64,000 nucleotides of DNA from Blastococcus aggregatus (lineage in GTDB: Bacteria > Actinomycetota > Actinomycetes > Mycobacteriales > Geodermatophilaceae): assembly GCF_900221005.1 (NCBI RefSeq), contig NZ_OBQI01000002.1:558001-622000 (forward strand), given 5' to 3'. How positions within the stretch are numbered: position 1 is the first letter of the stretch; each line of letters opens with the position of its first letter. Both the position numbers and the translations under genes were made by a program. Shown in pieces: positions 1-64,000 of this stretch. A model generated the notes under the pieces. The model did not search any database and was not told where the DNA came from. It was given only the letters and a program-made list of their open reading frames with translations.

Positions 1-569
1 GTGGCCTCGCCCTGGCTGATCAGGTCCTGCAGGCGGCCGGGCGTGGCGATGATGACGTCGACGCCACGGCGGAGCTGCTGGATCTGGCGGTACATGGGCG
101 CGCCGCCGTAGACGGTCGCCAGCTGGACGCCGGTGGCCTGGCCGAGCGGCGCCAGGTTGTCGTGCACCTGCTGCGCCAGCTCACGGGTCGGCACGAGGAC
201 CAGCCCGCGGGGGGCGCGGCGGCCCTGCTTGACCTCGTTGCCGATGCGGGCGAGCAGCGGCAGGCCGAAGGCCAGCGTCTTGCCCGAGCCGGTGGCGGCC
301 TTGCCGAGCACGTCGCGCCCGGCGAGGGCGTCCGGCAGGGCGGAGGTCTGGATGGCGAACGGGCGGCGGATGCCGCGCCGCTCGAGCGCGGTGACCAGGG
401 GCTGGGGCAGGCCCAGCTGGCCGAACGTGGGGCCGGTGGGCTCCTCGGCCGCCTCGGGGGCGACCTCCACGGTGGTCTCGGTCTCCGCCGCAGCGGTGTC
501 CGGGACGGTGTTCTCGATGGTGGTGTCGGCGTCGTTCGACTCGAACGAGACAGGGTTGACCAAAGTCAT
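1..569 (-). CDS. DEAD-box ATP-dependent RNA helicase (N-terminal part; gene runs off the left edge)
   Basis: The first 189 residues of a DEAD-box RNA helicase are visible; the DEAD motif and the second RecA domain lie beyond position 1. An acidic, low-complexity N-terminus (about 1-45) is followed by a Q-motif region (FGQLGLPQPLV to PFAIQ, about 49-74), Walker A ATGSGKT (92-98), motif Ia PTRELAQQ (127-134), the GG motif (155-156) and TPGR (176-179). The family uses ATP to remodel RNA duplexes, often in ribosome biogenesis or at low temperature. The ATG at 569 is chosen because the reading frame and the family N-terminus agree with it. It is preceded by a leader of more than 200 bases with hairpins, which fits a regulated RNA helicase. 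Which paralogue it is cannot be told from this part. Confidence 0.93.
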   Translation of the reverse strand, partial: MTLVNPVSFESNDADTTIENTVPDTAAAETETTVEVAPEAAEEPTGPTFGQLGLPQPLVTALERRGIRRPFAIQTSALPDALAGRDVLGKAATGSGKTLAFGLPLLARIGNEVKQGRRAPRGLVLVPTRELAQQVHDNLAPLGQATGVQLATVYGGAPMYRQIQQLRRGVDVIIATPGRLQDLISQGEA

Positions 570-808
570 GCGGGGTGGGGCTCCGATACTGCTCGGAGCG
601 CGTCCCGTGGAAGAAGGAAGCGCCGCAGGTACCGGCGTCCTCACTGGCGATCGTGTGCGCCCAGGGGTGGAACGCGTGATCTGCACGGATGCGCTCATGC
701 CCGGACAAACCGTCCGGGAGGATGACCGGCGTTGTGCCGGTACTCCCAGGTTAGCAGCGTCGGCCCCCCAACGATTCCCCGCGAGGGGGTGGGGACCGTC
801 ACCCTCCG
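570..808 (-). promoter_or_regulatory. Long structured leader and promoter region of the helicase gene
   Basis: This gap separates the helicase start from the stop of the adenosine deaminase gene, which lies upstream on the same strand. On the minus strand it holds a TAACCT -10-like hexamer near 752-757. Two hairpins follow: ACCGGC/GCCGGT around 724-740 and CCCGGAC/GTCCGGG at 700-706 and 712-718. If that hexamer is used, the leader would be about 175 nt. Long structured leaders are known for cold-inducible RNA helicases; here the link is an inference. Confidence 0.4.
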
Positions 809-1885
809 TCAGCCCTGCAGGTCGGCGTACCCGGGGCGGACGACGTCGGTGAGCAGGCGCGCGCGCTCGGCGTCGTCCAGGAAGGCCGCCGCCACCGCAC
901 GCTCGGTGACCGTCCGGACGTCGTCCCAGCCCCAGCCGAACGCGGCCGCCACGGCGGCCAGCTCGCTGCTCGTCGAGACCCCGCTCATCAGCCGGTTGTC
1001 GGTGTTGACGGTGACGGCGAAGCCGAGCCGGTGGAGCCGGTCGACCGGGTGCTCGGCCAGCGACGGGTAGGCGCCGGTCTGCACGTTCGACGACGGCGCG
1101 ACCTCCAGCGGCACCTGCTCGTCGAGGACCCGCTGCGCCACCGGGCCCAGGGTGCCGTCCGGCGCGACCTCGTCGGCGATCCGGATGCCGTGCCCGAGCC
1201 GCTCGGCCCGCGCCCCGTCCAGGGCGGCGCGGATGCTGTCGACGCCGGCCGCCTCGCCCGCGTGGATCGTGCGGTGCGCGCCGGCCCGGTCGAGCAGCTC
1301 GATCGCGGCCGGGATGCGGTCGGGCGGGAAGCCGATCTCCGGCCCGGCCAGGTCGAAGCCGACCACGCCCGCGTCGCGGTACCGCACGACGAGCCCGGCC
1401 ACCTCCGCCCAGCGGTCCTCCTGGCGCATCGCGCACAGCAGCGCCCCGACTCGGATCGGGGTGCCCGCCGCGGTTGCCTCGGCGCCGCCGGTGGCGAAGC
1501 CGGCGACCATCGCCTCGACGACGGCCTCGATGGGCAGCCCACCCGCCGTCGACAGCTCGGGCGCGAAGCGCACCTCGGCGTGCACGACGCCGTCGGCGGC
1601 GAGGTCGAGCGCGCACTCGCGGGCCACCCGGTGGATGGCATCCGCGGTCTGCATCACGCCGACGGTGTGCGCGAACGTCTCCAGGTACCGCACGAGCGAA
1701 CCCGAGTCGGCCGCCTGCCGGAACCAGCGGGCCAGGGGCTCCGGCTCGCTCTCGGGCAGCCCCCGGTAGCCGGTCTCGTCGGCCAGCTCGAGGATCGTCT
1801 GCGGCCGCAGCCCGCCGTCGAGGTGGTCGTGCAGCAGCACCTTCGGAGCCCGGCGGACGGCGTCGGCGTCCAGCGGCGCACTCAC
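809..1885 (-). CDS. add: Adenosine deaminase
   Basis: Hydrolytic deamination of adenosine and deoxyadenosine to inosine forms, in cytosolic purine salvage. The 358-residue protein has the zinc-site HDHLDGG (H19, H21), the HAGE motif in the middle and, near residue 305, NTDN, where the family usually has NTDDP; GFDLAGPE is also present. The GTG at 1885 was chosen because it overlaps the stop of the upstream permease gene as GTGA and puts the HDHLDGG motif at the usual place; the open frame continues upstream but only as a shadow of the permease gene. It is the last gene of the nucleoside operon and is translationally coupled to an ABC exporter, not directly to the phosphorylase gene. Confidence 0.92.
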   Translation of the reverse strand: MSAPLDADAVRRAPKVLLHDHLDGGLRPQTILELADETGYRGLPESEPEPLARWFRQAADSGSLVRYLETFAHTVGVMQTADAIHRVARECALDLAADGVVHAEVRFAPELSTAGGLPIEAVVEAMVAGFATGGAEATAAGTPIRVGALLCAMRQEDRWAEVAGLVVRYRDAGVVGFDLAGPEIGFPPDRIPAAIELLDRAGAHRTIHAGEAAGVDSIRAALDGARAERLGHGIRIADEVAPDGTLGPVAQRVLDEQVPLEVAPSSNVQTGAYPSLAEHPVDRLHRLGFAVTVNTDNRLMSGVSTSSELAAVAAAFGWGWDDVRTVTERAVAAAFLDDAERARLLTDVVRPGYADLQG

Positions 1886-2691
1886 CTGTCCTGCCAGCGG
1901 AACGTGCGCACGCAGAGGATCAGGCCCAGGACGCACCAGATGCCGAGCACGAGCGCGACCCGGCCCAGCTCCCACGACCCGGCCGGTTCGTCGGCGGCCA
2001 GGACGTCGGGCAGGAACACCGACCGCAGCCCCTGCGCCATCCACTTCAGCGGGAAGAGCGCGGCGAAGGTCTGCATCCAGCTCGGGATCTCGCTGAACTG
2101 GAAGAAGACACCGGAGATGAACTGCAGCAGCAGCGCGAACGGGGTCACGGTGGCCGAGGCCGAGCGGCCGTTCTTCGCGATGCTGGAGATCGCGATGCCC
2201 AGCAGCGTGCAGGCGGACGCGCCCAGCACCGCCACCCAGGCGAAGGTCAGCCAGTCGGTGCCCGAGGGCAGGTCGATCCGGTAGAAGACGACGCCGATCA
2301 GCAGCAGGACGACGATGCTGGCCAGCGTCACCGCGAGGACCTGCACGACCTTGCCGACGAAGAAGGCGCTGCGCGGCATCGGGGTGCCGGCCAGATGCTT
2401 GAGCGTCCCGTCGGACCGCTCGGTCGCGATGTTGATCGCCATGTTCTGCAGGCTGGCGCCGAGGATGCCCGCGGCGATGATCCCGGCCATGAAGTACTGG
2501 GTGAAGCTGACGCCGGACCCCAGGTCGAAGTCGAGCACCGCGCCGAACACGACCAGCAGCAGCACCGGCAGCAGCAGGGTGAAGACGACGGACTCCCGCT
2601 GGCGGAAGAACTCCTTGAGCTCCACCGAGCTGCGCGAGCGGTACACCGACGCCAGCGACGGGAGCTGCGTGGACTCGCGGGTCGCGGTCAT
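1882..2691 (-). CDS. ABC-2 type export permease
   Basis: A 269-residue membrane component of an ABC-2 exporter. After a short basic N-terminus, hydrophobic segments occur at about 37-58 (VFTLLLPVLLLVVFGAV), 75-95, 120-145, 155-178, 183-205 and near the end. The arrangement with the long first loop and a C-terminal RTFRW segment is typical of drug or polyketide exporters of the DrrB/YadH class. The start ATG at 2691 overlaps the stop of the ATPase gene (ATGA), and its own stop overlaps the start of the adenosine deaminase gene (GTGA), so all three are coupled. The substrate cannot be read from the sequence; its place inside a nucleoside salvage operon may mean it expels a nucleoside-like compound, but that is speculation. 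Confidence 0.85.
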   Translation of the reverse strand: MTATRESTQLPSLASVYRSRSSVELKEFFRQRESVVFTLLLPVLLLVVFGAVLDFDLGSGVSFTQYFMAGIIAAGILGASLQNMAINIATERSDGTLKHLAGTPMPRSAFFVGKVVQVLAVTLASIVVLLLIGVVFYRIDLPSGTDWLTFAWVAVLGASACTLLGIAISSIAKNGRSASATVTPFALLLQFISGVFFQFSEIPSWMQTFAALFPLKWMAQGLRSVFLPDVLAADEPAGSWELGRVALVLGIWCVLGLILCVRTFRWQDR

Positions 2692-3593
2692 CGGTCGTCG
2701 CCGATCATCTGCAGGTACACGTCCTCGAGCGTGGGGCGGGTGACGGCGAGGTCGGGGACCTCGCCGTCGAAGCGGGTGGCCAGGTCGGCCACGAACGCGG
2801 TGGGGGTCGACGTCGCCTCGGTGCGGCGGGCGCCGTCCTCGGTCCAGGTGACGGTCGCCGGCGCGGTCTCCCGCCCACCCAGGGCACTGGGGACGGCGAC
2901 CTCGACCAGCTTGCCGCGGGCGATGACGCCGACGCGGTCGGCCAGCGCCTCGGCCTCGTCCAGGTAGTGGGTGGTGAGCAGCATCGTGGTGCCCAGGTCG
3001 CGCAGCGAGCGGATCAGCGACCAGAACTGCCGGCGGGCCTCGGGGTCGAAGCCGGTGGTCGGCTCGTCGAGGAAGAGCAGGGTCGGCCGGCCGACGATGC
3101 CCAGGGCGACGTCGAGCCGGCGGCGCTGACCGCCGGAGAGCGTGCGCCCGCGCAGCCCGGCCTTCTCGGTGAGGCCGACGAGCGCCAGCACCTCGTCGAC
3201 GTCCCGCGGATCGGCGAAGTACGAGGCCTGCGCGGTGACCAGCTCGCGCACGGTCAGCTGGCTGTCGCCCGAGCCGGACTGCAGCACGATGCCCAGCCGG
3301 GCCTTCCACGCGCGGGCGCCGTCGGCCGGGTCCTCGCCGAGCACCCGCACCTCGCCGGCGTCGCGGGACCGGTAGCCCTCGCAGATCTCCACCGTCGTCG
3401 TCTTGCCGGCACCGTTGGGGCCGAGCAGCGCGAAGATCTCCCCGCGCCGGATGTCGAGGTCCAGGCCGTCGACCGCGACGAAGTCGCCGTACCGCTTGAC
3501 CAGGCCGCGCACGGAGATCGCGGCGTCCGGGTCCAGCGGGTCACCGGGACGCGGACGGTCGGCCACGGGGGCCACCGCAGGAGGACTCGTCAC
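2688..3593 (-). CDS. ABC exporter ATP-binding protein (DrrA-like)
   Basis: The ATPase of the exporter whose permease follows. In its 301 residues are Walker A GPNGAGKTT (about 58-66), a Q-loop LQSG, signature LSGGQRRRLD, Walker B TLLFLDEPTTGFD and the H-loop TTHYLDEAE; a C-terminal extension of about 80 residues is typical of DrrA-type subunits. The start is uncertain: the frame opens with GTG at 3593, which lies inside the arm of a 15-bp palindrome (3584-3622). That GTG is 8 nt after a CACACT -10-like hexamer, so a leaderless start is possible; an internal GTG or other start before the ISVRGLVKRYG segment is the alternative. The gene begins 28 bases after the phosphorylase stop codon. Confidence 0.88.
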   Translation of the reverse strand: MTSPPAVAPVADRPRPGDPLDPDAAISVRGLVKRYGDFVAVDGLDLDIRRGEIFALLGPNGAGKTTTVEICEGYRSRDAGEVRVLGEDPADGARAWKARLGIVLQSGSGDSQLTVRELVTAQASYFADPRDVDEVLALVGLTEKAGLRGRTLSGGQRRRLDVALGIVGRPTLLFLDEPTTGFDPEARRQFWSLIRSLRDLGTTMLLTTHYLDEAEALADRVGVIARGKLVEVAVPSALGGRETAPATVTWTEDGARRTEATSTPTAFVADLATRFDGEVPDLAVTRPTLEDVYLQMIGDDR

Positions 3594-3622
3594 GGGAGAA
3601 CAGTGTGCTCCCGTGACGAGTC
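3584..3622 (-). promoter_or_regulatory. 15-bp perfect inverted repeat around the start of the exporter genes
   Basis: Arms GACTCGTCACGGGAG (3584-3598) and CTCCCGTGACGAGTC (3608-3622) are perfectly complementary, with a 9-base loop. The stop codon of the phosphorylase gene is in one arm and the GTG start of the ATPase gene in the other. On the minus strand the loop contains CACACT, a possible -10 element 8 nt before that GTG. It may be an operator, or a terminator-like stem between deoA and the exporter genes (there is no T-run after it). Confidence 0.55.
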
Positions 3623-4916
3623 ACACCTCTATCCGGTCCAGGATCAGCGGCAGGGGGCGGTCGTCGGTGTCGACCCCGATCGCACCCTCGAGCGCCTCCA
3701 GGGCACGCGGGATGCGGCCGGCGTCGTCGGTGTGCAGCTCGAGCAGGGGCTGACCGGCGGTCACCTGCTCCCCCACGCCGGCGGTCCAGACGATCCCGGC
3801 CGACGCCGAGACGCGGTCCTCCTTGCGCGCCCGGCCGGCCCCCAGCCGCCAGGCGGCGACGCCGAGGGAGAACGCGTCGAGCCGGGTCAGCGTCCCGGTG
3901 GCCGGGGCGGTCACCACGTGCCGTTCGGCCGGCTGCGGCAGGGGCGCGTCGGGGTCGCCGCCCTGCGCGGCGATCATCCGGCGCCAGACGTCCATGGCGC
4001 GCCCGTCGGCCAGGGCCGCGGCGGGGTCGACGTCGGGGCGCCCGGCCCCGGCGAGCATCTCGCGGGCCAGCGCCAGCGTCAGCTCGACGACGTCGGCCGG
4101 CCCGCCGCCGGCGAGCACCTCCACCGACTCGGCGACCTCCACGGCGTTGCCCGCCGCCCGGCCCAGCGGGCGGTCCATCGCCGTCACGAGGGCGACCGTC
4201 CGGACCCCGGCCGCCTCCCCCAGGCCGACCATCGTGCGGGCGAGCTCGCGCGAGGCGTCGGCGTCCTTCATGAAGGCACCGGAGCCGGTCTTCACGTCCA
4301 GCACCAGCGCGTCGGCGCCCTCGGCGATCTTCTTGCTCATGATCGAGCTGGCGATCAGCGGGATGGACTCGACGGTGGCCGTGACGTCGCGCAGCGCGTA
4401 GAGCAGCTTGTCGGCCGGGGCGAGGTCGTCGCCGGCCGCGCAGATCACCGCGCCGACGTCCCGCAACTGGGCCAGGTAGGCCCGCTCGTCGACGTCGGCC
4501 CGCCAGCCGCGGATCGCCTCGAGCTTGTCCAGCGTGCCGCCGGTGTGCCCCAGCCCGCGGCCGGAGAGCTGCGGTACGGCGACCCCGCAGGCCGCGACCA
4601 GCGGCGCGAGCGGGAGGGTGATCTTGTCCCCGACCCCGCCCGTGGAGTGCTTGTCCGCGGTCGGGCGGCCGAGCGAGGAGAGGTCCTTGCGGGAGCCGGA
4701 GTCGATCATCGACTGCGTCCAGACCGCCAGCTCGGCGGGGGTCATGCCGCGGAAGAACACCGCCATGAGCAGCGCGCTCATCTGCTCGTCGGGCACCCTG
4801 CCCGCGGTGTAGGTGTCGATGATCCAGCGGATCTGGTCCGACGTCAGCTCGACGCCGTCCCGCTTGGCCCGGAGGACGTCGATCGCGTCGTGCGCCGGGG
4901 GCGAGGACCCGGCCAT
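3621..4916 (-). CDS. deoA: Pyrimidine-nucleoside/thymidine phosphorylase
   Basis: Phosphorolysis of thymidine and related pyrimidine nucleosides to base plus (deoxy)ribose-1-phosphate. The 431-residue protein shows the family features: phosphate-binding KHSTGGVGDK (89-98), the signature segment GRGLGHTGGTLDKLE (about 120-134), the SSIMSKK segment and VKTGSGAFM; a C-terminal all-beta domain follows (VTAPATGTLTRLDAF, ARKEDRVSASAGI). The ATG at 4916 shares one base with the cytidine deaminase stop (TGATG), showing coupling. Together with cdd and the upstream importer it allows growth on nucleosides. The stop codon falls in a strong palindrome. Confidence 0.95.
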   Translation of the reverse strand: MAGSSPPAHDAIDVLRAKRDGVELTSDQIRWIIDTYTAGRVPDEQMSALLMAVFFRGMTPAELAVWTQSMIDSGSRKDLSSLGRPTADKHSTGGVGDKITLPLAPLVAACGVAVPQLSGRGLGHTGGTLDKLEAIRGWRADVDERAYLAQLRDVGAVICAAGDDLAPADKLLYALRDVTATVESIPLIASSIMSKKIAEGADALVLDVKTGSGAFMKDADASRELARTMVGLGEAAGVRTVALVTAMDRPLGRAAGNAVEVAESVEVLAGGGPADVVELTLALAREMLAGAGRPDVDPAAALADGRAMDVWRRMIAAQGGDPDAPLPQPAERHVVTAPATGTLTRLDAFSLGVAAWRLGAGRARKEDRVSASAGIVWTAGVGEQVTAGQPLLELHTDDAGRIPRALEALEGAIGVDTDDRPLPLILDRIEV

Positions 4917-5347
4917 CAGCCCTGCTCCCGCTCGGCCGCCGCCACCAGGTCGTCGGGACCGAAGGCGTCCGGGAGCACCTCGCGCATCGGGACGATCCCC
5001 AGGGAGACCGTCTCGATGAGCATCTCCGGGCCGCCGAACTCCCACAGCAGCTGCCGGCACCGGCCGCACGGCATGAGCGGCTGCCCGTCCCCACCGACGC
5101 AGGCCACCGCGACCAGCCGGCCGCCGCCGGAGCGCGCGAGGTCGCTCACCATCCCGCACTCGGCGCACAGGCTCAGCCCGTACGAGGCGTTCTCGACGTT
5201 GCACCCGGTGACGAGCCGGCCGTCGTCCACCAGGCCGGCGACGCCGACGGGGAACCTGGAGTACGGCGCGTACGCGCGGGTCATCGCCGCGCGGGCCGCG
5301 GCCCGCAGGACGTCCCAGTTCACCGCAGCGGCTGCGCCGTCGCCCAC
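4916..5347 (-). CDS. cdd: Cytidine deaminase
   Basis: Zinc enzyme that deaminates cytidine and deoxycytidine to uridine forms, feeding the phosphorylase encoded next. In 143 residues the CNVENASYG segment is followed by CAE (C61, catalytic E63) and PCGRC (C94, C97), the three cysteine zinc ligands of the homotetrameric class. The GTG at 5347 was chosen because it shares a base with the TAG stop of the upstream permease gene (TAGTG) and gives the usual family length plus about ten residues; the frame continues further upstream only as a shadow. Confidence 0.95.
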   Translation of the reverse strand: MGDGAAAAVNWDVLRAAARAAMTRAYAPYSRFPVGVAGLVDDGRLVTGCNVENASYGLSLCAECGMVSDLARSGGGRLVAVACVGGDGQPLMPCGRCRQLLWEFGGPEMLIETVSLGIVPMREVLPDAFGPDDLVAAAEREQG

Positions 5348-6624
5348 TAGTTCTCCCCTCGCCGGTAGACCAGTCCGTCGGCCTTCGGCATCCGTAGCCG
5401 CTGCGAGGCCAGCGACAGCACCAGCAGCGTGGTCAGGTGCGGCGTGAACGAGACGATGCCGGTGGGCAGCTCGTCGATGGTGAGGAACCCGACCAGGCTC
5501 AGTCCCGCGAACGCCGCGGCCAGCACCGCCTGCAGGTACCTGCCGCGGACGGTCTGGAACACCGCCACGGCCAGCAGGAGGAGCGCGAGCAGCAGGAGCA
5601 GCGCGACGACGGCCGTGCGGCTGCGCAGCTGGAGCCCGTCGGCGAAGCCGAACAGCCCCGCGCCGGCCGCCAGCCCACCGGGCCGCCAGTTGCCGAAGAT
5701 CAGCGCGGCCAGGCCGATGAAGCCGCGCCCGCCGGTCTGGCCCTCCTTGAAGATGTTGGCGACGAAGACCAGCGCCACACCGCCGAGGCCGGCCAGCCCG
5801 CCGGAGATGAGCACCGCGATGTACTTCATCCGGTAGACGGGCACACCGAGCGAGTCGGCCGCCGCCGGGTTCTCGCCGCAGGAGCGCAGCCGCAGGCCGA
5901 ACGCCGTCCGCCACAGCACCACGTAGCTGATCGGGATCAGCAGGACGGCGATGAGGGTGAGGACGCCGACGCCGCTGGTGACGCCGCGCAGCAGCCCGGC
6001 GACGTCCGAGATCAGGAACCAACCCTGGTCGGCGAGGTCGCCGAGCAGGTCGGGGCCGTCGGAGAGCACGGGCAGGGAGAAGCTCGGTGGCCGGCTGGAC
6101 AGGGCCGGCGACTGCGTCGCGCCACCGCCGAGCTCGTTGCCGACGTAGACGAGCTCGGAGAGGAAGCGCACGATCCCGGCGGCGAGGATGTTGATCGCCA
6201 CGCCGGAGACCACGTGGTCGACGCCGAAGGTGACCGTCGCGATGGCGTGCACCAGCCCGCCGGCCACGCCGAAGAGGATGCCGCCGACGATCGCGCCGGC
6301 CCAGCCCCACTGGTAGCCGGCCCAGCCGGCGCCCCAGGTGCCCAGGATCAGCATGCCCTCGAGGCCGATGTTGACGACGCCCGCGCGCTCGGAGAACAGC
6401 CCGCCGAGGGCGGCCAGTCCGATGGGGACCGCCAGCAGCAGCGCGGTGGAGAACGTGGATGCCGAGGTCAGCGCCTGCTCGCCGGAGATGACCCGGACGA
6501 CCGACAGCAGCAGCATCAGGCCGACGAGGATCCACAGGGCCCGGCGGGCGGCGCCTCCGCCGAGGAACAGCTCGGCCAGCGGCCCGCGGGTCCGGGTGGG
6601 CCCGGTGGTCGTCGCGGCGCTCAT
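5347..6624 (-). CDS. Nucleoside ABC importer, second permease (BmpA-system)
   Basis: Polytopic permease of 425 residues in the branched-chain/ribose-type permease family, with about ten hydrophobic segments from about residue 30 onward. The conserved stretch SERAGVVNIGLEGMLILG (about 78-95) and FGVDHVVSGVAINILA are characteristic of the YufQ/NupC-like subunits of nucleoside importers. A long C-terminal part carries two extra hydrophobic stretches. The ATG at 6624 overlaps the stop of the first permease (ATGA). It works with the first permease, the double ATPase and the BMP lipoprotein encoded upstream. Confidence 0.9.
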   Translation of the reverse strand: MSAATTTGPTRTRGPLAELFLGGGAARRALWILVGLMLLLSVVRVISGEQALTSASTFSTALLLAVPIGLAALGGLFSERAGVVNIGLEGMLILGTWGAGWAGYQWGWAGAIVGGILFGVAGGLVHAIATVTFGVDHVVSGVAINILAAGIVRFLSELVYVGNELGGGATQSPALSSRPPSFSLPVLSDGPDLLGDLADQGWFLISDVAGLLRGVTSGVGVLTLIAVLLIPISYVVLWRTAFGLRLRSCGENPAAADSLGVPVYRMKYIAVLISGGLAGLGGVALVFVANIFKEGQTGGRGFIGLAALIFGNWRPGGLAAGAGLFGFADGLQLRSRTAVVALLLLLALLLLAVAVFQTVRGRYLQAVLAAAFAGLSLVGFLTIDELPTGIVSFTPHLTTLLVLSLASQRLRMPKADGLVYRRGEN

Positions 6625-7802
6625 GCCCCGGCCCCCTGGTGCTCGTCGATGCGGCTGCCGGCGGTGCCCGCCGGGCCGGTGGGTGGGCTCTCCGGAGCGG
6701 GCGATGCGGCCTGGCCGGTCTCGCCCTCCGCGCGGCGGCGGGTGAGCTGCCGGGCGATCTCGTTGGCGATGACCACGGCGAGCACGATCGTGCCCTGGAT
6801 GATCGTCACAACCGAGGCCGGGATGTCGGCGAACTGCAGGGGCACGGCGGCCCGGTCGAGGAACGCGAACAGCAGCGCGGCGAAGGCGATGCCCAGCGGG
6901 CTGTTGCGGCCGAGCAACGCCACCGCGATCCCGAGGAAGCCCAGCCCGGCGGTGAACTCGGTGCCGAAGTGGTGGGTGTTGCCCATCAGGTCGGGCAGCC
7001 CGATCAGCCCGGCGACGGCCCCGGAGATGAGCATCGTCTTGAGAACCATGCCGCGGGCGTCGATACCGCTGGCCGTGGCCGCCGAGGCCGACAGGCCGGT
7101 CGCGCGCAGGTCGAACCCGAACCGGGTCCGCTTGAGCAGCACCGAGATCGCGATGCCGGCGACGAGGGCGACGACCAGGAAGCCGTAGAGCTCGCCGCGC
7201 GGCTGGGCCAGGCCGACCAGGTCGAAGAGTCCGTTGAGGCCGGGGAACTGGCCGGACTCCGGCAGGTCCTTCGTCGTGATGATCGCCGCGCCCTCCTCGC
7301 TGCCGCGGAGCGGGCCGGTGAGCAGCCAGGACGCCGTCCCCAGGGCGATGAAGTTGAGCATGATCGAGCTGATCACCTCGCTCACGCCGCGGGTGACCTT
7401 GAGGACGGCCACGATCGCGGCCCAGAACGCACCGACCAGCATCGCCACGACGATCACGAACACGACGTGCAGCGGGGCGGGCAGCGAGACGGCGGCGCCC
7501 GCGCCGGCGGCCAGCACGGTCGCCATCCGGTACTGGCCCTCGACGCCGATGTTGAACAGGCCCATGCGGAAGGCGACCGAGACGGCCAGGCCGGCCAGGA
7601 ACAGCGGCACCGCGCGGTTGAGGATCACCACGATCGCCTGGGTCTGCTGCGCCGGGGTGTCCCCGAAGTCGAACAGGACGCGCACGGCGGTCGAGGGGTT
7701 CTCGCCGATCGCGAGGATCACCAGCGTGGTGATGACCGCGGCGAACACGACGGCGATGGCCGGCGCGAACAGCGCCGAGCCGATGCGGCGGAGGACGGTC
7801 AC
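6621..7802 (-). CDS. Nucleoside ABC importer, first permease (BmpA-system)
   Basis: A 393-residue permease of the same superfamily as the following gene (YufP type). Hydrophobic segments start at residue 8; the segment FRMGLFNIGVEGQYRMATVLA is the family hallmark, and VISSIMLNFIAL follows. The C-terminus is charged and proline-rich. The GTG at 7802 overlaps the ATPase stop as GTGA; the open frame runs on for another 1.8 kb but encodes only arginine/proline-rich shadow sequence there, so it was cut here. Members of this system carry purine and pyrimidine nucleosides. Confidence 0.9.
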   Translation of the reverse strand: MTVLRRIGSALFAPAIAVVFAAVITTLVILAIGENPSTAVRVLFDFGDTPAQQTQAIVVILNRAVPLFLAGLAVSVAFRMGLFNIGVEGQYRMATVLAAGAGAAVSLPAPLHVVFVIVVAMLVGAFWAAIVAVLKVTRGVSEVISSIMLNFIALGTASWLLTGPLRGSEEGAAIITTKDLPESGQFPGLNGLFDLVGLAQPRGELYGFLVVALVAGIAISVLLKRTRFGFDLRATGLSASAATASGIDARGMVLKTMLISGAVAGLIGLPDLMGNTHHFGTEFTAGLGFLGIAVALLGRNSPLGIAFAALLFAFLDRAAVPLQFADIPASVVTIIQGTIVLAVVIANEIARQLTRRRAEGETGQAASPAPESPPTGPAGTAGSRIDEHQGAGA

Positions 7803-9373
7803 GCGGCGTCTCCGGCCGCGTCGTGGGCGCCGGTCATGTGCCCACCCAGCTGCTCCGGGGTCAGCGACCCCGGATCCAGTGTGGCGACCAGCCGGCCGCG
7901 GAGCATGACCTGCAGCGTGTCGGACAGGCCGATCAGCTCGTCGAGGTCGGCCGAGATCAACAGGATCCCCATCCCTTCGGCGCGGGCATCCTTGAGCAGC
8001 TCCCAGATGGCCGCCTGCGCACCCACGTCGACCCCGCGGGTCGGGTGGGCCGCGATCAGCAGGCGGGGGCTGGAACTCATCTCGCGCCCGACGATGAGCT
8101 TCTGCTGGTTGCCGCCGGACAGTGCGACGGCGAGGGTGTCCGGCCCGGGGGCGCGGACGTCGTACTCGCGCATGATGCGCGCGGTGTCGGCGCGGGCCCC
8201 CGCGCGGTCGATGAACGGGCCCTTGACCGCCGGCGGGCGGGTCTGGTGGCCGAGGATGCGGTTCTCCCAGAGCGGTGCCTCGAGCAGCATCCCCTGCCGG
8301 TGCCGGTCCGCGGGGACGAACCCGACTCCGGCCTCGCGGCGGGCGCGGGTGCTCCAGGCGGTGATGTCCTGGTCGCCGAGGAGGACCGTTCCACCGGACA
8401 GCGGCCGGAGCCCCATGATCGCGTCGACGAGCTCGGCCTGGCCGTTGCCCTCGACGCCGGCGATGCCCACGACCTCGCCCTCGTGGACGGTGAGGCCGAC
8501 GTCCTGCACGACGAGCCGGCCGCCGGGCGAGGCGACGGTGAGCCCGCGCAGCTGCAGCACGGGCGTCTCGCGCACGGTGGAGGTGCGGGTCTGCGGGGAG
8601 GGCAGCTCGGAGCCGACCATCATCTCGGCCAGCTGGCGCGACGTCGTCGTCCGCGGGTCGGCGGTGCCGACGGTGGTGCCGCGGCGGATGACGGTGATCG
8701 AGTCGGCGACCTTGCGCACCTCGTCGAGCTTGTGCGAGATGAAGATGACCGTGAGGCCCTCGCGCTTGAGCTCGGCGAGGTTGCCGAACAGCTCGTCGAC
8801 CTCCTGCGGGACGAGGACGGCGGTGGGCTCGTCGAGGATCAGCGTCGTCGCCCCGCGGTAGAGCACCTTGGCGATCTCGACGCGCTGGCGGTCGCCGACG
8901 CCGAGGTCCTCGACCAGGACGTCGGGGTCCAGGTTCAGGGCGTACCGCTCGGAGATCTCCCTGATCCGGCGGCGCGCGGTGGCGCGGTCCAGCCGGCCGC
9001 CCCGGGTGGGCTCGCTGCCCAGGACGATGTTCTCCAGGACGGTGAAGTAGTCGGCCAGCATGAAGTGCTGGTGCACCATGCCGATGCCCGCGGCGATCGC
9101 GTCGGCCGGGCTGCGCAGCGTCGTCTCGCGGCCGTCGAGCAGGATCGTGCCCTCGTCGGGGCGGTGCATGCCGTAGAGCGTCTTCATCAGCGTCGACTTG
9201 CCGGCGCCGTTCTCGCCCACGATCGCGTGCACCTCGCCGCGGCGGACCCGGAGCTCGATGTCGCGGTTGGCGACGACCCCCGGGAAGCGCTTGGTGATGC
9301 CGCGCAGCTCCACCGCGTACGGGACGTTCCCGGTGCCCGTGTCGGCGGGCGCGCCCGCTGGTTGCTCGGCCAT
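7799..9373 (-). CDS. Nucleoside ABC importer, double ATP-binding protein
   Basis: Fused double ATPase of 524 residues (RbsA/YufO class). The first half has Walker A GENGAGKST (53-61), signature LGVGDRQRVE and Walker B TLILDEPTA; the second half has the usual degenerate P-loop VEGNGQAEL, signature LSGGNQQK and LLIAAHPTRGVD in place of a strict Walker B, as in the family. The ATG at 9373 is preferred over an ATG-less extension to 9418 because an AGAGAGG ribosome-binding site lies 8 bases upstream. The gap to the lipoprotein gene contains two strong hairpins. Confidence 0.93.
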   Translation of the reverse strand: MAEQPAGAPADTGTGNVPYAVELRGITKRFPGVVANRDIELRVRRGEVHAIVGENGAGKSTLMKTLYGMHRPDEGTILLDGRETTLRSPADAIAAGIGMVHQHFMLADYFTVLENIVLGSEPTRGGRLDRATARRRIREISERYALNLDPDVLVEDLGVGDRQRVEIAKVLYRGATTLILDEPTAVLVPQEVDELFGNLAELKREGLTVIFISHKLDEVRKVADSITVIRRGTTVGTADPRTTTSRQLAEMMVGSELPSPQTRTSTVRETPVLQLRGLTVASPGGRLVVQDVGLTVHEGEVVGIAGVEGNGQAELVDAIMGLRPLSGGTVLLGDQDITAWSTRARREAGVGFVPADRHRQGMLLEAPLWENRILGHQTRPPAVKGPFIDRAGARADTARIMREYDVRAPGPDTLAVALSGGNQQKLIVGREMSSSPRLLIAAHPTRGVDVGAQAAIWELLKDARAEGMGILLISADLDELIGLSDTLQVMLRGRLVATLDPGSLTPEQLGGHMTGAHDAAGDAA

Positions 9374-9480
9374 GGGTGGGCCTCTCTCTTCCGGTGCTCC
9401 CGCGGGTGGCGGGGGCACGGCTGGTGCTGTGCGGATGATTCCGCACGCCGGGGCCGGCCGGTGCGGCAGGCCTCACGGCA

Positions 9481-9559
9481 ACGGCGGGCCCGGGCGGAGT
9501 GCGCCCGGGCCCGCCGTGGGACCGCCCGTGAGCGCGGGCCCGCCGGAGCGGGCCCGCGC
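9481..9559 (-). terminator. Two GC-rich hairpins between the BMP lipoprotein and ATPase genes
   Basis: Hairpin 1: 9481-9496 pairs with 9502-9517 (16 bp, 5-base loop). Hairpin 2: 9532-9543 (GCGCGGGCCCGC) pairs with 9548-9559 (12 bp). On the transcribed strand hairpin 2 has the loop UCCG closed by C-G, a UNCG tetraloop. There is no T-run. As they follow the solute-binding protein gene inside the operon, a partial terminator or 3'-end stabiliser giving more lipoprotein than transporter mRNA is likely, as known for other ABC importer operons. Confidence 0.7.
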
Positions 9560-9564
9560 ATGGA

Positions 9565-10614
9565 TCACGGGGAGGTCGGGACCTCGATGTCACCGTCGAT
9601 GATCTGCTGGCGGAAGTCCTCGAGGACATCGTTGATGTCGTCGATGTAGCCGCCGGAGTCGGACAGGCCCACGCCCTCGGTGGAGAGGTCGTTGAGGATG
9701 TCCGTGCCGCCCTCGAGGTCGCCCTCGGCGAAGTCGGTCACGAAGGTCTCCACCGCGTTGTCGACGCGCTTGAGCATCGACGTCATGATCACGGCCTGCT
9801 GGTCCGGGGACGCGGTCAGGTACTGGTCGGAGTCGACGCCGATGGCGCGCTGGCCGGCCTCGACGGCCGCCTCGAAGACGCCCTCGCCCGAACCGCCGGC
9901 GGCGTGGAACACGATGTCCGCACCGGCCTGGTACATGCCCTGCGCCGCGACCTTGCCGCCCTCGGGGTCACCGAAGCCGGAGGGGTCGCCCGCCGGCGAG
10001 AGGTAGGTGACGTCGACGATGATGTCCGGCTTGACGGCCTGCGCACCGGCCACGTAGCCGGCCTCGAACTTCTCGATCAGCGGGCTCTGCGAGCCGCCGA
10101 CGAAGCCGATGTGACCGGTCACGCTCTTCGACGCGGCGGCCACGCCGGCGAGGAAGCTGCCCTCCTCCTCGGCGAAGACCAGACCGGTGAGGTTGTCCGC
10201 GCCCAGCTCCTCGACCGAGGTGTCGACGATCGCGAACTCGGTGTCGGGGTACTCGGCGGCGATGTCGCCGATGATGTCGCCGTAGGCGAAGCCGACCGCG
10301 ATCACCGGGTTGTAGCCGGCGTCGGCCAGCTGGGTGAGCAGCTCTTCGCGGTTGGAGCCGTCGTCGTTGGGCGAGAGCTCCTCGATCTCACCGCCGAGCT
10401 CGTCCACGGCCGCCTCGACGCCGGCGATCGCCGAGTCGTTGAAGGACTTGTCGCCGCGGCCGCCGGTGTCGTAGGCGACACCGATCTTGAGCTCGCCGTC
10501 GCTCCCGCCACTGGCGCTGCTGCCGTTGTCGTCCTCGTCGCTGGCGCAGGCCGACAGGGCCAGGCCGCCGGCCAGCAGCAGTGCCGCAGCCTTCGTCATC
10601 CGCGCTCGGCGCAA
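9565..10614 (-). CDS. BMP-family nucleoside-binding lipoprotein
   Basis: Extracytoplasmic substrate-binding lipoprotein of the importer (349 residues; BMP/PnrA/Med family). A signal peptide with basic start and hydrophobic core ends in LSAC, the lipidated cysteine being residue 23. It is followed by an acidic Ser/Gly linker and the domain beginning IGVAYDTGGRGDKSFND, with VGFAYGD, IVDTSVE and FVGGSQSPLIEKFEAGYVAGA, all typical of the family. The TTG at 10614 is chosen because AGAGGAG lies 6 bases upstream; an ATG at 10599 is the alternative. It is the first gene of the operon. Confidence 0.92.
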   Translation of the reverse strand: MRRARMTKAAALLLAGGLALSACASDEDDNGSSASGGSDGELKIGVAYDTGGRGDKSFNDSAIAGVEAAVDELGGEIEELSPNDDGSNREELLTQLADAGYNPVIAVGFAYGDIIGDIAAEYPDTEFAIVDTSVEELGADNLTGLVFAEEEGSFLAGVAAASKSVTGHIGFVGGSQSPLIEKFEAGYVAGAQAVKPDIIVDVTYLSPAGDPSGFGDPEGGKVAAQGMYQAGADIVFHAAGGSGEGVFEAAVEAGQRAIGVDSDQYLTASPDQQAVIMTSMLKRVDNAVETFVTDFAEGDLEGGTDILNDLSTEGVGLSDSGGYIDDINDVLEDFRQQIIDGDIEVPTSP

Positions 10615-10868
10615 GACGATCTCCTCTCTGGGGGGACCCGCCGGCCCGGAGGCCACGCGTCCCGATGGGTTCTTCCGCGTGCTCCTCCCGGGACGCCGGA
10701 GCGCACCGCGGCGGAGCACGACGCAGAACGCTAACCGCGCTGCCGCGGACCTCCACCGGCCGCGGGGAGGACTGAGACCCGATCGTTGCGAAGGACGGCG
10801 CCGCCCGGCCGGATCGGTGTCCTGGGTCACGCGCGACACCGGCGCCGGCGCGCTCTACGGTTCGGCGC
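10615..10868. promoter_or_regulatory. Divergent promoter region (BMP operon / carboxypeptidase-like gene)
   Basis: The 254-base gap has no gene. To the left, a TAGCGT hexamer at 10728-10733 (minus strand) could be the -10 of the nucleoside operon, giving a leader of about 105 nt with an 8-bp stem CGTGCTCC/GGAGCACG. To the right, TACGGT at 10856-10861 stands 7 bases before the ATG at 10869, the pattern of a leaderless promoter. No operator was recognised. Confidence 0.45.
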
Positions 10869-12105
10869 ATGGCACGACGGGGCGGCGCGCGCGGGCTGCT
10901 GGGCGCGCTGCTGGCCGTGCTGCTGGCCGTGGGCCTGGGCGTGGGTCTGGTCCTGCTGCCCGCGGCGGCGGCCTCCGCGGAGGCGCCGCGGCCGACCGCG
11001 GACCCCACCGCACCCACACCGACGGCGCCCCGCACCGAGCGGCCACCGCAGGGCAGTGCGCCCGACGGCTCCACCGTCGGCGGCGAGGACCTGGACACCC
11101 GTGGTCTCGTCGTGGCCGCGGACGCCCCACCGCTGCCGGTGCCGCTGGCGGCGTCGGGCTGGCTGGTGGCGGACGCGGGCTCCGGGGCCGTGCTCGCCGC
11201 CCGCGATCCGCACGGCCGCTACTACCCCGCCAGCACGCTGAAGGCGCTGACGCTGCTCGCCCTCGCACCCCGGCTGGACCCGGCCCAGGTCGTCGCCGGC
11301 ACCCCGGAGGACGAGCAGGCGGAGGGCAGCCGGGTCGGCCTGGTCACGGGTGGCCAGTACCCCGTCGAGTTCCTGTTCCGGGCGCTGATGCTGCAGTCGG
11401 GCAACGACGCCGCCACCGCGCTGGCCCGGGCCGCCGGCGGCACGGCGGCCACCGTCGCCGCCATGACCGAGACGGCTGAATCCATCGGCGCGTTCGACAC
11501 CGTCGTCGGCGGGCCGTCGGGGCTCGACGTCGCCGGTCAGTCCAGCTCGCCCTACGACCTGGCGCTGATCTTCCGCGAGCTCGTGTCGGACCCGGTCACC
11601 GCGGCGGTGCTGACGACGCCGACCGTCCAGGTGCCGGAGGTGCCGGGCCGCGCCCCGGGCTTCCAGATCCAGAACCAGAACCCGCTCGCCGGCTACCCAG
11701 GCACGCTGGGCGGCAAGACCGGTTTCACCGACGCCGCCCGGCACGCGTTCGTCACCGCGGCCGAGCGGGACGGCCGCCGGCTGGTCGTGAGCGTGCTGGA
11801 CACCGAGAACCAGCCGCTGCGCGCCGCCGACCAGGCCGCGCTGCTGCTCGACTGGGGTTTCACCGTCCCGTCCGGAACTCCCGGCGTGGGCCGGCTGGTG
11901 CAGCCCGCCGACCTGGTCGTCCCGGCCCGGCCGACCCGGGCGCCCCGGCCGGAGCCGCGGGCCGCCGAGCCCGCCGCCGCGGTCGCACCCGGACCGGACG
12001 ACGACGCACCCTCGCCGCTGGTCGGTGCGGGGCTGGCCGTGGCCGCCGTGCTCGTCGTGGCCGCCACGGCGATCGGCCGGCGGCGCGCGGTGCGCCGCGT
12101 GCCGG

Positions 12106-12125
<20 letters not shown>
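10869..12125 (+). CDS. D-alanyl-D-alanine carboxypeptidase-like penicillin-binding protein (S11)
   Basis: A 418-residue exported serine peptidase of the S11/DacC class that would trim pentapeptide stems of peptidoglycan. N-terminal signal or anchor (about 9-36), a Pro/Thr-rich linker (40-65), the catalytic domain with S-T-L-K (Ser122, Lys125), S-G-N (177-179) and K-T-G in LGGKTGFT, then a Pro/Ala linker and a C-terminal membrane segment (PLVGAGLAVAAVLVVAATAIG) with a basic tail. All three active-site motifs are present. The ATG at 10869 fits a leaderless transcript. Its end overlaps the convergent 2H phosphoesterase gene by 20 bases. Confidence 0.9.
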
Positions 12126-14834
<2,709 letters not shown>

Positions 14835-14864
14835 TCACCACGGCAGGGACCTCCTCGTCCGCCC

Positions 14865-14870
14865 TAGGGT
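14865..14870 (+). promoter_or_regulatory. Candidate leaderless promoter of galE
   Basis: TAGGGT stands 6 bases before the ATG at 14877, so transcription would start at or next to the start codon. No ribosome-binding site is present in between. Confidence 0.5.
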
Positions 14871-14876
14871 GGCGGC

Positions 14877-15830
14877 ATGCGCGTCCTGGTCGCCGGCGGA
14901 GCCGGCTACATCGGCAGCGTAGTGACCGCTGCCCTGCTGTCCGACGGCCACGAGGTCACGGTGCTCGACGACCTCTCCACGGGCCACGCCGACGCCGTGC
15001 CCGAGGGAGCGGCCCTGGCGGAGGTGTCGCTGCACGACTCGGCGCCGGTGCTGGCCGACGTCCGGCCCGAGGCGGTGCTGCACTTCGCCGCCCGGTCGCT
15101 GGTCGGGGTCTCCCAGCAGCAGCCCGAGGACTACTGGTCGACCAACGTCGGGGGGTCGCTGGCGCTGCTGGAGTCGATGCGCGCCGTCGACTGCCGCCGC
15201 ATCGTCTTCTCCTCGACCGCGGCGACGTACGGCGAACCGGACGCCCTCCCCATCCGGGAGGACGCACCGACCCGGCCGACCAACACCTACGGCGCCTCGA
15301 AGCTCGCCGTCGACCACATGCTCACCTCGTACGCGGTGGCGCACGGGTTCGCCGCGGTCAGCCTGCGCTACTTCAACGTGGCCGGGGCGGCGTTCGGGCT
15401 GGGCGAGCGGCACGCCACCGAGACCCATCTGATCCCGCTCGCACTGCAGGTCGCGGCCGGGCAGCGGGGCTCGCTGACCGTCTTCGGCCGTGACTACCCG
15501 ACGCCGGACGGCACCTGCATCCGCGACTACGTGCACGTGGCGGACCTCGCCGACGCGCACCTCTTGGCACTGCCCGCGCCGTCGGCCGGCGAGCACCGCG
15601 TCTACAACCTGGGCAACGGCACCGGCTTCTCCGTGCAGGAGGTCCTCGACGCCGCCCGCGAGGTCACCGGGCACGCGATCCCGACCACCGACGGGCCACG
15701 GCGGGCCGGCGACCCGGCGCAGCTCGTGGCCTCCAGCGACCGGATCCGCGCCGAGCTGGGCTGGACGCCGCGGCATCCCGACCTGGTCGGCATCGTCTCC
15801 GACGCCTGGACGGTCGCGCAGGCCCGCTAG
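14877..15830 (+). CDS. galE: UDP-glucose 4-epimerase
   Basis: NAD-dependent short-chain dehydrogenase-type sugar epimerase interconverting UDP-glucose and UDP-galactose (317 residues). GGAGYIGS (7-14) binds NAD, FSSTAATYG and YGASKLAVD give the Ser and Tyr-x-x-x-Lys active site, and LRYFNVAGA, DYPTPDGTCIRDYVHV follow as in GalE. It probably supplies cell-wall sugars. Its TAG stop lies in CTAG, a sequence that also gives the TAG stop of the convergent CBS-domain gene. Confidence 0.93.
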   Translation: MRVLVAGGAGYIGSVVTAALLSDGHEVTVLDDLSTGHADAVPEGAALAEVSLHDSAPVLADVRPEAVLHFAARSLVGVSQQQPEDYWSTNVGGSLALLESMRAVDCRRIVFSSTAATYGEPDALPIREDAPTRPTNTYGASKLAVDHMLTSYAVAHGFAAVSLRYFNVAGAAFGLGERHATETHLIPLALQVAAGQRGSLTVFGRDYPTPDGTCIRDYVHVADLADAHLLALPAPSAGEHRVYNLGNGTGFSVQEVLDAAREVTGHAIPTTDGPRRAGDPAQLVASSDRIRAELGWTPRHPDLVGIVSDAWTVAQAR

Positions 15831-17155
15831 GCGGGCAGCGGGCCGTCGCCGGCCCCGTCGTCGTCGGGTGCGGGCGGCGGCGGGTCGACCCGGAGCCGGG
15901 CGATCCGCCGTCCGTCGAGCTCGACGACGGTGACCGCGCGCCCCTCCACCTCGATGGCGTCGCCGACCTCGGGCAGCCGGCCGAGGCCGGCCAGCACGTA
16001 GCCGGCGGCGGTCTCGTAGGGGCCCTCCGGCAGCTCGAGCCCGGTGGCCTCGGTGAAGTCGTCCAGGTTGAGCAGCCCGTCGACCTCGCGCGGGGAGTCC
16101 GGCGACTGGCGCGCCTCCGGCTCCACCTCGGCGTCGTACTCGTCGTAGATCTCCCCGATGACCTCCTCGATGAGGTCCTCGAGGGTCACGATGCCGTCGG
16201 TGCCGCCGTACTCGTCGACGACGATCGCCAGGTGGTGGTTCTCCCGCCGCATCTCGCTCAGCGCGGTCAGCACGCCGGCCGTGCCGGGGAGGCGCTTGAC
16301 CTCACGGGCGAGGTCGCCGACGGTCGCGGCCCGGCCGGCGGGATGGCTGGGCAGGAACAGGTCCCGGACGTGCACGAAGCCGACGACGTCGTCCTGGTCG
16401 CGGCCGGCGACCGGGTACCGCGAGTAGTTGCTGTCGACGACGAGCTTCGCCGCCCGGCTGGCGGTCATCGAGGCGTCGAGGAAGGTGACCTCGGTGCGCG
16501 GCGTCATGACCTCGCGCACCTCGCGCTCGCCGGCGCGGAACACCTCGTCGATCAGCCGGCGCTCGTCGCTGCTGAGCGACTCGTGGGCGGCCACCAGGTC
16601 GCGCAGCTCTTCCTGGCTGATCGCCTCACCGCTCTGCGTGGGGTCACCACCGGACAGCCGCACCAGCGCGTTCGTCGACTTCGACAGCAGCCAGATGATC
16701 GGGCGGAACAGCTTGGCGATCGCGTTCAGCGGCGCGGCGACGAGGAAGGCGAACCCCTCGGCGCGCTGCAGCGCGAGCCGCTTGGGGGTCAGCTCCCCGG
16801 CGACCAGGGAGACGTAGCTGATCGCGACGGTGACCAGCACCAGGGCGAGGGTGCCGGAGAGTCCTTCCGAGACGCCCCGCCCCTCGAGCCAGTCGGCGAA
16901 GGGCTGGGCCAGCGTGCTGGCACCGAACGCCGCGGAGAAGAAGCCCGCGAAAGTGACGCCGACCTGGACCGCCGCCAGGAACTGGTTGGGGTCGCTGAGC
17001 AGCTTCTGCACCGCCTTGCCCCGGCGGCCGGTCTCGGCCATCGCGCGGACCTGGGACTCGCGCAGCGAGACCAGGGCGATCTCCGCTCCCGCGAACACCC
17101 CACCGATCAGGATGAAGACGACGACCATGACGATGCTGAGCCAGACGTCGCTCAC
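15827..17155 (-). CDS. CNNM/CorC-type membrane protein with CBS domains
   Basis: A 442-residue 'hemolysin C' family protein, thought to take part in magnesium or cobalt efflux. An N-terminal membrane domain (DUF21) has segments at about 5-27, 60-82, 98-122 and 130-150; a pair of CBS domains follows (VMTPRTEVTFLDA to TDGIVTLEDLIEEVIGEI), then a C-terminal CorC-HlyC domain (DGLLNLDDFTEATG) and an acidic, Pro-rich tail. The GTG at 17155 has GAGGAG about 10 bases upstream; the longer frame adds only a repetitive HPAP segment. Confidence 0.88.
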   Translation of the reverse strand: MSDVWLSIVMVVVFILIGGVFAGAEIALVSLRESQVRAMAETGRRGKAVQKLLSDPNQFLAAVQVGVTFAGFFSAAFGASTLAQPFADWLEGRGVSEGLSGTLALVLVTVAISYVSLVAGELTPKRLALQRAEGFAFLVAAPLNAIAKLFRPIIWLLSKSTNALVRLSGGDPTQSGEAISQEELRDLVAAHESLSSDERRLIDEVFRAGEREVREVMTPRTEVTFLDASMTASRAAKLVVDSNYSRYPVAGRDQDDVVGFVHVRDLFLPSHPAGRAATVGDLAREVKRLPGTAGVLTALSEMRRENHHLAIVVDEYGGTDGIVTLEDLIEEVIGEIYDEYDAEVEPEARQSPDSPREVDGLLNLDDFTEATGLELPEGPYETAAGYVLAGLGRLPEVGDAIEVEGRAVTVVELDGRRIARLRVDPPPPAPDDDGAGDGPLPA

Positions 17156-17182
17156 CGGCGGCGTACTCCTCGGGAACTCGGG

Positions 17183-17220
17183 TGCGGGGTGCGGTGCGGG
17201 GTGCGGTGCAGGGTGCGGGC
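17183..17220. repeat. Short G-rich tandem repeat
   Basis: A 12-base unit (GGTGCGGGGTGC) repeats about three times with small changes, in the leader of the CBS-domain gene. In one frame it would encode HPAP repeats, but the frame is probably untranslated. Confidence 0.7.
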
Positions 17221-17304
17221 CCCATGGTGCCTGCTCCCGGCCGCCGGGCGGGAGCGCCCCCGGGCCTCGCACGCTCGGGAACTGCTGCACGTGACCTGCG
17301 TCTC

Positions 17305-17342
17305 GTGAACTGTCGGTTTTCGAGTGAACTGTCGGTTTTCGA
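17305..17342. repeat. Two adjacent 19-bp direct repeats upstream of the CAP-domain gene
   Basis: GTGAACTGTCGGTTTTCGA occurs twice back to back (17305-17323 and 17324-17342). The block is much richer in A and T than its surroundings and sits 55 bases before the CAP gene start and 150 before the divergent CBS-domain gene start. A possible -10 TAGTCT follows at 17354-17359. A regulator-binding site is plausible. Confidence 0.8.
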
Positions 17343-17396
17343 GCGCTTACGGTTAGTCTCGAGTTGATAACGAATCGTGATCACCCGGGGAGTCCC

Positions 17397-18314
17397 GTGC
17401 ACCACCGTCAGACCCGTCCGCCGCTGTCCGCCCGCCTCGCGGGGGCCGCCGCACGCGCGCGCCTCCGCAGCACCGCCGCCGCGCCCGCCCGGCGCGGCCG
17501 GCTGGGGCTGACCCTGCTCGTGCTGGCCCTGGTCACCGGCTTCGTGCTCGCCGCGCCGGTCGTCTCCGGGTCCGGTGCCGGCACCGAGCGGGCCGACGAC
17601 TCGCTCGTGGTCATGGGGGTCGACGGCCGCGCGACCTCCGCGTCGTTCGCCAGCACCTCCGCACGGCTGTCGATGGGCCCGGACGGCGTGCGGGTGGAGG
17701 AGCCGGCGAGCCGCTCCGCGCGCACACCGGTGCCCGCGCCCGCGCCCGCCGCGACGCCCGCCGCGGAGGCCGCTCCGGCCGCTGCGCCGTCCTCGACGAC
17801 GCCCGCGCCTGCGGAGGCCCCGCCGGCCGCCGTCGAGGAGCCCGTGGCTCCGGCGCCCGCGCCGGCTCCCGCCCCCGCTCCCGCTTCTCCTCCCAAGGCG
17901 ACCCAGGCGGCTGCCCCCGCTCCCCCGGCCCCGGCCCCGGCCGGTTCGGACCGTGCCGCCCAGGTCCTGGCGCTGGTCAACCAGGAGCGCGCGGACGCCG
18001 GCTGCCGACCGCTGAGCGCCGACGGCGGCCTGGCTGCCGTGGCCGCCGCGCACAGCGCCGACATGCGGGACCGCGGCTACTTCGACCACACCAACCTCGC
18101 GGGACAGAGCCCGTTCGACCGGGCCTCCGCCGCCGGGGTGTCCGCCCGGGCCGAGAACATCGCCCGCGGCCAGGCCGACCCCGCGGCCGTGATGACCGCG
18201 TGGATGAACAGCCCCGGCCACCGGGCGAACATCCTCGACTGCAGCCTCACCCGCCTGGGCGTCGGCATCGCCGACGGCGGCGGCGGCCCCTGGTGGACCC
18301 AGCTCTTCGGCTGA
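17397..18314 (+). CDS. Secreted CAP/SCP-domain protein
   Basis: A 305-residue exported protein. A basic N-terminus leads to a hydrophobic signal segment (LGLTLLVLALVTGFVLAAPVV). About 130 residues of spacer follow, including a strongly Pro/Ala-rich region. The C-terminal CAP domain (about 185-305) has ALVNQERADAGCRPL, AAHSADMRDRGYFDH, ENIARGQ, WMNSPGHRANIL and GVGIADG, with the histidines and glutamate of the CAP cavity present. Bacterial CAP proteins are secreted and their role is mostly unknown. The GTG at 17397 is chosen for the CGGGGAG just upstream; a TTG at 17364 in the same frame is the alternative. Confidence 0.85.
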   Translation: MHHRQTRPPLSARLAGAAARARLRSTAAAPARRGRLGLTLLVLALVTGFVLAAPVVSGSGAGTERADDSLVVMGVDGRATSASFASTSARLSMGPDGVRVEEPASRSARTPVPAPAPAATPAAEAAPAAAPSSTTPAPAEAPPAAVEEPVAPAPAPAPAPAPASPPKATQAAAPAPPAPAPAGSDRAAQVLALVNQERADAGCRPLSADGGLAAVAAAHSADMRDRGYFDHTNLAGQSPFDRASAAGVSARAENIARGQADPAAVMTAWMNSPGHRANILDCSLTRLGVGIADGGGGPWWTQLFG

Positions 18315-18354
18315 GCGGCCGCCCCCCTCGCGGGCAGCCGGGAGGCCGCCCGCG

Positions 18355-19683
18355 CTAGACCTGGGGAACCAGGCTGTCGGCAGTCCGGGGGCGGTGGTGC
18401 ACCGGCGCCGGACGCGTCGTCCGGGCACCCAGCACTGCCGCGAGGTCGGCCCGGCTGCTCCGGTCGTCCGCGTCGTCCGTGCCGTCCGTGCCGTCCGCGT
18501 CGTTTGTGTCGTCCGTGCCGGATCGGGCGGACTGCGTGTGCACGAGGTACGCGAAGCCGACCACGGTGCCGAGAGAGACCAGGACGGCGGTCTGACCGGT
18601 GACCCACGAGAAGTTCAGGGCGGCGTAGAAGGCACCGAGCACGTACAGCCACAGCGTCCGGGCCTCGCCCCGCCACGAGTCGAAGACGGTGGCCGCCACG
18701 CCCGCGACCACCGGCGCCAGCATGACGAAGACGCGCTCGGTGTCCGTGGCCTGCAGCCGGCTCGCCGCGCAGATGGCGAACACGTACCCGCTGGCCAGCA
18801 GCAGCTCACTGCGCATCCCCGCGCGCTGGAACTGCTGGTGCAGCCCGTAGGCGAAGACCACCCACAGGAAGCCGAACACCCCGAACACCGCCAGGTGCTC
18901 CTGCCCCGCCCTCGACCCGAGGACCTCGCGGGCCAGCGCCACGACGTCGCCGTCCAGGTGGGTGCCGTGCGGGCCGATCTGGGCTGCGGCCCACGCCCGG
19001 AAGCCGAGGTACGCCAGGACGAGCGCGCCTGCCACGCCGCCGCCGGACAGCACGGCGCGATCGCGCAGCCGACCGGCCCGGCCCCACGCGACCAGCGGGT
19101 AGAGCGGGGCCATCAGCAGGACGGCCTCCTTGTTGAGGAAACCGACGGCGATCACCAGACCGAACAGGACCAGCCTGCCGCGGAAGGCGAAGTACAGGGC
19201 CAGGGCGCAGGCGAGGTTGTTCAGCGGGTCGACCAACCAGAAGTTCCCGTAGCTGTAGGACGTGTAGTAGAAGGTCACCGAGAGCAGCAGGGTGACGAAC
19301 AGGCTGGTCGACGGGCTGACCCGCAGCGGGCCCCGCATCCACTCGTAGACGACGACGAGCGCGCCGGTCGTCGCGGCGAACGTCAGCGCGAGCCACACCG
19401 TGTCCGGCGCGATGCCGGTGAGCGCCGAGGCGTGCCGGACCAGCCACGGCGTCAGGAGCCGGAAGGAGAAGGGGGCGTCGACGGGCGCGAAGGTCCGCTC
19501 GGACATCGCGATGTAGTTCAGGGCATCGCCGAAGGCGCCCGCGCGCGCATCGCGCTCGAACTGCCCGTACGACACCAGCCCGAAGAATCCGACGACCAGC
19601 AGCGCGCCCCAGGCGACGAGGCGCTCCCGCAGGGACTGCTTCGTCTCACCCCCGATGAAGCGCACTGCCCGTAGAGAAGCCAT
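18355..19683 (-). CDS. Polytopic membrane protein (glycosyltransferase-like, function unknown)
   Basis: A 442-residue protein with about ten hydrophobic segments between residues 22 and 385. The N-terminal loop contains DALNYIAMSERTFAPVDAPFSFRLLTPWLV, and NFWLVDPLNNLACALALYFAF follows; acidic residues in the first outer loop recall GT-C fold glycosyltransferases, but no signature proves it. The C-terminal tail is cytoplasmic-looking, with a run of Asp/Thr/Gly repeats (DDTNDADGTDGTDDADD). The ATG at 19683 is the first start in the frame. It is separated from icd, upstream on the same strand, by a strong hairpin, so it is probably its own unit. Confidence 0.7.
   Translation of the reverse strand: MASLRAVRFIGGETKQSLRERLVAWGALLVVGFFGLVSYGQFERDARAGAFGDALNYIAMSERTFAPVDAPFSFRLLTPWLVRHASALTGIAPDTVWLALTFAATTGALVVVYEWMRGPLRVSPSTSLFVTLLLSVTFYYTSYSYGNFWLVDPLNNLACALALYFAFRGRLVLFGLVIAVGFLNKEAVLLMAPLYPLVAWGRAGRLRDRAVLSGGGVAGALVLAYLGFRAWAAAQIGPHGTHLDGDVVALAREVLGSRAGQEHLAVFGVFGFLWVVFAYGLHQQFQRAGMRSELLLASGYVFAICAASRLQATDTERVFVMLAPVVAGVAATVFDSWRGEARTLWLYVLGAFYAALNFSWVTGQTAVLVSLGTVVGFAYLVHTQSARSGTDDTNDADGTDGTDDADDRSSRADLAAVLGARTTRPAPVHHRPRTADSLVPQV
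18463..18520. repeat. 9-base tandem repeat inside the membrane-protein gene
   Basis: About six imperfect copies of GTCGTCCGT/GCCGTCCGT in a row encode the acidic DDTNDADG-type tail. Such short coding repeats can change copy number by slippage without a frameshift, because the unit is a multiple of three. Confidence 0.75.
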
Positions 19684-19777
19684 GTACGAATCGTGACAGA
19701 GTTCGGCTTGATCTCTCGGACGCCGGGTGTCGGGTGCGCGTCACGGGACGGGTGCGACTCGTGGGTGCGCCGGGAAG

Positions 19778-19818
19778 CCGACGGCCCCCTCACCCGGAGC
19801 GGGTGAGGGGGCCGTCGG
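19778..19818 (-). terminator. Terminator hairpin after icd
   Basis: 18-bp perfect stem: 19778-19795 pairs with 19801-19818 around the loop GGAGC. It lies 14 bases after the icd stop. There is no T-run, as is common in actinobacteria. Confidence 0.8.
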
Positions 19819-19831
19819 TCGGCTCGGGCCG

Positions 19832-21046
19832 TCAGGCCATGGCCTTCTTGAGGTTGGTGTCGATCGCGCCCAGGAAGTCCTGGGTCGTCAGCCACGGGCT
19901 GTCCTTGGAGATGAGCAGCGCGAGGTCCTTGGTCATCTGGCCGCTCTCGACGGTGTCGATGCAGACGCGCTCCAGGGTCTCCGCGAAGCGGGTGACCTCG
20001 GGGGTGCCGTCCAGCTTGCCGCGGTGCGCGAGGCCCCGGGTCCAGGCGAAGATCGACGCGATCGGGTTGGTCGACGTCTCCTTGCCCTGCTGGTGCTGGC
20101 GGTAGTGCCGGGTCACGGTGCCGTGGGCGGCCTCGGCCTCGACCGTGCGGCCGTCCGGGGTCGCGAGCACCGAGGTCATCAGGCCCAGCGAGCCGAAGCC
20201 CTGGGCCACGGTGTCGGACTGCACGTCACCGTCGTAGTTCTTGCAGGCCCAGACGTAGCCGCCCTCCCACTTGAGCGAGGCGGCGACCATGTCGTCGATC
20301 AGCCGGTGCTCGTAGGTGATGCCGGCGGCGTCGAACTTCTCCTTGAACTCGGCCTGGAAGACCTCCTCGAAGATGTCCTTGAACCGGCCGTCGTAGGCCT
20401 TGAGGATCGTGTTCTTCGTGGAGAGGTAGACCGGGTAGCCGCGGTCCAGGCCGTAGTTCAGCGAGGCGCGGGCGAAGTCGAAGATCGACGCGTCGAGGTT
20501 GTACATCGACAGCGAGACGCCGGCGCCCGGCGCCTGGAACACCTCGTGCTCGATCGGCTGCGAGCCGTCCTCCGGGGTGAAGGTGACGGTGAGCCGCCCG
20601 GCGGAGGGGAACGTGAAGTCCGTCGCCCGGTACTGGTCGCCGTAGGCGTGGCGGCCGACGATGATCGGCTTGGTCCAGCCCGGCACCAGGCGCGGCACGT
20701 TCTGCATGATGATCGGCTCGCGGAAGATGACGCCGCCGAGGATGTTGCGGATCGTCCCGTTCGGGGAGCGCCACATCTTCTTCAGGCCGAACTCCTCGAC
20801 CCGCGCCTCGTCCGGCGTGATGGTCGCGCACTTGACGCCGACGCCGTGCTTCTTGATGGCGTTGGCGGAGTCGATGGTGATCTGGTCGTCGGTCGCGTCG
20901 CGCGACTCGATGCCGAGGTCGTAGTACTCCAGGTTCACGTCGAGGTACGGGAGGATCAGCTGGTCCTTGATGAACTGCCAGATGATCCGGGTCATCTCGT
21001 CGCCGTCGAGCTCGACGACGGTGCCCTCGACCTTGATCTTCGCCAC
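19832..21046 (-). CDS. icd: NADP-dependent isocitrate dehydrogenase
   Basis: Oxidative decarboxylation of isocitrate to 2-oxoglutarate (TCA cycle). The 404-residue protein belongs to the dimeric, eukaryote-like IDH type: [16 protein letters not shown] at the start, [12 protein letters not shown] substrate loop, [16 protein letters not shown], the [10 protein letters not shown] metal-site region and [14 protein letters not shown] near the cofactor site. The GTG at 21046 is preferred over GTG 21052, because AAGGA is 8 bases before it and the protein then begins (M)AKIKVEG as in homologues. Only about 40 bases separate it from mdh. Confidence 0.96.
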
Positions 21047-21087
21047 GTGCACGTTCCTTCTCTCTGCTTGCTTCTCCGAGCGTTCGC

Positions 21088-22041
21088 TCAGAGGTCGGCT
21101 ATGTCAGCCTGCTTGGCGCGCACGGCCTCGGCGGCTTCCCGCAACCCGGCCAGCTCGCTCTCGGACAGGTCGCCCTCGACGACCTTCCGCACTCCTTCTC
21201 GGCCGATCTCGGCCTCGACGCCCAGGTAGACGCCGTTGATCCCGTACTCGCCGTCGACCCACGCGCACACCGGCATCACCGCACCGGAGTCCTCCATGAC
21301 CGCGCGGGCCATGCGGGCCGCGGCCGCCGACGGTGCGAAGTAGGCCGAGCCGGTCTTGAGCAGGGCCACGACCTCCGCGCCGCCGTTGCGGGTGCGGTCG
21401 ACGATGTGCTCGATGCGGTCGGCGGCGAGCACCTCGGTGAGGGGCTTGCCGTCGACCGTGCACCGGGACGGGACCGGGACCATGGTGTCGCCGTGCGACC
21501 CCAGGGTCAGCGTCCGCACCGACGAGACGGGGACGCCCGCCTCCTCGGCCACGAAGTTGGTGAAGCGGGCGGTGTCGAGCATCCCCGCCTGCCCCATCAC
21601 CCGGTGCTTCGGGAACTGGCTCGCCAGCTGCGCCAGTGCCGTCATCTCGTCCAGCGGGTTGGACACCACGATGAGGACGGCGTCGGGCGAGCCGGCGGCG
21701 ACCTTCTCCGCGACCTCGCGGACGATCTTCGCGTTGGTCTCGATGAGGTCCATCCGGCTCATGCCCGGCTTGCGCGGGATGCCCGCGGTGATCACGACGA
21801 CGTCGGAGCCCTCGGTGCCCTCGTAGGAGCCGCCCCCGATGCCCACCACCCGGGTCTCGAAGCCCTCGATCGGCCGCGACTGGTTCATGTCGAGGGCCAG
21901 GCCCTCGGGCTTGCCCTCGACGATGTCGGTGAGGACGACTGTCTCGAAGATGTCGTACTCGGCGAGACGGAGAGCGGTCGTGGAGCCGTAGAACCCGGCG
22001 CCCACCACGGTGACCTTGCCGTTCCGAGGCTTCTCTGCCAT
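21088..22041 (-). CDS. mdh: Malate dehydrogenase
   Basis: NAD-dependent oxidation of malate to oxaloacetate; 317 residues, of the lactate-dehydrogenase-like type rather than the longer actinobacterial form. [11 protein letters not shown] binds [23 protein letters not shown] is the mobile loop with substrate arginines; VSNPLD and [12 protein letters not shown] carry the catalytic histidine. The ATG at 22041 is chosen because TAGGTT stands 7 bases upstream in the leaderless pattern. It is followed by icd, so two TCA enzymes are linked. Confidence 0.95.
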
Positions 22042-22048
22042 GGCCGCC

Positions 22049-22054
22049 AACCTA
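22049..22054 (-). promoter_or_regulatory. Candidate leaderless promoter of mdh
   Basis: TAGGTT on the minus strand, 7 bases before the ATG at 22041; no ribosome-binding site between. Confidence 0.5.
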
Positions 22055-22098
22055 GTGCCGCGAACGCCGTCGCGCGCCAGCGGGGGCGCTCCGCCGTC

Positions 22099-22404
22099 TC
22101 ACGGTCCGGGAACGGCGGCGGCCGCGACGGCGAGCGCGAGACCCGCCGCGGTCAGCAGGAGGACGTCCACCGGCCGGCTGCGGACGGCGAGGAAGCCCAC
22201 CCGGCGCTCGGGCAGGAACAGCCGCAGCAGCGCGGCCCCCACCAGCGCCAGGCCCATCACGACCAGCCCCGTCCGCCAGTGCTCGACGGTGACCAGCAGC
22301 AGGCCGATCGCCACCGCCGCCAGCACCGCCAGCAGCGGCAGCTGCCGGACCAGACCGGCCACGAACGGCCGGCGGACGTAGAGCGGCGGCCGGCTCCCGC
22401 TCAC
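22099..22404 (-). CDS. DUF3017 small membrane protein
   Basis: A 101-residue protein with three hydrophobic segments (about 15-38, 45-62, 78-98) and the sequence character of DUF3017, a family often found directly after folD in actinobacteria. Function unknown. The GTG at 22404 overlaps the folD stop as GTGA, so translation is coupled. Confidence 0.8.
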
Positions 22405-23270
22405 GCGCGAAGAGCCTCGGCGGCGGCTGCCTGCTCGGCGGCCAGGACGACGTTCTGCAGCAGCATCGCGCGGGTCATCGGGCCCACACCGCCGGGGTTC
22501 GGGGCCACGTACCCGGCCACCTCGAGGACGTCCTTCGCGACGTCGCCGGCGATCTTCCCGTCGACCCGGCTGACACCGACGTCCAGCACGGCGGCCCCCG
22601 GCTTGACCAGGTCGGCCGTGACCAGGCCGGGCACACCGGCGGCGGCGACCACGATGTCGGCGGACCGCAGGTGCGCGGCGAGGTCCCGCGTGCCGGTGTG
22701 GCACAGCGTCACGGTGGCGTTCTCGGTCCGGCGGGTCAGCAGCAGCCCCAGCGGGCGGCCGACCGTGATCCCGCGGCCGACGACGACGACCTCGGCGCCG
22801 GCGATCGGCACCTCGTAGCGGCGCAGCAGCTCGACGATCCCGACCGGCGTGCACGGCAGCGGTCCGGGGACGTTCAGCACCAGCCGGCCCAGGTTGACCG
22901 GGTGCAGGCCGTCGGCGTCCTTGGCCGGGTCCATCGCCTCGAGGACGACGCTCTCGTCGATGCCGGCGGGCAGCGGCAGCTGGACGATGTAGCCGGTGCA
23001 GGCCGGGTCGGCGTTGAGCTCCTCGACGACGGCGAGCACCTCGGCGAGCGTCGCCGTGGCCGGCAGCTCGCGCTGGATGCTGGCGATGCCGACCTGCGCG
23101 CAGTCGGAGTGCTTCGCGTTGACGTACCAGCGGCTGCCCGGGTCGTCGCCCACCAGCAGCGTGCCCAGTCCGGGCCGGTGGCCCGCGGCGGTCAGCGCCG
23201 CCACCCGCCCGGTCAGTTCGGAGCGGATCGCCGCCGCCGTCGCCTTGCCGTCCAGGATCGTCGCGGGCAC
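22401..23270 (-). CDS. folD: Bifunctional methylenetetrahydrofolate dehydrogenase/cyclohydrolase
   Basis: Interconverts 5,10-methylene-, methenyl- and 10-formyl-tetrahydrofolate, supplying one-carbon units for purN and purH found nearby. The 289-residue protein has [16 protein letters not shown] with the catalytic Lys, [36 protein letters not shown] and the dinucleotide-binding [13 protein letters not shown], then [14 protein letters not shown] near the end. The GTG at 23270 gives the normal length; CACACT stands 6 bases before it and may be a weak leaderless -10. The frame extends to 23402 without family similarity. Confidence 0.95.
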
Positions 23271-23364
23271 CCGGACAGTGTGCCCGAAAGCCCCCACGAC
23301 CCGGGGCGCCGCCCTAGGCTCCGTCGTGGTGGGCCTCCTCGCCCGCCCATGCCGGAGGTGCGAC

Positions 23365-23877
23365 GTGACCGAACGCGACGAGAGCCCCACCGGGGCGACC
23401 ACCAGCTACGGGACGACGACGCCGGCCTACTCGGCCGAGCCCGTGGCGTTCCGCGGCCCGGAGAGCCTGGGCGGGCTGCTGCTGATCCTGGCCGGCATCG
23501 CTGCCGCGCTCAGCCTGGTGCTCGACTGGCTGGCCGACGTCGACGGCACCGGCCTGGACCTCGTGCGCGACGGCTTCGAGGACCTCGACGCGATCGTCGA
23601 CAACGGGCTGTGGCAGCCGATGGCGGTCGTCCTCGGCGGCGGCGTGCTGCTCGTGCTCGGGATCCTGATGTGGCTGCCGGCGCGCTCGCACCGCTTCCTC
23701 GGCCTGCTCGGGCTGATCGTGAGCGGCGTGATCGTCTGGGCGCTGATCGTGCCGCTCGACGACGCGAACTGGGAGCTCGACACCTTCGGCCCGGGCTTCT
23801 GGTGCGCGATCGCCGTCGCCGTCCTCGGCGTGCTCGGCAGCCTCAAGGCCCTGCTCACCGGTCGGCGCTACCGGTGA
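23365..23877 (+). CDS. Small four-helix membrane protein, unknown
   Basis: A 170-residue protein not recognised as a named family. A polar 30-residue N-terminus is followed by membrane segments at about 35-52, 82-102, 108-128 and 140-160. Between the first two is an acidic stretch ([13 protein letters not shown]). The GTG at 23365 has GGAGG 7 bases upstream; TAGGCT at 23315-23320 could be the -10, giving a leader of about 38 nt. It diverges from folD. Confidence 0.7.
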
Positions 23878-23880
23878 CAC

Positions 23881-24012
23881 CGTCGTCCTCCGGACGACAC
23901 CGCCATCACACTGCGGTCCTCCGGACCGCACCGCGTCCAGGTGCCGTCCCCCTGTCGCACTGAGCGGACCCGTCACGCCTGCGCGGACCCTCCGGGCCCA
24001 CTCGGCGTGACC
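23881..24012. repeat. Intergenic repeat, copy A (hairpin-rich, between convergent genes)
   Basis: Contains hairpin GTCGTCC-TCC-GGACGAC (23882-23898), then hairpin TGCGGTCC-TCC-GGACCGCA (23912-23930), then conserved segments CACGCCTGCGCGG and ACCCTCCGGGCCC. From about 23908 to 24010 it matches the sequence at 53685-53790 at roughly 85% by eye. No reading frame is likely. It lies between two convergent genes. Confidence 0.8.
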
Positions 24013-24028
24013 GCCCCGAGGCGAGCCG

Positions 24029-24661
24029 TCAATCAGCGACGAGGGCGCCGTGGGCGCGGGTGAACTGAACCGCCTGCACCAGGTCGACGCGGACGCCGGT
24101 GAGCTCGAAGGCGAGCCAGTTGACCTCGTCCATGGACGCCCCGCGCAGGTCGGTGCCGCGCAGCTTGGTGCCCTGCAGCCGCGCCCGGTCCAGGACCGCC
24201 CCGGTGAGGTCGCACTCGCGCAGGTCGGCGTCGGTGAAGTCGGTCTCCCGGAACCGCTGACCCGACAGGTCCAGGCCGGACAGGTCGGCGGCTCGCAGGT
24301 TGACGTAGCTCCAGTCGCACTCGGTCGAGGTCATCGGCCGCAGCTGCGCGCCCGGGAACTGCGAGCCGGTCAGCTTGCAGCCGTCCCACGTCACGTCGAT
24401 GAGCCGGGCCCGGTCGAACCGGCAGGACAGGAACGCCGTCCCCGAGTGCCGCGAGCCGCTCAGCCGGACGCCGGTGAGCACGCACTGGTCGAAGACGCAG
24501 CGCCGGGTCACGACCTCCTCGAGGAAGGCGTCGTCGAACCGGCAACGGGTGAAGGTGACGCCGTCGAGCTCCGCGCCCCACCAGTCGACGCGGGCGAAGT
24601 CCTCGCCCTCCACCTCCGCCCCCGCCTCCGGCGGACCGGCGTGCGGCCGCGAGGAGACCAT
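24029..24661 (-). CDS. Pentapeptide-repeat protein
   Basis: A 210-residue protein made largely of pentapeptide repeats with the A(D/N)LXX pattern: LDGVTFTRCRFDDAF, TAFLSCRFDRARLIDVTW, NLRAADLSGLDLSG, DFTDADLRECDLTGAVLDRARL, KLRGTDLRGASM. Such proteins form a right-handed four-sided helix; some protect DNA gyrase from inhibitors, most are uncharacterised. The ATG at 24661 shares one base with the purH stop (TGATG), so it is the last cistron of the purine unit. Confidence 0.88.
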   Translation of the reverse strand: MVSSRPHAGPPEAGAEVEGEDFARVDWWGAELDGVTFTRCRFDDAFLEEVVTRRCVFDQCVLTGVRLSGSRHSGTAFLSCRFDRARLIDVTWDGCKLTGSQFPGAQLRPMTSTECDWSYVNLRAADLSGLDLSGQRFRETDFTDADLRECDLTGAVLDRARLQGTKLRGTDLRGASMDEVNWLAFELTGVRVDLVQAVQFTRAHGALVAD

Positions 24662-26214
24662 CAGTGCGCGAAGTGGCGCGTACCGGTCAGGTAGAGCGGC
24701 ACACCGGCGGCGGCGGCCGCCGCGACGACCTCCTCGTCGCGCACCGACCCGCCGGGCTGGACGACGGCGCGCACGCCCGCGTCCAGCAGCACCTGCAGGC
24801 CGTCGGCGAACGGGAAGAACGCGTCCGAGGCCGCGACCGACCCGGCCGCCCGCTCCCCCGCGCGCGCCACGGCCAGCCGCGCCGAGTCCACCCGGTTGAC
24901 CTGGCCCATGCCCACGCCGACCGTCGCGCGGTCGTGCGCCAGCAGGATCGCGTTGCTCTTCACCGCGCGGACCGCCCGCCAGGCGAAGACCAGGTCGTCC
25001 AGGCCGGCGGCGTCCAGCGGCTCGCCGGTCGCGAGGGTCCAGGTGGTCGGGTCGTCGCCGGGGGCGTCGATGCGGTCGGTGGCCTGCAGCAGCAGCCCGC
25101 CGCTGACCGGCCGCAGCTCCACGGGCGCTCCCGGCAGGTGCGGCAGACGCAGCAGCCGGATGTTCTTCTTCCCGGTCAGCACGCGGACCGCGTCGTCGGT
25201 GAACGACGGCGCGACGACGACCTCGGTGAACACCTCGGCGACCTGCTCGGCCATCGTCAGGTCGATCTCGCGGTTGGCCGCGATGACCCCGCCGAACGCC
25301 GAGAGCGGGTCGCACGCGTGTGCCTTGCGGTGGGCGGCCGCGATGTCGGTGCCCACGGCGATCCCGCACGGGTTGGCGTGCTTGATGATCGCCACGCACG
25401 GCTCGGTGTGATCGTGCGCGGCCCGCCAGGCGGCGTCGGTGTCGACGTAGTTGTTGTAGGACATCGCCTTGCCGTGCAGCTGCTCGGCGTGCGCCAGCCC
25501 GGGCTGCACGCTGCCGCGGTAGAGGGCGGCGCCCTGGTGCGGGTTCTCGCCGTAGCGCAGCACGTCGGCGCGCTCCCAGCTCGCCGCCACCCACTCCGGG
25601 AAGTCGGACGTCTCGTCGGGCGCCAGGACGCTGCCCATCCACGAGGCCACGGCGATGTCGTAGGAGGCGGTGTGCCGGAAGGCGGCCACCGCCAGGCGGC
25701 GGCGCTGCTCGAGGGTGAAGCCGCCCCCGGAGACGGCGGCCAGCACGTCGGCGTACCGCGCCGGATCGACGACGACGGCGACCGACGGGTGGTTCTTGGC
25801 CGCGGCCCGCACCATTGCCGGGCCACCGATGTCGATCTGCTCGACGCACTCGTCCGGCGAGGCGCCCGAGGCGACCGTCTCGGTGAACGGGTACAGGTTG
25901 ACCACGACCAGGTCGAAGGCGGCGATACCGAGCTCGTCGAGCTGGGCGACGTGCTCGGGCCGGCGGCGGTCGGCCAGGATGCCGGCGTGCACGGCGGGGT
26001 GCAGGGTCTTCACCCGCCCGTCCAGGCACTCGGGGAAGCCGGTCACCTCCTCGACCGGGGTGACCGGGATGCCGGCGTCGGCGATGCGGCGGGCGGTGGC
26101 ACCGGTGCTGACCAGCTCCACCCCGGCACCGGCCAGCCCGCGGGCCAGCTCCTCGATGCCGGTCTTGTCGTAGACGCCGAGCAGGGCGCGACGGATCGGG
26201 CTGCGGTCGCTCAT
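24661..26214 (-). CDS. purH: Bifunctional AICAR transformylase/IMP cyclohydrolase
   Basis: Last two steps of IMP synthesis. The 517-residue protein has the N-terminal cyclohydrolase domain ([60 protein letters not shown]) and the C-terminal transformylase domain ([57 protein letters not shown]). All expected motifs are present. The ATG at 26214 overlaps the purN stop. Confidence 0.97.
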
Positions 26215-26825
26215 GGCGAGCTGGTTCCTCTCGTTCCGGGGGCCGCGAGTCGGGCCACCGTCTCCACCAGGAGCTCGCGCTCCACGGCCTTGATGCGTTC
26301 GTGCAGTCGGGGCTCGTCGTCGTCGGGGAGCACCGGCACCTCGCGCTGGGCCAGCACGGGGCCGGTGTCCACCCCGGCGTCGACCACGTGGACGGACGAG
26401 CCGGTCACGGTGGCGCCGGCGGCCAGCGCGTCCCGCACGGCGTGGGCGCCGGGGAAGGCGGGCAGCAGCGCCGGGTGGGTGTTGATCAGCCGGCCGCCGA
26501 ACGCGTCCAGCACCGCCGGCCCGACGATCTTCATGAAGCCGGCCGAGACGACCAGGTCCGGCTCGAAGGCGGCGATCGACGCGGCGAGCGCCCGGTCCCA
26601 GGCGGCGCGGTCGGGGTGGTCGCCCAGCGCGGAGACGAACGTGGGGATCCCGCGCCGGGCGGCGTGCTCGAGGCCGGCGGCCGGGCGGTCGGCCCCCACG
26701 GCGACGACGTCCGCGGGGTAGGCGGGGTCGTCGGTCGCGTCGAGGAGTGCCGCGCAGAGCGAGCCGGTGCCCGACAGCAGGACGACGACCCGGGCCCGCG
26801 ACATCGATCGCCCCGGGTCGCCCAC
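26211..26825 (-). CDS. purN: Phosphoribosylglycinamide formyltransferase
   Basis: Transfers a formyl group from 10-formyl-tetrahydrofolate to GAR in purine synthesis. The 204-residue protein has [17 protein letters not shown] (phosphate-binding), [40 protein letters not shown] with the Asn-His pair, and [15 protein letters not shown] with the catalytic Asp. The GTG at 26825 has TATAGGGT ending 6 bases upstream, fitting a leaderless start; an ATG 7 codons later is the alternative. First gene of the purN-purH-pentapeptide unit. Confidence 0.95.
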
Positions 26826-26831
26826 CCCGCG

Positions 26832-26837
26832 ACCCTA
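26832..26837 (-). promoter_or_regulatory. Candidate leaderless promoter of purN
   Basis: TAGGGT (within TATAGGGT) on the minus strand, 6 bases before the GTG at 26825. Confidence 0.55.
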
Positions 26838-26847
26838 TAAGGGAGGG

Positions 26848-28044
26848 TCAGGAGGCGGTGCGCCAGCGGGTGAACGCGGCCGCGAGCGCCCCGGCGATGC
26901 CGGCCTGCGCCGCGATGGCCACGCCCGTGGCGATCGCCGGCGCCCCGACGTCGGCGAGGGCGCCGTCGCCGAGCGAGCCACCGGCCATCCAGACGAGCAG
27001 GCCGCAGCCCACCCCGGTCAGCACCCCGGCCAGCACGCCTCCGAGCCCCGCCACCACCGAACCGCCGTCGCCCGGGGCGAGCCGGCGGGCCAGGGTGCGG
27101 CCGGCAGCGAGGCCGGCCAGCACGGGCACCGCCTGGGAGGCGAACGCGAGCAGCGGCACCGCCTGGGTGTCCGGCAGCGCCGCGAGCAGCGGGAGCGCCG
27201 GCACCGAGCCGAGCGTGACGCCGTGCACCGAGACGAAGGTGCCGCTGCCCACCGCGAAGCCCGGTCCGGCGGCCAGCCCGAGGACGGCGCCGGCGGCGTT
27301 GGGGAGCAGCAGGACGCACAGCCCGAGGAGGCCGAGCGCGCCGGCACCGGCACCCCCCAGCCCACCGGAGACGGCGGCGTACCCGTCGGCGTCGGCGGCC
27401 ACGGCGATCGCCACGACCGCGAGGCAGAGGGCCAGCGCGGTCAGCACGCCGGCGAGGACCGCGCGCAGCAGCGGGCGGGTCTGGGGAGGCAGCCGGTCCA
27501 GCCCGGAGTCCAGCGCGCCGGACTCCCGCCCCGCTCCCCACCCGGCCGCCGCGACCGCCAGGAGGGCGCTCCCGAGGAGCGCGCGGAGCAGGCCGACCTC
27601 GGCGCCGGGCCCGTCGAGCAGCAGCGCGAGCACCGCCGTGAGGACGACGTGCGCCGCCACCAGGAGCCCCGTCATCCCTGCGGCGTCCCGTGCGCCGGTG
27701 ACCCCGGCGATCCGGACCACCACGCGGGCGGCGCCGGAGAGGCACCAGGCGATGCCCAGGGTGAGCAGCAGCGGCGCGAGCACGATCGGGCCGGAGTCGA
27801 CCGTGATCTCCGCGCCCTGCGCCAGCAGCCACAACCGGCCGGCGAGCACGAGCGATCCGCCGGCCCCCTGCCCGCCCGTGGGATCCAGGGTGGCGACGAC
27901 GCCGACGGCGAGCGCCAGGACGAGGAGGCCGGCGGCCGACACGGTCCCGGCCCCGGCGAGCGCGAGGCCCGCCCGCGGCAGCGGACGGGCCGTCGTCCCG
28001 CCGCCCGGACCCCAGCGGGGAAGACGTGCCAGCAACGAGACCAC
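26848..28044 (-). CDS. DUF6350 polytopic membrane protein
   Basis: A 398-residue protein, very rich in Ala, Gly, Leu and Val, with about ten hydrophobic segments. It matches the character of DUF6350, the family that includes the cell-division-linked membrane protein PerM of mycobacteria and is usually found just upstream of purN, as here. The segment LPNAAGAVLGLAAGPGFAVGSGTFVSVHGVTLGSVPALPLLAALP is a good family marker region. The GTG at 28044 has GGGAGAG upstream. A role in envelope growth is known for mycobacterial relatives; here it is inferred. Confidence 0.75.
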   Translation of the reverse strand: MVSLLARLPRWGPGGGTTARPLPRAGLALAGAGTVSAAGLLVLALAVGVVATLDPTGGQGAGGSLVLAGRLWLLAQGAEITVDSGPIVLAPLLLTLGIAWCLSGAARVVVRIAGVTGARDAAGMTGLLVAAHVVLTAVLALLLDGPGAEVGLLRALLGSALLAVAAAGWGAGRESGALDSGLDRLPPQTRPLLRAVLAGVLTALALCLAVVAIAVAADADGYAAVSGGLGGAGAGALGLLGLCVLLLPNAAGAVLGLAAGPGFAVGSGTFVSVHGVTLGSVPALPLLAALPDTQAVPLLAFASQAVPVLAGLAAGRTLARRLAPGDGGSVVAGLGGVLAGVLTGVGCGLLVWMAGGSLGDGALADVGAPAIATGVAIAAQAGIAGALAAAFTRWRTAS

Positions 28045-28122
28045 GGGTCCACTCTCCCAAGTCCGCCCCGCCGGTGGTCGGCGCACGCGCCCGGGAGCGC
28101 GACAAAGCGGCCTGCGGGCCCG

Positions 28123-29124
28123 TCAGACCTCGCGGTCGGGCCCGCCCGGATCGGCCGGCGGCGGCGTGTCGGGCCGAGCGGGCGGCGGCGGAGGAGGCGG
28201 CGCCTGCTGGTACGGCTGCGGCTGGTACGGCTGTGGCTGGGACTGGTAGGGCGGCGGCTGGTAGGGCTGTGGCTGGTACGGCTGTGGCTGGTACGGCTGT
28301 GGCTGGTACGGCTGCGGCTCGGCGGGCTGCTGCGCCGGCCGGCCGTAGGGCTGGTTCCCGTGCTGCGGCGGACCGTTCCCGTCGTCCGGCGCGGCACCGG
28401 ACGCCTTCCGGGCGCGCAGGTCCGGCAGGAGCGCGAGCACGGCCAGGACGACGGCGGCGAGCACGCTGAGCAGCGCCAGCAACGCGACGACGCTGAAGCC
28501 GACGTCGTCGTCCGGTCCGTCGGCCAGGGCGAGCTGGTCGATCCAGGTGATGAGGAAGAGCAGCAGCGCCAGCCCGGTCAGCCCCGCCGTGACGACCGCG
28601 CGCGGCACGGGGACGTGCACCGTCGTGAACGCCGGCAGCAGGACCCAGACGGCGGTGGCCAGCAGCAGCAACCAGGCGAGCACCGCCGGCCCGGTCGTGT
28701 AGCCGATCTCGAAGGTGAACAGCCCACGCCCGCCGACCGCGTCGCTGAACCCGTTGGTCGAGGTGTCGAAGCCGTCGAGGCCTGCGCCGTCGAATCCGTA
28801 CCAGGGCAGCACCATGAACAGCGTGAACAGCAGGGCGCACCCGGCGATGATCCGCTCGAGCAGCCCCACCTTCGAGAAGTCCACCGACGTCGTGCCGCGG
28901 CCCGGCTGACCGGGCGGGCCATAGGGCGGCCGGCCGTAGGGATCCTGCGGCGGCGTCCCCCACGGCTGCTGCGGCGGCGGGCCCCACTGCGGGCCGGGCG
29001 GAGGCTGCTGCCCCCAGGGCGACGGCTGAGGCTGGCCGTGGGGCTGCGGCGGCTGCTGCCCCCAGGGCGGCGGGGGCTGCTGCCCGTACCCGCCGGGCGG
29101 TGGCTGCGGAGGCTGACCGGTCAT
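28123..29124 (-). CDS. Membrane protein with Pro/Gln-rich ends and QPYQP repeats
   Basis: A 333-residue protein, not recognised as a named family. Residues 1-75 are Pro/Gln/Gly-rich; four membrane segments lie between about 87 and 240 (LLERIIAGCALLFTLFMVLP, VLAWLLLLATAVWVLLPAF, VVTAGLTGLALLLFLITW, VVALLALLSVLAAVVLAVLALL); the tail (about 245-333) has at least six QPYQP repeats and a run of prolines. Both ends are probably on the cytoplasmic side. The ATG at 29124 has GAGGAG 9 bases upstream. Similar Pro/Gln-rich proteins are common in this order; function unknown. Confidence 0.75.
   Translation of the reverse strand: MTGQPPQPPPGGYGQQPPPPWGQQPPQPHGQPQPSPWGQQPPPGPQWGPPPQQPWGTPPQDPYGRPPYGPPGQPGRGTTSVDFSKVGLLERIIAGCALLFTLFMVLPWYGFDGAGLDGFDTSTNGFSDAVGGRGLFTFEIGYTTGPAVLAWLLLLATAVWVLLPAFTTVHVPVPRAVVTAGLTGLALLLFLITWIDQLALADGPDDDVGFSVVALLALLSVLAAVVLAVLALLPDLRARKASGAAPDDGNGPPQHGNQPYGRPAQQPAEPQPYQPQPYQPQPYQPQPYQPPPYQSQPQPYQPQPYQQAPPPPPPPARPDTPPPADPGGPDREV
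28205..28320. repeat. 15-base tandem repeats coding for QPYQP
   Basis: Units of GGCTGGTACGGCTGT with small variants recur in register, giving the pentapeptide tail of the preceding protein. Copy number may vary between strains. Confidence 0.8.
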
Positions 29125-29242
29125 CTCGAGCCACTCCTCAGTAGTCGGTCGATCACTGACCGCATGGTCGAGCAGTCGCGGGGCGAGAGCAACCGCATCG
29201 TCACGAGTATCCCCGTTCGGGGAAGCCCCGGGCCCGGAAACG

Positions 29243-29281
29243 CCACTGCCCGGCGACCGCAGAGCGGCCACCGGGCAGTGG
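29243..29281 (-). terminator. Terminator hairpin after sucD
   Basis: CCACTGCCCGG (29243-29253) pairs with CCGGGCAGTGG (29271-29281), 11 bp, with a small inner hairpin in the loop. It lies 15 bases beyond the sucD stop. Confidence 0.75.
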
Positions 29282-29296
29282 GACGTGCAGGAGGCG

Positions 29297-30175
29297 TCAG
29301 CCGGCGATGATCTCGCGCATGAGCCGAGCGGTCTCCGACGGGGTCTTGCCCACCCGGACGCCGGCGGCCTCGAGGGCCTCCTGCTTCGCCTGAGCGGTAC
29401 CGGCCGAGCCCGAGACGATGGCGCCGGCGTGGCCCATGGTCTTGCCCTCGGGCGCGGTGAAGCCGGCGACGTAGCCGACGACGGGCTTGGTGACGTTGGC
29501 CTTGATGAAGTCCGCGGCCCGCTCCTCGGCGTCGCCACCGATCTCGCCGATCATCACGATCGCCTCGGTCTCCGGGTCGGCCTCGAAGGCCTCCAGGCAG
29601 TCGATGTGCGTGGTGCCGATGACCGGGTCGCCACCGATGCCGACGGCGGTGGAGAAGCCGAGGTCCCGCAGCTCGTACATCATCTGGTAGGTCAGCGTGC
29701 CCGACTTCGACACCAGGCCGATCTTGCCCTGCTTGGTGATGTTGGCCGGGATGATGCCGGCGTTGCTGCGCCCGGGGCTGATCAGGCCGGGGCAGTTCGG
29801 GCCGATGATGCGCGTCGCGCCGCCCTGGGCGTGCGCCCAGACGAAGGTCGAGTCGTGCACCGGGATGCCCTCGGTGATGATCACCGCGAGGCCGATCTGG
29901 GCGTCGACGGCTTCGATCGCGGCGCCCTTGGCGAACGGCGGCGGCACGAAGATGACGCTGACGTCGGCGCCGGTCTCCTTCATGGCGTCGGCGACCGAGC
30001 CGAACACCGGCACGCTGGTGCCGTCGAAGTCCACGCTGGTGCCGGCCTTGCGGGGGTTGACGCCGCCGACGATCGCGGTGCCCGAGGCGAGCATGCGCGA
30101 CGTGTGCTTCATGCCCTCGGAGCCGGTCATGCCCTGGACGATGACCTTGCTGTTCTCGTTGAGGAAGATCGACAT
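29297..30175 (-). CDS. sucD: Succinyl-CoA synthetase, alpha subunit
   Basis: ADP/GDP-forming step of the TCA cycle. The 292-residue protein has the CoA-binding Rossmann part ([25 protein letters not shown]), [14 protein letters not shown], and the active-site histidine in [27 protein letters not shown], then GRKTMGHAG-like [12 protein letters not shown]. The ATG at 30175 is the family start. Follows sucC by 31 bases. Confidence 0.97.
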
Positions 30176-30206
30176 CTGTCTGGTGTCCTGTCGGGAGTCG
30201 GGGAGG

Positions 30207-31370
30207 TCAGGCGGCGGCGAGCTCGGCGGCCCGTCGGGCGGCGCCGTCCATCGTGTCCACGACGGTGACCAGCGGGTGGTTGGCCTCGGCGAGGATGCGC
30301 CGGCCCTCCTCGACGTTGTTGCCGTCGAGACGCACGACCAGCGGCTTGGTCGCCTCGTCGCCGAGGTGCTGCAGGGCCGACACGATGCCGTTGGCGACGG
30401 CGTCGCAGGAGGTGATGCCGCCGAAGACGTTGACGAACACGCTCTTCACGGCCGGGTCGGACAGGATGATGTGCAGGCCGTTGCCCATGACCTCGGCCGA
30501 GGCGCCACCACCGATGTCGAGGAAGTTGGCCGGCTTGACGCCGCCGAACTCCTCGCCTGCGTACGCGACGACGTCCAGGGTGCTCATGACCAGGCCGGCA
30601 CCGTTGCCGATGATCCCGACCTCGCCCTCGAGCTTGACGTAGTTGAGGTCCTTCTCCTTGGCCGCCGCCTCCAGCGGGTCGGCGGCGGCGGTGTCCTCGA
30701 GCGCGGCGTGCCCGGCCTGCCGGAAGGCGGCGTTCTCGTCGAGGGTGACCTTGGCGTCCAGCGCGAGGACGGTGCCGTCGGGGGCCTTGGCGAGCGGGTT
30801 GATCTCGACCAGGGTGGCGTCCTCCTTGGTGAAGACGTCCCACAGCGAGATGGCGATGGCGATGACCTGGTCGCGCACCTCGGGCGCGAACCCGGCGGCG
30901 TCCACGATCTCGGCCGCCTTGGCGGCGTCCACGCCGACGCTGGCGTCGATGGGGATGCGGGCCAGCGCCTCGGGGCGCTCCACGGCGAGCTGCTCGATCT
31001 CCATGCCGCCCTCGACGCTGGCCATGGCCAGGAAGGTGCGGTTGGAGCGGTCGAGGAGGTAGGAGAAGTAGTACTCCTCGGCGATGTCGCTGGCCTGAGC
31101 CACCATCACCTTGTGGGTGATGTGCCCCTTGATGTCCAGCCCGAGGATGTCCTGGGCGCGCGCCCGGGCGTCCTCGGGGTTGTCGGCGAGCTTGACGCCA
31201 CCGGCCTTGCCGCGGCCGCCCACCTTCACCTGCGCCTTGACGACGACGGTCTGCCCGATCTCGCGGGCGATCGCCTCCGCCTGCTCGGGCGTCTCGGCGA
31301 CTCCGCCGGGGAGCACGGGGACGCCGTGCGAGGCCAACAGGTCACGGGCCTGGTACTCGAAGAGATCCAC
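30207..31370 (-). CDS. sucC: Succinyl-CoA synthetase, beta subunit
   Basis: Nucleotide- and substrate-binding subunit of 387 residues. ATP-grasp features: [21 protein letters not shown] at the start, [42 protein letters not shown], and [36 protein letters not shown]. The GTG at 31370 has TACGGT ending 8 bases upstream (31379-31384), a possible leaderless start; no ribosome-binding site is seen. Confidence 0.97.
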
Positions 31371-31529
31371 GAACAGGGACCGTAGCCCGCCCGTAACCCG
31401 AACGCTGCCCCGGGCGTTGAGGAGACGGGTACGGCGTGGGGCGCATCACAGGGTTCCTCACCCCATCGCGTCAGCGATCGAGCCGGCCCGACGCACCGCC
31501 GCCCGATCGCCGACCGACGAGGAGCCCCC
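31371..31529. promoter_or_regulatory. Divergent promoter region, sucCD / secreted hydrolase
   Basis: 159 bases without a gene. The sucC side holds TACGGT at 31379-31384 (minus strand). The right side ends in GAGGAG 5 bases before the GTG at 31530. No operator recognised. Confidence 0.4.
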
Positions 31530-33386
31530 GTGCGCCGCGCCACGACTGCCCTGCTCACCGCTCTGCTGGCCGCCGGAGGAACGGTCGCCCTGGCCCCTCC
31601 GGCCGCCGCCACCGAGATCGTCCCGCGCGACCTGACGATCACCGTGACGGGCCTCGGGCCGGAGAACCGGACCTGCCAGATCGACGCCGATCTGTACGTC
31701 CCCGCCGGCGTCACCGCCCGCAGGCCCGGCCCCGCCCTCCTGGCGACCAACGGCTTCGGCGGCACCAAGGCCGACCAGGCCGACTTCGCCCAGGGCTTCG
31801 GTGAGCACGGCTACGTGACGCTCTCCTACACCGGGCTCGGCTTCGTCGACGGCGACCTCTGCCCGATCACGCTCGACGACCGCGAGCACGACGGCGCCGC
31901 GGCGTCCCAGCTGCTGCGCTTCCTCGGCGGGGACTCCTCGATCGTCGCGGTCGACGACGCGACCGGCGAGCGGGTGCGGGTCGACCAGGTCGTCCGCGAG
32001 GACCGGCGCACGAAGGTCGCCCACGATCCCGCCGTCGGCATGGTCGGCGGCTCCTACGGCGGCCAGATCCAGTTCGCCGCGGCCGCGGTCGAGCACGCGG
32101 CCGGCACCGACCGGCTCGACGCGATCGTCCCGATGATCACCTGGAACGACCTCTCCTACTCGCTCAACCCAGACAACAGCGCGATCCCCGGCGGCTCCGC
32201 CCTCAGCGGCTCGCTCGCCTCGCCGAACACCGGCGTCTTCAAGTACCAGTGGTCGCTGCTGTTCACCGCTCTCGGGCTGGCCAGCGGCCTGCAGGACCTC
32301 CCGGCGCTCGCCGACCCGGCCCAGGTGCGCAACCTCGCGCAGGACAACTGCCTCAACTTCGACGCACCGGTGTGCACTGCGCTCGCCGAGGTCGCCGCGA
32401 CCGGCTACGCCGGCCAGGGCTCGGTCGACTTCCTGCGGTCGAACTCCGTGGGCAGCTACACCTCCGACGTCCGCGTGCCGACGCTCATCGCCCAGGGGCA
32501 GGCCGACACGCTGTTCAACCTGCAGGAGTCGGTGGCCACGTACGCGGCCCTGGAGGCGCAGGGCACCCCGGTCTCGCTCATGTGGCAGTCCTGGGGGCAC
32601 AGCGGCCTGGACCCGCAGGCCGGCGAGCTCGACGAGCGCAACCCGGAGAACTCCTACCAGGGCCGCAAGGCGCTGGCCTGGTTCGACCACTACGTGCGTG
32701 ACCGCGGCCCGGCGCCCGAGCCGGTGTTCGAGTACTACCGCGACTGGGTCATGGCCGAGACCGGCGACGTCGAGCAGGCGTACGCGTCGGCGCCGTCCTA
32801 CCCCGCCGGCACCGAGCGGACGCTGCACCTGTCCGGCGGCGGCCTGCTGGGCGGCTCCCTGGTCGAGAGCCCGGCGCAGGTGGTCCCGGGGGTCAGCGCG
32901 TACGGCAGCGTCGCGCCGATCGGGCCGAACTACACCGAGACGGCGTTCCTCGACCAGTCCGGCCCGGTCACCGACCCGCCCGGGACGGCGATCCGGTTCT
33001 CCACGCCGCCGCTGACCCAGCCGCTGGACGTCGTGGGCTCCCCCCGGCTGACCGTGCAGCTCGACGCGCCGGCGGTCGCCGCGACGCAGGGCCTGGGGCC
33101 GGGCGGCCAGCTGGTGGTCTACGCGAAGGTCTACGACGTCGGCCCGGACGGCGCGGTGGAGCTGCCGCACCGGCTGATCTCCCCCGCGCGCGTCACCGAC
33201 GTCACGAAGCCGGTCACCATCGAGCTGCCGGGGATCGTGCACCGCTTCGCCCCGGGCCACCGGCTGGCGGTCGTGCTGGCCGGCGGCGACCTCGCCTACC
33301 GGGGGTCGACGCTCCCCCAGCAGGTCGCGCTGGCGACCGGGCCGGGGCGCGTGCAGCAGCTGACCCTGCCGGTCGTCAGCCCCTGA
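31530..33386 (+). CDS. Secreted CocE/X-Pro dipeptidyl-peptidase-like alpha/beta hydrolase
   Basis: A 618-residue exported hydrolase. Signal peptide 1-27 (TALLTALLAAGGTVALAPPAAA); alpha/beta hydrolase core with the nucleophile in GMVGGSYGG (Ser about 173), acid near GQADTLFN (about 328) and histidine in QSWGHSG (about 356); C-terminal jelly-roll domain from about residue 430 (LTVQLDAPAVAATQGLG, GIVHRFAPGHRLAVVLAGGD) as in the CocE/PepX group. Substrates could be esters or proline peptides; not decidable. GAGGAG precedes the GTG start. Its end overlaps the convergent gene by 11 bases. Confidence 0.85.
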   Translation: MRRATTALLTALLAAGGTVALAPPAAATEIVPRDLTITVTGLGPENRTCQIDADLYVPAGVTARRPGPALLATNGFGGTKADQADFAQGFGEHGYVTLSYTGLGFVDGDLCPITLDDREHDGAAASQLLRFLGGDSSIVAVDDATGERVRVDQVVREDRRTKVAHDPAVGMVGGSYGGQIQFAAAAVEHAAGTDRLDAIVPMITWNDLSYSLNPDNSAIPGGSALSGSLASPNTGVFKYQWSLLFTALGLASGLQDLPALADPAQVRNLAQDNCLNFDAPVCTALAEVAATGYAGQGSVDFLRSNSVGSYTSDVRVPTLIAQGQADTLFNLQESVATYAALEAQGTPVSLMWQSWGHSGLDPQAGELDERNPENSYQGRKALAWFDHYVRDRGPAPEPVFEYYRDWVMAETGDVEQAYASAPSYPAGTERTLHLSGGGLLGGSLVESPAQVVPGVSAYGSVAPIGPNYTETAFLDQSGPVTDPPGTAIRFSTPPLTQPLDVVGSPRLTVQLDAPAVAATQGLGPGGQLVVYAKVYDVGPDGAVELPHRLISPARVTDVTKPVTIELPGIVHRFAPGHRLAVVLAGGDLAYRGSTLPQQVALATGPGRVQQLTLPVVSP

Positions 33387-33765
33387 GGCGGTCGCACACC
33401 CAGTCGACGACCTCGTCCGGTGCGGCGTCGCGCGGGAAGACCCGTGCGACGCCGTCCCCGGCCGCCGTCGGGGCGTCGGCCGGGGCGACGCCACCCGCGA
33501 ACACCAGGACGTCGTCGATCCCCCGCTCGGCCATCAGCCCCGCCACCCGGGCCAGCGGCGCCACGTCCCCTTCGGCCAGCACGATCCCGACGGCGTCGGC
33601 GTCCTCCTGCACGACCGTGGCGACGAGCTGCTCCGGCGTCTGCGGCCGGTCGGTGTAGACGACCTCCACACCGGCGTCGCGCAGCGCGCGGGCCAGGATC
33701 TCGGCCACCCGGTCCTCGTCGGCCGGGCCGGGCCCGGCGACGACGACCCTGATGCGCTCCTCCAC
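33376..33765 (-). CDS. Orphan cobalamin-binding-domain-like protein lacking the B12 histidine
   Basis: 129 residues that follow the methylmalonyl-CoA mutase B12-binding fold from end to end: RVVVAGPGPADEDRV, ARALRDAGVEVVYTDRPQTPEQLVATVVQEDADAVGIV, ERGIDDVLVFAGGVAPAD, GVARVFPRDAAPDEVVDWV. In the family the first loop is D-x-H-x-x-G, whose His binds cobalt; here the loop reads PADEDRV, so His and Gly are missing. It therefore probably does not bind B12 in the usual way. No mutase subunit is encoded nearby. The GTG at 33765 has TAGGCT 7 bases upstream, which overlaps the stop of the next gene. Confidence 0.75.
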   Translation of the reverse strand: MEERIRVVVAGPGPADEDRVAEILARALRDAGVEVVYTDRPQTPEQLVATVVQEDADAVGIVLAEGDVAPLARVAGLMAERGIDDVLVFAGGVAPADAPTAAGDGVARVFPRDAAPDEVVDWVCDRLRG

Positions 33766-33775
33766 GCCGCGGAGC

Positions 33776-34795
33776 CTAGGAGCCGGCCCGCACCGGCCGG
33801 CGGCGGAGCCGCCAGGCGAACGCGGTCAGGGCACAGAAGCCGAGGCCGGCGACGAGCAGCCCGGCCCCCGGCACCGTCCACTCCAGGTCCTCGGAGACGA
33901 CGGCGTCGCGCACCCCGGCGAGCCCCGCGCCGAGCACCGCGACCGAGATGGCCAGGAGGCCGCCGACGGCGGCCAGGCGGGGGCGCAGGGACGGCGCGGT
34001 CACCGAGCAGAGCACCAGGGCACCCGCGAGCAGCAGTCCGCCCAGCAGCGCCAGGCCGGGCCGCTCGAGCAGCGCCTGCGGTCCCTCGCGCGGGACCACC
34101 ACCTGCAGCCCGGTGGCCGGGTCGGTGACCAGGTCGTCGGGGACGTCGGCGGCCGGCAGGGTCAGGCAGAGCACCGTGCCCACGCCCAGCAGCACGGTGG
34201 CGCCGGCCAGCGGCCCGCGGACGGCCTCCAGCGCACCGGCGTCGTCCATCACCGTGCGCCCCCAGACCGCCGCGGCGACGCCCCCGGCCAGCACGGTCAG
34301 CACGAGCGCGACGACGCCGGCCACCCAGCCCGGACCGACGTGGATGTCGCTGGTGAGCACCCGCTCGCCCGCGAGCACCTCCACCCCCGGGCGGGTGACG
34401 GAGCCCCGGCCCCGGTAGAGCTCGATGAGCAGCTGCCCGACCGAGAGCGCGCCTGCGACCGCGGCGTAGGCCAGCCCGAACTTGGGGACGGCGGAGCGGG
34501 CGAGCTGCACGCCCACCGCCGCGGTGACCAGCGGGCCGAGCAGGGCGACCACCGCGCCGGCGACGCTGGAGCCCAGCACGAGGTCCCGGCCGTCCACCTC
34601 GAGGTAGGTCGGGAAGGCCGAGAGCGCCCCGGCGACGCCGGCGAGCACCAGCAGCACGCCGGCCAGCCGCGCGCCGGGCGGCACGGTGCCGATCACCAGC
34701 CCCTCGCCGTCGACGGGTGGCGTGGCGCGGGTCGTGCGGGGCGGCCGGGTGCGGGCGTTCCGGGATGCCCCTGTCCGGGCGTCGCGGGCAGGCAC
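33776..34795 (-). CDS. Polytopic membrane protein, unknown
   Basis: A 339-residue protein with about eight hydrophobic segments, not recognised as a family. A basic, Arg/Thr-rich N-terminus (1-35) precedes segments around 42-60, 75-95, 105-122, 155-178 and 195-215, then a loop with DDLVTDPATGLQVVVPREGPQ, and three more segments to the end, which finishes with RRRPVRAG. The pairing of helices with outer loops suggests an integral sensor or transporter, but nothing shows which. GGGAG precedes the GTG start. Confidence 0.6.
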   Translation of the reverse strand: MPARDARTGASRNARTRPPRTTRATPPVDGEGLVIGTVPPGARLAGVLLVLAGVAGALSAFPTYLEVDGRDLVLGSSVAGAVVALLGPLVTAAVGVQLARSAVPKFGLAYAAVAGALSVGQLLIELYRGRGSVTRPGVEVLAGERVLTSDIHVGPGWVAGVVALVLTVLAGGVAAAVWGRTVMDDAGALEAVRGPLAGATVLLGVGTVLCLTLPAADVPDDLVTDPATGLQVVVPREGPQALLERPGLALLGGLLLAGALVLCSVTAPSLRPRLAAVGGLLAISVAVLGAGLAGVRDAVVSEDLEWTVPGAGLLVAGLGFCALTAFAWRLRRRPVRAGS

Positions 34796-34974
34796 GGGTC
34801 TCCCTTCGGATCAGGTCACGAACCGGCCTCGATCGGCCGCGTTCCGGAGACGTTGGTGTGACGAGCACCACACATGCGCATTACCGTCGGGTGAACGGAG
34901 CACTGAGCGTGCACCGCCACCGGCTCGGCCGAGCCCCGGCACCGCCGGCGGAGAACACACGGGAGACGAAGGCC
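34796..34974 (+). promoter_or_regulatory. Upstream region of the lipase-like gene
   Basis: 179 bases with no gene that I can support. TACCGT at 34882-34887 could be a -10, giving a leader of about 80 nt. An in-frame extension of the lipase frame from GTG 34857 exists, but its composition is not convincing. Confidence 0.35.
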
Positions 34975-35862
34975 ATGCGACCGACGAGCGTTCCGGTCTC
35001 CGATCCAGCGTCGCACACGTCCGCCGCCCCGGAAGGCGCGCCACGGAGTGCGCTGCGCAGCCTCTGCAGCCCCGCCGCCCTCAGCGGCAGCCTCACCGAG
35101 CTGGCCTGGGTCGGCGCACACGTCCTCCTGTACCCGCTGGGCGCGCGGGCCGAGCAGCTGCAGACCGACCCGGGCTCCCGGCCCGGCCAGTCGCCGGCCG
35201 TCCGGGCGCTGTTCGCCGCCGATCCGCTGGCCGCGCGCACGCCGGTCCTGCTGGTCCACGGCCTGATCGACAACCGCTCCATCTTCGCCGTGATGCGCCG
35301 CAGCCTGCGCCGGCGCGGCTTCGCCTCCGTGTGCTCCTGGAACTACAGCCCGCTGCTGCGCGACGTCTCCCGGGCGGCGGAGGACCTGAGCGCGCACGTC
35401 GAGCGCATCTGCGCGCAGACCGGCCACGACCGCGTGCACGTGGTCGGGCACAGCCTCGGCGGGCTCATCGCGCGCTACTACGTGCAGCGGATGGGTGGCG
35501 ACGAGCGCGTCGACTCCCTGGTCACCCTGGGCACGCCGCACGGCGGGTCACTGCTCGCGCACGCCCTCCCGACGCCGCTGGTCCGTCAGCTCCGGCCGGG
35601 GTCCGCGGTGCTCCGGGAGCTGGCCGAGCCGGTGGACCGGTGCGCCACCCGGATCACCGCCGTCTACAGCGACCTCGACCAGCTGGTGCTGCCGACGTCG
35701 GCCGGCCGCTGCGACCACCCGGACCTCGGCGCGCGGAACGTCCTCGTGCGGGGCGTGGGGCACATGTCGCTGCCCATCCACCGGGGCATCCTCGACGAGG
35801 TGGCGCTGACGCTCGCCGGCTCCCCGGTCGCGGGTCACGAAGCGGTACGCGCCGTCGCCTGA
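34975..35862 (+). CDS. Lipase/esterase-like alpha/beta hydrolase (PGAP1/LipA type)
   Basis: A 295-residue alpha/beta hydrolase. PVLLVHGLIDNRSIF (oxyanion region, about 89-103), nucleophile in VVGHSLGGLIARYYVQ, then SLVTLGTPHGGSLLAH, the acid in AVYSDLDQLVLP and the histidine in GVGHMSLP complete a likely triad. This is the actinobacterial triacylglycerol lipase-like family. The segment TELAWVGAHVLLYPLG near residue 45 may be membrane-associated; no clear signal peptide. The ATG at 34975 is preceded by GGGAGACGAAGG; a longer frame is possible. Confidence 0.8.
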   Translation: MRPTSVPVSDPASHTSAAPEGAPRSALRSLCSPAALSGSLTELAWVGAHVLLYPLGARAEQLQTDPGSRPGQSPAVRALFAADPLAARTPVLLVHGLIDNRSIFAVMRRSLRRRGFASVCSWNYSPLLRDVSRAAEDLSAHVERICAQTGHDRVHVVGHSLGGLIARYYVQRMGGDERVDSLVTLGTPHGGSLLAHALPTPLVRQLRPGSAVLRELAEPVDRCATRITAVYSDLDQLVLPTSAGRCDHPDLGARNVLVRGVGHMSLPIHRGILDEVALTLAGSPVAGHEAVRAVA

Positions 35863-36007
35863 GCCGGCAGCCGGTCTCGATCCGTTACCTGCGGCACAGG
35901 TAGCGACACGACCCGTTCAATCCGCTGTCGCGCCCTCACTGGTCGTTACGGTTCGGTCACGGCGCTGGTACCCACCGGCGCCAACCAGTCGTCCGGAAAG
36001 GTGCGCC
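35863..36007 (+). promoter_or_regulatory. Promoter region of the M23 peptidase gene with a possible MtrA-like direct repeat
   Basis: 145 bases without a gene. GTTACGG and GTCACGG lie 11 bases apart start to start (about 35944-35961) and resemble the GTnAC direct repeats bound by MtrA upstream of cell-wall hydrolase genes in other actinobacteria. This is pattern matching only. GGAAAGG at 35997-36003 is the ribosome-binding site of the next gene. Confidence 0.3.
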
Positions 36008-36928
36008 GTGACCGCTCCCAGTGCACCTCCGCTGCTCGGGCGGCCCGGTGTCGCGGACGGGGCCACCGGCCGGATCGAGCTGCCGGACGGCCGCCGGACC
36101 CCGGTCATCCCCGTCCCCCGCGGCACGACCGCCGCACTGGTCCGGGCCGCCGCCGCGGACGCCGAGGCCCGCGAGACCGCCGCTGTCGACGAGAGCTCCG
36201 CCACCGCCCTCGAGCCGCCCGACCCCGCCGAGACCGTTGCGCCCGCCCGCACCCCCCGCCTGGCCGCGGTCCGCCGGCTCCCCCACCCGCCCGGCCGCCG
36301 CGCCCCGATGTGGTTCGCGGCCCTGGTGATCGGCGCGCTGGTCGCCGGCGCCCCGTCGGCCCTGGGCGGCGACCCGGAGCAGGTCAGCGTCACCGCCTCC
36401 GACCTGGGCCTGGGTACCGCCCCGGACCACAGCTTCAGCGGCGGGCTCGACGACGCCGGCGTCCGCCGCGGGATCACCGAGGCCGAGGCCCAGGCCCGCC
36501 TCGGCGAACTGGCCGCCTCCCGCGCCGCCCGCCAGCCCACGACGGTCCTGCCGGTCAGCGGCCGGCTGACGACCTGCTTCTGCAAGCGCTGGGGCACCAT
36601 GCACTACGGCCTGGACCTGGCCGCCCCCCTCGGCACGCCGATCTACGCGGCCTCCGACGGCGTGGTGCTCAAGGCCGGCCGCGCCTCCGGCTACGGCAAC
36701 GCCGTCTACATCCAGGACGCCGACGGCAACGTGCACATCTACGGGCACATGCGCTACTACAGCGTCACGGCCGGCGACATCGTGCACGCCGGCGACCAGA
36801 TCGCGAAGGTCGGCAACGAGGGCCAGTCCACCGGCCCGCACCTGCACTACGAGATCCACCGCGGGGGCATGACCGGCAAGCCCACCGACCCCAAGGTCTG
36901 GCTCGCCGACAGAGGAGTGAGTCTCTGA
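36008..36928 (+). CDS. M23 family metallopeptidase (LytM-type peptidoglycan hydrolase)
   Basis: A 306-residue membrane-anchored murein endopeptidase. A long N-terminal polar region with many charged residues (1-95), one membrane segment (MWFAALVIGALVAGAPSAL), a linker with helix SEAEAQARLGELAASRAAR-like content, then the LytM domain from about 180. Zinc motifs: H-Y-G-L-D (HxxxD) and H-L-H-Y-E (HxH), with GTPIYAASDGVV and YGHM between. Active site looks complete. The GTG at 36008 has GGAAAGG upstream. Confidence 0.9.
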   Translation: MTAPSAPPLLGRPGVADGATGRIELPDGRRTPVIPVPRGTTAALVRAAAADAEARETAAVDESSATALEPPDPAETVAPARTPRLAAVRRLPHPPGRRAPMWFAALVIGALVAGAPSALGGDPEQVSVTASDLGLGTAPDHSFSGGLDDAGVRRGITEAEAQARLGELAASRAARQPTTVLPVSGRLTTCFCKRWGTMHYGLDLAAPLGTPIYAASDGVVLKAGRASGYGNAVYIQDADGNVHIYGHMRYYSVTAGDIVHAGDQIAKVGNEGQSTGPHLHYEIHRGGMTGKPTDPKVWLADRGVSL

Positions 36929-36947
36929 GCCCCTCCGGGGCTCAGAG
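36923..36947. terminator. Bidirectional terminator containing both stop codons
   Basis: CTCTGAGCCCC (36923-36933), loop TCC, GGGGCTCAGAG (36937-36947). The TGA of the M23 gene and the TGA of the convergent pcrA gene are mirror images in the two arms. Confidence 0.8.
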
Positions 36948-39239
36948 CTTGACGAGCGGGGCGTAGCGCAGGACGAGTCGCTTGGTGCCGCCGGAGCCGA
37001 AGTCGACGGTGGCCTGGGCCTTGTCGCCCGCGCCGGTCACCTCGACCACCGTGCCGAGGCCGAAGGCGTCGTGGCTGACCCGGTCGCCGACGTCCACCGA
37101 GATGATCGGCCGGTTCCCGGCGCCGCCGCGCAGCCCGCCGGTGGACAGGCCGGTGGCCGCCACCCGCGTCTGCGCCGACTTGTAGCCGGTGGACGGGACG
37201 GGCGCCGGGTCCAGGCGCTCCCAGTGGATGGTCTCGGCCGGGATCTCGTCCAGGAACCGGGACGGCGGGTTGTAGGCCGGCTGCCCCCAGCTGGTGCGCA
37301 CCGTGGCCCGGGAGATGAACAGCCGCTGCTGGGCGCGGGTGATGCCCACGTAGGCCAGCCGGCGCTCCTCCTCGAGCTCGCGGGGATCGCCGAGCGCGCG
37401 CAGGTGCGGGAAGACGCCGTCCTCCAGGCCGGTCAGGAAGACCACCGGGAACTCCAGGCCCTTGGCGGTGTGCAGCGTCATCATCGTGACCACGCCGGCG
37501 TCGTCACCGGTGACCGGGATCTGGTCGGCGTCGGCCACCAGCGAGACCTGCTCGAGGAAGTCGGTGACCGTCCCCTCCGGGTTGGCCGCCTCGAACTCGG
37601 CGGCCACCGAGATGAGCTCGTTGAGGTTGTCGACCCGGCCCTCGTCCTGCGGGTCGGTGCTCGCCTGCAGCTCGGTGAGGTAGCCGGTGCGGTCGAGGAT
37701 GCTCTCCAGCAGCGCGGCCGGCCCGGAGCCGGTCTCGACGAGCTGCTCGAACTCCTCGAGCAGCGCCACGAACTCCTGGATCGACTTCAGCGAGCGGGTG
37801 GCGAGCTCGCCCACCTCGGAGCAGCGGCGCAGCGCCGAGGCGAACGGGATCCGCTCGCGGTCGGCGAAGTTCTCGATGCACGCCTCGGCCCGCTCGCCGA
37901 TCCCGCGCTTGGGCGTGTTGATGACCCGGCGCAGGCTCACGATGTCGGTCGGGTTGGCCACCACCTTGAGGTAGGCCAGCGCGTCGCGGACCTCCTTGCG
38001 CTCGTAGAAGCGCACTCCGCCGACGACCTTGTAGGGCATGCCGACCCGGATGAACACCTCCTCGAACACGCGGGAGGCGTTGTTGGTCCGGTAGAAGACC
38101 GCGATGTCCTTCGGCTGGGCCGCGCCCTCGTCGACCAGCGCGTCGATCTGCTCGGCGACCCACGCCGCCTCGTCGTGCTCGTTGTCGGCGACGTAGCCCT
38201 CGATGAGCTCGCCGTCGCCGGAGTCGGTCCAGAGGTTCTTGGGACGGCGGCCGGTGTTCTTGGCGATGACCGTGTTCGCGGCCTTGAGGATGCGAGAAGT
38301 GGAGCGGTAGTTCTGCTCGAGCAGGATCGTCGTCGCCTGCGGGTAGTCGCGCTCGAACTCGTCGATGTTGCGGATCGTCGCGCCGCGGAAGGCGTAGATC
38401 GACTGGTCGGCGTCGCCGACGACGCACAGCTCGGCCATCGGGACCGGGCCGTCGCCCGTGCCGACCAGCTCGCGGACCAGCATGTACTGCGCGTGGTTGG
38501 TGTCCTGGTACTCGTCGACCAGCACGTGGCGGAACCGGCGCCGGTAGTGCTCGGCGACGTCGGGGAACGCCTGCAGCAGGTGGACGGTGTTCATGATCAG
38601 GTCGTCGAAGTCCATGGCGTGCGCCTGGCGCAGCCGCTGCTGGTACAGCGTGTAGGCCTGCGCGAGCACCTTCTCCGGCGGCGTGACCGGGGCGAAGCTC
38701 TCCTCGTCGACCAGCTCGTTCTTCAGGTTCGAGACCTGCGCGGCGAGGCTGCGGCCCGGGAAGCGCTTGGCGTCGAGATCGAGGTCCCGGGCCACCATCG
38801 TCATCAGCCGGACCGAGTCGCCCTGGTCGTAGATCGTGAACGACGACTTCAGGCCCAGCTTGGCCGACTCGGCGCGCAGGATGCGCACGCACATCGAGTG
38901 GAACGTCGACACCCACATCGCCCGGGCGCGCGGGCCGACGAGGTGCGCCACCCGCTCCTTCATCTCGCCCGCGGCCTTGTTGGTGAAGGTGATCGCGAGG
39001 ATCTCGCCGGGCTGGGTGTGCCGGGCGCCGAGCAGGTAGGCGATGCGGTGCGCCAGCACCCGCGTCTTGCCCGAGCCGGCGCCGGCGACGATGAGCAGCG
39101 GGCCGCCCTCGTGGACCACTGCCTGCCGCTGGGGACCGTTGAGCCCGGCGAGCATGCGGTCCAGCTCCCGGCCCAGGGACCCGGGGGTGGAACGCTGGAG
39201 TGCGGCTGTACCGGGGAGGGCCTGCTGGACGCTGCTCAT
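36942..39239 (-). CDS. pcrA: ATP-dependent DNA helicase PcrA/UvrD
   Basis: Superfamily 1A 3'-5' helicase for repair and replication, 765 residues. Motif I VAGAGSGKT (about 52-60), QRQAVVHEGGPLLI Q-region, motif Ia ITFTNKAAGEMKERV, motif II VDEYQDTN, motif III GDADQSIYAFRGA, motif IV LEQNYRST, motif V MTLHTAKGLEFPVVFL, motif VI EERRLAYVGITRAQ; a C-terminal linker ends in a Tudor-like domain (VGDRVSHDAFGLGTVV to KRLVLRYAPL). The ATG at 39239 has GAGG 5-9 bases upstream; the frame extends 24 codons further without support. Confidence 0.96.
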   Translation of the reverse strand: MSSVQQALPGTAALQRSTPGSLGRELDRMLAGLNGPQRQAVVHEGGPLLIVAGAGSGKTRVLAHRIAYLLGARHTQPGEILAITFTNKAAGEMKERVAHLVGPRARAMWVSTFHSMCVRILRAESAKLGLKSSFTIYDQGDSVRLMTMVARDLDLDAKRFPGRSLAAQVSNLKNELVDEESFAPVTPPEKVLAQAYTLYQQRLRQAHAMDFDDLIMNTVHLLQAFPDVAEHYRRRFRHVLVDEYQDTNHAQYMLVRELVGTGDGPVPMAELCVVGDADQSIYAFRGATIRNIDEFERDYPQATTILLEQNYRSTSRILKAANTVIAKNTGRRPKNLWTDSGDGELIEGYVADNEHDEAAWVAEQIDALVDEGAAQPKDIAVFYRTNNASRVFEEVFIRVGMPYKVVGGVRFYERKEVRDALAYLKVVANPTDIVSLRRVINTPKRGIGERAEACIENFADRERIPFASALRRCSEVGELATRSLKSIQEFVALLEEFEQLVETGSGPAALLESILDRTGYLTELQASTDPQDEGRVDNLNELISVAAEFEAANPEGTVTDFLEQVSLVADADQIPVTGDDAGVVTMMTLHTAKGLEFPVVFLTGLEDGVFPHLRALGDPRELEEERRLAYVGITRAQQRLFISRATVRTSWGQPAYNPPSRFLDEIPAETIHWERLDPAPVPSTGYKSAQTRVAATGLSTGGLRGGAGNRPIISVDVGDRVSHDAFGLGTVVEVTGAGDKAQATVDFGSGGTKRLVLRYAPLVKL

Positions 39240-39300
39240 AGCCACCTCACTGTAAGCCGGACGGGTGACGCTTCCCGACCGCTGTGGCAGACTCCTCGAC

Positions 39301-39381
39301 GTGCTCGCCACGACGATCAGCCCCCTCGCGGTTGATTTTGCCTACGGCCACCGGGTTCCGGTCGCCGTCACCGCTGGCTGA
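39301..39381 (+). CDS. Possible leader peptide upstream of chorismate mutase
   Basis: A 26-codon frame starting with GTG (VLATTISPLAVDFAYGHR, then VPVAVTAG). It stands 7 bases after a CAGACT hexamer, the pattern of a leaderless start. It has a rare TTT Phe codon and a Tyr codon close together, and is followed by a terminator-like hairpin with T-rich end, before the chorismate mutase gene. Phe/Tyr attenuation is suggested, not shown. Confidence 0.4.
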   Translation: MLATTISPLAVDFAYGHRVPVAVTAG

Positions 39382-39396
39382 GCACAGCCGCACCAG

Positions 39397-39432
39397 ACGC
39401 CCCGGGCCACAGGCTCCGGGGCGTTTCGTCGT
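39397..39432 (+). terminator. Attenuator-like hairpin before chorismate mutase
   Basis: ACGCCCCGG (39397-39405) pairs with CCGGGGCGT (39416-39424), 10-base loop, followed by TTCGTCGTT. It lies in the leader, 37 bases before the ATG at 39469, so it would act as an attenuator. Confidence 0.55.
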
Positions 39433-39468
39433 TCCGGGCCGGTCCACCGAACCCCCGAAGGACGACCG

Positions 39469-39753
39469 ATGAGCACCACCTCCTCCTCCCCCGCCGCCGT
39501 CACCGGCTCCGACGTCGACCGGATCGGCGAGCTCCGCCAGCAGATCGACGCCTGCGACGCCGCGATCATCGAGCTCGTCCAGCGGCGGCTGGCCGTCTCG
39601 CAGGAGATCGGCGTCGTCCGCAAGGCCTCCGGCGGCACCCGGCTGAACCTGGCCCGCGAGCAGCAGGTGCTCGCCCGGTTCCAGACCGCCCTCGGCGCCG
39701 ACGGCGCGACGCTCGGCATGCTGCTGCTCCGGCAGGGCCGCGGACGGCTCTGA
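39469..39753 (+). CDS. Chorismate mutase (AroQ type)
   Basis: A 94-residue all-helical chorismate mutase that would turn chorismate into prephenate on the way to Phe and Tyr. Visible: IGELRQQIDACDAAIIELVQRRLAVSQEIGVVRKASGGTR with the conserved Arg, the helix-1 Lys-like position, and NLAREQQVLARF. The N-terminus (about 1-17) is polar and outside the fold. GAAGGA is 6 bases before the ATG. It may need DAHP synthase for full activity, as in other actinobacteria; not tested here. Confidence 0.85.
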   Translation: MSTTSSSPAAVTGSDVDRIGELRQQIDACDAAIIELVQRRLAVSQEIGVVRKASGGTRLNLAREQQVLARFQTALGADGATLGMLLLRQGRGRL

Positions 39754-39775
39754 GCCGGCCGTCAGGTCAGAGCCG
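39745..39775. terminator. Bidirectional hairpin between chorismate mutase and the next convergent gene
   Basis: CGGCTCTGA (39745-39753, ending in the stop codon) pairs with TCAGAGCCG (39767-39775), 9 bp. A third TCAGAGCC copy at 39783-39790 overlaps the end of the convergent gene. Confidence 0.6.
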
Positions 39776-39782
39776 CCGTCGG

Positions 39783-40076
39783 TCAGAGCCAGGCGCGCCA
39801 GACCAGCGAGTCGTCGTCGCTGAGCGCCGCGGCCTCCAGCACGTCACCCGGGCAGCGCTCGCGCAGGTCCTCGCCGAGCGCGTGCGCCAGCTCGAGCGCC
39901 GCCTCCAGGTCCGCGGCCTCGCACTCGGTGGACGCACGCAGGGCGGCACGGTCGGGCTCGCGCCAGACCCGGAGCTCCTCGTCGCCGGGGCGCAGCCCCG
40001 CGGCGACGGTCTCGACGGTGGCGTCGTCCACGGCGGTGGTGGCCCGCAGCACGGCGTAGACGGTGTAGGTCGGCAC
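39783..40076 (-). CDS. Small hypothetical protein (97 aa)
   Basis: No family recognised. It starts PTYTVYAVLRATTAVDDATVE and continues with an acidic, Leu/Ala-rich region (ECEAADLEAALELAHALGEDL) that should be helical, ending in DDDSLVWRAWL. No signal or membrane segment. The GTG at 40076 is chosen over ATG 40097 because CAGACT stands 6 bases before it, in the leaderless pattern also seen at 39288, and ATG 40097 would overlap the divergent sigma gene. Confidence 0.6.
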   Translation of the reverse strand: MPTYTVYAVLRATTAVDDATVETVAAGLRPGDEELRVWREPDRAALRASTECEAADLEAALELAHALGEDLRERCPGDVLEAAALSDDDSLVWRAWL

Positions 40077-40095
40077 GTGGCGAGTCTGCCGGGTC

Positions 40096-41103
40096 ATGAT
40101 GATCTCCGTGGACGACTCCCCGGATCCGGACGCGACGAGCGATCCCCTCGACGCCTTCGACCGGCACCGGAGGCTGCTGTTCTCCGTGGCCTACCAGATG
40201 CTCGGCAGCGTCGCGGACGCCGAGGACACCGTGCAGGACGCCTGGCTGCGCTGGTCGGCGGCCGACCGCGACCATGTCACGGACCCCCGCGCATACCTGG
40301 TGCAGGTGATCACCCGGCTCGCGATCGACCGGTCAGGGACGGCGCGGGCCCGGCGCGAGAGCTATGTCGGCCCGTGGCTGCCCGAGCCGCTGATCACCGG
40401 CCGCGACACGGTCGCCGCCGCCCCCGCCCCGACCGATCCCACGGACGCCGCGGAGCTCGGCGAGCAGGTGTCCATGGCCGTGCTCGTCGTCCTCGAGACC
40501 CTCACCCCCGCCGAGCGCGCGGTCTTCGTGCTGCGCGAGGTCTTCGGGCTGCCGGTGGCCGAGGTCGCCGAGGCGTTGGGCCGCACCGAGTCCGCCGTCC
40601 GGTAGATGGCGCACCGCGCGCGCGAGCACGTGCAGGCCCGCCGCCCCCGGTTCGACGCCGACCGGCGCGCGCAGCGGGAGGTCACCGAGCGGTTCCTGGC
40701 CGCGTGCGCCGGCGGGGACATGGCGGCGCTGCTCGACGTGCTGGCTCCCGACGCGGTCCTGATCAGCGACGGCGGCGGCAAGGTCTCGGCCGCGCTCCGG
40801 CCGATCACCGGCGCGGACAAGGTGGCCCGCTTCTCGCTCGGCATCGCCGCGCAGGGCCTGGCGCTGCCCGATCTCCGGATCGAGATCCTCGACGTCAACG
40901 GCGCGCCGGCGGTCGTCGTCTGGTCCGCGGACGAGCCGGAGCTGACGATGTCGCTGGTGGTGGCGGGCGGCCGCGTCGAGCAGGTGCTGGTGGTGCGCAA
41001 CCCCGACAAGCTGTCCGGCCTGGCTTCCCACCAGATGGCACACGACGTGATCTGGCGCACCTCTTCCCGTCCTCCACGGGCAGCCGGTCCCGGCGCTCGG
41101 TAA
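40096..41103 (+). pseudogene. ECF41-family sigma factor, broken by an in-frame TAG
   Basis: Two parts in one frame, 40096-40605 and 40606-41103, separated only by TAG at 40603-40605. Part 1: sigma-2 domain (LLFSVAYQMLGSVADAEDTVQDAWLRW), linker with WLPEPL, and sigma-4 (LTPAERAVFVLREVFGLPVAEVAEALGRTESAVR). Part 2 continues MAHRAREHVQARRPR and has the SnoaL-like C-terminal domain with DGGGK and the final NPDKL motif, both ECF41 hallmarks. Homologues have Gln (CAG) where the TAG is. The full-length protein would be 335 residues. Readthrough, a recent mutation or a base error are all possible. The usual COE-type partner gene was not seen nearby. Confidence 0.85.
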
Positions 41104-41180
41104 CATTCGGATCACGTCGGCGCGCGCGACCACGGCCGGTGCTACTCCCCCGACCGGGCTCCCAGGGATGCGAGGCGTGC

Positions 41181-42992
41181 ATGTCGGCAGTCGAGGCGGC
41201 GCTCCTCACGGTGCCGATCGACTTCCAGCTGCTGTTCGGTGCCCTGCCCACGGCGTTCCTGGTGATGGACCCGGATCTCGTCATCGTCGACGCCAACGCC
41301 GCCTACCTCGAGCTCCTCGGGCGCCGGCGGGACGAGCTCGTCGGCGGGCCGGTCTTCGAGGCGTTCCCACCAGCACCGGACGCGCTCGACGAGGACGGCC
41401 GCAACCCGGTCCAGGCCTCCTTCGAGCGGGCACGCGACACCGGCCAGCTCGATCCGATGCCGATCGCTAAGTACGACGTGCTGGACCCCGCCACCGGCGA
41501 GCTCGGCGAGCGCTTCTGGTCCTTGATCAGCGCTCCGGTGCTCGATCCGGACGGCCGCACCGCACTGGTCCTGCAGCGCGTGGAGGACGTGACGGCCTAC
41601 GTCCGGGAACGGTCGGCCCTGCGGTCCGGGCCGCCGCCCGGCCGGGACGGCCGCGCCCTCGAGGCCGTGGAGGCCGACCTGTACGCCCGCGTGCGGGAGC
41701 TGGCGGCGGCCCAGGAGGCCCGCGACACCGCCGCCCGACGCCTGTCCAGCCTCGCCGAGGTGGCGCTGCAGCTGACGACGGCCGAGACGGTCGAGGACCT
41801 CGAGCGCATCGTGGTCAGCCGGGGGCTGGCCGTCCTCGGCGCGGACGGCGGCGGGATCATCTCCCCCGACGGGCGCGGGGGCTGGCGGGCGACGCTCAGC
41901 GCGGCCCTCGGGGAGCAGGTGCAGCTCGGCTACGGGAACGTGCCCTACGACAGCCCGCTCCCCGCACCGTGGGTGGCGCGCACCGGACGGGAGCTGCTCC
42001 TCCCCACCGAGAAGTCGGGGCTGGCGTTCGACGACTCGATGAGCGACGTCTACACCGACATCGGCCGGTACGGCTGGGCCTTCCTCCCGCTGACCGTCAG
42101 CGAGACCTGCGTCGGCAGCCTGGCGGTGGCGTGGGCCGAGGAGCACCCGTTCAGCGGTGACGAGCTGGAGCTTCTCCGGGTGTTCGCCGCCCAGTGCGCG
42201 CAGGTGCTGGTGCGGATCCGGGCGACGGCGGCGCAGCGTGCGGCGGCGGTCGCGGCGCAGGTGATGTCCGAGACGCTGCAGCGCAGCCTGCTCCAGCAGC
42301 CGCCGACGACGGGCTCCCTGCAGCTGGCGGTGCGGTACCAGCCCGCGTCCCAGGGCGCCCACGTCGGCGGGGACTGGTACGACGCGTTCGTCACGACCCG
42401 TGGCGCCACCATGCTCGTCGTCGGTGACGTGACCGGTCACGACGTGGAGGCCGCGGCCACCATGGGACAGCTGCGGAACCTGCTGCGCGGCATGGCCTAC
42501 GACTCCGACGACAGCCCGGCCGCGCTGCTCGCCCGGCTCGACGCGGCCATGGACGGGCTGCACGTGGGCGCGCTGGCGACCGCGGTGCTGGGGCGGCTCG
42601 AGCAGTCCGGCTCGGCGCAGCGACCGACCTGGCGGCTGCGCTGGTCCAGTGCCGGCCACCTCCCACCGCTGCTGCGCCACGCGGACGGGACCGTCGAGGT
42701 CCTGGACGGCCGACCCGAGCTGCTCCTGGGCCTGGACCCCCAGGCGCGCCGCAGCGAGCGCGTGCTCGACCTGGAGCCCGGCAGCACCGTCCTGCTCTAC
42801 AGCGACGGCCTGGTCGAGACCCGGACCGCCGACCTCGACGAGGGCATCGGCCGGCTCGCGGACGCCCTCGCCCGGCACGGGGACCTCGCACCGGAGGAGC
42901 TGTGCGACCGCATCCTGGCCGACGTGGCGCCCGGAGCGAACGACGACGACATCGCGCTGCTGGCCCTGCGGCCCGGTACCGACCCGAGCTGA
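41181..42992 (+). CDS. PP2C-type serine phosphatase with PAS and GAF sensor domains (RsbU/SpoIIE-like)
   Basis: A 603-residue phosphatase. PAS-like domain (about 10-135, LPTAFLVMDPDLVIVDANAAYLELLG), short coiled region (about 165-195), GAF domain (about 200-345, LTTAETVEDLERIVVSRGLAVLGADGGG), then the PP2C domain (about 375-600) with metal-binding GGDWYDAF, VGDVTGHDVEAA, SDGLVETR and NDDDIALLAL. Such proteins dephosphorylate anti-anti-sigma factors to control stress regulons. No anti-sigma pair is seen next to it. GAGG precedes the ATG. Confidence 0.9.
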   Translation: MSAVEAALLTVPIDFQLLFGALPTAFLVMDPDLVIVDANAAYLELLGRRRDELVGGPVFEAFPPAPDALDEDGRNPVQASFERARDTGQLDPMPIAKYDVLDPATGELGERFWSLISAPVLDPDGRTALVLQRVEDVTAYVRERSALRSGPPPGRDGRALEAVEADLYARVRELAAAQEARDTAARRLSSLAEVALQLTTAETVEDLERIVVSRGLAVLGADGGGIISPDGRGGWRATLSAALGEQVQLGYGNVPYDSPLPAPWVARTGRELLLPTEKSGLAFDDSMSDVYTDIGRYGWAFLPLTVSETCVGSLAVAWAEEHPFSGDELELLRVFAAQCAQVLVRIRATAAQRAAAVAAQVMSETLQRSLLQQPPTTGSLQLAVRYQPASQGAHVGGDWYDAFVTTRGATMLVVGDVTGHDVEAAATMGQLRNLLRGMAYDSDDSPAALLARLDAAMDGLHVGALATAVLGRLEQSGSAQRPTWRLRWSSAGHLPPLLRHADGTVEVLDGRPELLLGLDPQARRSERVLDLEPGSTVLLYSDGLVETRTADLDEGIGRLADALARHGDLAPEELCDRILADVAPGANDDDIALLALRPGTDPS

Positions 42993-43005
42993 CCCTGGAG
43001 CGCCC

Positions 43006-43737
43006 ATGACCGGACCCCTGCCCGCCACGCACGTCGAGCGGGTGCTCTGCGTCCTGGCGCATCCCGACGACGTCGACTTCGGCTCCGCCGGGACGGTGGC
43101 GACCTGGACGGCCGCCGGCACCGAGGTCACCTACTGCATCGTGACCGACGGCGACGCCGGCGGGTTCGACGAGACGCCGCGCGACCAGATGGGCCCGCTG
43201 CGGCGGGCCGAGCAGCGCGCCGCCGCCAAGGAGGTCGGGGTCGAGGACGTCCGCTTCCTCGGCTATCCCGACGGCCGGCTGGAGCCGACGCTCGACCTGC
43301 GCCGCGCCATCAGCCGGGTGATCCGGCAGGTGCGTCCGCAGCGGGTGCTCACCAGCTCGCCCGAGCGGTTCTGGGAGCGCATCGGCGCCAGCCACCCCGA
43401 CCACATGACCGTCGGCGAGACGACGCTGCGGGCGGTCTACCCCGACGCCCGCAACCCGTTCGCCTTCCCCGAACTGCTCGCCGACGAGGGGTTGGAGGCC
43501 TGGACGGTGCCCGAGGTGTGGCTGGGCGCCAGCCCGCGCGCCGACCACGCCGTCGACGTCACCGACGTCGTCGACCGCAAGTTCGCCGCGCTCCGGTCGC
43601 ACGTCACCCAGGTGAGCCACCAGCCCGCGGGGCAGCTCGAGGAGTTCGTCGGCGGGTGGATGCGGCAGACGGCGCAGCGGTTCGGCCTCCCGGAGGGCCG
43701 CCTGGCCGAGGCCTTCCACGTGGTCCACACCGCCTGA
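43006..43737 (+). CDS. PIG-L/LmbE family deacetylase
   Basis: A 243-residue zinc deacetylase of the GlcNAc-PI de-N-acetylase family, which includes MshB and Mca of mycothiol metabolism. Zinc site: HPDDVDF (His, Asp, Asp) near residue 20 and SHPDHMTVG (about 131-139). Also FGSAGTVATW, RRAEQRAAAKEVGVEDVRFLGYPDGRL and TSSPERFW. It could act on a mycothiol-like or other sugar-amine; not decidable. CTGGAG lies 5 bases before the ATG. Confidence 0.85.
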   Translation: MTGPLPATHVERVLCVLAHPDDVDFGSAGTVATWTAAGTEVTYCIVTDGDAGGFDETPRDQMGPLRRAEQRAAAKEVGVEDVRFLGYPDGRLEPTLDLRRAISRVIRQVRPQRVLTSSPERFWERIGASHPDHMTVGETTLRAVYPDARNPFAFPELLADEGLEAWTVPEVWLGASPRADHAVDVTDVVDRKFAALRSHVTQVSHQPAGQLEEFVGGWMRQTAQRFGLPEGRLAEAFHVVHTA

Positions 43738-43795
43738 CCGCTCAGATCCGGCCGGCCCGGCGGTCCCTTCCCCGACAGGACGGCGAGGAGGCGGC

Positions 43796-44953
43796 ATGGG
43801 TCAGGTGGAGCGCATCGCGGCGGCGGTGACCGAGGCGGTGACCGAGGGGCAGGTGCCCGGCGCGGCCTGGCGGGTGGACCGGCACGGCGAGGTGCTGTCC
43901 CGGGGCGCGGCGGGCGACGGGATCGACCCGGAGACGGTCTTCCGCCTGTCCTCGACGACGAAGCCGATCGTCGCCGCGGCCGCCATGGCGCTGGTCGACG
44001 ACGGCCTGCTCGAGCTGGACCAGCCGGTCGACGAGCTGCTGCCGGAGCTCGCCGACCGGCGGGTCCTCCTCGACCCGACCGACGCGGCCGCCGGCACGGT
44101 GCCCGCCGCCCGGTCGATCAGCGTGCGGGACGTGCTCACCTTCCGGCTCGGGCTGGGGCTGGACTTCACGGGGCCGTGGCCCTCCCCCACGATGACCGCC
44201 CTCGCCGGGGCCGGGCTGCCCGTCGGTCCGCCGGCACCGCAGGCCGCTCCACCGCCGGACGAGTGGCTGCGGCTGCTCGGCACCGTCCCGCTGGCCGCCC
44301 AGCCCGGCGAGCGCTGGCTCTACCACCTGGGCGCCGGCGTCCTGGGCGTGCTGATCGCCCGCGCCGCCGGCCGGCTGCTGCCCGAGGTCCTCGCCGAGCG
44401 GGTGCTCGGACCGCTGGGCATGGACGGCACCGGCTTCGGGGTGCCACCGTCGGCCCGCGACCGGCTGGGTCCGCACTGGACCCCGCCCGGCCCCGACGGC
44501 CGGCGGGAGGTCTACGACGCCGCCGACGGCCAGTGGGCCCGGCCGCCCGCCTTCCCCGACGGCGGCGACGGGCTGGTGTCCACCGTCGACGACGTGGCCG
44601 CCTTCGCGCGGATGCTGCAGACCGGCGGATGCGCTCCGGACGGGCGTCGCGTGCTGACCGGGGACGCCGTGCGCGCGATGACCACCGAGCAGGTGGGCCC
44701 GGTCGACGACGAGGGTGGCGGCTGGGGGCTGGGCATCGGCGTGCGGATCACCGACGAGCCCGGTGGCCGGCACGCCGGCTCCTACGGCTGGGACGGCGGC
44801 CTCGGCAGCTCGTGGTGGACCGACCCGGTCACCGGGGTGACCGCCGTGCTGCTCACCAACCAGATGTGGGCCTCCCCGCAGCCCCCGCCGCTGTTCGACG
44901 CGTTCCGCTCCGCCGCATTCACAACAACCGGTTGGTCGCCGCCCAGCGGGTGA
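43796..44953 (+). CDS. Serine beta-lactamase-like hydrolase (class C/EstB type)
   Basis: A 385-residue hydrolase of the beta-lactamase family that also holds esterases and D-aminopeptidases. The SxxK motif is S-T-T-K in FRLSSTTKPIVAAAAM (about 51-66), the Tyr-x-Asn-like position is YHLGAG, and HAGSYGWDGG occupies the place of the KTG/HTG motif. No signal peptide is seen, so it is probably cytosolic and an esterase rather than a lactamase. GAGGAGG precedes the ATG. It overlaps the convergent response-regulator gene by 35 bases. Confidence 0.85.
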   Translation: MGQVERIAAAVTEAVTEGQVPGAAWRVDRHGEVLSRGAAGDGIDPETVFRLSSTTKPIVAAAAMALVDDGLLELDQPVDELLPELADRRVLLDPTDAAAGTVPAARSISVRDVLTFRLGLGLDFTGPWPSPTMTALAGAGLPVGPPAPQAAPPPDEWLRLLGTVPLAAQPGERWLYHLGAGVLGVLIARAAGRLLPEVLAERVLGPLGMDGTGFGVPPSARDRLGPHWTPPGPDGRREVYDAADGQWARPPAFPDGGDGLVSTVDDVAAFARMLQTGGCAPDGRRVLTGDAVRAMTTEQVGPVDDEGGGWGLGIGVRITDEPGGRHAGSYGWDGGLGSSWWTDPVTGVTAVLLTNQMWASPQPPPLFDAFRSAAFTTTGWSPPSG

Positions 44954-45569
44954 GCTCGTTGCGGTTGGACAGCTGGAGCTTGCGCAGCACGTTCGAGGCG
45001 TGCGACTCCACGGTCTTCACCGAGATGAACAGCCGCGAGCCGATCTCCCGGTAGGTGTAGCCGCGGGCGAGCAGCTGCATGACCTCGCGCTCGCGGGCGC
45101 TGAGCAGGTCCAGGCCGGGGTCGGTCGCCTCCTCCGCGGGAACGGGCGCGGCACCGGCGGCGGAGAAGGCGTCCAGCACGAACCCGGCCAGCCGGGGGCT
45201 GAAGACGACGTCGCCGTCGGCCACCCGCCGCACGGCGTCGAGCAGGTCGGGGCCGGAGATCGTCTTGGTGACGTAGCCCTTGGCGCCCGCCCGGATCACG
45301 GCGATGACGTCCTCCGCCGCGTCGGACACCGAGAGCGCCAGCCACTTCACGTCCGGCAGCTCGGCGCGCAGCGTCTCGAGTACGGCGCGGCCACCGCCCC
45401 CGGGCAGGTGCACGTCGAGCAGGACGACGTCGGGGCGGGTGGCGCGGATGCCCTCCACGGCGGTCGGCACGTCCGGCGCCTCGCCCACGAAGTCGACGTC
45501 GTCGCCGAGCTCCGCGCGCACGCCGGCGCGCACCATCGCGTGGTCGTCGACCAGGAACACCCGCGTCAT
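44919..45569 (-). CDS. NarL/LuxR-type response regulator
   Basis: A 216-residue two-component regulator. Receiver domain: VFLVDDHAMVRAG with acidic pair, phospho-Asp in VVLLDVHLPGGGG (about 54), then LSVSD and the Lys in GYVTKTIS. Output domain: LSAREREVMQLLARGYTYREIGSRLFISVKTVESHASNVLRKL, a typical LuxR helix-turn-helix. Its ATG overlaps the kinase stop (ATGA), so it is the partner of that kinase. Confidence 0.93.
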   Translation of the reverse strand: MTRVFLVDDHAMVRAGVRAELGDDVDFVGEAPDVPTAVEGIRATRPDVVLLDVHLPGGGGRAVLETLRAELPDVKWLALSVSDAAEDVIAVIRAGAKGYVTKTISGPDLLDAVRRVADGDVVFSPRLAGFVLDAFSAAGAAPVPAEEATDPGLDLLSAREREVMQLLARGYTYREIGSRLFISVKTVESHASNVLRKLQLSNRNELTRWAATNRLL

Positions 45570-46756
45570 GAGGTCCCCACCGGCAGTTCGAGCTCCACTT
45601 CGGTCCCCTCTCCGGGGGCGGAGCGGATGTGCGCCGTCCCGCCCAGGCGTGTGATGCGGCCGGTCACCGAGTCGCGCAGGCCGCGCCGGTCCGACGGCAC
45701 CGCGTCGGCGTCGAAGCCCACCCCGCGGTCGCGCACGAACACCGACACCCGCTGCGGCGTGACCTCGGTGTACAGGTCCGCGGCGGTCACCCCCGAGTGC
45801 TTGGCCACGTTGACCAGCGCCTCGCGGGTGGCCGCACCGAGCGCGGCCAGCGCGTCGTCGACCGGGGCGTCGCCGACGACGACGTGGTCGACGACGAGGG
45901 CGTGGTCGCTCTCCACCTCGGCCACCATGGCCGCCACCAGGCCGGCCCAGGTGCCGCCCTCGCGGACGACCTTCGGGTCGTAGAGCCAGGCGCGCAGCTC
46001 CCGCTCCTGGCTGCGGGCCAGCCGGCTGACCGCCTGCTGGTCCTCGGCGTGCCGCTGGATCAGCGCGAGGGTCTGCAGCACCGAGTCGTGCAGGTGGGCG
46101 GCGACCGCGGCGCGCTCCTCCGAGCGGATCCGGGCCGCGCGCTCCTCGTCGCGGGAGTCGAGCAGCCGCCGCCACAGCGGGGCGGTGGCCAGGACCAGGC
46201 CGGTGAGCAGCACCAGGGTGGCGGCGAACCCGTTGCGGGCGTTGGCCAGCTGCCCCGTCGTCGCCAGGAGGAAGACCAGCCCGGCGCCGGCCAGCAGCAC
46301 GCCTCCGGCCAGGGTCCAGCGGGTTCCGGCGACGGCGAGCGTGCGATCGGTGTCCAGCTGCCGCCAGATGACCGCCAGCCCTGCCCCGACCAGCACCAGC
46401 GGCAGGACGACGTCGGAGCTCGTCCAGCGGGTCAGCTGGCCGAGCAGGCTGGCCGCGACCAGGCCGAGGACCACGGTGGCGATCCACTGGCGGGCGCCGC
46501 TCGGCCGCCAGCCGGGGATCGGCGGCGGCGCGTCGTGCTCGTCGCCGGGCGCGGCCACCGGCATGGTCAACCACAGCAGCCCGTAGGCGACGATGCCGAT
46601 GCCCGTCGTCGCGAGGAGGGCGAAGGCCACCCGCACCACCAGCGGGTCCTGCCGCAGGTGGGTGGCCGTGCCCGCCGCGACCCCGGCGATGGCCCGCCCC
46701 GACCGCGGGCGCACCAGCGGCGGGCGCCGCGGTGGTGCGGACAGGGTGGTGGTCAC
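45566..46756 (-). CDS. PspC-domain sensor histidine kinase
   Basis: A 396-residue kinase of the DesK/LiaS-like group. An N-terminal PspC domain (about 18-60, RSGRAIAGVAAGTATHLRQDPLVVRVAFALLA) precedes about five further membrane segments, a dimerisation helix with the phospho-His in AAHLHDSVLQTLALIQ, and a short HATPase (ALVNVAKHSG, VFVRDRGVGFD, GLRDSVTGRITRLGG). The GTG at 46756 is placed just before the VTTTLSAPPR start; no clear ribosome-binding site. Probably senses membrane stress. Confidence 0.9.
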   Translation of the reverse strand: MTTTLSAPPRRPPLVRPRSGRAIAGVAAGTATHLRQDPLVVRVAFALLATTGIGIVAYGLLWLTMPVAAPGDEHDAPPPIPGWRPSGARQWIATVVLGLVAASLLGQLTRWTSSDVVLPLVLVGAGLAVIWRQLDTDRTLAVAGTRWTLAGGVLLAGAGLVFLLATTGQLANARNGFAATLVLLTGLVLATAPLWRRLLDSRDEERAARIRSEERAAVAAHLHDSVLQTLALIQRHAEDQQAVSRLARSQERELRAWLYDPKVVREGGTWAGLVAAMVAEVESDHALVVDHVVVGDAPVDDALAALGAATREALVNVAKHSGVTAADLYTEVTPQRVSVFVRDRGVGFDADAVPSDRRGLRDSVTGRITRLGGTAHIRSAPGEGTEVELELPVGTS

Positions 46757-46880
46757 GCCGGGAATCGTCGCACCGCGTCGTGGGCGACCGGTACCGGTGA
46801 TCACCCCCGGAGAGGAACCAGGGTCGGTTGGGGGCCTTCCCTGATGGTCCAGGGACGCGACGGTCGGCAGTCTCGGTGCC
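46757..46880. promoter_or_regulatory. Divergent promoter region of the PspC two-component locus
   Basis: 124 bases between the kinase (left) and the PspC protein (right). CAGTCT at 46868-46873 stands 7 bases before the ATG at 46881, in the same pattern as the leaderless candidates elsewhere. No clear operator for the response regulator was found by eye. Confidence 0.4.
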
Positions 46881-47816
46881 ATGACATCGGCAACCCCTCC
46901 TCCGCCACCGGCGCCGCCGCTCGAGCCGCCGGCCTGGCAACCGCCTCCGCCGCCCCCCGGCCCCGTCGACCGCCCCCAGCTGCGCCGCAGTCGCAGCGAC
47001 AAGGTGATCGGGGGCGTCGGCGGGGGGCTGGCCGAGTACAGCGGCATCGATGCGCTGCTGTGGCGGGTCGGCTTCGTCGCGCTGGCGCTCGCCGGCGGCA
47101 CCGGCGTCCTCGTCTACCTGCTGCTGTGGCTGCTCATGCCTGCCGACGCCGGCCGGGCGGGCGCCGAGGCGGCGACGCCCCGCCCGCCGGCGGGGCCGCG
47201 CTCCCCGGTGCCGGGCATGACCCTCGCCGGCGTGCTCATCGTGGTCGGCGCGCTGGCCCTGGTCGCCCGGTTCACCGACCTCGACCTCGACGCCACCGTC
47301 TTCCTCGGCGGCGGGCTGCTCGTCGTCGGCGCCGGGCTCGTCGCCGCGTCGTTCACGGGGGGCCGCACCGCCCGCGGCGGGCTCATCGCGCTCGGCGCCG
47401 TCCTCTCGCTGGCGCTGATCGCCGCGGAGTCGGTGCCGTGGGACAAGGCCGGGGGCGGGTTCGGTGACCGCACCTTCGCGCCCAGCAGCGCCGCCGAGGT
47501 GCGCCCGGTCTACGAGGGCGGGGTCGGCGACATGACCGTCGACCTGTCCGACGTCGACGTCAGCGACCTGGACGGGCCGATCCGCACGAGAGTCGACCAC
47601 GGGCTCGGCGACGTCGAGATCGTCCTGCCCCGCGACGCCGACGTGCAGGTGACCGTCGACTCCGGGATGGGTGAGGTGAGCATCTTCGGCCGCGACGGGC
47701 TCACCGACGGCACGTTCGACGGCACCGGAACCGGCTCGTGGGTCGGCGACGACGAGTTCGAGATCATCCTGGACGTCGACGCCGGCGTCGGGAACGTGGA
47801 GGTGACCCGTGGCTGA
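46881..47816 (+). CDS. PspC-domain membrane protein with LiaF-like C-terminal domain
   Basis: A 311-residue protein. A Pro-rich N-terminus (1-32), PspC domain (about 38-90, SDKVIGGVGGGLAEYSGIDALLWRVGFVALALAGG), three more hydrophobic segments to about 195, then a beta-rich domain (VYEGGVGDMTVDLSDVDVSDLDG, GLGDVEIVLPRDADVQVTVDSGMGEVSIFGRDG) like the LiaF/toastrack type. Together with the divergent kinase it forms a likely envelope-stress module. Confidence 0.85.
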   Translation: MTSATPPPPPAPPLEPPAWQPPPPPPGPVDRPQLRRSRSDKVIGGVGGGLAEYSGIDALLWRVGFVALALAGGTGVLVYLLLWLLMPADAGRAGAEAATPRPPAGPRSPVPGMTLAGVLIVVGALALVARFTDLDLDATVFLGGGLLVVGAGLVAASFTGGRTARGGLIALGAVLSLALIAAESVPWDKAGGGFGDRTFAPSSAAEVRPVYEGGVGDMTVDLSDVDVSDLDGPIRTRVDHGLGDVEIVLPRDADVQVTVDSGMGEVSIFGRDGLTDGTFDGTGTGSWVGDDEFEIILDVDAGVGNVEVTRG

Positions 47817-48048
47817 CTGGCAAGCAGTGACCCCGCTGGAGACCGAGGACGGCACACCTCCGCGTCGCCGCCCCGACCTCGGCGCCCTGATCCCCGGGCT
47901 GGTGTTCATCGCCCTGGCGATCGTGCTCATGTCGCCGGCGGACCTGCCGGAGGAGCTGTTCGACGGCGTGCTGGCGTGGATCGTGGTGATCGTCGCCGGG
48001 ATCGCGCTGATGGTGAGCGAGCTGCGCCGGTCGCGCCGCCGCCGCTGA
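47809..48048 (+). CDS. Small two-helix membrane protein (79 aa)
   Basis: GTG start overlapping the previous gene by 8 bases. Two hydrophobic segments (IPGLVFIALAIVLM and GVLAWIVVIVAGIALMV) with a basic RRSRRRR tail. Function unknown; probably part of the PspC unit. Confidence 0.75.
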   Translation: MADWQAVTPLETEDGTPPRRRPDLGALIPGLVFIALAIVLMSPADLPEELFDGVLAWIVVIVAGIALMVSELRRSRRRR

Positions 48049-48077
48049 GGATCCGCTCGTCCGCGGACGGGCAGGGT

Positions 48078-48114
48078 CGAGGGCCCGGGGAGCGATCCGC
48101 TCCCCGGGCCCTCG
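48078..48114 (+). terminator. Terminator hairpin after the PspC genes
   Basis: 17-bp perfect stem, 48078-48094 with 48098-48114, loop ATC. It separates the PspC unit from the META-domain lipoprotein gene. Confidence 0.8.
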
Positions 48115-48158
48115 CCGCGTCGCGGGAACCAGGTCCGGCGCCCGGGCGTCGAGCAGGC

Positions 48159-48917
48159 ATGCGCCGCCTCGTGCTGCTCCTCGCCGGAGTGCTGGTGCTC
48201 GCCGGCTGCGGGACGGACTCCGCCTCGGACGATCCCGACGTCACCGGCGAGTGGCAGCTGACGTCCGGGACGGCCCTCGGCGCGGAGCTGCCCATCCCTC
48301 CCGGAACGACCGCCACCCTGGCGCTCTCGGGCGGGAAGGCGGACGGGGTGGCGTTCTGCAACCGCTTCTTCGCCTCCTACGAGCTGGACGGGGCGACCTT
48401 CTCGATCGGCGACATCGGCCAGACGGAGATGGGCTGCGAGCCGGACGTGATGTCCGCCGAGAGCACCTACCTGGCCGCGCTGGCCGCCGTCGACACCGCG
48501 GTGCTGGACGGCGCCGACCTGCTGCTCACCGGTGCGGGCGTCGAACTGCGGTTCGGGCCGGTCCCGGCCGTGCCGGACAGCCCGCTCGAGGGCGCCCGCT
48601 GGCTGCTCGAGTCGCTGGTCGACGGGGAGACGGCGTCGTCGACGACCGGGGACCCCGCCGTCCTGGTGCTGGGCGCCGACCGCCGGGCCGAGGCGACCAC
48701 CGGCTGCCGAACGCTCACCGCCACCTGGCTGCTCGAGGACGAGGCGCTGGTCCTCGACGACCTGCTCCCCGACGGCGCGGCGTGCCCGCCGGACCTGGTG
48801 GGCCAGGACGCGCACGTCACCGCCGTGCTGCAGGCCGGTCCCGCCGTCGAGATCACCGAGGACCGGCTGACCCTCACCGCTCCCGACGGGCGCGGCCTGG
48901 TCTACCGGGCCGGGTGA
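48159..48917 (+). CDS. META-domain lipoprotein
   Basis: A 252-residue lipoprotein. Signal peptide with LAGC lipobox (Cys at about 17), then two META/HslJ-like domains: the first from VTGEWQLTSG (about 28) with GVAFCNRFFASYEL and GQTEMGCEP, the second from LEGARWLLESLVDGE (about 145) with TTGCRTLTATW and CPPDLVGQDAHV. Conserved cysteines in each probably pair. Role unknown; HslJ relatives are heat- or stress-linked. Only one base separates its stop from the convergent guaA stop. Confidence 0.85.
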   Translation: MRRLVLLLAGVLVLAGCGTDSASDDPDVTGEWQLTSGTALGAELPIPPGTTATLALSGGKADGVAFCNRFFASYELDGATFSIGDIGQTEMGCEPDVMSAESTYLAALAAVDTAVLDGADLLLTGAGVELRFGPVPAVPDSPLEGARWLLESLVDGETASSTTGDPAVLVLGADRRAEATTGCRTLTATWLLEDEALVLDDLLPDGAACPPDLVGQDAHVTAVLQAGPAVEITEDRLTLTAPDGRGLVYRAG

Positions 48918-50480
<1,563 letters not shown>

Positions 50481-50481
<1 letters not shown>

Positions 50482-51617
50482 CAGTCCTCGGACCCACCGA
50501 TCACGAGGTCCACGCGCTGGAACTCCTTGAGGTCGCGGTAGCCGGTCTTGGCCATCGTGCGGGCCAGCGCACCGAAGAGATTGGTCCGGCCGTCGGCCGA
50601 CTCCGCCGCCCCGTGCAGCACGTCGTGCAGCGATCCCACCGGCTCGACCGGGGCCGACGTCGTCCCGCGCGGCAGCCGCGGGTGCGCCGCCACCGAGTCC
50701 CACCAGATGCCGCCGCCGGGCGCCTCCGCCGCGACCCGCAGCGGCTCGCCGAGCTGGACGGCGTCGGCACCGCAGGCCAGCGCGCGGGCGATCGCCCCGC
50801 TGGTCTCGATCCGGCCGTTGGCGATGACGTGCACGTAGCGGCCGCCGGTCTCGTCCAGGTAGTCCCGCCGGGCCGCGGCGGCGTCGGCGATCGCGCTGGC
50901 CAGCGGCACGCGGATGCCCATGACGGCGTCGGTCGTGGAGAAGCTGTCGGCGCCGACGCCGACGATGACGCCGGCCGCTCCGGTGCGCATGAGGTGCAGC
51001 GCGGTCGTGTAGTTCGCCGCGCCGCCCACGATCACCGGGACGTCGAGGTCGGCGATGAACTCCTTGAGGTTGAGGGCGTCACCGTTGCTGGTCACGTGCT
51101 CGGCCGAGACGATCGTGCCCTGGATGACCAGCAGGTCGACGCCGGCGGCGAGCACCGTCGGCGCGAGCTGCACGGTGTGCTGCGGCGAGACGCGGACGGC
51201 GGTGGTGACGCCGGCGTCGCGCATCTCCCGGATCCGGTCGGCGATGAGCTCGGGCCGCACCGGCTCGGCGTAGACCTGCTGGAGCAGCGCCACCGGGGGC
51301 GCCCCACCGTCGGCGGCCTCGCGCAGCTTCCGGTAGACCGGCAGCGGGTCCTCGTAGCGGGCCCACAGACCCTCGGCGTTGAGCACGCCCAGGCCGCCGG
51401 CCTCCCCCACGGCGATCGCCGCCGCCGGGCTGACCACGGCGTCCGACGGGCTGGTGACCAGCGGGATGCCGAAGCGGAAGGCGTCGATCTGCCAGGCGGT
51501 CGAGACGTCGTCGACGTCGCGGGTGCGCCGGGAGGGGACGATCGAGACCTCGTCGAGGTCGTAGCCGCGGCGGGCGAAGCGGTTGAGCCCGATCTCGACG
51601 GTGTCGCGTGCGCTCAT
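50481..51617 (-). CDS. guaB3: GuaB3-type IMP dehydrogenase-like protein
   Basis: A 378-residue TIM-barrel protein of the GuaB3 subfamily, found beside guaB in most actinobacteria. It lacks the CBS domains. Where IMP dehydrogenase has GSICTTR with the catalytic Cys, this protein reads [11 protein letters not shown], so the Cys is absent from that loop. Work on cyanobacterial GuaB3 has indicated GMP reductase activity; whether that holds here is unknown. It is placed between guaB and guaA, coupled to the latter. Confidence 0.9.
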
Positions 51618-51619
51618 GG

Positions 51620-53648
<2,029 letters not shown>

Positions 53649-53662
53649 CCCCCACCCGGCAT

Positions 53663-53791
53663 GATCACGCCGAGTGGGGCCGTGACACTGCGATCCTCCG
53701 GATCGCACCGCGACCACGTGCCGTACCCCTGCTGAGCTGAGCGCGTCCATCACGCCTGCGCGGGACCCTCCGGGCCCCACTCGGCGCGATC
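53663..53791. repeat. Intergenic repeat, copy B, with terminal inverted repeats
   Basis: The ends GATCACGCCGAGTGGGGCC (53663-53681) and GGCCCCACTCGGCGCGATC (53773-53791) are inverted copies, 18 of 19 bases. Inside is hairpin TGCGATCC-TCC-GGATCGCA (53689-53707), then segments CACGCCTGCGCGG and ACCCTCCGGGCCC shared with copy A at 23881-24012. It lies between convergent genes. Confidence 0.85.
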
Positions 53792-53797
53792 ACGCTC

Positions 53798-54529
53798 TCA
53801 GGACATGACCCCCCGGCGGAAGCCGATGGCGACGGCCTCGGCGCGGTCCTTGGCGCCGAGCTTGCGGAACAACCGGCGGGCGTGGGTCTTGATCGTGTCC
53901 TCGGACAGGTAGAGCTCGCGGCCGATCTGGGCGTTGCTCTTGCCCTGGCTCATGCCGGTGAGCACCTGCATCTCGCGCATCGACAGCGCGGCGGGGGGCG
54001 CGGCGTCCCGGACGGTCGAGCGCACCGTGGTCGGGGCGGAGCCCGCCAGTGGGGCGGCGCCGCTCCACGCCGACGCGCTGACCAGCGAGCCGTTGCCGTT
54101 GTGCTGCTGCGGGATGCGGGCGCCCTCGGGACGCAGACCGACGCGGGACAGGCCCAGGCCCATCTCGATGGGGCTGGCGTCCCAGCGCAGGTAGCCGCGT
54201 GCACCGAAGGCGACGGCCGCGCGGACGCTCTCGGCGTCGTCCGGCGCTCCGAGCACCAGCACCGGCAGGCCGGGGTGGGCGCGCAGCGCCTGGGTGGCGG
54301 CGGTCAGCCCGGTGTCGACGGCGCGCTGCGTGCCGACGATGAGGACGTCGGGGGTGCGGGTGTCCAGCCGCGACATCAGCGAGGCGGGGTCACCCACCAC
54401 CTCGACCCGGCCGACGAAGGACAGTGCGACCAGCCGCGAGGCGACGTCGTCCCGGACCCGGCGGCGCTCGTCGTACACCCACACGGTCGCACCGGGGTTG
54501 CCGGTGGCGCGCATCCTGTCGTCGATCAA
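53798..54529 (-). CDS. bldM: BldM-like orphan LuxR-type regulator with a pseudo-receiver domain
   Basis: A 243-residue regulator. The C-terminus is very close to Streptomyces BldM (SMREMQVLTGMSQGKSNAQI, GRELYLSEDTIKTHARRLF, KKLGA-like RKLGAKDRAEAVAIGFRRG). The N-terminal receiver keeps the fold, but the phospho-Asp position reads DVLIVGTQRAVD, the Thr position VLGAPD and the Lys position YLRWDAS, so it cannot be phosphorylated as usual. A loop of about 55 residues links the domains. The TTG at 54529 has AGGAG 6 bases upstream; ATG at 54514 is the alternative. Divergent from whiD, as in Streptomyces. Confidence 0.85.
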   Translation of the reverse strand: MIDDRMRATGNPGATVWVYDERRRVRDDVASRLVALSFVGRVEVVGDPASLMSRLDTRTPDVLIVGTQRAVDTGLTAATQALRAHPGLPVLVLGAPDDAESVRAAVAFGARGYLRWDASPIEMGLGLSRVGLRPEGARIPQQHNGNGSLVSASAWSGAAPLAGSAPTTVRSTVRDAAPPAALSMREMQVLTGMSQGKSNAQIGRELYLSEDTIKTHARRLFRKLGAKDRAEAVAIGFRRGVMS

Positions 54530-54876
54530 GGCCTGCTCCTCGCTCCGCCCGGCGGTCGGTGCCGGGTCCGTACCGGCCGGGGCTGACCCCGGCCGGGTTC
54601 CGCTCGGGCGGGGGCTCCCCGTCCGGGGAACCCCGCGCCTCCGCGCTGCGCGCACCGGATCCGGGCTGGTCCCCCTCCCGTTTCCGGTACGACGCTGTTC
54701 CACCTTGAGCGCCTTCCGAGGCGGGCAACAGCACCCCTCACCCCCGGGGGTGAGGGCCACGGACGGGTGGTTCGCGCGAAAAGTTGCGATCACGACGTGT
54801 TTGACCATCCAGGGCCTCGGGCACCGGCCCCTTGCAGCCGGACAGTCCTCCGGCTCGATCGACGCCTGGAGGAGAC
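54530..54876. promoter_or_regulatory. Divergent bldM-whiD promoter region with a 22-bp palindrome
   Basis: About 350 bases with no supported gene. CCCTCACCCCC/GGGGGTGAGGG forms a perfect palindrome at 54735-54756, 122 bases before whiD and about 206 before bldM. GGAGGAG stands before the whiD ATG. In Streptomyces these genes are developmentally controlled, and BldM itself binds palindromic sites; autoregulation through this site is only a guess. Confidence 0.5.
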
Positions 54877-55176
54877 ATGGCCGACATCCGCAGACTCCCG
54901 ACTCCCGTAGCCGAGGTCTGGGACTGGCAGCTCCACGGTTCTTGCCGTGGCGAGAACACGTCCCTCTTCTTCCACCCCGACGGTGAACGCGGGCCCGCCC
55001 GGGCTCGTCGTCAGGCCGCGGCCAAGGCCGTCTGCGGGCGGTGCCCCGTCCTCGACGCCTGCCTCAAGCACGCACTCTCGGTGCGCGAGCCCTACGGGGT
55101 CTGGGGCGGGATGAGCGAGGAGGAGCGGGCCCGGCTGATCGCCGCCGAGCCGGCTGCCGTCGCCGCCGGGGTCTAG
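54877..55176 (+). CDS. whiD: WhiD/WhiB-family iron-sulphur regulator
   Basis: A 99-residue Wbl protein. Four cysteines for a 4Fe-4S cluster: C23 in GSCRGE, C53 and C56 in CGRC, and C62 in LDAC; then GVWGG and a basic-acidic tail. The start (M)ADIRRLP, the WDWQL segment and SLFFHPDGERG match Streptomyces WhiD closely. Wbl proteins usually act with the primary sigma factor. GGAGGAG lies 2-5 bases before the ATG. Confidence 0.93.
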   Translation: MADIRRLPTPVAEVWDWQLHGSCRGENTSLFFHPDGERGPARARRQAAAKAVCGRCPVLDACLKHALSVREPYGVWGGMSEEERARLIAAEPAAVAAGV

Positions 55177-55351
55177 CCGGCACCCCACGAACGCCGAGAG
55201 GGCCCGGTCCAGGATTCCTGGACCGGGCCCTCTCGCGTGCTCGGTGCGGTGCGGGACGGCGTCCTCCCTCACCGCAGCGCGTCCTCCCTCACGGTGTGCG
55301 GTGAGGGAGGACGCGCTGGGATCAGGTCACCTGATCCCAGCGGGGCTCAGG
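55177..55351. terminator. Hairpin-rich bidirectional terminator region between whiD and groEL
   Basis: Three stems between convergent genes. A 20-bp near-perfect palindrome at 55195-55235 (arms ending CCAGGA/TCCTGG); GCGTCCTCCCTCAC (55279-55292) with GTGAGGGAGGACGC (55301-55314); and CTGGGATCAGG with CCTGATCCCAG at about 55317-55340. A second copy of GCGTCCTCCCTCAC at 55259-55272 could replace the first as partner of the right arm. Confidence 0.75.
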
Positions 55352-57010
<1,659 letters not shown>

Positions 57011-57050
57011 TCAGTGGGTGGGTCGGGCGGGTACGAGGCACCCGAAAAGA

Positions 57051-57092
57051 CGACCGCCCCGGGACCCGAGTTCGGGTCGCCCGGGGCGGTCG
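57051..57092 (-). terminator. Strong hairpin with T-run between groES and groEL
   Basis: Outer 13-bp stem CGACCGCCCCGGG/CCCGGGGCGGTCG (57051-57063 with 57080-57092) and inner ACCCGA/TCGGGT. On the transcribed strand it is followed by TCTTTTC. This looks like an intrinsic terminator within the operon and would lower groEL transcription. Confidence 0.75.
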
Positions 57093-57121
57093 GAGTGCTG
57101 GTGGAGCCGGTGACTAGGAGG

Positions 57122-57430
57122 TCACTTCTCCACGACGGCGAGCAGGTCGCGCGCCGAGAGGACCAGGTAGTCCTGACCGGCGTACTTGACCTCGGTGCCG
57201 CCGTACTTCGAGTAGATGACGACGTCACCCACGTTCACGTCGAGCGGGACGCGGTTGCCGTTGTCGTCGATGCGGCCGGGGCCGACGGCGACGACGGTGC
57301 CCTCCTGGGGCTTCTCCTTGGCGGTGTCCGGGATGACCAGGCCGGAGGCCGTGGTGGTCTCGGCCTCGTTGGCCTGGACCACGACGCGGTCCTCGAGCGG
57401 CTTGATGTTGACCTTGGTAGCGGTCGTCAC
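57122..57430 (-). CDS. groS: Co-chaperonin GroES
   Basis: 102-residue lid of the GroEL chamber. [47 protein letters not shown] contains the mobile loop; [34 protein letters not shown] closes the fold. The GTG at 57430 is chosen for the [15 protein letters not shown] start and GGGGG about 9 bases upstream. CIRCE lies upstream, so HrcA control is expected. Confidence 0.95.
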
Positions 57431-57545
57431 GATGTGGCGCCCCCTTCGGTGTAGGACGGCAGGTGGCAGGTGCTGGTGGTGCTGATGCTGTGGCACGGGA
57501 TCCGGGCACCCGCCGTCGCGGGGGTCGGGCGCCAGCCCGTGTCGG

Positions 57546-57572
57546 TTGGCACTCTACCTACGAGAGTGCCAG
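57546..57572 (-). promoter_or_regulatory. CIRCE operator (HrcA site) of groES-groEL
   Basis: TTGGCACTC, 9 bases, GAGTGCCAG; the consensus is TTAGCACTC-N9-GAGTGCTAA. On the minus strand TTGAAC and TAGAGT 18 bases apart could be the -35 and -10, overlapping the operator. Confidence 0.9.
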
Positions 57573-57638
57573 CCGTTCAACCCGGTCCCCGGGGTGGGTG
57601 ACGGCGGAGCGGCTCGGTCCGTGCGCCACGCTGTGCCC

Positions 57639-58874
57639 GTGGACCCGGACACCGACGCGCAGGCCGCCGAGACGGTGCGCCAGCTGCGCGCCCTGGCCAC
57701 GCCCGAGGGCGCGGCGGCCCTGACCCGGGCCGGGGCGCTGCTCGACGCCGGGACCGATGCGGTCGCCGGCCTGACGCGGCTGCGCGCCGAGGTCGGCGCG
57801 GACCTGGCCGGGCCGGCATGGGGCATCGCGCGCCAGCGGCTCAAGGCCCGATCCACCTTCGGAGAGGACGCCGACCGGCTGCTGTTCACCGCGGACGCCC
57901 TCGAGCAGGCCGGCCGCCCCGAGCTGGCCGCCCGCCGCGCCGCCCGGCTCCTGGCCGGCGGCGCCGACTCCGTCGCCGACCTCGGCTGCGCCGCCGGCAC
58001 GGACACGATCGCGCTCGCTCGCGCCGGCGCCCGCGTGCTGGCCGTCGACCGCGACCCGGTCGCCCGCGAGCTGACCGCCGCCAACGTCGAGGCGCTCGGC
58101 GTCGCCGACGACGTGTGGGTGGTCGCCGGGGATGCCGTCGAGCTGGTCGAGGCGGCGCGCGGCGGCGAGGTGGCCGGCTGCGGCGCCGCCGTCCTCGATC
58201 CCGCGCGACGGGCGGGCGGCCGGCGCCAGCTGGACCCCGACCGCTGGTCGCCGCCGTGGTCGACGGTCGCGATGCTGCTCGCCAAGGTGCCGACGTCGGT
58301 GGTGAAGGTGGCGCCCGGCCTGGACCACGACCGCGTGCCGCCCGGCATCGAGGCGGAGTGGGTGTCGGTCGGCGGCTCGATCGTCGAGGCGCTGCTCTGG
58401 GGCCCGGCGGTGGCGACGACCTGGCGGCGGGCCGCCCAGGTGCGCGACGGCGTCGTGCACGAGCTGACCGCCGACGCCGACCCCGGGCACGCCGAGGCCG
58501 GCCCGGTCCGCGACTGGCTGCACGAGCCGGACCCGGCGCTGATCCGCTCCGGGCTGATGTCGCTGGTCGCGGCGGACCTCGGCGCGACGCTGGTCGACCC
58601 GACGATCGCCTACCTCTGCTCCGACGCCCCCACCGACTCCCCCTGGGTGAGCTCGTACCGGGTGGACGAGGTGCTGCCGTTCAACCTCAAGAAGCTCAAG
58701 GCGCTGCTGCGGGCGCGCGGCGTCGGCCGCGTGGTGGTGAAGAAGCGCGGCTCCCCCATCGAGCCCGAGCAGCTCGCCCGCCAGCTGCGCACCGACGCCC
58801 GCGGCACGGCGACCGTCGTCGTCACCCGCGTCGCCGGTGCGCCCACCGTGCTGGTCTGCGACGTCACCCCCTGA
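57639..58874 (+). CDS. Class I SAM-dependent methyltransferase with THUMP-like domain
   Basis: A 411-residue protein. N-terminal helical part (1-105), Rossmann methyltransferase core with VADLGCAAGTDTIALARAGARVLAVDRDPVARELTAANV (about 112-150), DPARRAGGRR, then a C-terminal THUMP-like region (LPFNLKKLKALLRARGVGRVVVKKRGSPIEPEQL). The family probably modifies RNA; the target is unknown. Start uncertain among GTG 57621, 57633 and 57639; the last follows CACGCT by 6 bases. Confidence 0.8.
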   Translation: MDPDTDAQAAETVRQLRALATPEGAAALTRAGALLDAGTDAVAGLTRLRAEVGADLAGPAWGIARQRLKARSTFGEDADRLLFTADALEQAGRPELAARRAARLLAGGADSVADLGCAAGTDTIALARAGARVLAVDRDPVARELTAANVEALGVADDVWVVAGDAVELVEAARGGEVAGCGAAVLDPARRAGGRRQLDPDRWSPPWSTVAMLLAKVPTSVVKVAPGLDHDRVPPGIEAEWVSVGGSIVEALLWGPAVATTWRRAAQVRDGVVHELTADADPGHAEAGPVRDWLHEPDPALIRSGLMSLVAADLGATLVDPTIAYLCSDAPTDSPWVSSYRVDEVLPFNLKKLKALLRARGVGRVVVKKRGSPIEPEQLARQLRTDARGTATVVVTRVAGAPTVLVCDVTP

Positions 58875-58904
58875 GGGCAGAGACGGCCATTCCTGCCCTG
58901 GGGG

Positions 58905-59939
58905 TCAGCGGCTGACGGTCGTGATCGGCAGGGCGCTGTCGGCGCCCAGGTCCGGGGCCGACGGCGCGACGCCGGCGGCGACCAGCCGCGAGCCGAGCGC
59001 GGCCACCATGGCGCCGTTGTCGGTGCACAGCTTCGGGCTGGGCACCCGCAGCACGATGCCGGCCGCAGCGCACCGCTCCTCGGCCAGGGCGCGCAGCCGC
59101 GAGTTGGCCGCCACTCCCCCGCCGAGCACGAGGTGGTCGACGCCGTGGTCGCGGCAGGCCCGCACGGCCTTGGCGGTCAGCACGTCGGCGACCGCCTCCT
59201 GGAACGACGCCGCGACGTCGGCCAGCGGAACGGGCTCCCCGGCGCGCTGCCGCGCCTCCACCCAGCGGGCGACGGCGGTCTTCAGCCCGGAGAACGAGAA
59301 GTCGTAGGGCGCGTCCCCGCGCCCGGTGAGCCCGCGCGGGAACGCGATCGCCGAGGCATCGCCTTCTCGGGCGGCCTTGTCGATCGGCGGTCCGCCGGGG
59401 AAGGGCAGCCCGAGCACGCGGGCCACCTTGTCGAAGGCCTCCCCCGCCGCGTCGTCGATCGTCCGGCCCAGCGGCTGCACGTCCTGCGCGAGGTCGGGCA
59501 CGAGCAGCAGCGAGCTGTGCCCGCCGGAGACCAGCATCGCGATCGAGGGCTCGGCGAGCGGCCCGTGCTGCAGCTCGTCGACGGCGACGTGCGCGGCGAG
59601 GTGGTTGACGCCGTACAGCGGCTTGTCCAGCGCCAGCGCGTAGGCCTTGGCGGCGGCGACCCCGACCAGCAGCGCGCCGGTGAGCCCCGGGCCGCTGGTG
59701 ACCGCGACGGCGTCGATGTCGGAGGCGGCGATGCCGGCCTCGGCCAGGGCACGGTGCACGGTCGGCACCATCGCCTCCAGGTGCGCCCGCGAGGCGATCT
59801 CGGGCACCACGCCCCCGAAGCGCTCGTGCTCCGCCATGGAGGTCGCCAGGGCGTCGGCCAGCAGGGTGTGCCCGCGCACGATCCCGACCCCGGTCTCGTC
59901 GCACGAGGTCTCGAACCCCAGGACCAGCGGCTCGTTCAC
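58905..59939 (-). CDS. tsaD: tRNA N6-threonylcarbamoyladenosine synthase TsaD
   Basis: 344-residue ATPase-fold enzyme that attaches threonylcarbamoyl to A37 of tRNAs. [28 protein letters not shown] with zinc His, GVNHLAAHV, the phosphate-binding [11 protein letters not shown], and [24 protein letters not shown] and CTDNGAMVA are all present. The GTG at 59939 overlaps the rimI stop as GTGA. Confidence 0.96.
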
Positions 59940-60379
59940 GGCTTCGTCCTCTTCATCACGACGGCGTCGGTGCCGCTGGGCTGGTAGTAGCCGCGTCGGC
60001 GGCCGATCTCGGCGAACCCGCGCCGCCGGTAGAGCTCCTGGGCGTGCTCGTTGTCCGCCCGCACCTCGAGCAGCACCACGGGGCTGCGCCGGTCGGCCTC
60101 GGCGAGCAGCGCGTCGAGCAGCTGGGCACCGATGCCCTCGCCCTGGCGGGTGCCGGTGACGCCGATGGTGGCGACATGGGCCTCGTCGTCGTAGGCGATG
60201 AGGCCGGCGTACCCGACGACCGCGCCGTCGTCCTCGGCGACGAGGTAGTGGCGGGTGTCGGTCAGCGCCAGCTCCTCGCGGTACATCGCCGCCGTCCACG
60301 TGTCGGGCGCGAAGAGCTCCTCCTCGAGCTCCATGACCGCGGCCAGGTCGGTCAGGCGCATCGGCCGCAGCGCGATCAC
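59936..60379 (-). CDS. rimI: Ribosomal-protein-alanine N-acetyltransferase RimI
   Basis: 147-residue GNAT enzyme. [21 protein letters not shown] at the start, [21 protein letters not shown] with the acetyl-CoA loop (R-x-x-G-x-G), [29 protein letters not shown]. It would acetylate S18 or a similar target. The GTG at 60379 overlaps the tsaB stop as GTGA. Confidence 0.92.
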
Positions 60380-61026
60380 TGCGTCACCGCCTTGATCGTC
60401 GTCGGCGGCACGGCGTCCGGGCGGCGCAGGTACAGCGGCACCAGCGGCGCGGGCGGGGTCGGGCCGTCGAACAGAGCCGGATCGGCCAGCTGGGCCGACG
60501 CCGCGCGCAGCAGTCCCGCCGTCGTCACCTGGGCCTCGACCACCTCGGCCCCGAGCCGCTCCGCGAACGCAGGGTCGCCGACGAACGGTCCCGGCCGGCC
60601 GAGCTCGGCGGGGCGGACGACGTCGGGCCCCTCGACGCAGACCCCCGCCGCGTCGTAGGCGGCCCAGTAGATCTCCTTGCGTCGCGCGTCGGTGACGACC
60701 GTGCGCGCTCCCGAGCCGACGGCGTCCAGCGAGCAGACGCCCACCACGGGCAGCCCGCGGGCGTCGGCCAGCGCGGCGGCCGTCACGATCCCGACCCGCA
60801 GCCCGGTGAACGGACCCGGGCCCAGCCCGGTGACGACGGCGTCGATCTCGGCGAGCGCCACCCCGGCGTCGTCCAGGGCCGCCCGGATCGCGGGGGTGAG
60901 CAGTTCCGCGTGCTTCGTGCCCGACGGCACCGCCCGCTCGGCGAGCACCTCGGTCGCCTCGGGCGACCACCGGGCCACGCCCGCGACGAGGGTCGGGGTG
61001 GCGGTGTCGAGCGCGAGGACGAGCAC
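60376..61026 (-). CDS. tsaB: tRNA threonylcarbamoyladenosine protein TsaB
   Basis: 216-residue partner of TsaD in t6A synthesis. [58 protein letters not shown] and [16 protein letters not shown] are family features. The GTG at 61026 has TACCCT 8 bases upstream, a possible leaderless start. The frame continues upstream to 61635 without similarity. Confidence 0.93.
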
Positions 61027-61110
61027 GGGAGGCCAGGGTAGTGCGCGGAACCGGGTGGGTGAGAATGCCCGGGACCGGCGACGGGCCGGACGCATCGGGA
61101 GGACGTGGTC

Positions 61111-61554
61111 GTGGCCCAGGACGACGTGGCCCGGGACGACGCGGCCCGGGACGACGCGGCGGCAGCGGCACGCCCGGGGCTGGTGGGCCAGCTCGTCCGC
61201 TTCGCGCTCGTCGGTGGCTTCAGCGCCGTCGTCGACCTGTCCGTCTACTCGCTCGGGCTGCACCTCGGGCTGTCCACCTACGTCGCCCGCGCGCTCAGCT
61301 TCGTCGTCGGCACGACGACGGCCTACGCGCTCAACCGGCGCTGGGCCTTCCAGGTGGAGGGCGGCGCGCGGCGGGCCGGCGGCTTCGCGCTGCTCTACGG
61401 GACGACGTTCTTCCTGATCCTGGGTGTGAACGCGCTCGCGCTGGTGGTGCTGCCCGAGTCGTCCTGGAAGATCACGCTGGCCTGGGCGATCTCCCAGGGC
61501 CTGGGCACCGCCTGGAACTTCGTGATGCTGCGGCTGGTCGTCTTCCGGCACTGA
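61111..61554 (+). CDS. GtrA-family membrane protein
   Basis: 147-residue small polytopic protein. An acidic, repeated ARDDAARDDAA N-terminus, then four hydrophobic segments (LVRFALVGGFSAVVDLSVY, TTTAYALNRRWAF, ALLYGTTFFLILGVNALAL, WAISQGLGTAWNFVMLRLVVF). GtrA proteins are thought to move lipid-linked sugars. It is placed on the opposite strand between tsaB and tsaE. GTG 61111 is 8 bases after GGGAGG; GTG 61105 is the alternative. Confidence 0.88.
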   Translation: MAQDDVARDDAARDDAAAAARPGLVGQLVRFALVGGFSAVVDLSVYSLGLHLGLSTYVARALSFVVGTTTAYALNRRWAFQVEGGARRAGGFALLYGTTFFLILGVNALALVVLPESSWKITLAWAISQGLGTAWNFVMLRLVVFRH

Positions 61555-61567
61555 GCGGGCCGGCCGT

Positions 61568-62014
61568 TCAGCCGATCCGCTGCTCCCAGCCGGGGCCGTG
61601 CGGCACGAGCAGCGCGGTGCGGACGTCGTCGTCACGGCGGGCCAGCCGCACCTCGAGGTGCTCGTCGGCCAGCTGCTCGACCAGGCCCTGTCCCCACTCC
61701 ACGACGGTCACCGAGTCGGCCACGGTGACGTCGAGGTCCAGGTCGTCGACGTCGGCGGCTCCGCCCAGCCGGTAGGCGTCCACGTGCACCAGCGGCAGCC
61801 GGCCGCCGGTGTGCACGCGGGCGATGACGAAGGTCGGGGAGGTGACCGGCTCGGTCACCCCCAGACCGCGGCCGAAGCCGCGGGTGAAGGCGGTCTTCCC
61901 CGCCCCCAGCGGTCCGACCAGGATCACCAGGTCACCGGGGACGACGATCCCCGCCAGCTCGGCGCCCAGCCGCTCGGTGTCCTCGACGGTGGGCAGCAGG
62001 TGCTCAGGCTTCAC
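61568..62014 (-). CDS. tsaE: tRNA threonylcarbamoyladenosine ATPase TsaE
   Basis: 148-residue P-loop protein of t6A synthesis. Walker A GPLGAGKTAFTRGFGRGLG (about 39-57), SPTFVIARVH, VDAYRLGG and VVEWGQGL are the expected motifs. The GTG at 62014 overlaps the stop of the glycosylase gene as GTGA. GtrA separates it from tsaB. Confidence 0.95.
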   Translation of the reverse strand: MKPEHLLPTVEDTERLGAELAGIVVPGDLVILVGPLGAGKTAFTRGFGRGLGVTEPVTSPTFVIARVHTGGRLPLVHVDAYRLGGAADVDDLDLDVTVADSVTVVEWGQGLVEQLADEHLEVRLARRDDDVRTALLVPHGPGWEQRIG

Positions 62015-62649
62015 GCGGTCCCCTCCGACGACGCCGCGACGGCGGTGAGGTCGGCCAGCAGCCCGGCCCGGGGCGCCCCCTTCGGGCCGAACCGGATCGC
62101 CGCCGACGGGTGGTAGGTGGCCCAGACGGCGCGCCCGTCGACGTCGTGCGGGCGGCCGCGGACGGTGGCGAGCACGGTCCGCGGCCCCAGGAACCACTTC
62201 GCCGACGACAGGCCGAGCGCGACGACCACCCGGGCGTCCAGGAGCTCGAGCTGGCGGCGCAGCCAGCCGCTGCAGCGCGCCACCTCCGGGGCCTTCGGCG
62301 TCCGGTTGGCCGGCGGCCGGCACTTCACGATGTTGAGCACGGCCACCTCCGCCCGGTCCAGTCCCGCCTCGCCGAGGAGCTGGTCCAGCAGCTGACCCGA
62401 CCTCCCCACGAACGGCCGGCCCGTCTCGTCCTCGGTCGCGCCCGGCGCCTCGCCGACGAGGACGAGGCGCGGCCGGCCCGACGCCGGGACGTCGCCGACG
62501 ACGACGTGCTGCCGGGTGGCGGCCAGCTCGGGACAGGCGACGCACCCGCGGGCGGCGGTGGCCAGCGCGGCCCAGTCGGGCGCCGCGGCCGCGGTGCGCG
62601 CCACCTCCTCGGCGGGCGCGTCCAGCCGCGGGGGGCGCGGTGCGGCCAT
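62011..62649 (-). CDS. Uracil-DNA glycosylase, family 4 (iron-sulphur)
   Basis: 212-residue glycosylase. GEAPGATEDETGRPFVGRSGQLL is the family 4 catalytic region and ATYHPSAAIRFG the second motif. Cysteines in GCVACPEL, VKCRPP and ARCSGWL fit the 4Fe-4S cluster. The ATG at 62649 has GGGGAG 6 bases upstream. It is placed inside the alr-tsaE operon, coupled to tsaE. Confidence 0.92.
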   Translation of the reverse strand: MAAPRPPRLDAPAEEVARTAAAAPDWAALATAARGCVACPELAATRQHVVVGDVPASGRPRLVLVGEAPGATEDETGRPFVGRSGQLLDQLLGEAGLDRAEVAVLNIVKCRPPANRTPKAPEVARCSGWLRRQLELLDARVVVALGLSSAKWFLGPRTVLATVRGRPHDVDGRAVWATYHPSAAIRFGPKGAPRAGLLADLTAVAASSEGTA

Positions 62650-62651
62650 CG

Positions 62652-63827
62652 TCAGCTCCCCGCCTGCACGGCGGTGACCCGGCGCAGCAGGGCGGTGAGC
62701 GCATCGCCGACCACGCCGGGCTTCTCCAGCAGCACCATGTGCCCGGCGTCGGGGATGACGACGAACTCGACCCTGCCGTCGCCCTCCGGCCCGAGTCGCT
62801 CCACGAGCAGCTCGCTGTGCTCCTTGGGGATCATCCGGTCCGCATCGCCGGTGAGCACCAGGGTCGGGACGCGGCGCAGCGGGTCCAGCGAGCCGGTCTC
62901 GTCCAGGCCGGCCAGCGAGGGGTAGAACTCCGCGATCACCTCGACCGGCGTCCCGGCGATCATCGCGTCGACGTAGTGCACCAGCGCCGGGTCGACGTCG
63001 GCCGAGGCGAAGGACAGCGACCGGGTGACGATCGAGACGAGGTCGGCGGTCACCCGGCGGGTGCGCTCGGCGAAGGCGGGACGCCGCCGCATCGTCCACG
63101 CCGCGACCGGGAGCACCGCCGCCCGGACGCGGGTGAGGAACTCGGGCAGCCCGAAGTTCAGCTCGGCCAGGTTGCCGCTGGAGGTCGAGATCAGTGCCGC
63201 GCCGACGACCCGGGTGCCGAACAGGTCCGGCCGCAGCGAGGCCAGCCCCATGACGGTCATGCCGCCCATGGAGTGACCGACCAGCACGACCGGGCCACGC
63301 GGCACCCGCGCCTCGAGCACGGCGGCCAGATCGCCGGCCAGCTGCGCGATGGTCGAGTTCTCGCTGGCCCCGCGGCCCGAGGCCCCGTGCCCGCGCTGGT
63401 CGTAGAAGACCAGCCGGGCCGTGGGCCGGTGCCCGTTCGCCGTGGCCAGCTGCGCCCCGAGGGTCCGGCGCTGGAAGGCCCAGGAGTGCAGCGACAGCGC
63501 GTAGCCGTGCACGAAGACGACGGTCAGCGGGGCGTCGTGCGGGCCGACCTCCTCCACGTTGAGCAGCACGCCGTCGTCGGCGCGGACGAACGCCGTGCGG
63601 TCGGCGCGGCGGGCGTCGGGACCGAGCGGGTCGCTCGCGCGCAGCTCCGCCTCGGGCACCTCCGCCAGATCGGCCGCGCGGGGCCAGCCGACGTCCAGCC
63701 GGCGCCGGGCGATGCGGGTGAGGGCGACGCCCGCCGCGGTGCCGGCCGCGGCGAGCCCGACGACCGCGCCGACGACGCCGACGGTGTGCGCGGAGGGGTG
63801 CGGGAGGTGGTGCGGTTCGCGGGCCAT
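62652..63827 (-). CDS. Alpha/beta hydrolase with N-terminal membrane segment
   Basis: 391 residues. One membrane segment (TVGVVGAVVGLAAAGTAAGVAL) near the start, then a hydrolase domain: VVFVHGYALSLHSW, YDQRGHGASGR, nucleophile in LVGHSMGGMTVMGLA, acid in LVLTGDADRMIP and His in IPDAGHMVLLEKP. The gene is a usual neighbour of alr and tsaE in actinobacteria. The ATG at 63827 shares a base with the alr stop. Confidence 0.9.
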   Translation of the reverse strand: MAREPHHLPHPSAHTVGVVGAVVGLAAAGTAAGVALTRIARRRLDVGWPRAADLAEVPEAELRASDPLGPDARRADRTAFVRADDGVLLNVEEVGPHDAPLTVVFVHGYALSLHSWAFQRRTLGAQLATANGHRPTARLVFYDQRGHGASGRGASENSTIAQLAGDLAAVLEARVPRGPVVLVGHSMGGMTVMGLASLRPDLFGTRVVGAALISTSSGNLAELNFGLPEFLTRVRAAVLPVAAWTMRRRPAFAERTRRVTADLVSIVTRSLSFASADVDPALVHYVDAMIAGTPVEVIAEFYPSLAGLDETGSLDPLRRVPTLVLTGDADRMIPKEHSELLVERLGPEGDGRVEFVVIPDAGHMVLLEKPGVVGDALTALLRRVTAVQAGS

Positions 63828-64000
63828 CAGCGCGTGCCGGCCGTGCCGACGTAGCGGCGGGTGAAGCGGCCCCCGACCCGGGTGACCAGCTCGTAGTGGA
63901 TGGTGTCGGCGGCGTCGGCCCACTGCTGCGCCGTCGGCTCGCCGTCGTCGCCGGGGCCCCACAGCACCACGTCGTCGCCGGCGCCGATGGCGTCGTCCCC
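63827..64000 (-). CDS. alr: Alanine racemase (C-terminal end; gene runs off the right edge)
   Basis: 57 residues of the C-terminal beta-domain of a PLP-dependent alanine racemase: VVLWGPGDDGEPTAQQWADA then DTIHYELVTRVGGRFTRRYVG. The Gly-rich turn and the TIHYELVTR motif are typical. It would supply D-alanine for the wall. The rest is outside the window. Confidence 0.85.
   Translation of the reverse strand, partial: GDDAIGAGDDVVLWGPGDDGEPTAQQWADAADTIHYELVTRVGGRFTRRYVGTAGTR

Follow-up and report, generated by a model that had tools for sequence, protein, structure and literature searches.

The window, a 64,000-nucleotide stretch of Blastococcus aggregatus DNA (positions 558001-622000 of contig 8 in a source genome of 4.62 Mb and 13 contigs), contains two intergenic gaps, at 23881-24012 (copy A) and 53649-53797 (copy B), for which a first-pass annotation had proposed a shared sequence of about 105 bases at roughly 85% identity. 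Both gaps are real and both are convergent, and copy B matches bases 2-104 of a 105-base copy A query at 85% identity (E=1.9e-25); this match, together with dozens more blastn matches, led to the rejection of chance resemblance between the two gaps. Copy A adjoins the TGA stop (23875..23877, plus strand) of a short upstream gene encoding a protein with no Pfam match at E<=0.01, which was missed by the simple codon-usage script, trained on the window, that was used for gene calling; from the other side, a pentapeptide-repeat gene (24029..24664, minus strand) converges on it. Copy B is located between a DUF5319 gene (PF17252; 53271..53648, plus strand) and a convergent LuxR-type regulator gene (53798..54541, minus strand).

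Both full elements lie on the plus strand, at 23906..24011 in copy A and 53683..53790 in copy B, as delimited by matches to R1, a covariance model of hairpin 1 and the conserved core (83.2 bits at 23906-23977 and 87.2 bits at 53683-53754, respectively), and by a second hairpin read from the sequence. The main hairpins are as first described, namely TGCGGTCC-TCC-GGACCGCA (23912-23930) in copy A and TGCGATCC-TCC-GGATCGCA (53689-53707) in copy B, with hairpin 1 proper being GCGGTCC-TCC-GGACCGC at 23913..23929 and GCGATCC-TCC-GGATCGC at 53690..53706. The arms had been said to change together between the copies, and the difference is indeed a single base pair, G-C in copy A and A-T in copy B. Hairpin 1 is followed by the conserved core, at 23930..23951 (ACCGCGTCCAGGTGCCGTCCCC) in copy A and 53707..53729 in copy B, and then by hairpin 2, at 23972..24011 (GTCACGCC ... 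CCTCCGG tip ... GGCGTGAC) and 53749..53790 (ATCACGCC ... GGCGCGAT). The additional TCC-loop hairpin noticed in copy A (GTCGTCC-TCC-GGACGAC) is present at 23882..23898 on the plus strand, directly after the TGA stop, and consists of a second hairpin 1 followed by the start of a truncated core (R1 match over model positions 8-29; locus L273). In front of copy B lies an inverted partial copy of the 3′ end of the element (53663..53681, minus strand; minus-strand blastn match at 53665-53682), which pairs with 53772-53792 and thereby creates a long outer stem.

Distribution and anatomy of the repeat

Queried by blastn with the 105 bases from copy A, the source genome returned 45 matches at E<=10, copy A included, of which 27 have E<1e-3. 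The search with a covariance model that had been suggested for this genome and other Geodermatophilaceae returned many further copies in both: R1 has at least 38 matches at E<=0.01 in the source genome, partial or tandem modules among them, and one relative has at least 83 R1 matches, these copy numbers being lower bounds because the genome scans score the best candidates only (82 per genome). Within Geodermatophilaceae, 101 of 112 genomes match R1 at E<=1e-4, covering 9 of 12 genera, and in an order-wide set of 298 genomes only two of the 52 matching at E<=0.001 are outside the family, both being fragmented drafts with one R1 match each. A pattern scan of named genomes returned at least 117 stretches, and the 80 listed, which were used for the named-loci analysis, come from Blastococcus, Geodermatophilus, Modestobacter, Klenkia or "Geodermatophilaceae bacterium"; variation in hairpin 1 is underestimated in this set because the fetching pattern fixes part of that hairpin (TCC...GGA and one C). 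Plasmids, phages and IMG/VR viral contigs gave no match to copy B by blastn or to one exact pattern, and a plasmid, phage or viral home was rejected at this sensitivity. The repeat thus gives Geodermatophilaceae a family-wide element. Two near-complete family genomes, G003 (one match, E=1.8e-4) and G108 (none at E<=1e-4), are almost or wholly devoid of it and other species of their genera have it, which makes the two useful as negatives when seeking a partner gene. Genomes g6, g9 and g11 are likewise poor in the element.

For analysis of individual copies, a filter on core and pairing (at least five of seven standard pairs) yielded 278 candidates in 292 loci, of which the 202 with a TCC loop were kept and 76 dropped; flanking sequence was sufficient to assign context in 175 of the 202. 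The positions do not constitute a random sample, since some of the 292 loci were fetched for a gene (DUF5319, copy A, UvrD-like), and the loci of the dnaA gap, fetched later, stand outside the 202, 175 and 167 counts used below.

The element is ~110 bp long and reads, 5′ to 3′, ACAYY, hairpin 1 (7 bp, TCC loop), the core ACCGCGGCCAGGAGCCGTCCCC, a variable spacer containing GAGC and the larger hairpin 2. The 7-bp stem of hairpin 1 can be extended to 8 or 9 bp in 63 of 167 copies. Hairpin 2 usually has the tip CCTCCGG, with an outer stem that is typically GTCGCGCC/GGCGCGAC or a relative; by eye, its arms are quite different in three loci (L021, L022 and L023) with pairing retained, and an unrelated hairpin occupies its position in L019 and L020. 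RNAalifold applied to 22 copies returned 16 pairs, 10 of them with two-sided change. The two ends of the element have a weak similarity (CTGTCG...CGACAG), and conservation at the right end fades after CGAC. Tandem arrays occur, several with a spacing of 81-85 bp. Direct arrays of two to four units are found in L093, L094 and L096 (also in L095, L098 and L141); in the first three of these, the last unit alone has the right half of hairpin 2, and most units in L095 have their own right half.

Placement relative to genes and stop codons

Only 8 of the 175 copies with assigned context lie inside a predicted gene, five of them in the one UvrD-like gene, which had been fetched for that reason. Among the 167 intergenic copies, 140 follow a gene on the same strand, with 93 located in convergent and 47 in co-directional gaps, and 27 are without a preceding predicted sense gene; in the source genome alone, the gene-calling script placed a sense gene upstream of 24 of 30 copies. 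Orientation is biased, co-directional gaps having 47 sense versus 17 antisense copies. The distance from the stop codon to hairpin 1 peaks at 4 nt (38 copies), 7 nt (17 copies) and 11 nt (12 copies); at 4 nt, the A of TGA is the first base of ACAYY, and copies at 7 nt mostly read TGAGC and then ACATC. Of the 130 sense copies usable for this test, 85 have hairpin 1 beginning 2-12 nt past the stop, compared to 41.9 expected under uniform placement in the same gaps (maximum of 57 in 20,000 simulations). Likewise, in convergent gaps the left end of the element is 2-12 nt from its own stop in 57 of 93 cases, as against 11 of 93 for the right end.

A stop codon is not strictly needed, however, since in L046 (locus matched by letters) the element stands behind a tRNA-Leu, about 11-12 nt from hairpin 1. 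TGA is somewhat over-represented among the stops that precede copies (128 of 140, versus 860 of 1020 in the background) and TAG is scarce (6 of 140 versus 134 of 1020), and both TAA and TAG are also found in this position, suggesting that a preference for the letters TGA at insertion is possible without being exclusive.

Gain, loss and movement

The UvrD-like helicase gene (Pfam UvrD-helicase, UvrD_C) carries antisense in-frame copies in its linker, two in genome G012 and one each in G005, G008 and G011 (L097 1192-1359; L250-L252), which add roughly 35 or 70 residues (PEWAPEGSAQGRRSGS...) to the linker in four species. In 11 other genomes of the genus, the gene has a short, variable linker and no element, and outgroup homologs have no match to the inserted part. 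Because the gene carries the element in four species and lacks it in eleven relatives, the element has moved.

The gaps of copies A and B have changed as well. Among 22 genomes of the genus, the copy B gap has the element on the DUF5319 side in 11 (two of which carry it on both sides), on the LuxR side only and in opposite orientation in five, and absent or as a remnant in six. In all 16 genomes with the element it reads away from the nearest gene end, and several retain another terminator-like hairpin beside it (L107, L112 and L114). In the copy A gap, 3 of 18 genomes match R1, with one extra hairpin 1 in front (the source genome, G008) or two (G005), a comparison based on L273, L284 and L285. 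At the 3′ end of a gene that we take to be DnaA-like, inspection by eye of 27 family genomes revealed full copies, remnants and empty versions. The losses and flips in these three gaps argue against a strict need for the element at any one gene.

This mobility looks old, since no two copies at separate places are more than 95.1% identical (the top-ranking pair, at 95.2%, being two units of one array), and recent mobility was not seen. In a sparse sample, 13 of 29 copies of the source genome have a partner at an orthologous position, which suggests that copies are retained for long or that hot spots exist; shared positions could also result from selection for a cellular role, without selfish spread. 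No exact empty site and no target-site duplication were found, the gaps in G011 and G009 being too diverged and the empty UvrD-like genes having a variable linker. The Y1 (REP/RAYT) transposase domain PF01797 was detected in none of 36 family genomes, in 3 of 60 genomes overall and in 5 of 14 control genomes, and REP/RAYT mobilization by a Y1 transposase of the family genomes was therefore rejected. A search for half-elements flanking a transposase gave orphan hairpin 2 sites in 5 of 95 cases, one of them chance-like, and the ORFs beside L016, L019 and L020 are presumably not transposase-like.

Covariation of the hairpin arms

The compensatory change reported for the two copies extends to the whole family of repeats. 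In 96 distinct copies from the named loci, hairpin 1 is paired in 98.2% of cells, with 98 two-sided cells compared to 31.7 in shuffles and none one-sided; five of its seven pairs change on both sides, and sliding the partner destroys the signal. The 1414 pairs of the 202-copy set comprise 1397 Watson-Crick pairs, 2 G-U pairs and 15 other combinations. Further copies of the element therefore exist and their arms mostly change together, but 14 of the 202 stems are imperfect; the 188 perfect stems fall into 21 versions, three of which account for 155 copies. For comparison, G-U accounts for 9 of 93 pairs in control stems drawn from these loci, comprising nine acceptor stems and six T stems of tRNAs. 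The outer stem of hairpin 2 is far less strict (87 copies, 696 pairs): A-C combinations (40) exceed G-U (13), whereas a sense RNA kept paired would favor the opposite ratio, and there are 52 other mismatches.

Hairpin 1 contains all or part of the host gene's stop codon in 12 copies, and the opposite arm complements the stop letters in all 12, one of which has a mismatch elsewhere. All 12 have stems outside the three common versions, compared to 23 of 155 other copies with such rare stems.

A further view of stem change is provided by 79 pairs of copies at orthologous positions, in 19 of which, against about 4 expected, the element bodies are more alike than in 95% of unrelated pairs. Identity of stems was scored on left arms only, after which the arms were compared by eye. 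Ten of the 19 close pairs differ in the left arm, nine of these on both arms and several by two or three whole pairs, and one-sided change was seen in three (one of the ten, and two of the other nine, whose left arms agree and whose right arms differ); six of the 19 are from the UvrD-like gene and some of the rest have members in common, such that they are not independent events. Body identity in the other 60 pairs is hardly above that of unrelated copies (mean of 78.1% for all 79, versus 75.2%), so insertion may have occurred repeatedly at one place.

The paired change had at first been taken to point to selection on structure, in RNA or single-stranded DNA. The covariation itself stands; structural selection does not follow from it directly, given the 2 G-U among 1414 pairs, the excess of A-C over G-U in hairpin 2, and the stems that differ on both arms at shared positions. 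These three observations indicate arms that are rewritten or matched as DNA, more than an RNA fold that tolerates wobble pairs, and DNA-level pairing, gene conversion or template-switch correction explains the data at least as well as does selection on an RNA fold. Folding of the two copies as lone RNAs is divided on this point. The minimum-energy fold of copy A, which lacks the main hairpin and forms the extra hairpin only, agrees with the DNA-level view, and its stability is not clearly unusual (z -1.96, with 9 of 200 shuffles equally stable), whereas the unusually stable fold of copy B (z -5.05) does not agree with it.

Comparison with known repeats

The initial statement that no known family could be recognized holds for Rfam at the curated gathering threshold, where the window gave no match and 20 copy loci gave only two tRNAs, and a curated Rfam RNA was accordingly rejected; it does not hold for the general kind, since REP-like palindromes at gene 3′ ends are already known. 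No earlier report of the Geodermatophilaceae repeat was found in the openly licensed literature. In PMC3733652, REP and BIME sequences are described as palindromic, dispersed in dozens of copies and located downstream of genes, in convergent and co-directional gaps, with some intragenic and sometimes clustered copies, a description matched by the present element, an extragenic palindrome dispersed in dozens of copies, mainly downstream of genes, clustered and occasionally intragenic. As stated in PMC12306157, a fraction of REPs lie at most 15 nt from a stop codon, and, according to earlier work cited there, E. coli REPs this close to the stop are reported to stall ribosomes.

The element thus resembles REPs in place and shape, and it differs from the GTAG, CGTC and RAYT-linked REPs and BIMEs in being ~110 bp long, with two hairpins and a conserved core, rather than 20-40 bp, hairpin 1 alone being near that size. 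Neither hairpin is flanked by GTAG, be it in the consensus, copy A or copy B, and the end of the element showed no unpaired GTAG or CGTC tag. CGTC-type REPs, as characterized in PMC3733652, have an unpaired CGTC tag, an 8-9 bp stem, a 4-5 nt loop and a CCA tail, whereas hairpin 1 has a 7-bp stem and a 3-nt TCC loop, and the CGTC letters of its commonest stem are paired inside the stem. Further differences are the direct tandem arrays, the absence of a Y1 transposase from 36 family genomes and the host family, the word "actinobacteria" not occurring in the main text of PMC3733652. Because the element departs from both REP super-families in tag, size and association with RAYT, it was filed under neither.

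Other repeats share single habits with the element. Integron attC sites are hairpins kept in structure and poor in conserved sequence that stand directly after stops in a fixed orientation, all of which applies here; in contrast to attC, with its GTTRRRY/RYYYAAC core sites, copies A and B contain no such letters by eye, the element has two separate hairpins, and no cassette array was seen. MIRUs of Mycobacterium tuberculosis are, by description, comparable as actinobacterial intergenic repeats at stop codons that form tandem arrays, but they lie in translationally coupled operons and the present element lies mostly in convergent gaps; a literature search found no paper on MIRU DTGA sites. Rickettsia palindromic elements (RPEs) insert in frame into protein genes, as do the copies in the UvrD-like gene, but only 8 of 175 copies are intragenic here, and the likeness is one of description. 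The RPE of R. conorii is described as CGTC-tagged in PMC3733652. A MITE of a DDE insertion sequence is marked by terminal inverted repeats and a target-site duplication; here, the ends have the weak CTGTCG...CGACAG similarity, and no such duplication was found.

Origin and possible role

We consider it rather probable that we are dealing with a REP-like element, a dispersed palindromic repeat of two hairpins, whose spread took place early in Geodermatophilaceae and whose copies now stand chiefly where genes end, and also behind a tRNA, pointing away from the stop. Copies would have been spread by an enzyme since lost or not recognized, and the arms of hairpin 1 may have been kept complementary as DNA, whether by an enzyme that reads structure, by gene conversion among copies or by correction templated on the hairpin. 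Copies behind stops would have survived because a sense hairpin is harmless or useful there. The element would be transcribed as the first part of a 3′ UTR, in which hairpin 1, often 4, 7 or 11 nt past the stop, would stand where E. coli REPs reportedly slow ribosomes, and hairpin 2 might act as a 3′-end, protective or terminator stem, though no T run follows it. We infer on this basis a possible role in termination, mRNA protection or translation.

Alternatively, hairpin 1 and the unpaired core might be selected as a post-stop RNA, either a structured cis-regulatory element or a small RNA derived from the 3′ UTR. Such a function would account for the sense orientation and stop proximity, the strong covariation, the occurrence of the core in four named genera, the positions common to several species and the unusually stable RNA fold of copy B. 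Nevertheless, it appears rather unlikely in light of the scarcity of G-U (2 of 1414, versus 9 of 93 in tRNA pairs), the predominance of A-C over G-U in hairpin 2, the antisense copies within a coding gene that still differ by whole stems, the occurrence of the same gap with the element in either orientation or without it, the minimum-energy fold of copy A and the lack of an Rfam match.

If pairing is instead maintained as DNA, a Geodermatophilaceae enzyme might recognize the folded, single-stranded hairpin 1 rather than its sequence, placing or converting the element beside stops in a fixed orientation and swapping whole stems in place. We regard this as unlikely; if true, it would add a further bacterial route for moving hairpin DNA, besides Y1 transposases and integron integrases. 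Quite improbable, in our assessment, is covariation without any selection, in which template switching during replication re-matches the arms of a short-loop palindrome, mutation alone makes them change as units, and the repeat is nothing but old selfish DNA. The near absence of G-U, the 9 of 19 close position-sharing pairs that differ on both arms, and the matching of one arm to a stop codon in the other are all to be expected from template switching, but the concentration of 155 of 188 perfect-stem copies in three stems implies that stems are not drawn freely, the loop and core are conserved, the position bias needs a separate cause, and the outer stem of hairpin 2 is much less perfect.

Very unlikely is an ordinary, possibly bidirectional, transcription terminator family with resemblance arising from shared terminator design. 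In its favor are the location of most copies at gene 3′ ends, with 93 of the 167 intergenic ones in convergent gaps, the length and GC-richness of the hairpin 2 stem, and the unrelated hairpin that stands in for hairpin 2 in L019 and L020. Against it, neither a T run nor a terminator-like site is present at copies A and B, the element is still accompanied by other terminator-like hairpins in L107, L112 and L114, the conserved core between the hairpins and the position of hairpin 1 at the stop are non-terminator features, and the element has inserted within a gene. T-run terminators at copies A and B were rejected for want of any such site, a result that leaves room for terminators without a T run.

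The REP-like repeat separates two questions that are usually merged, namely whether arms covary through selection on RNA or through joint rewriting of DNA, and the copies with a stop inside hairpin 1, together with the stem differences at one position, make the choice between them testable. A further lesson would be that arms covarying in a dispersed repeat do not, on that evidence alone, establish a functional RNA.

Other sequences in the same gaps

Another palindromic repeat, ~55 bp long and of approximate sequence AAGGACCCCGTCCCTCTCACCACTCGCACGCTCGCGGTGAGCCTCCGGACGGGGCC, often lies directly after stops and has some inverted or diverged copies. It occurs in the dnaA gap in L294, L299, L303, L306, L308, L310, L314 and L316, and in the copy A gap of relatives in L274 and L279. 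In G011, ~1.1 kb of other sequence (L324, about 606-1709) lies where copy C8:752037 of the source genome sits. In several dnaA gaps, the ~55 bp repeat replaces the left arm of hairpin 1, as if it had been inserted into the loop.
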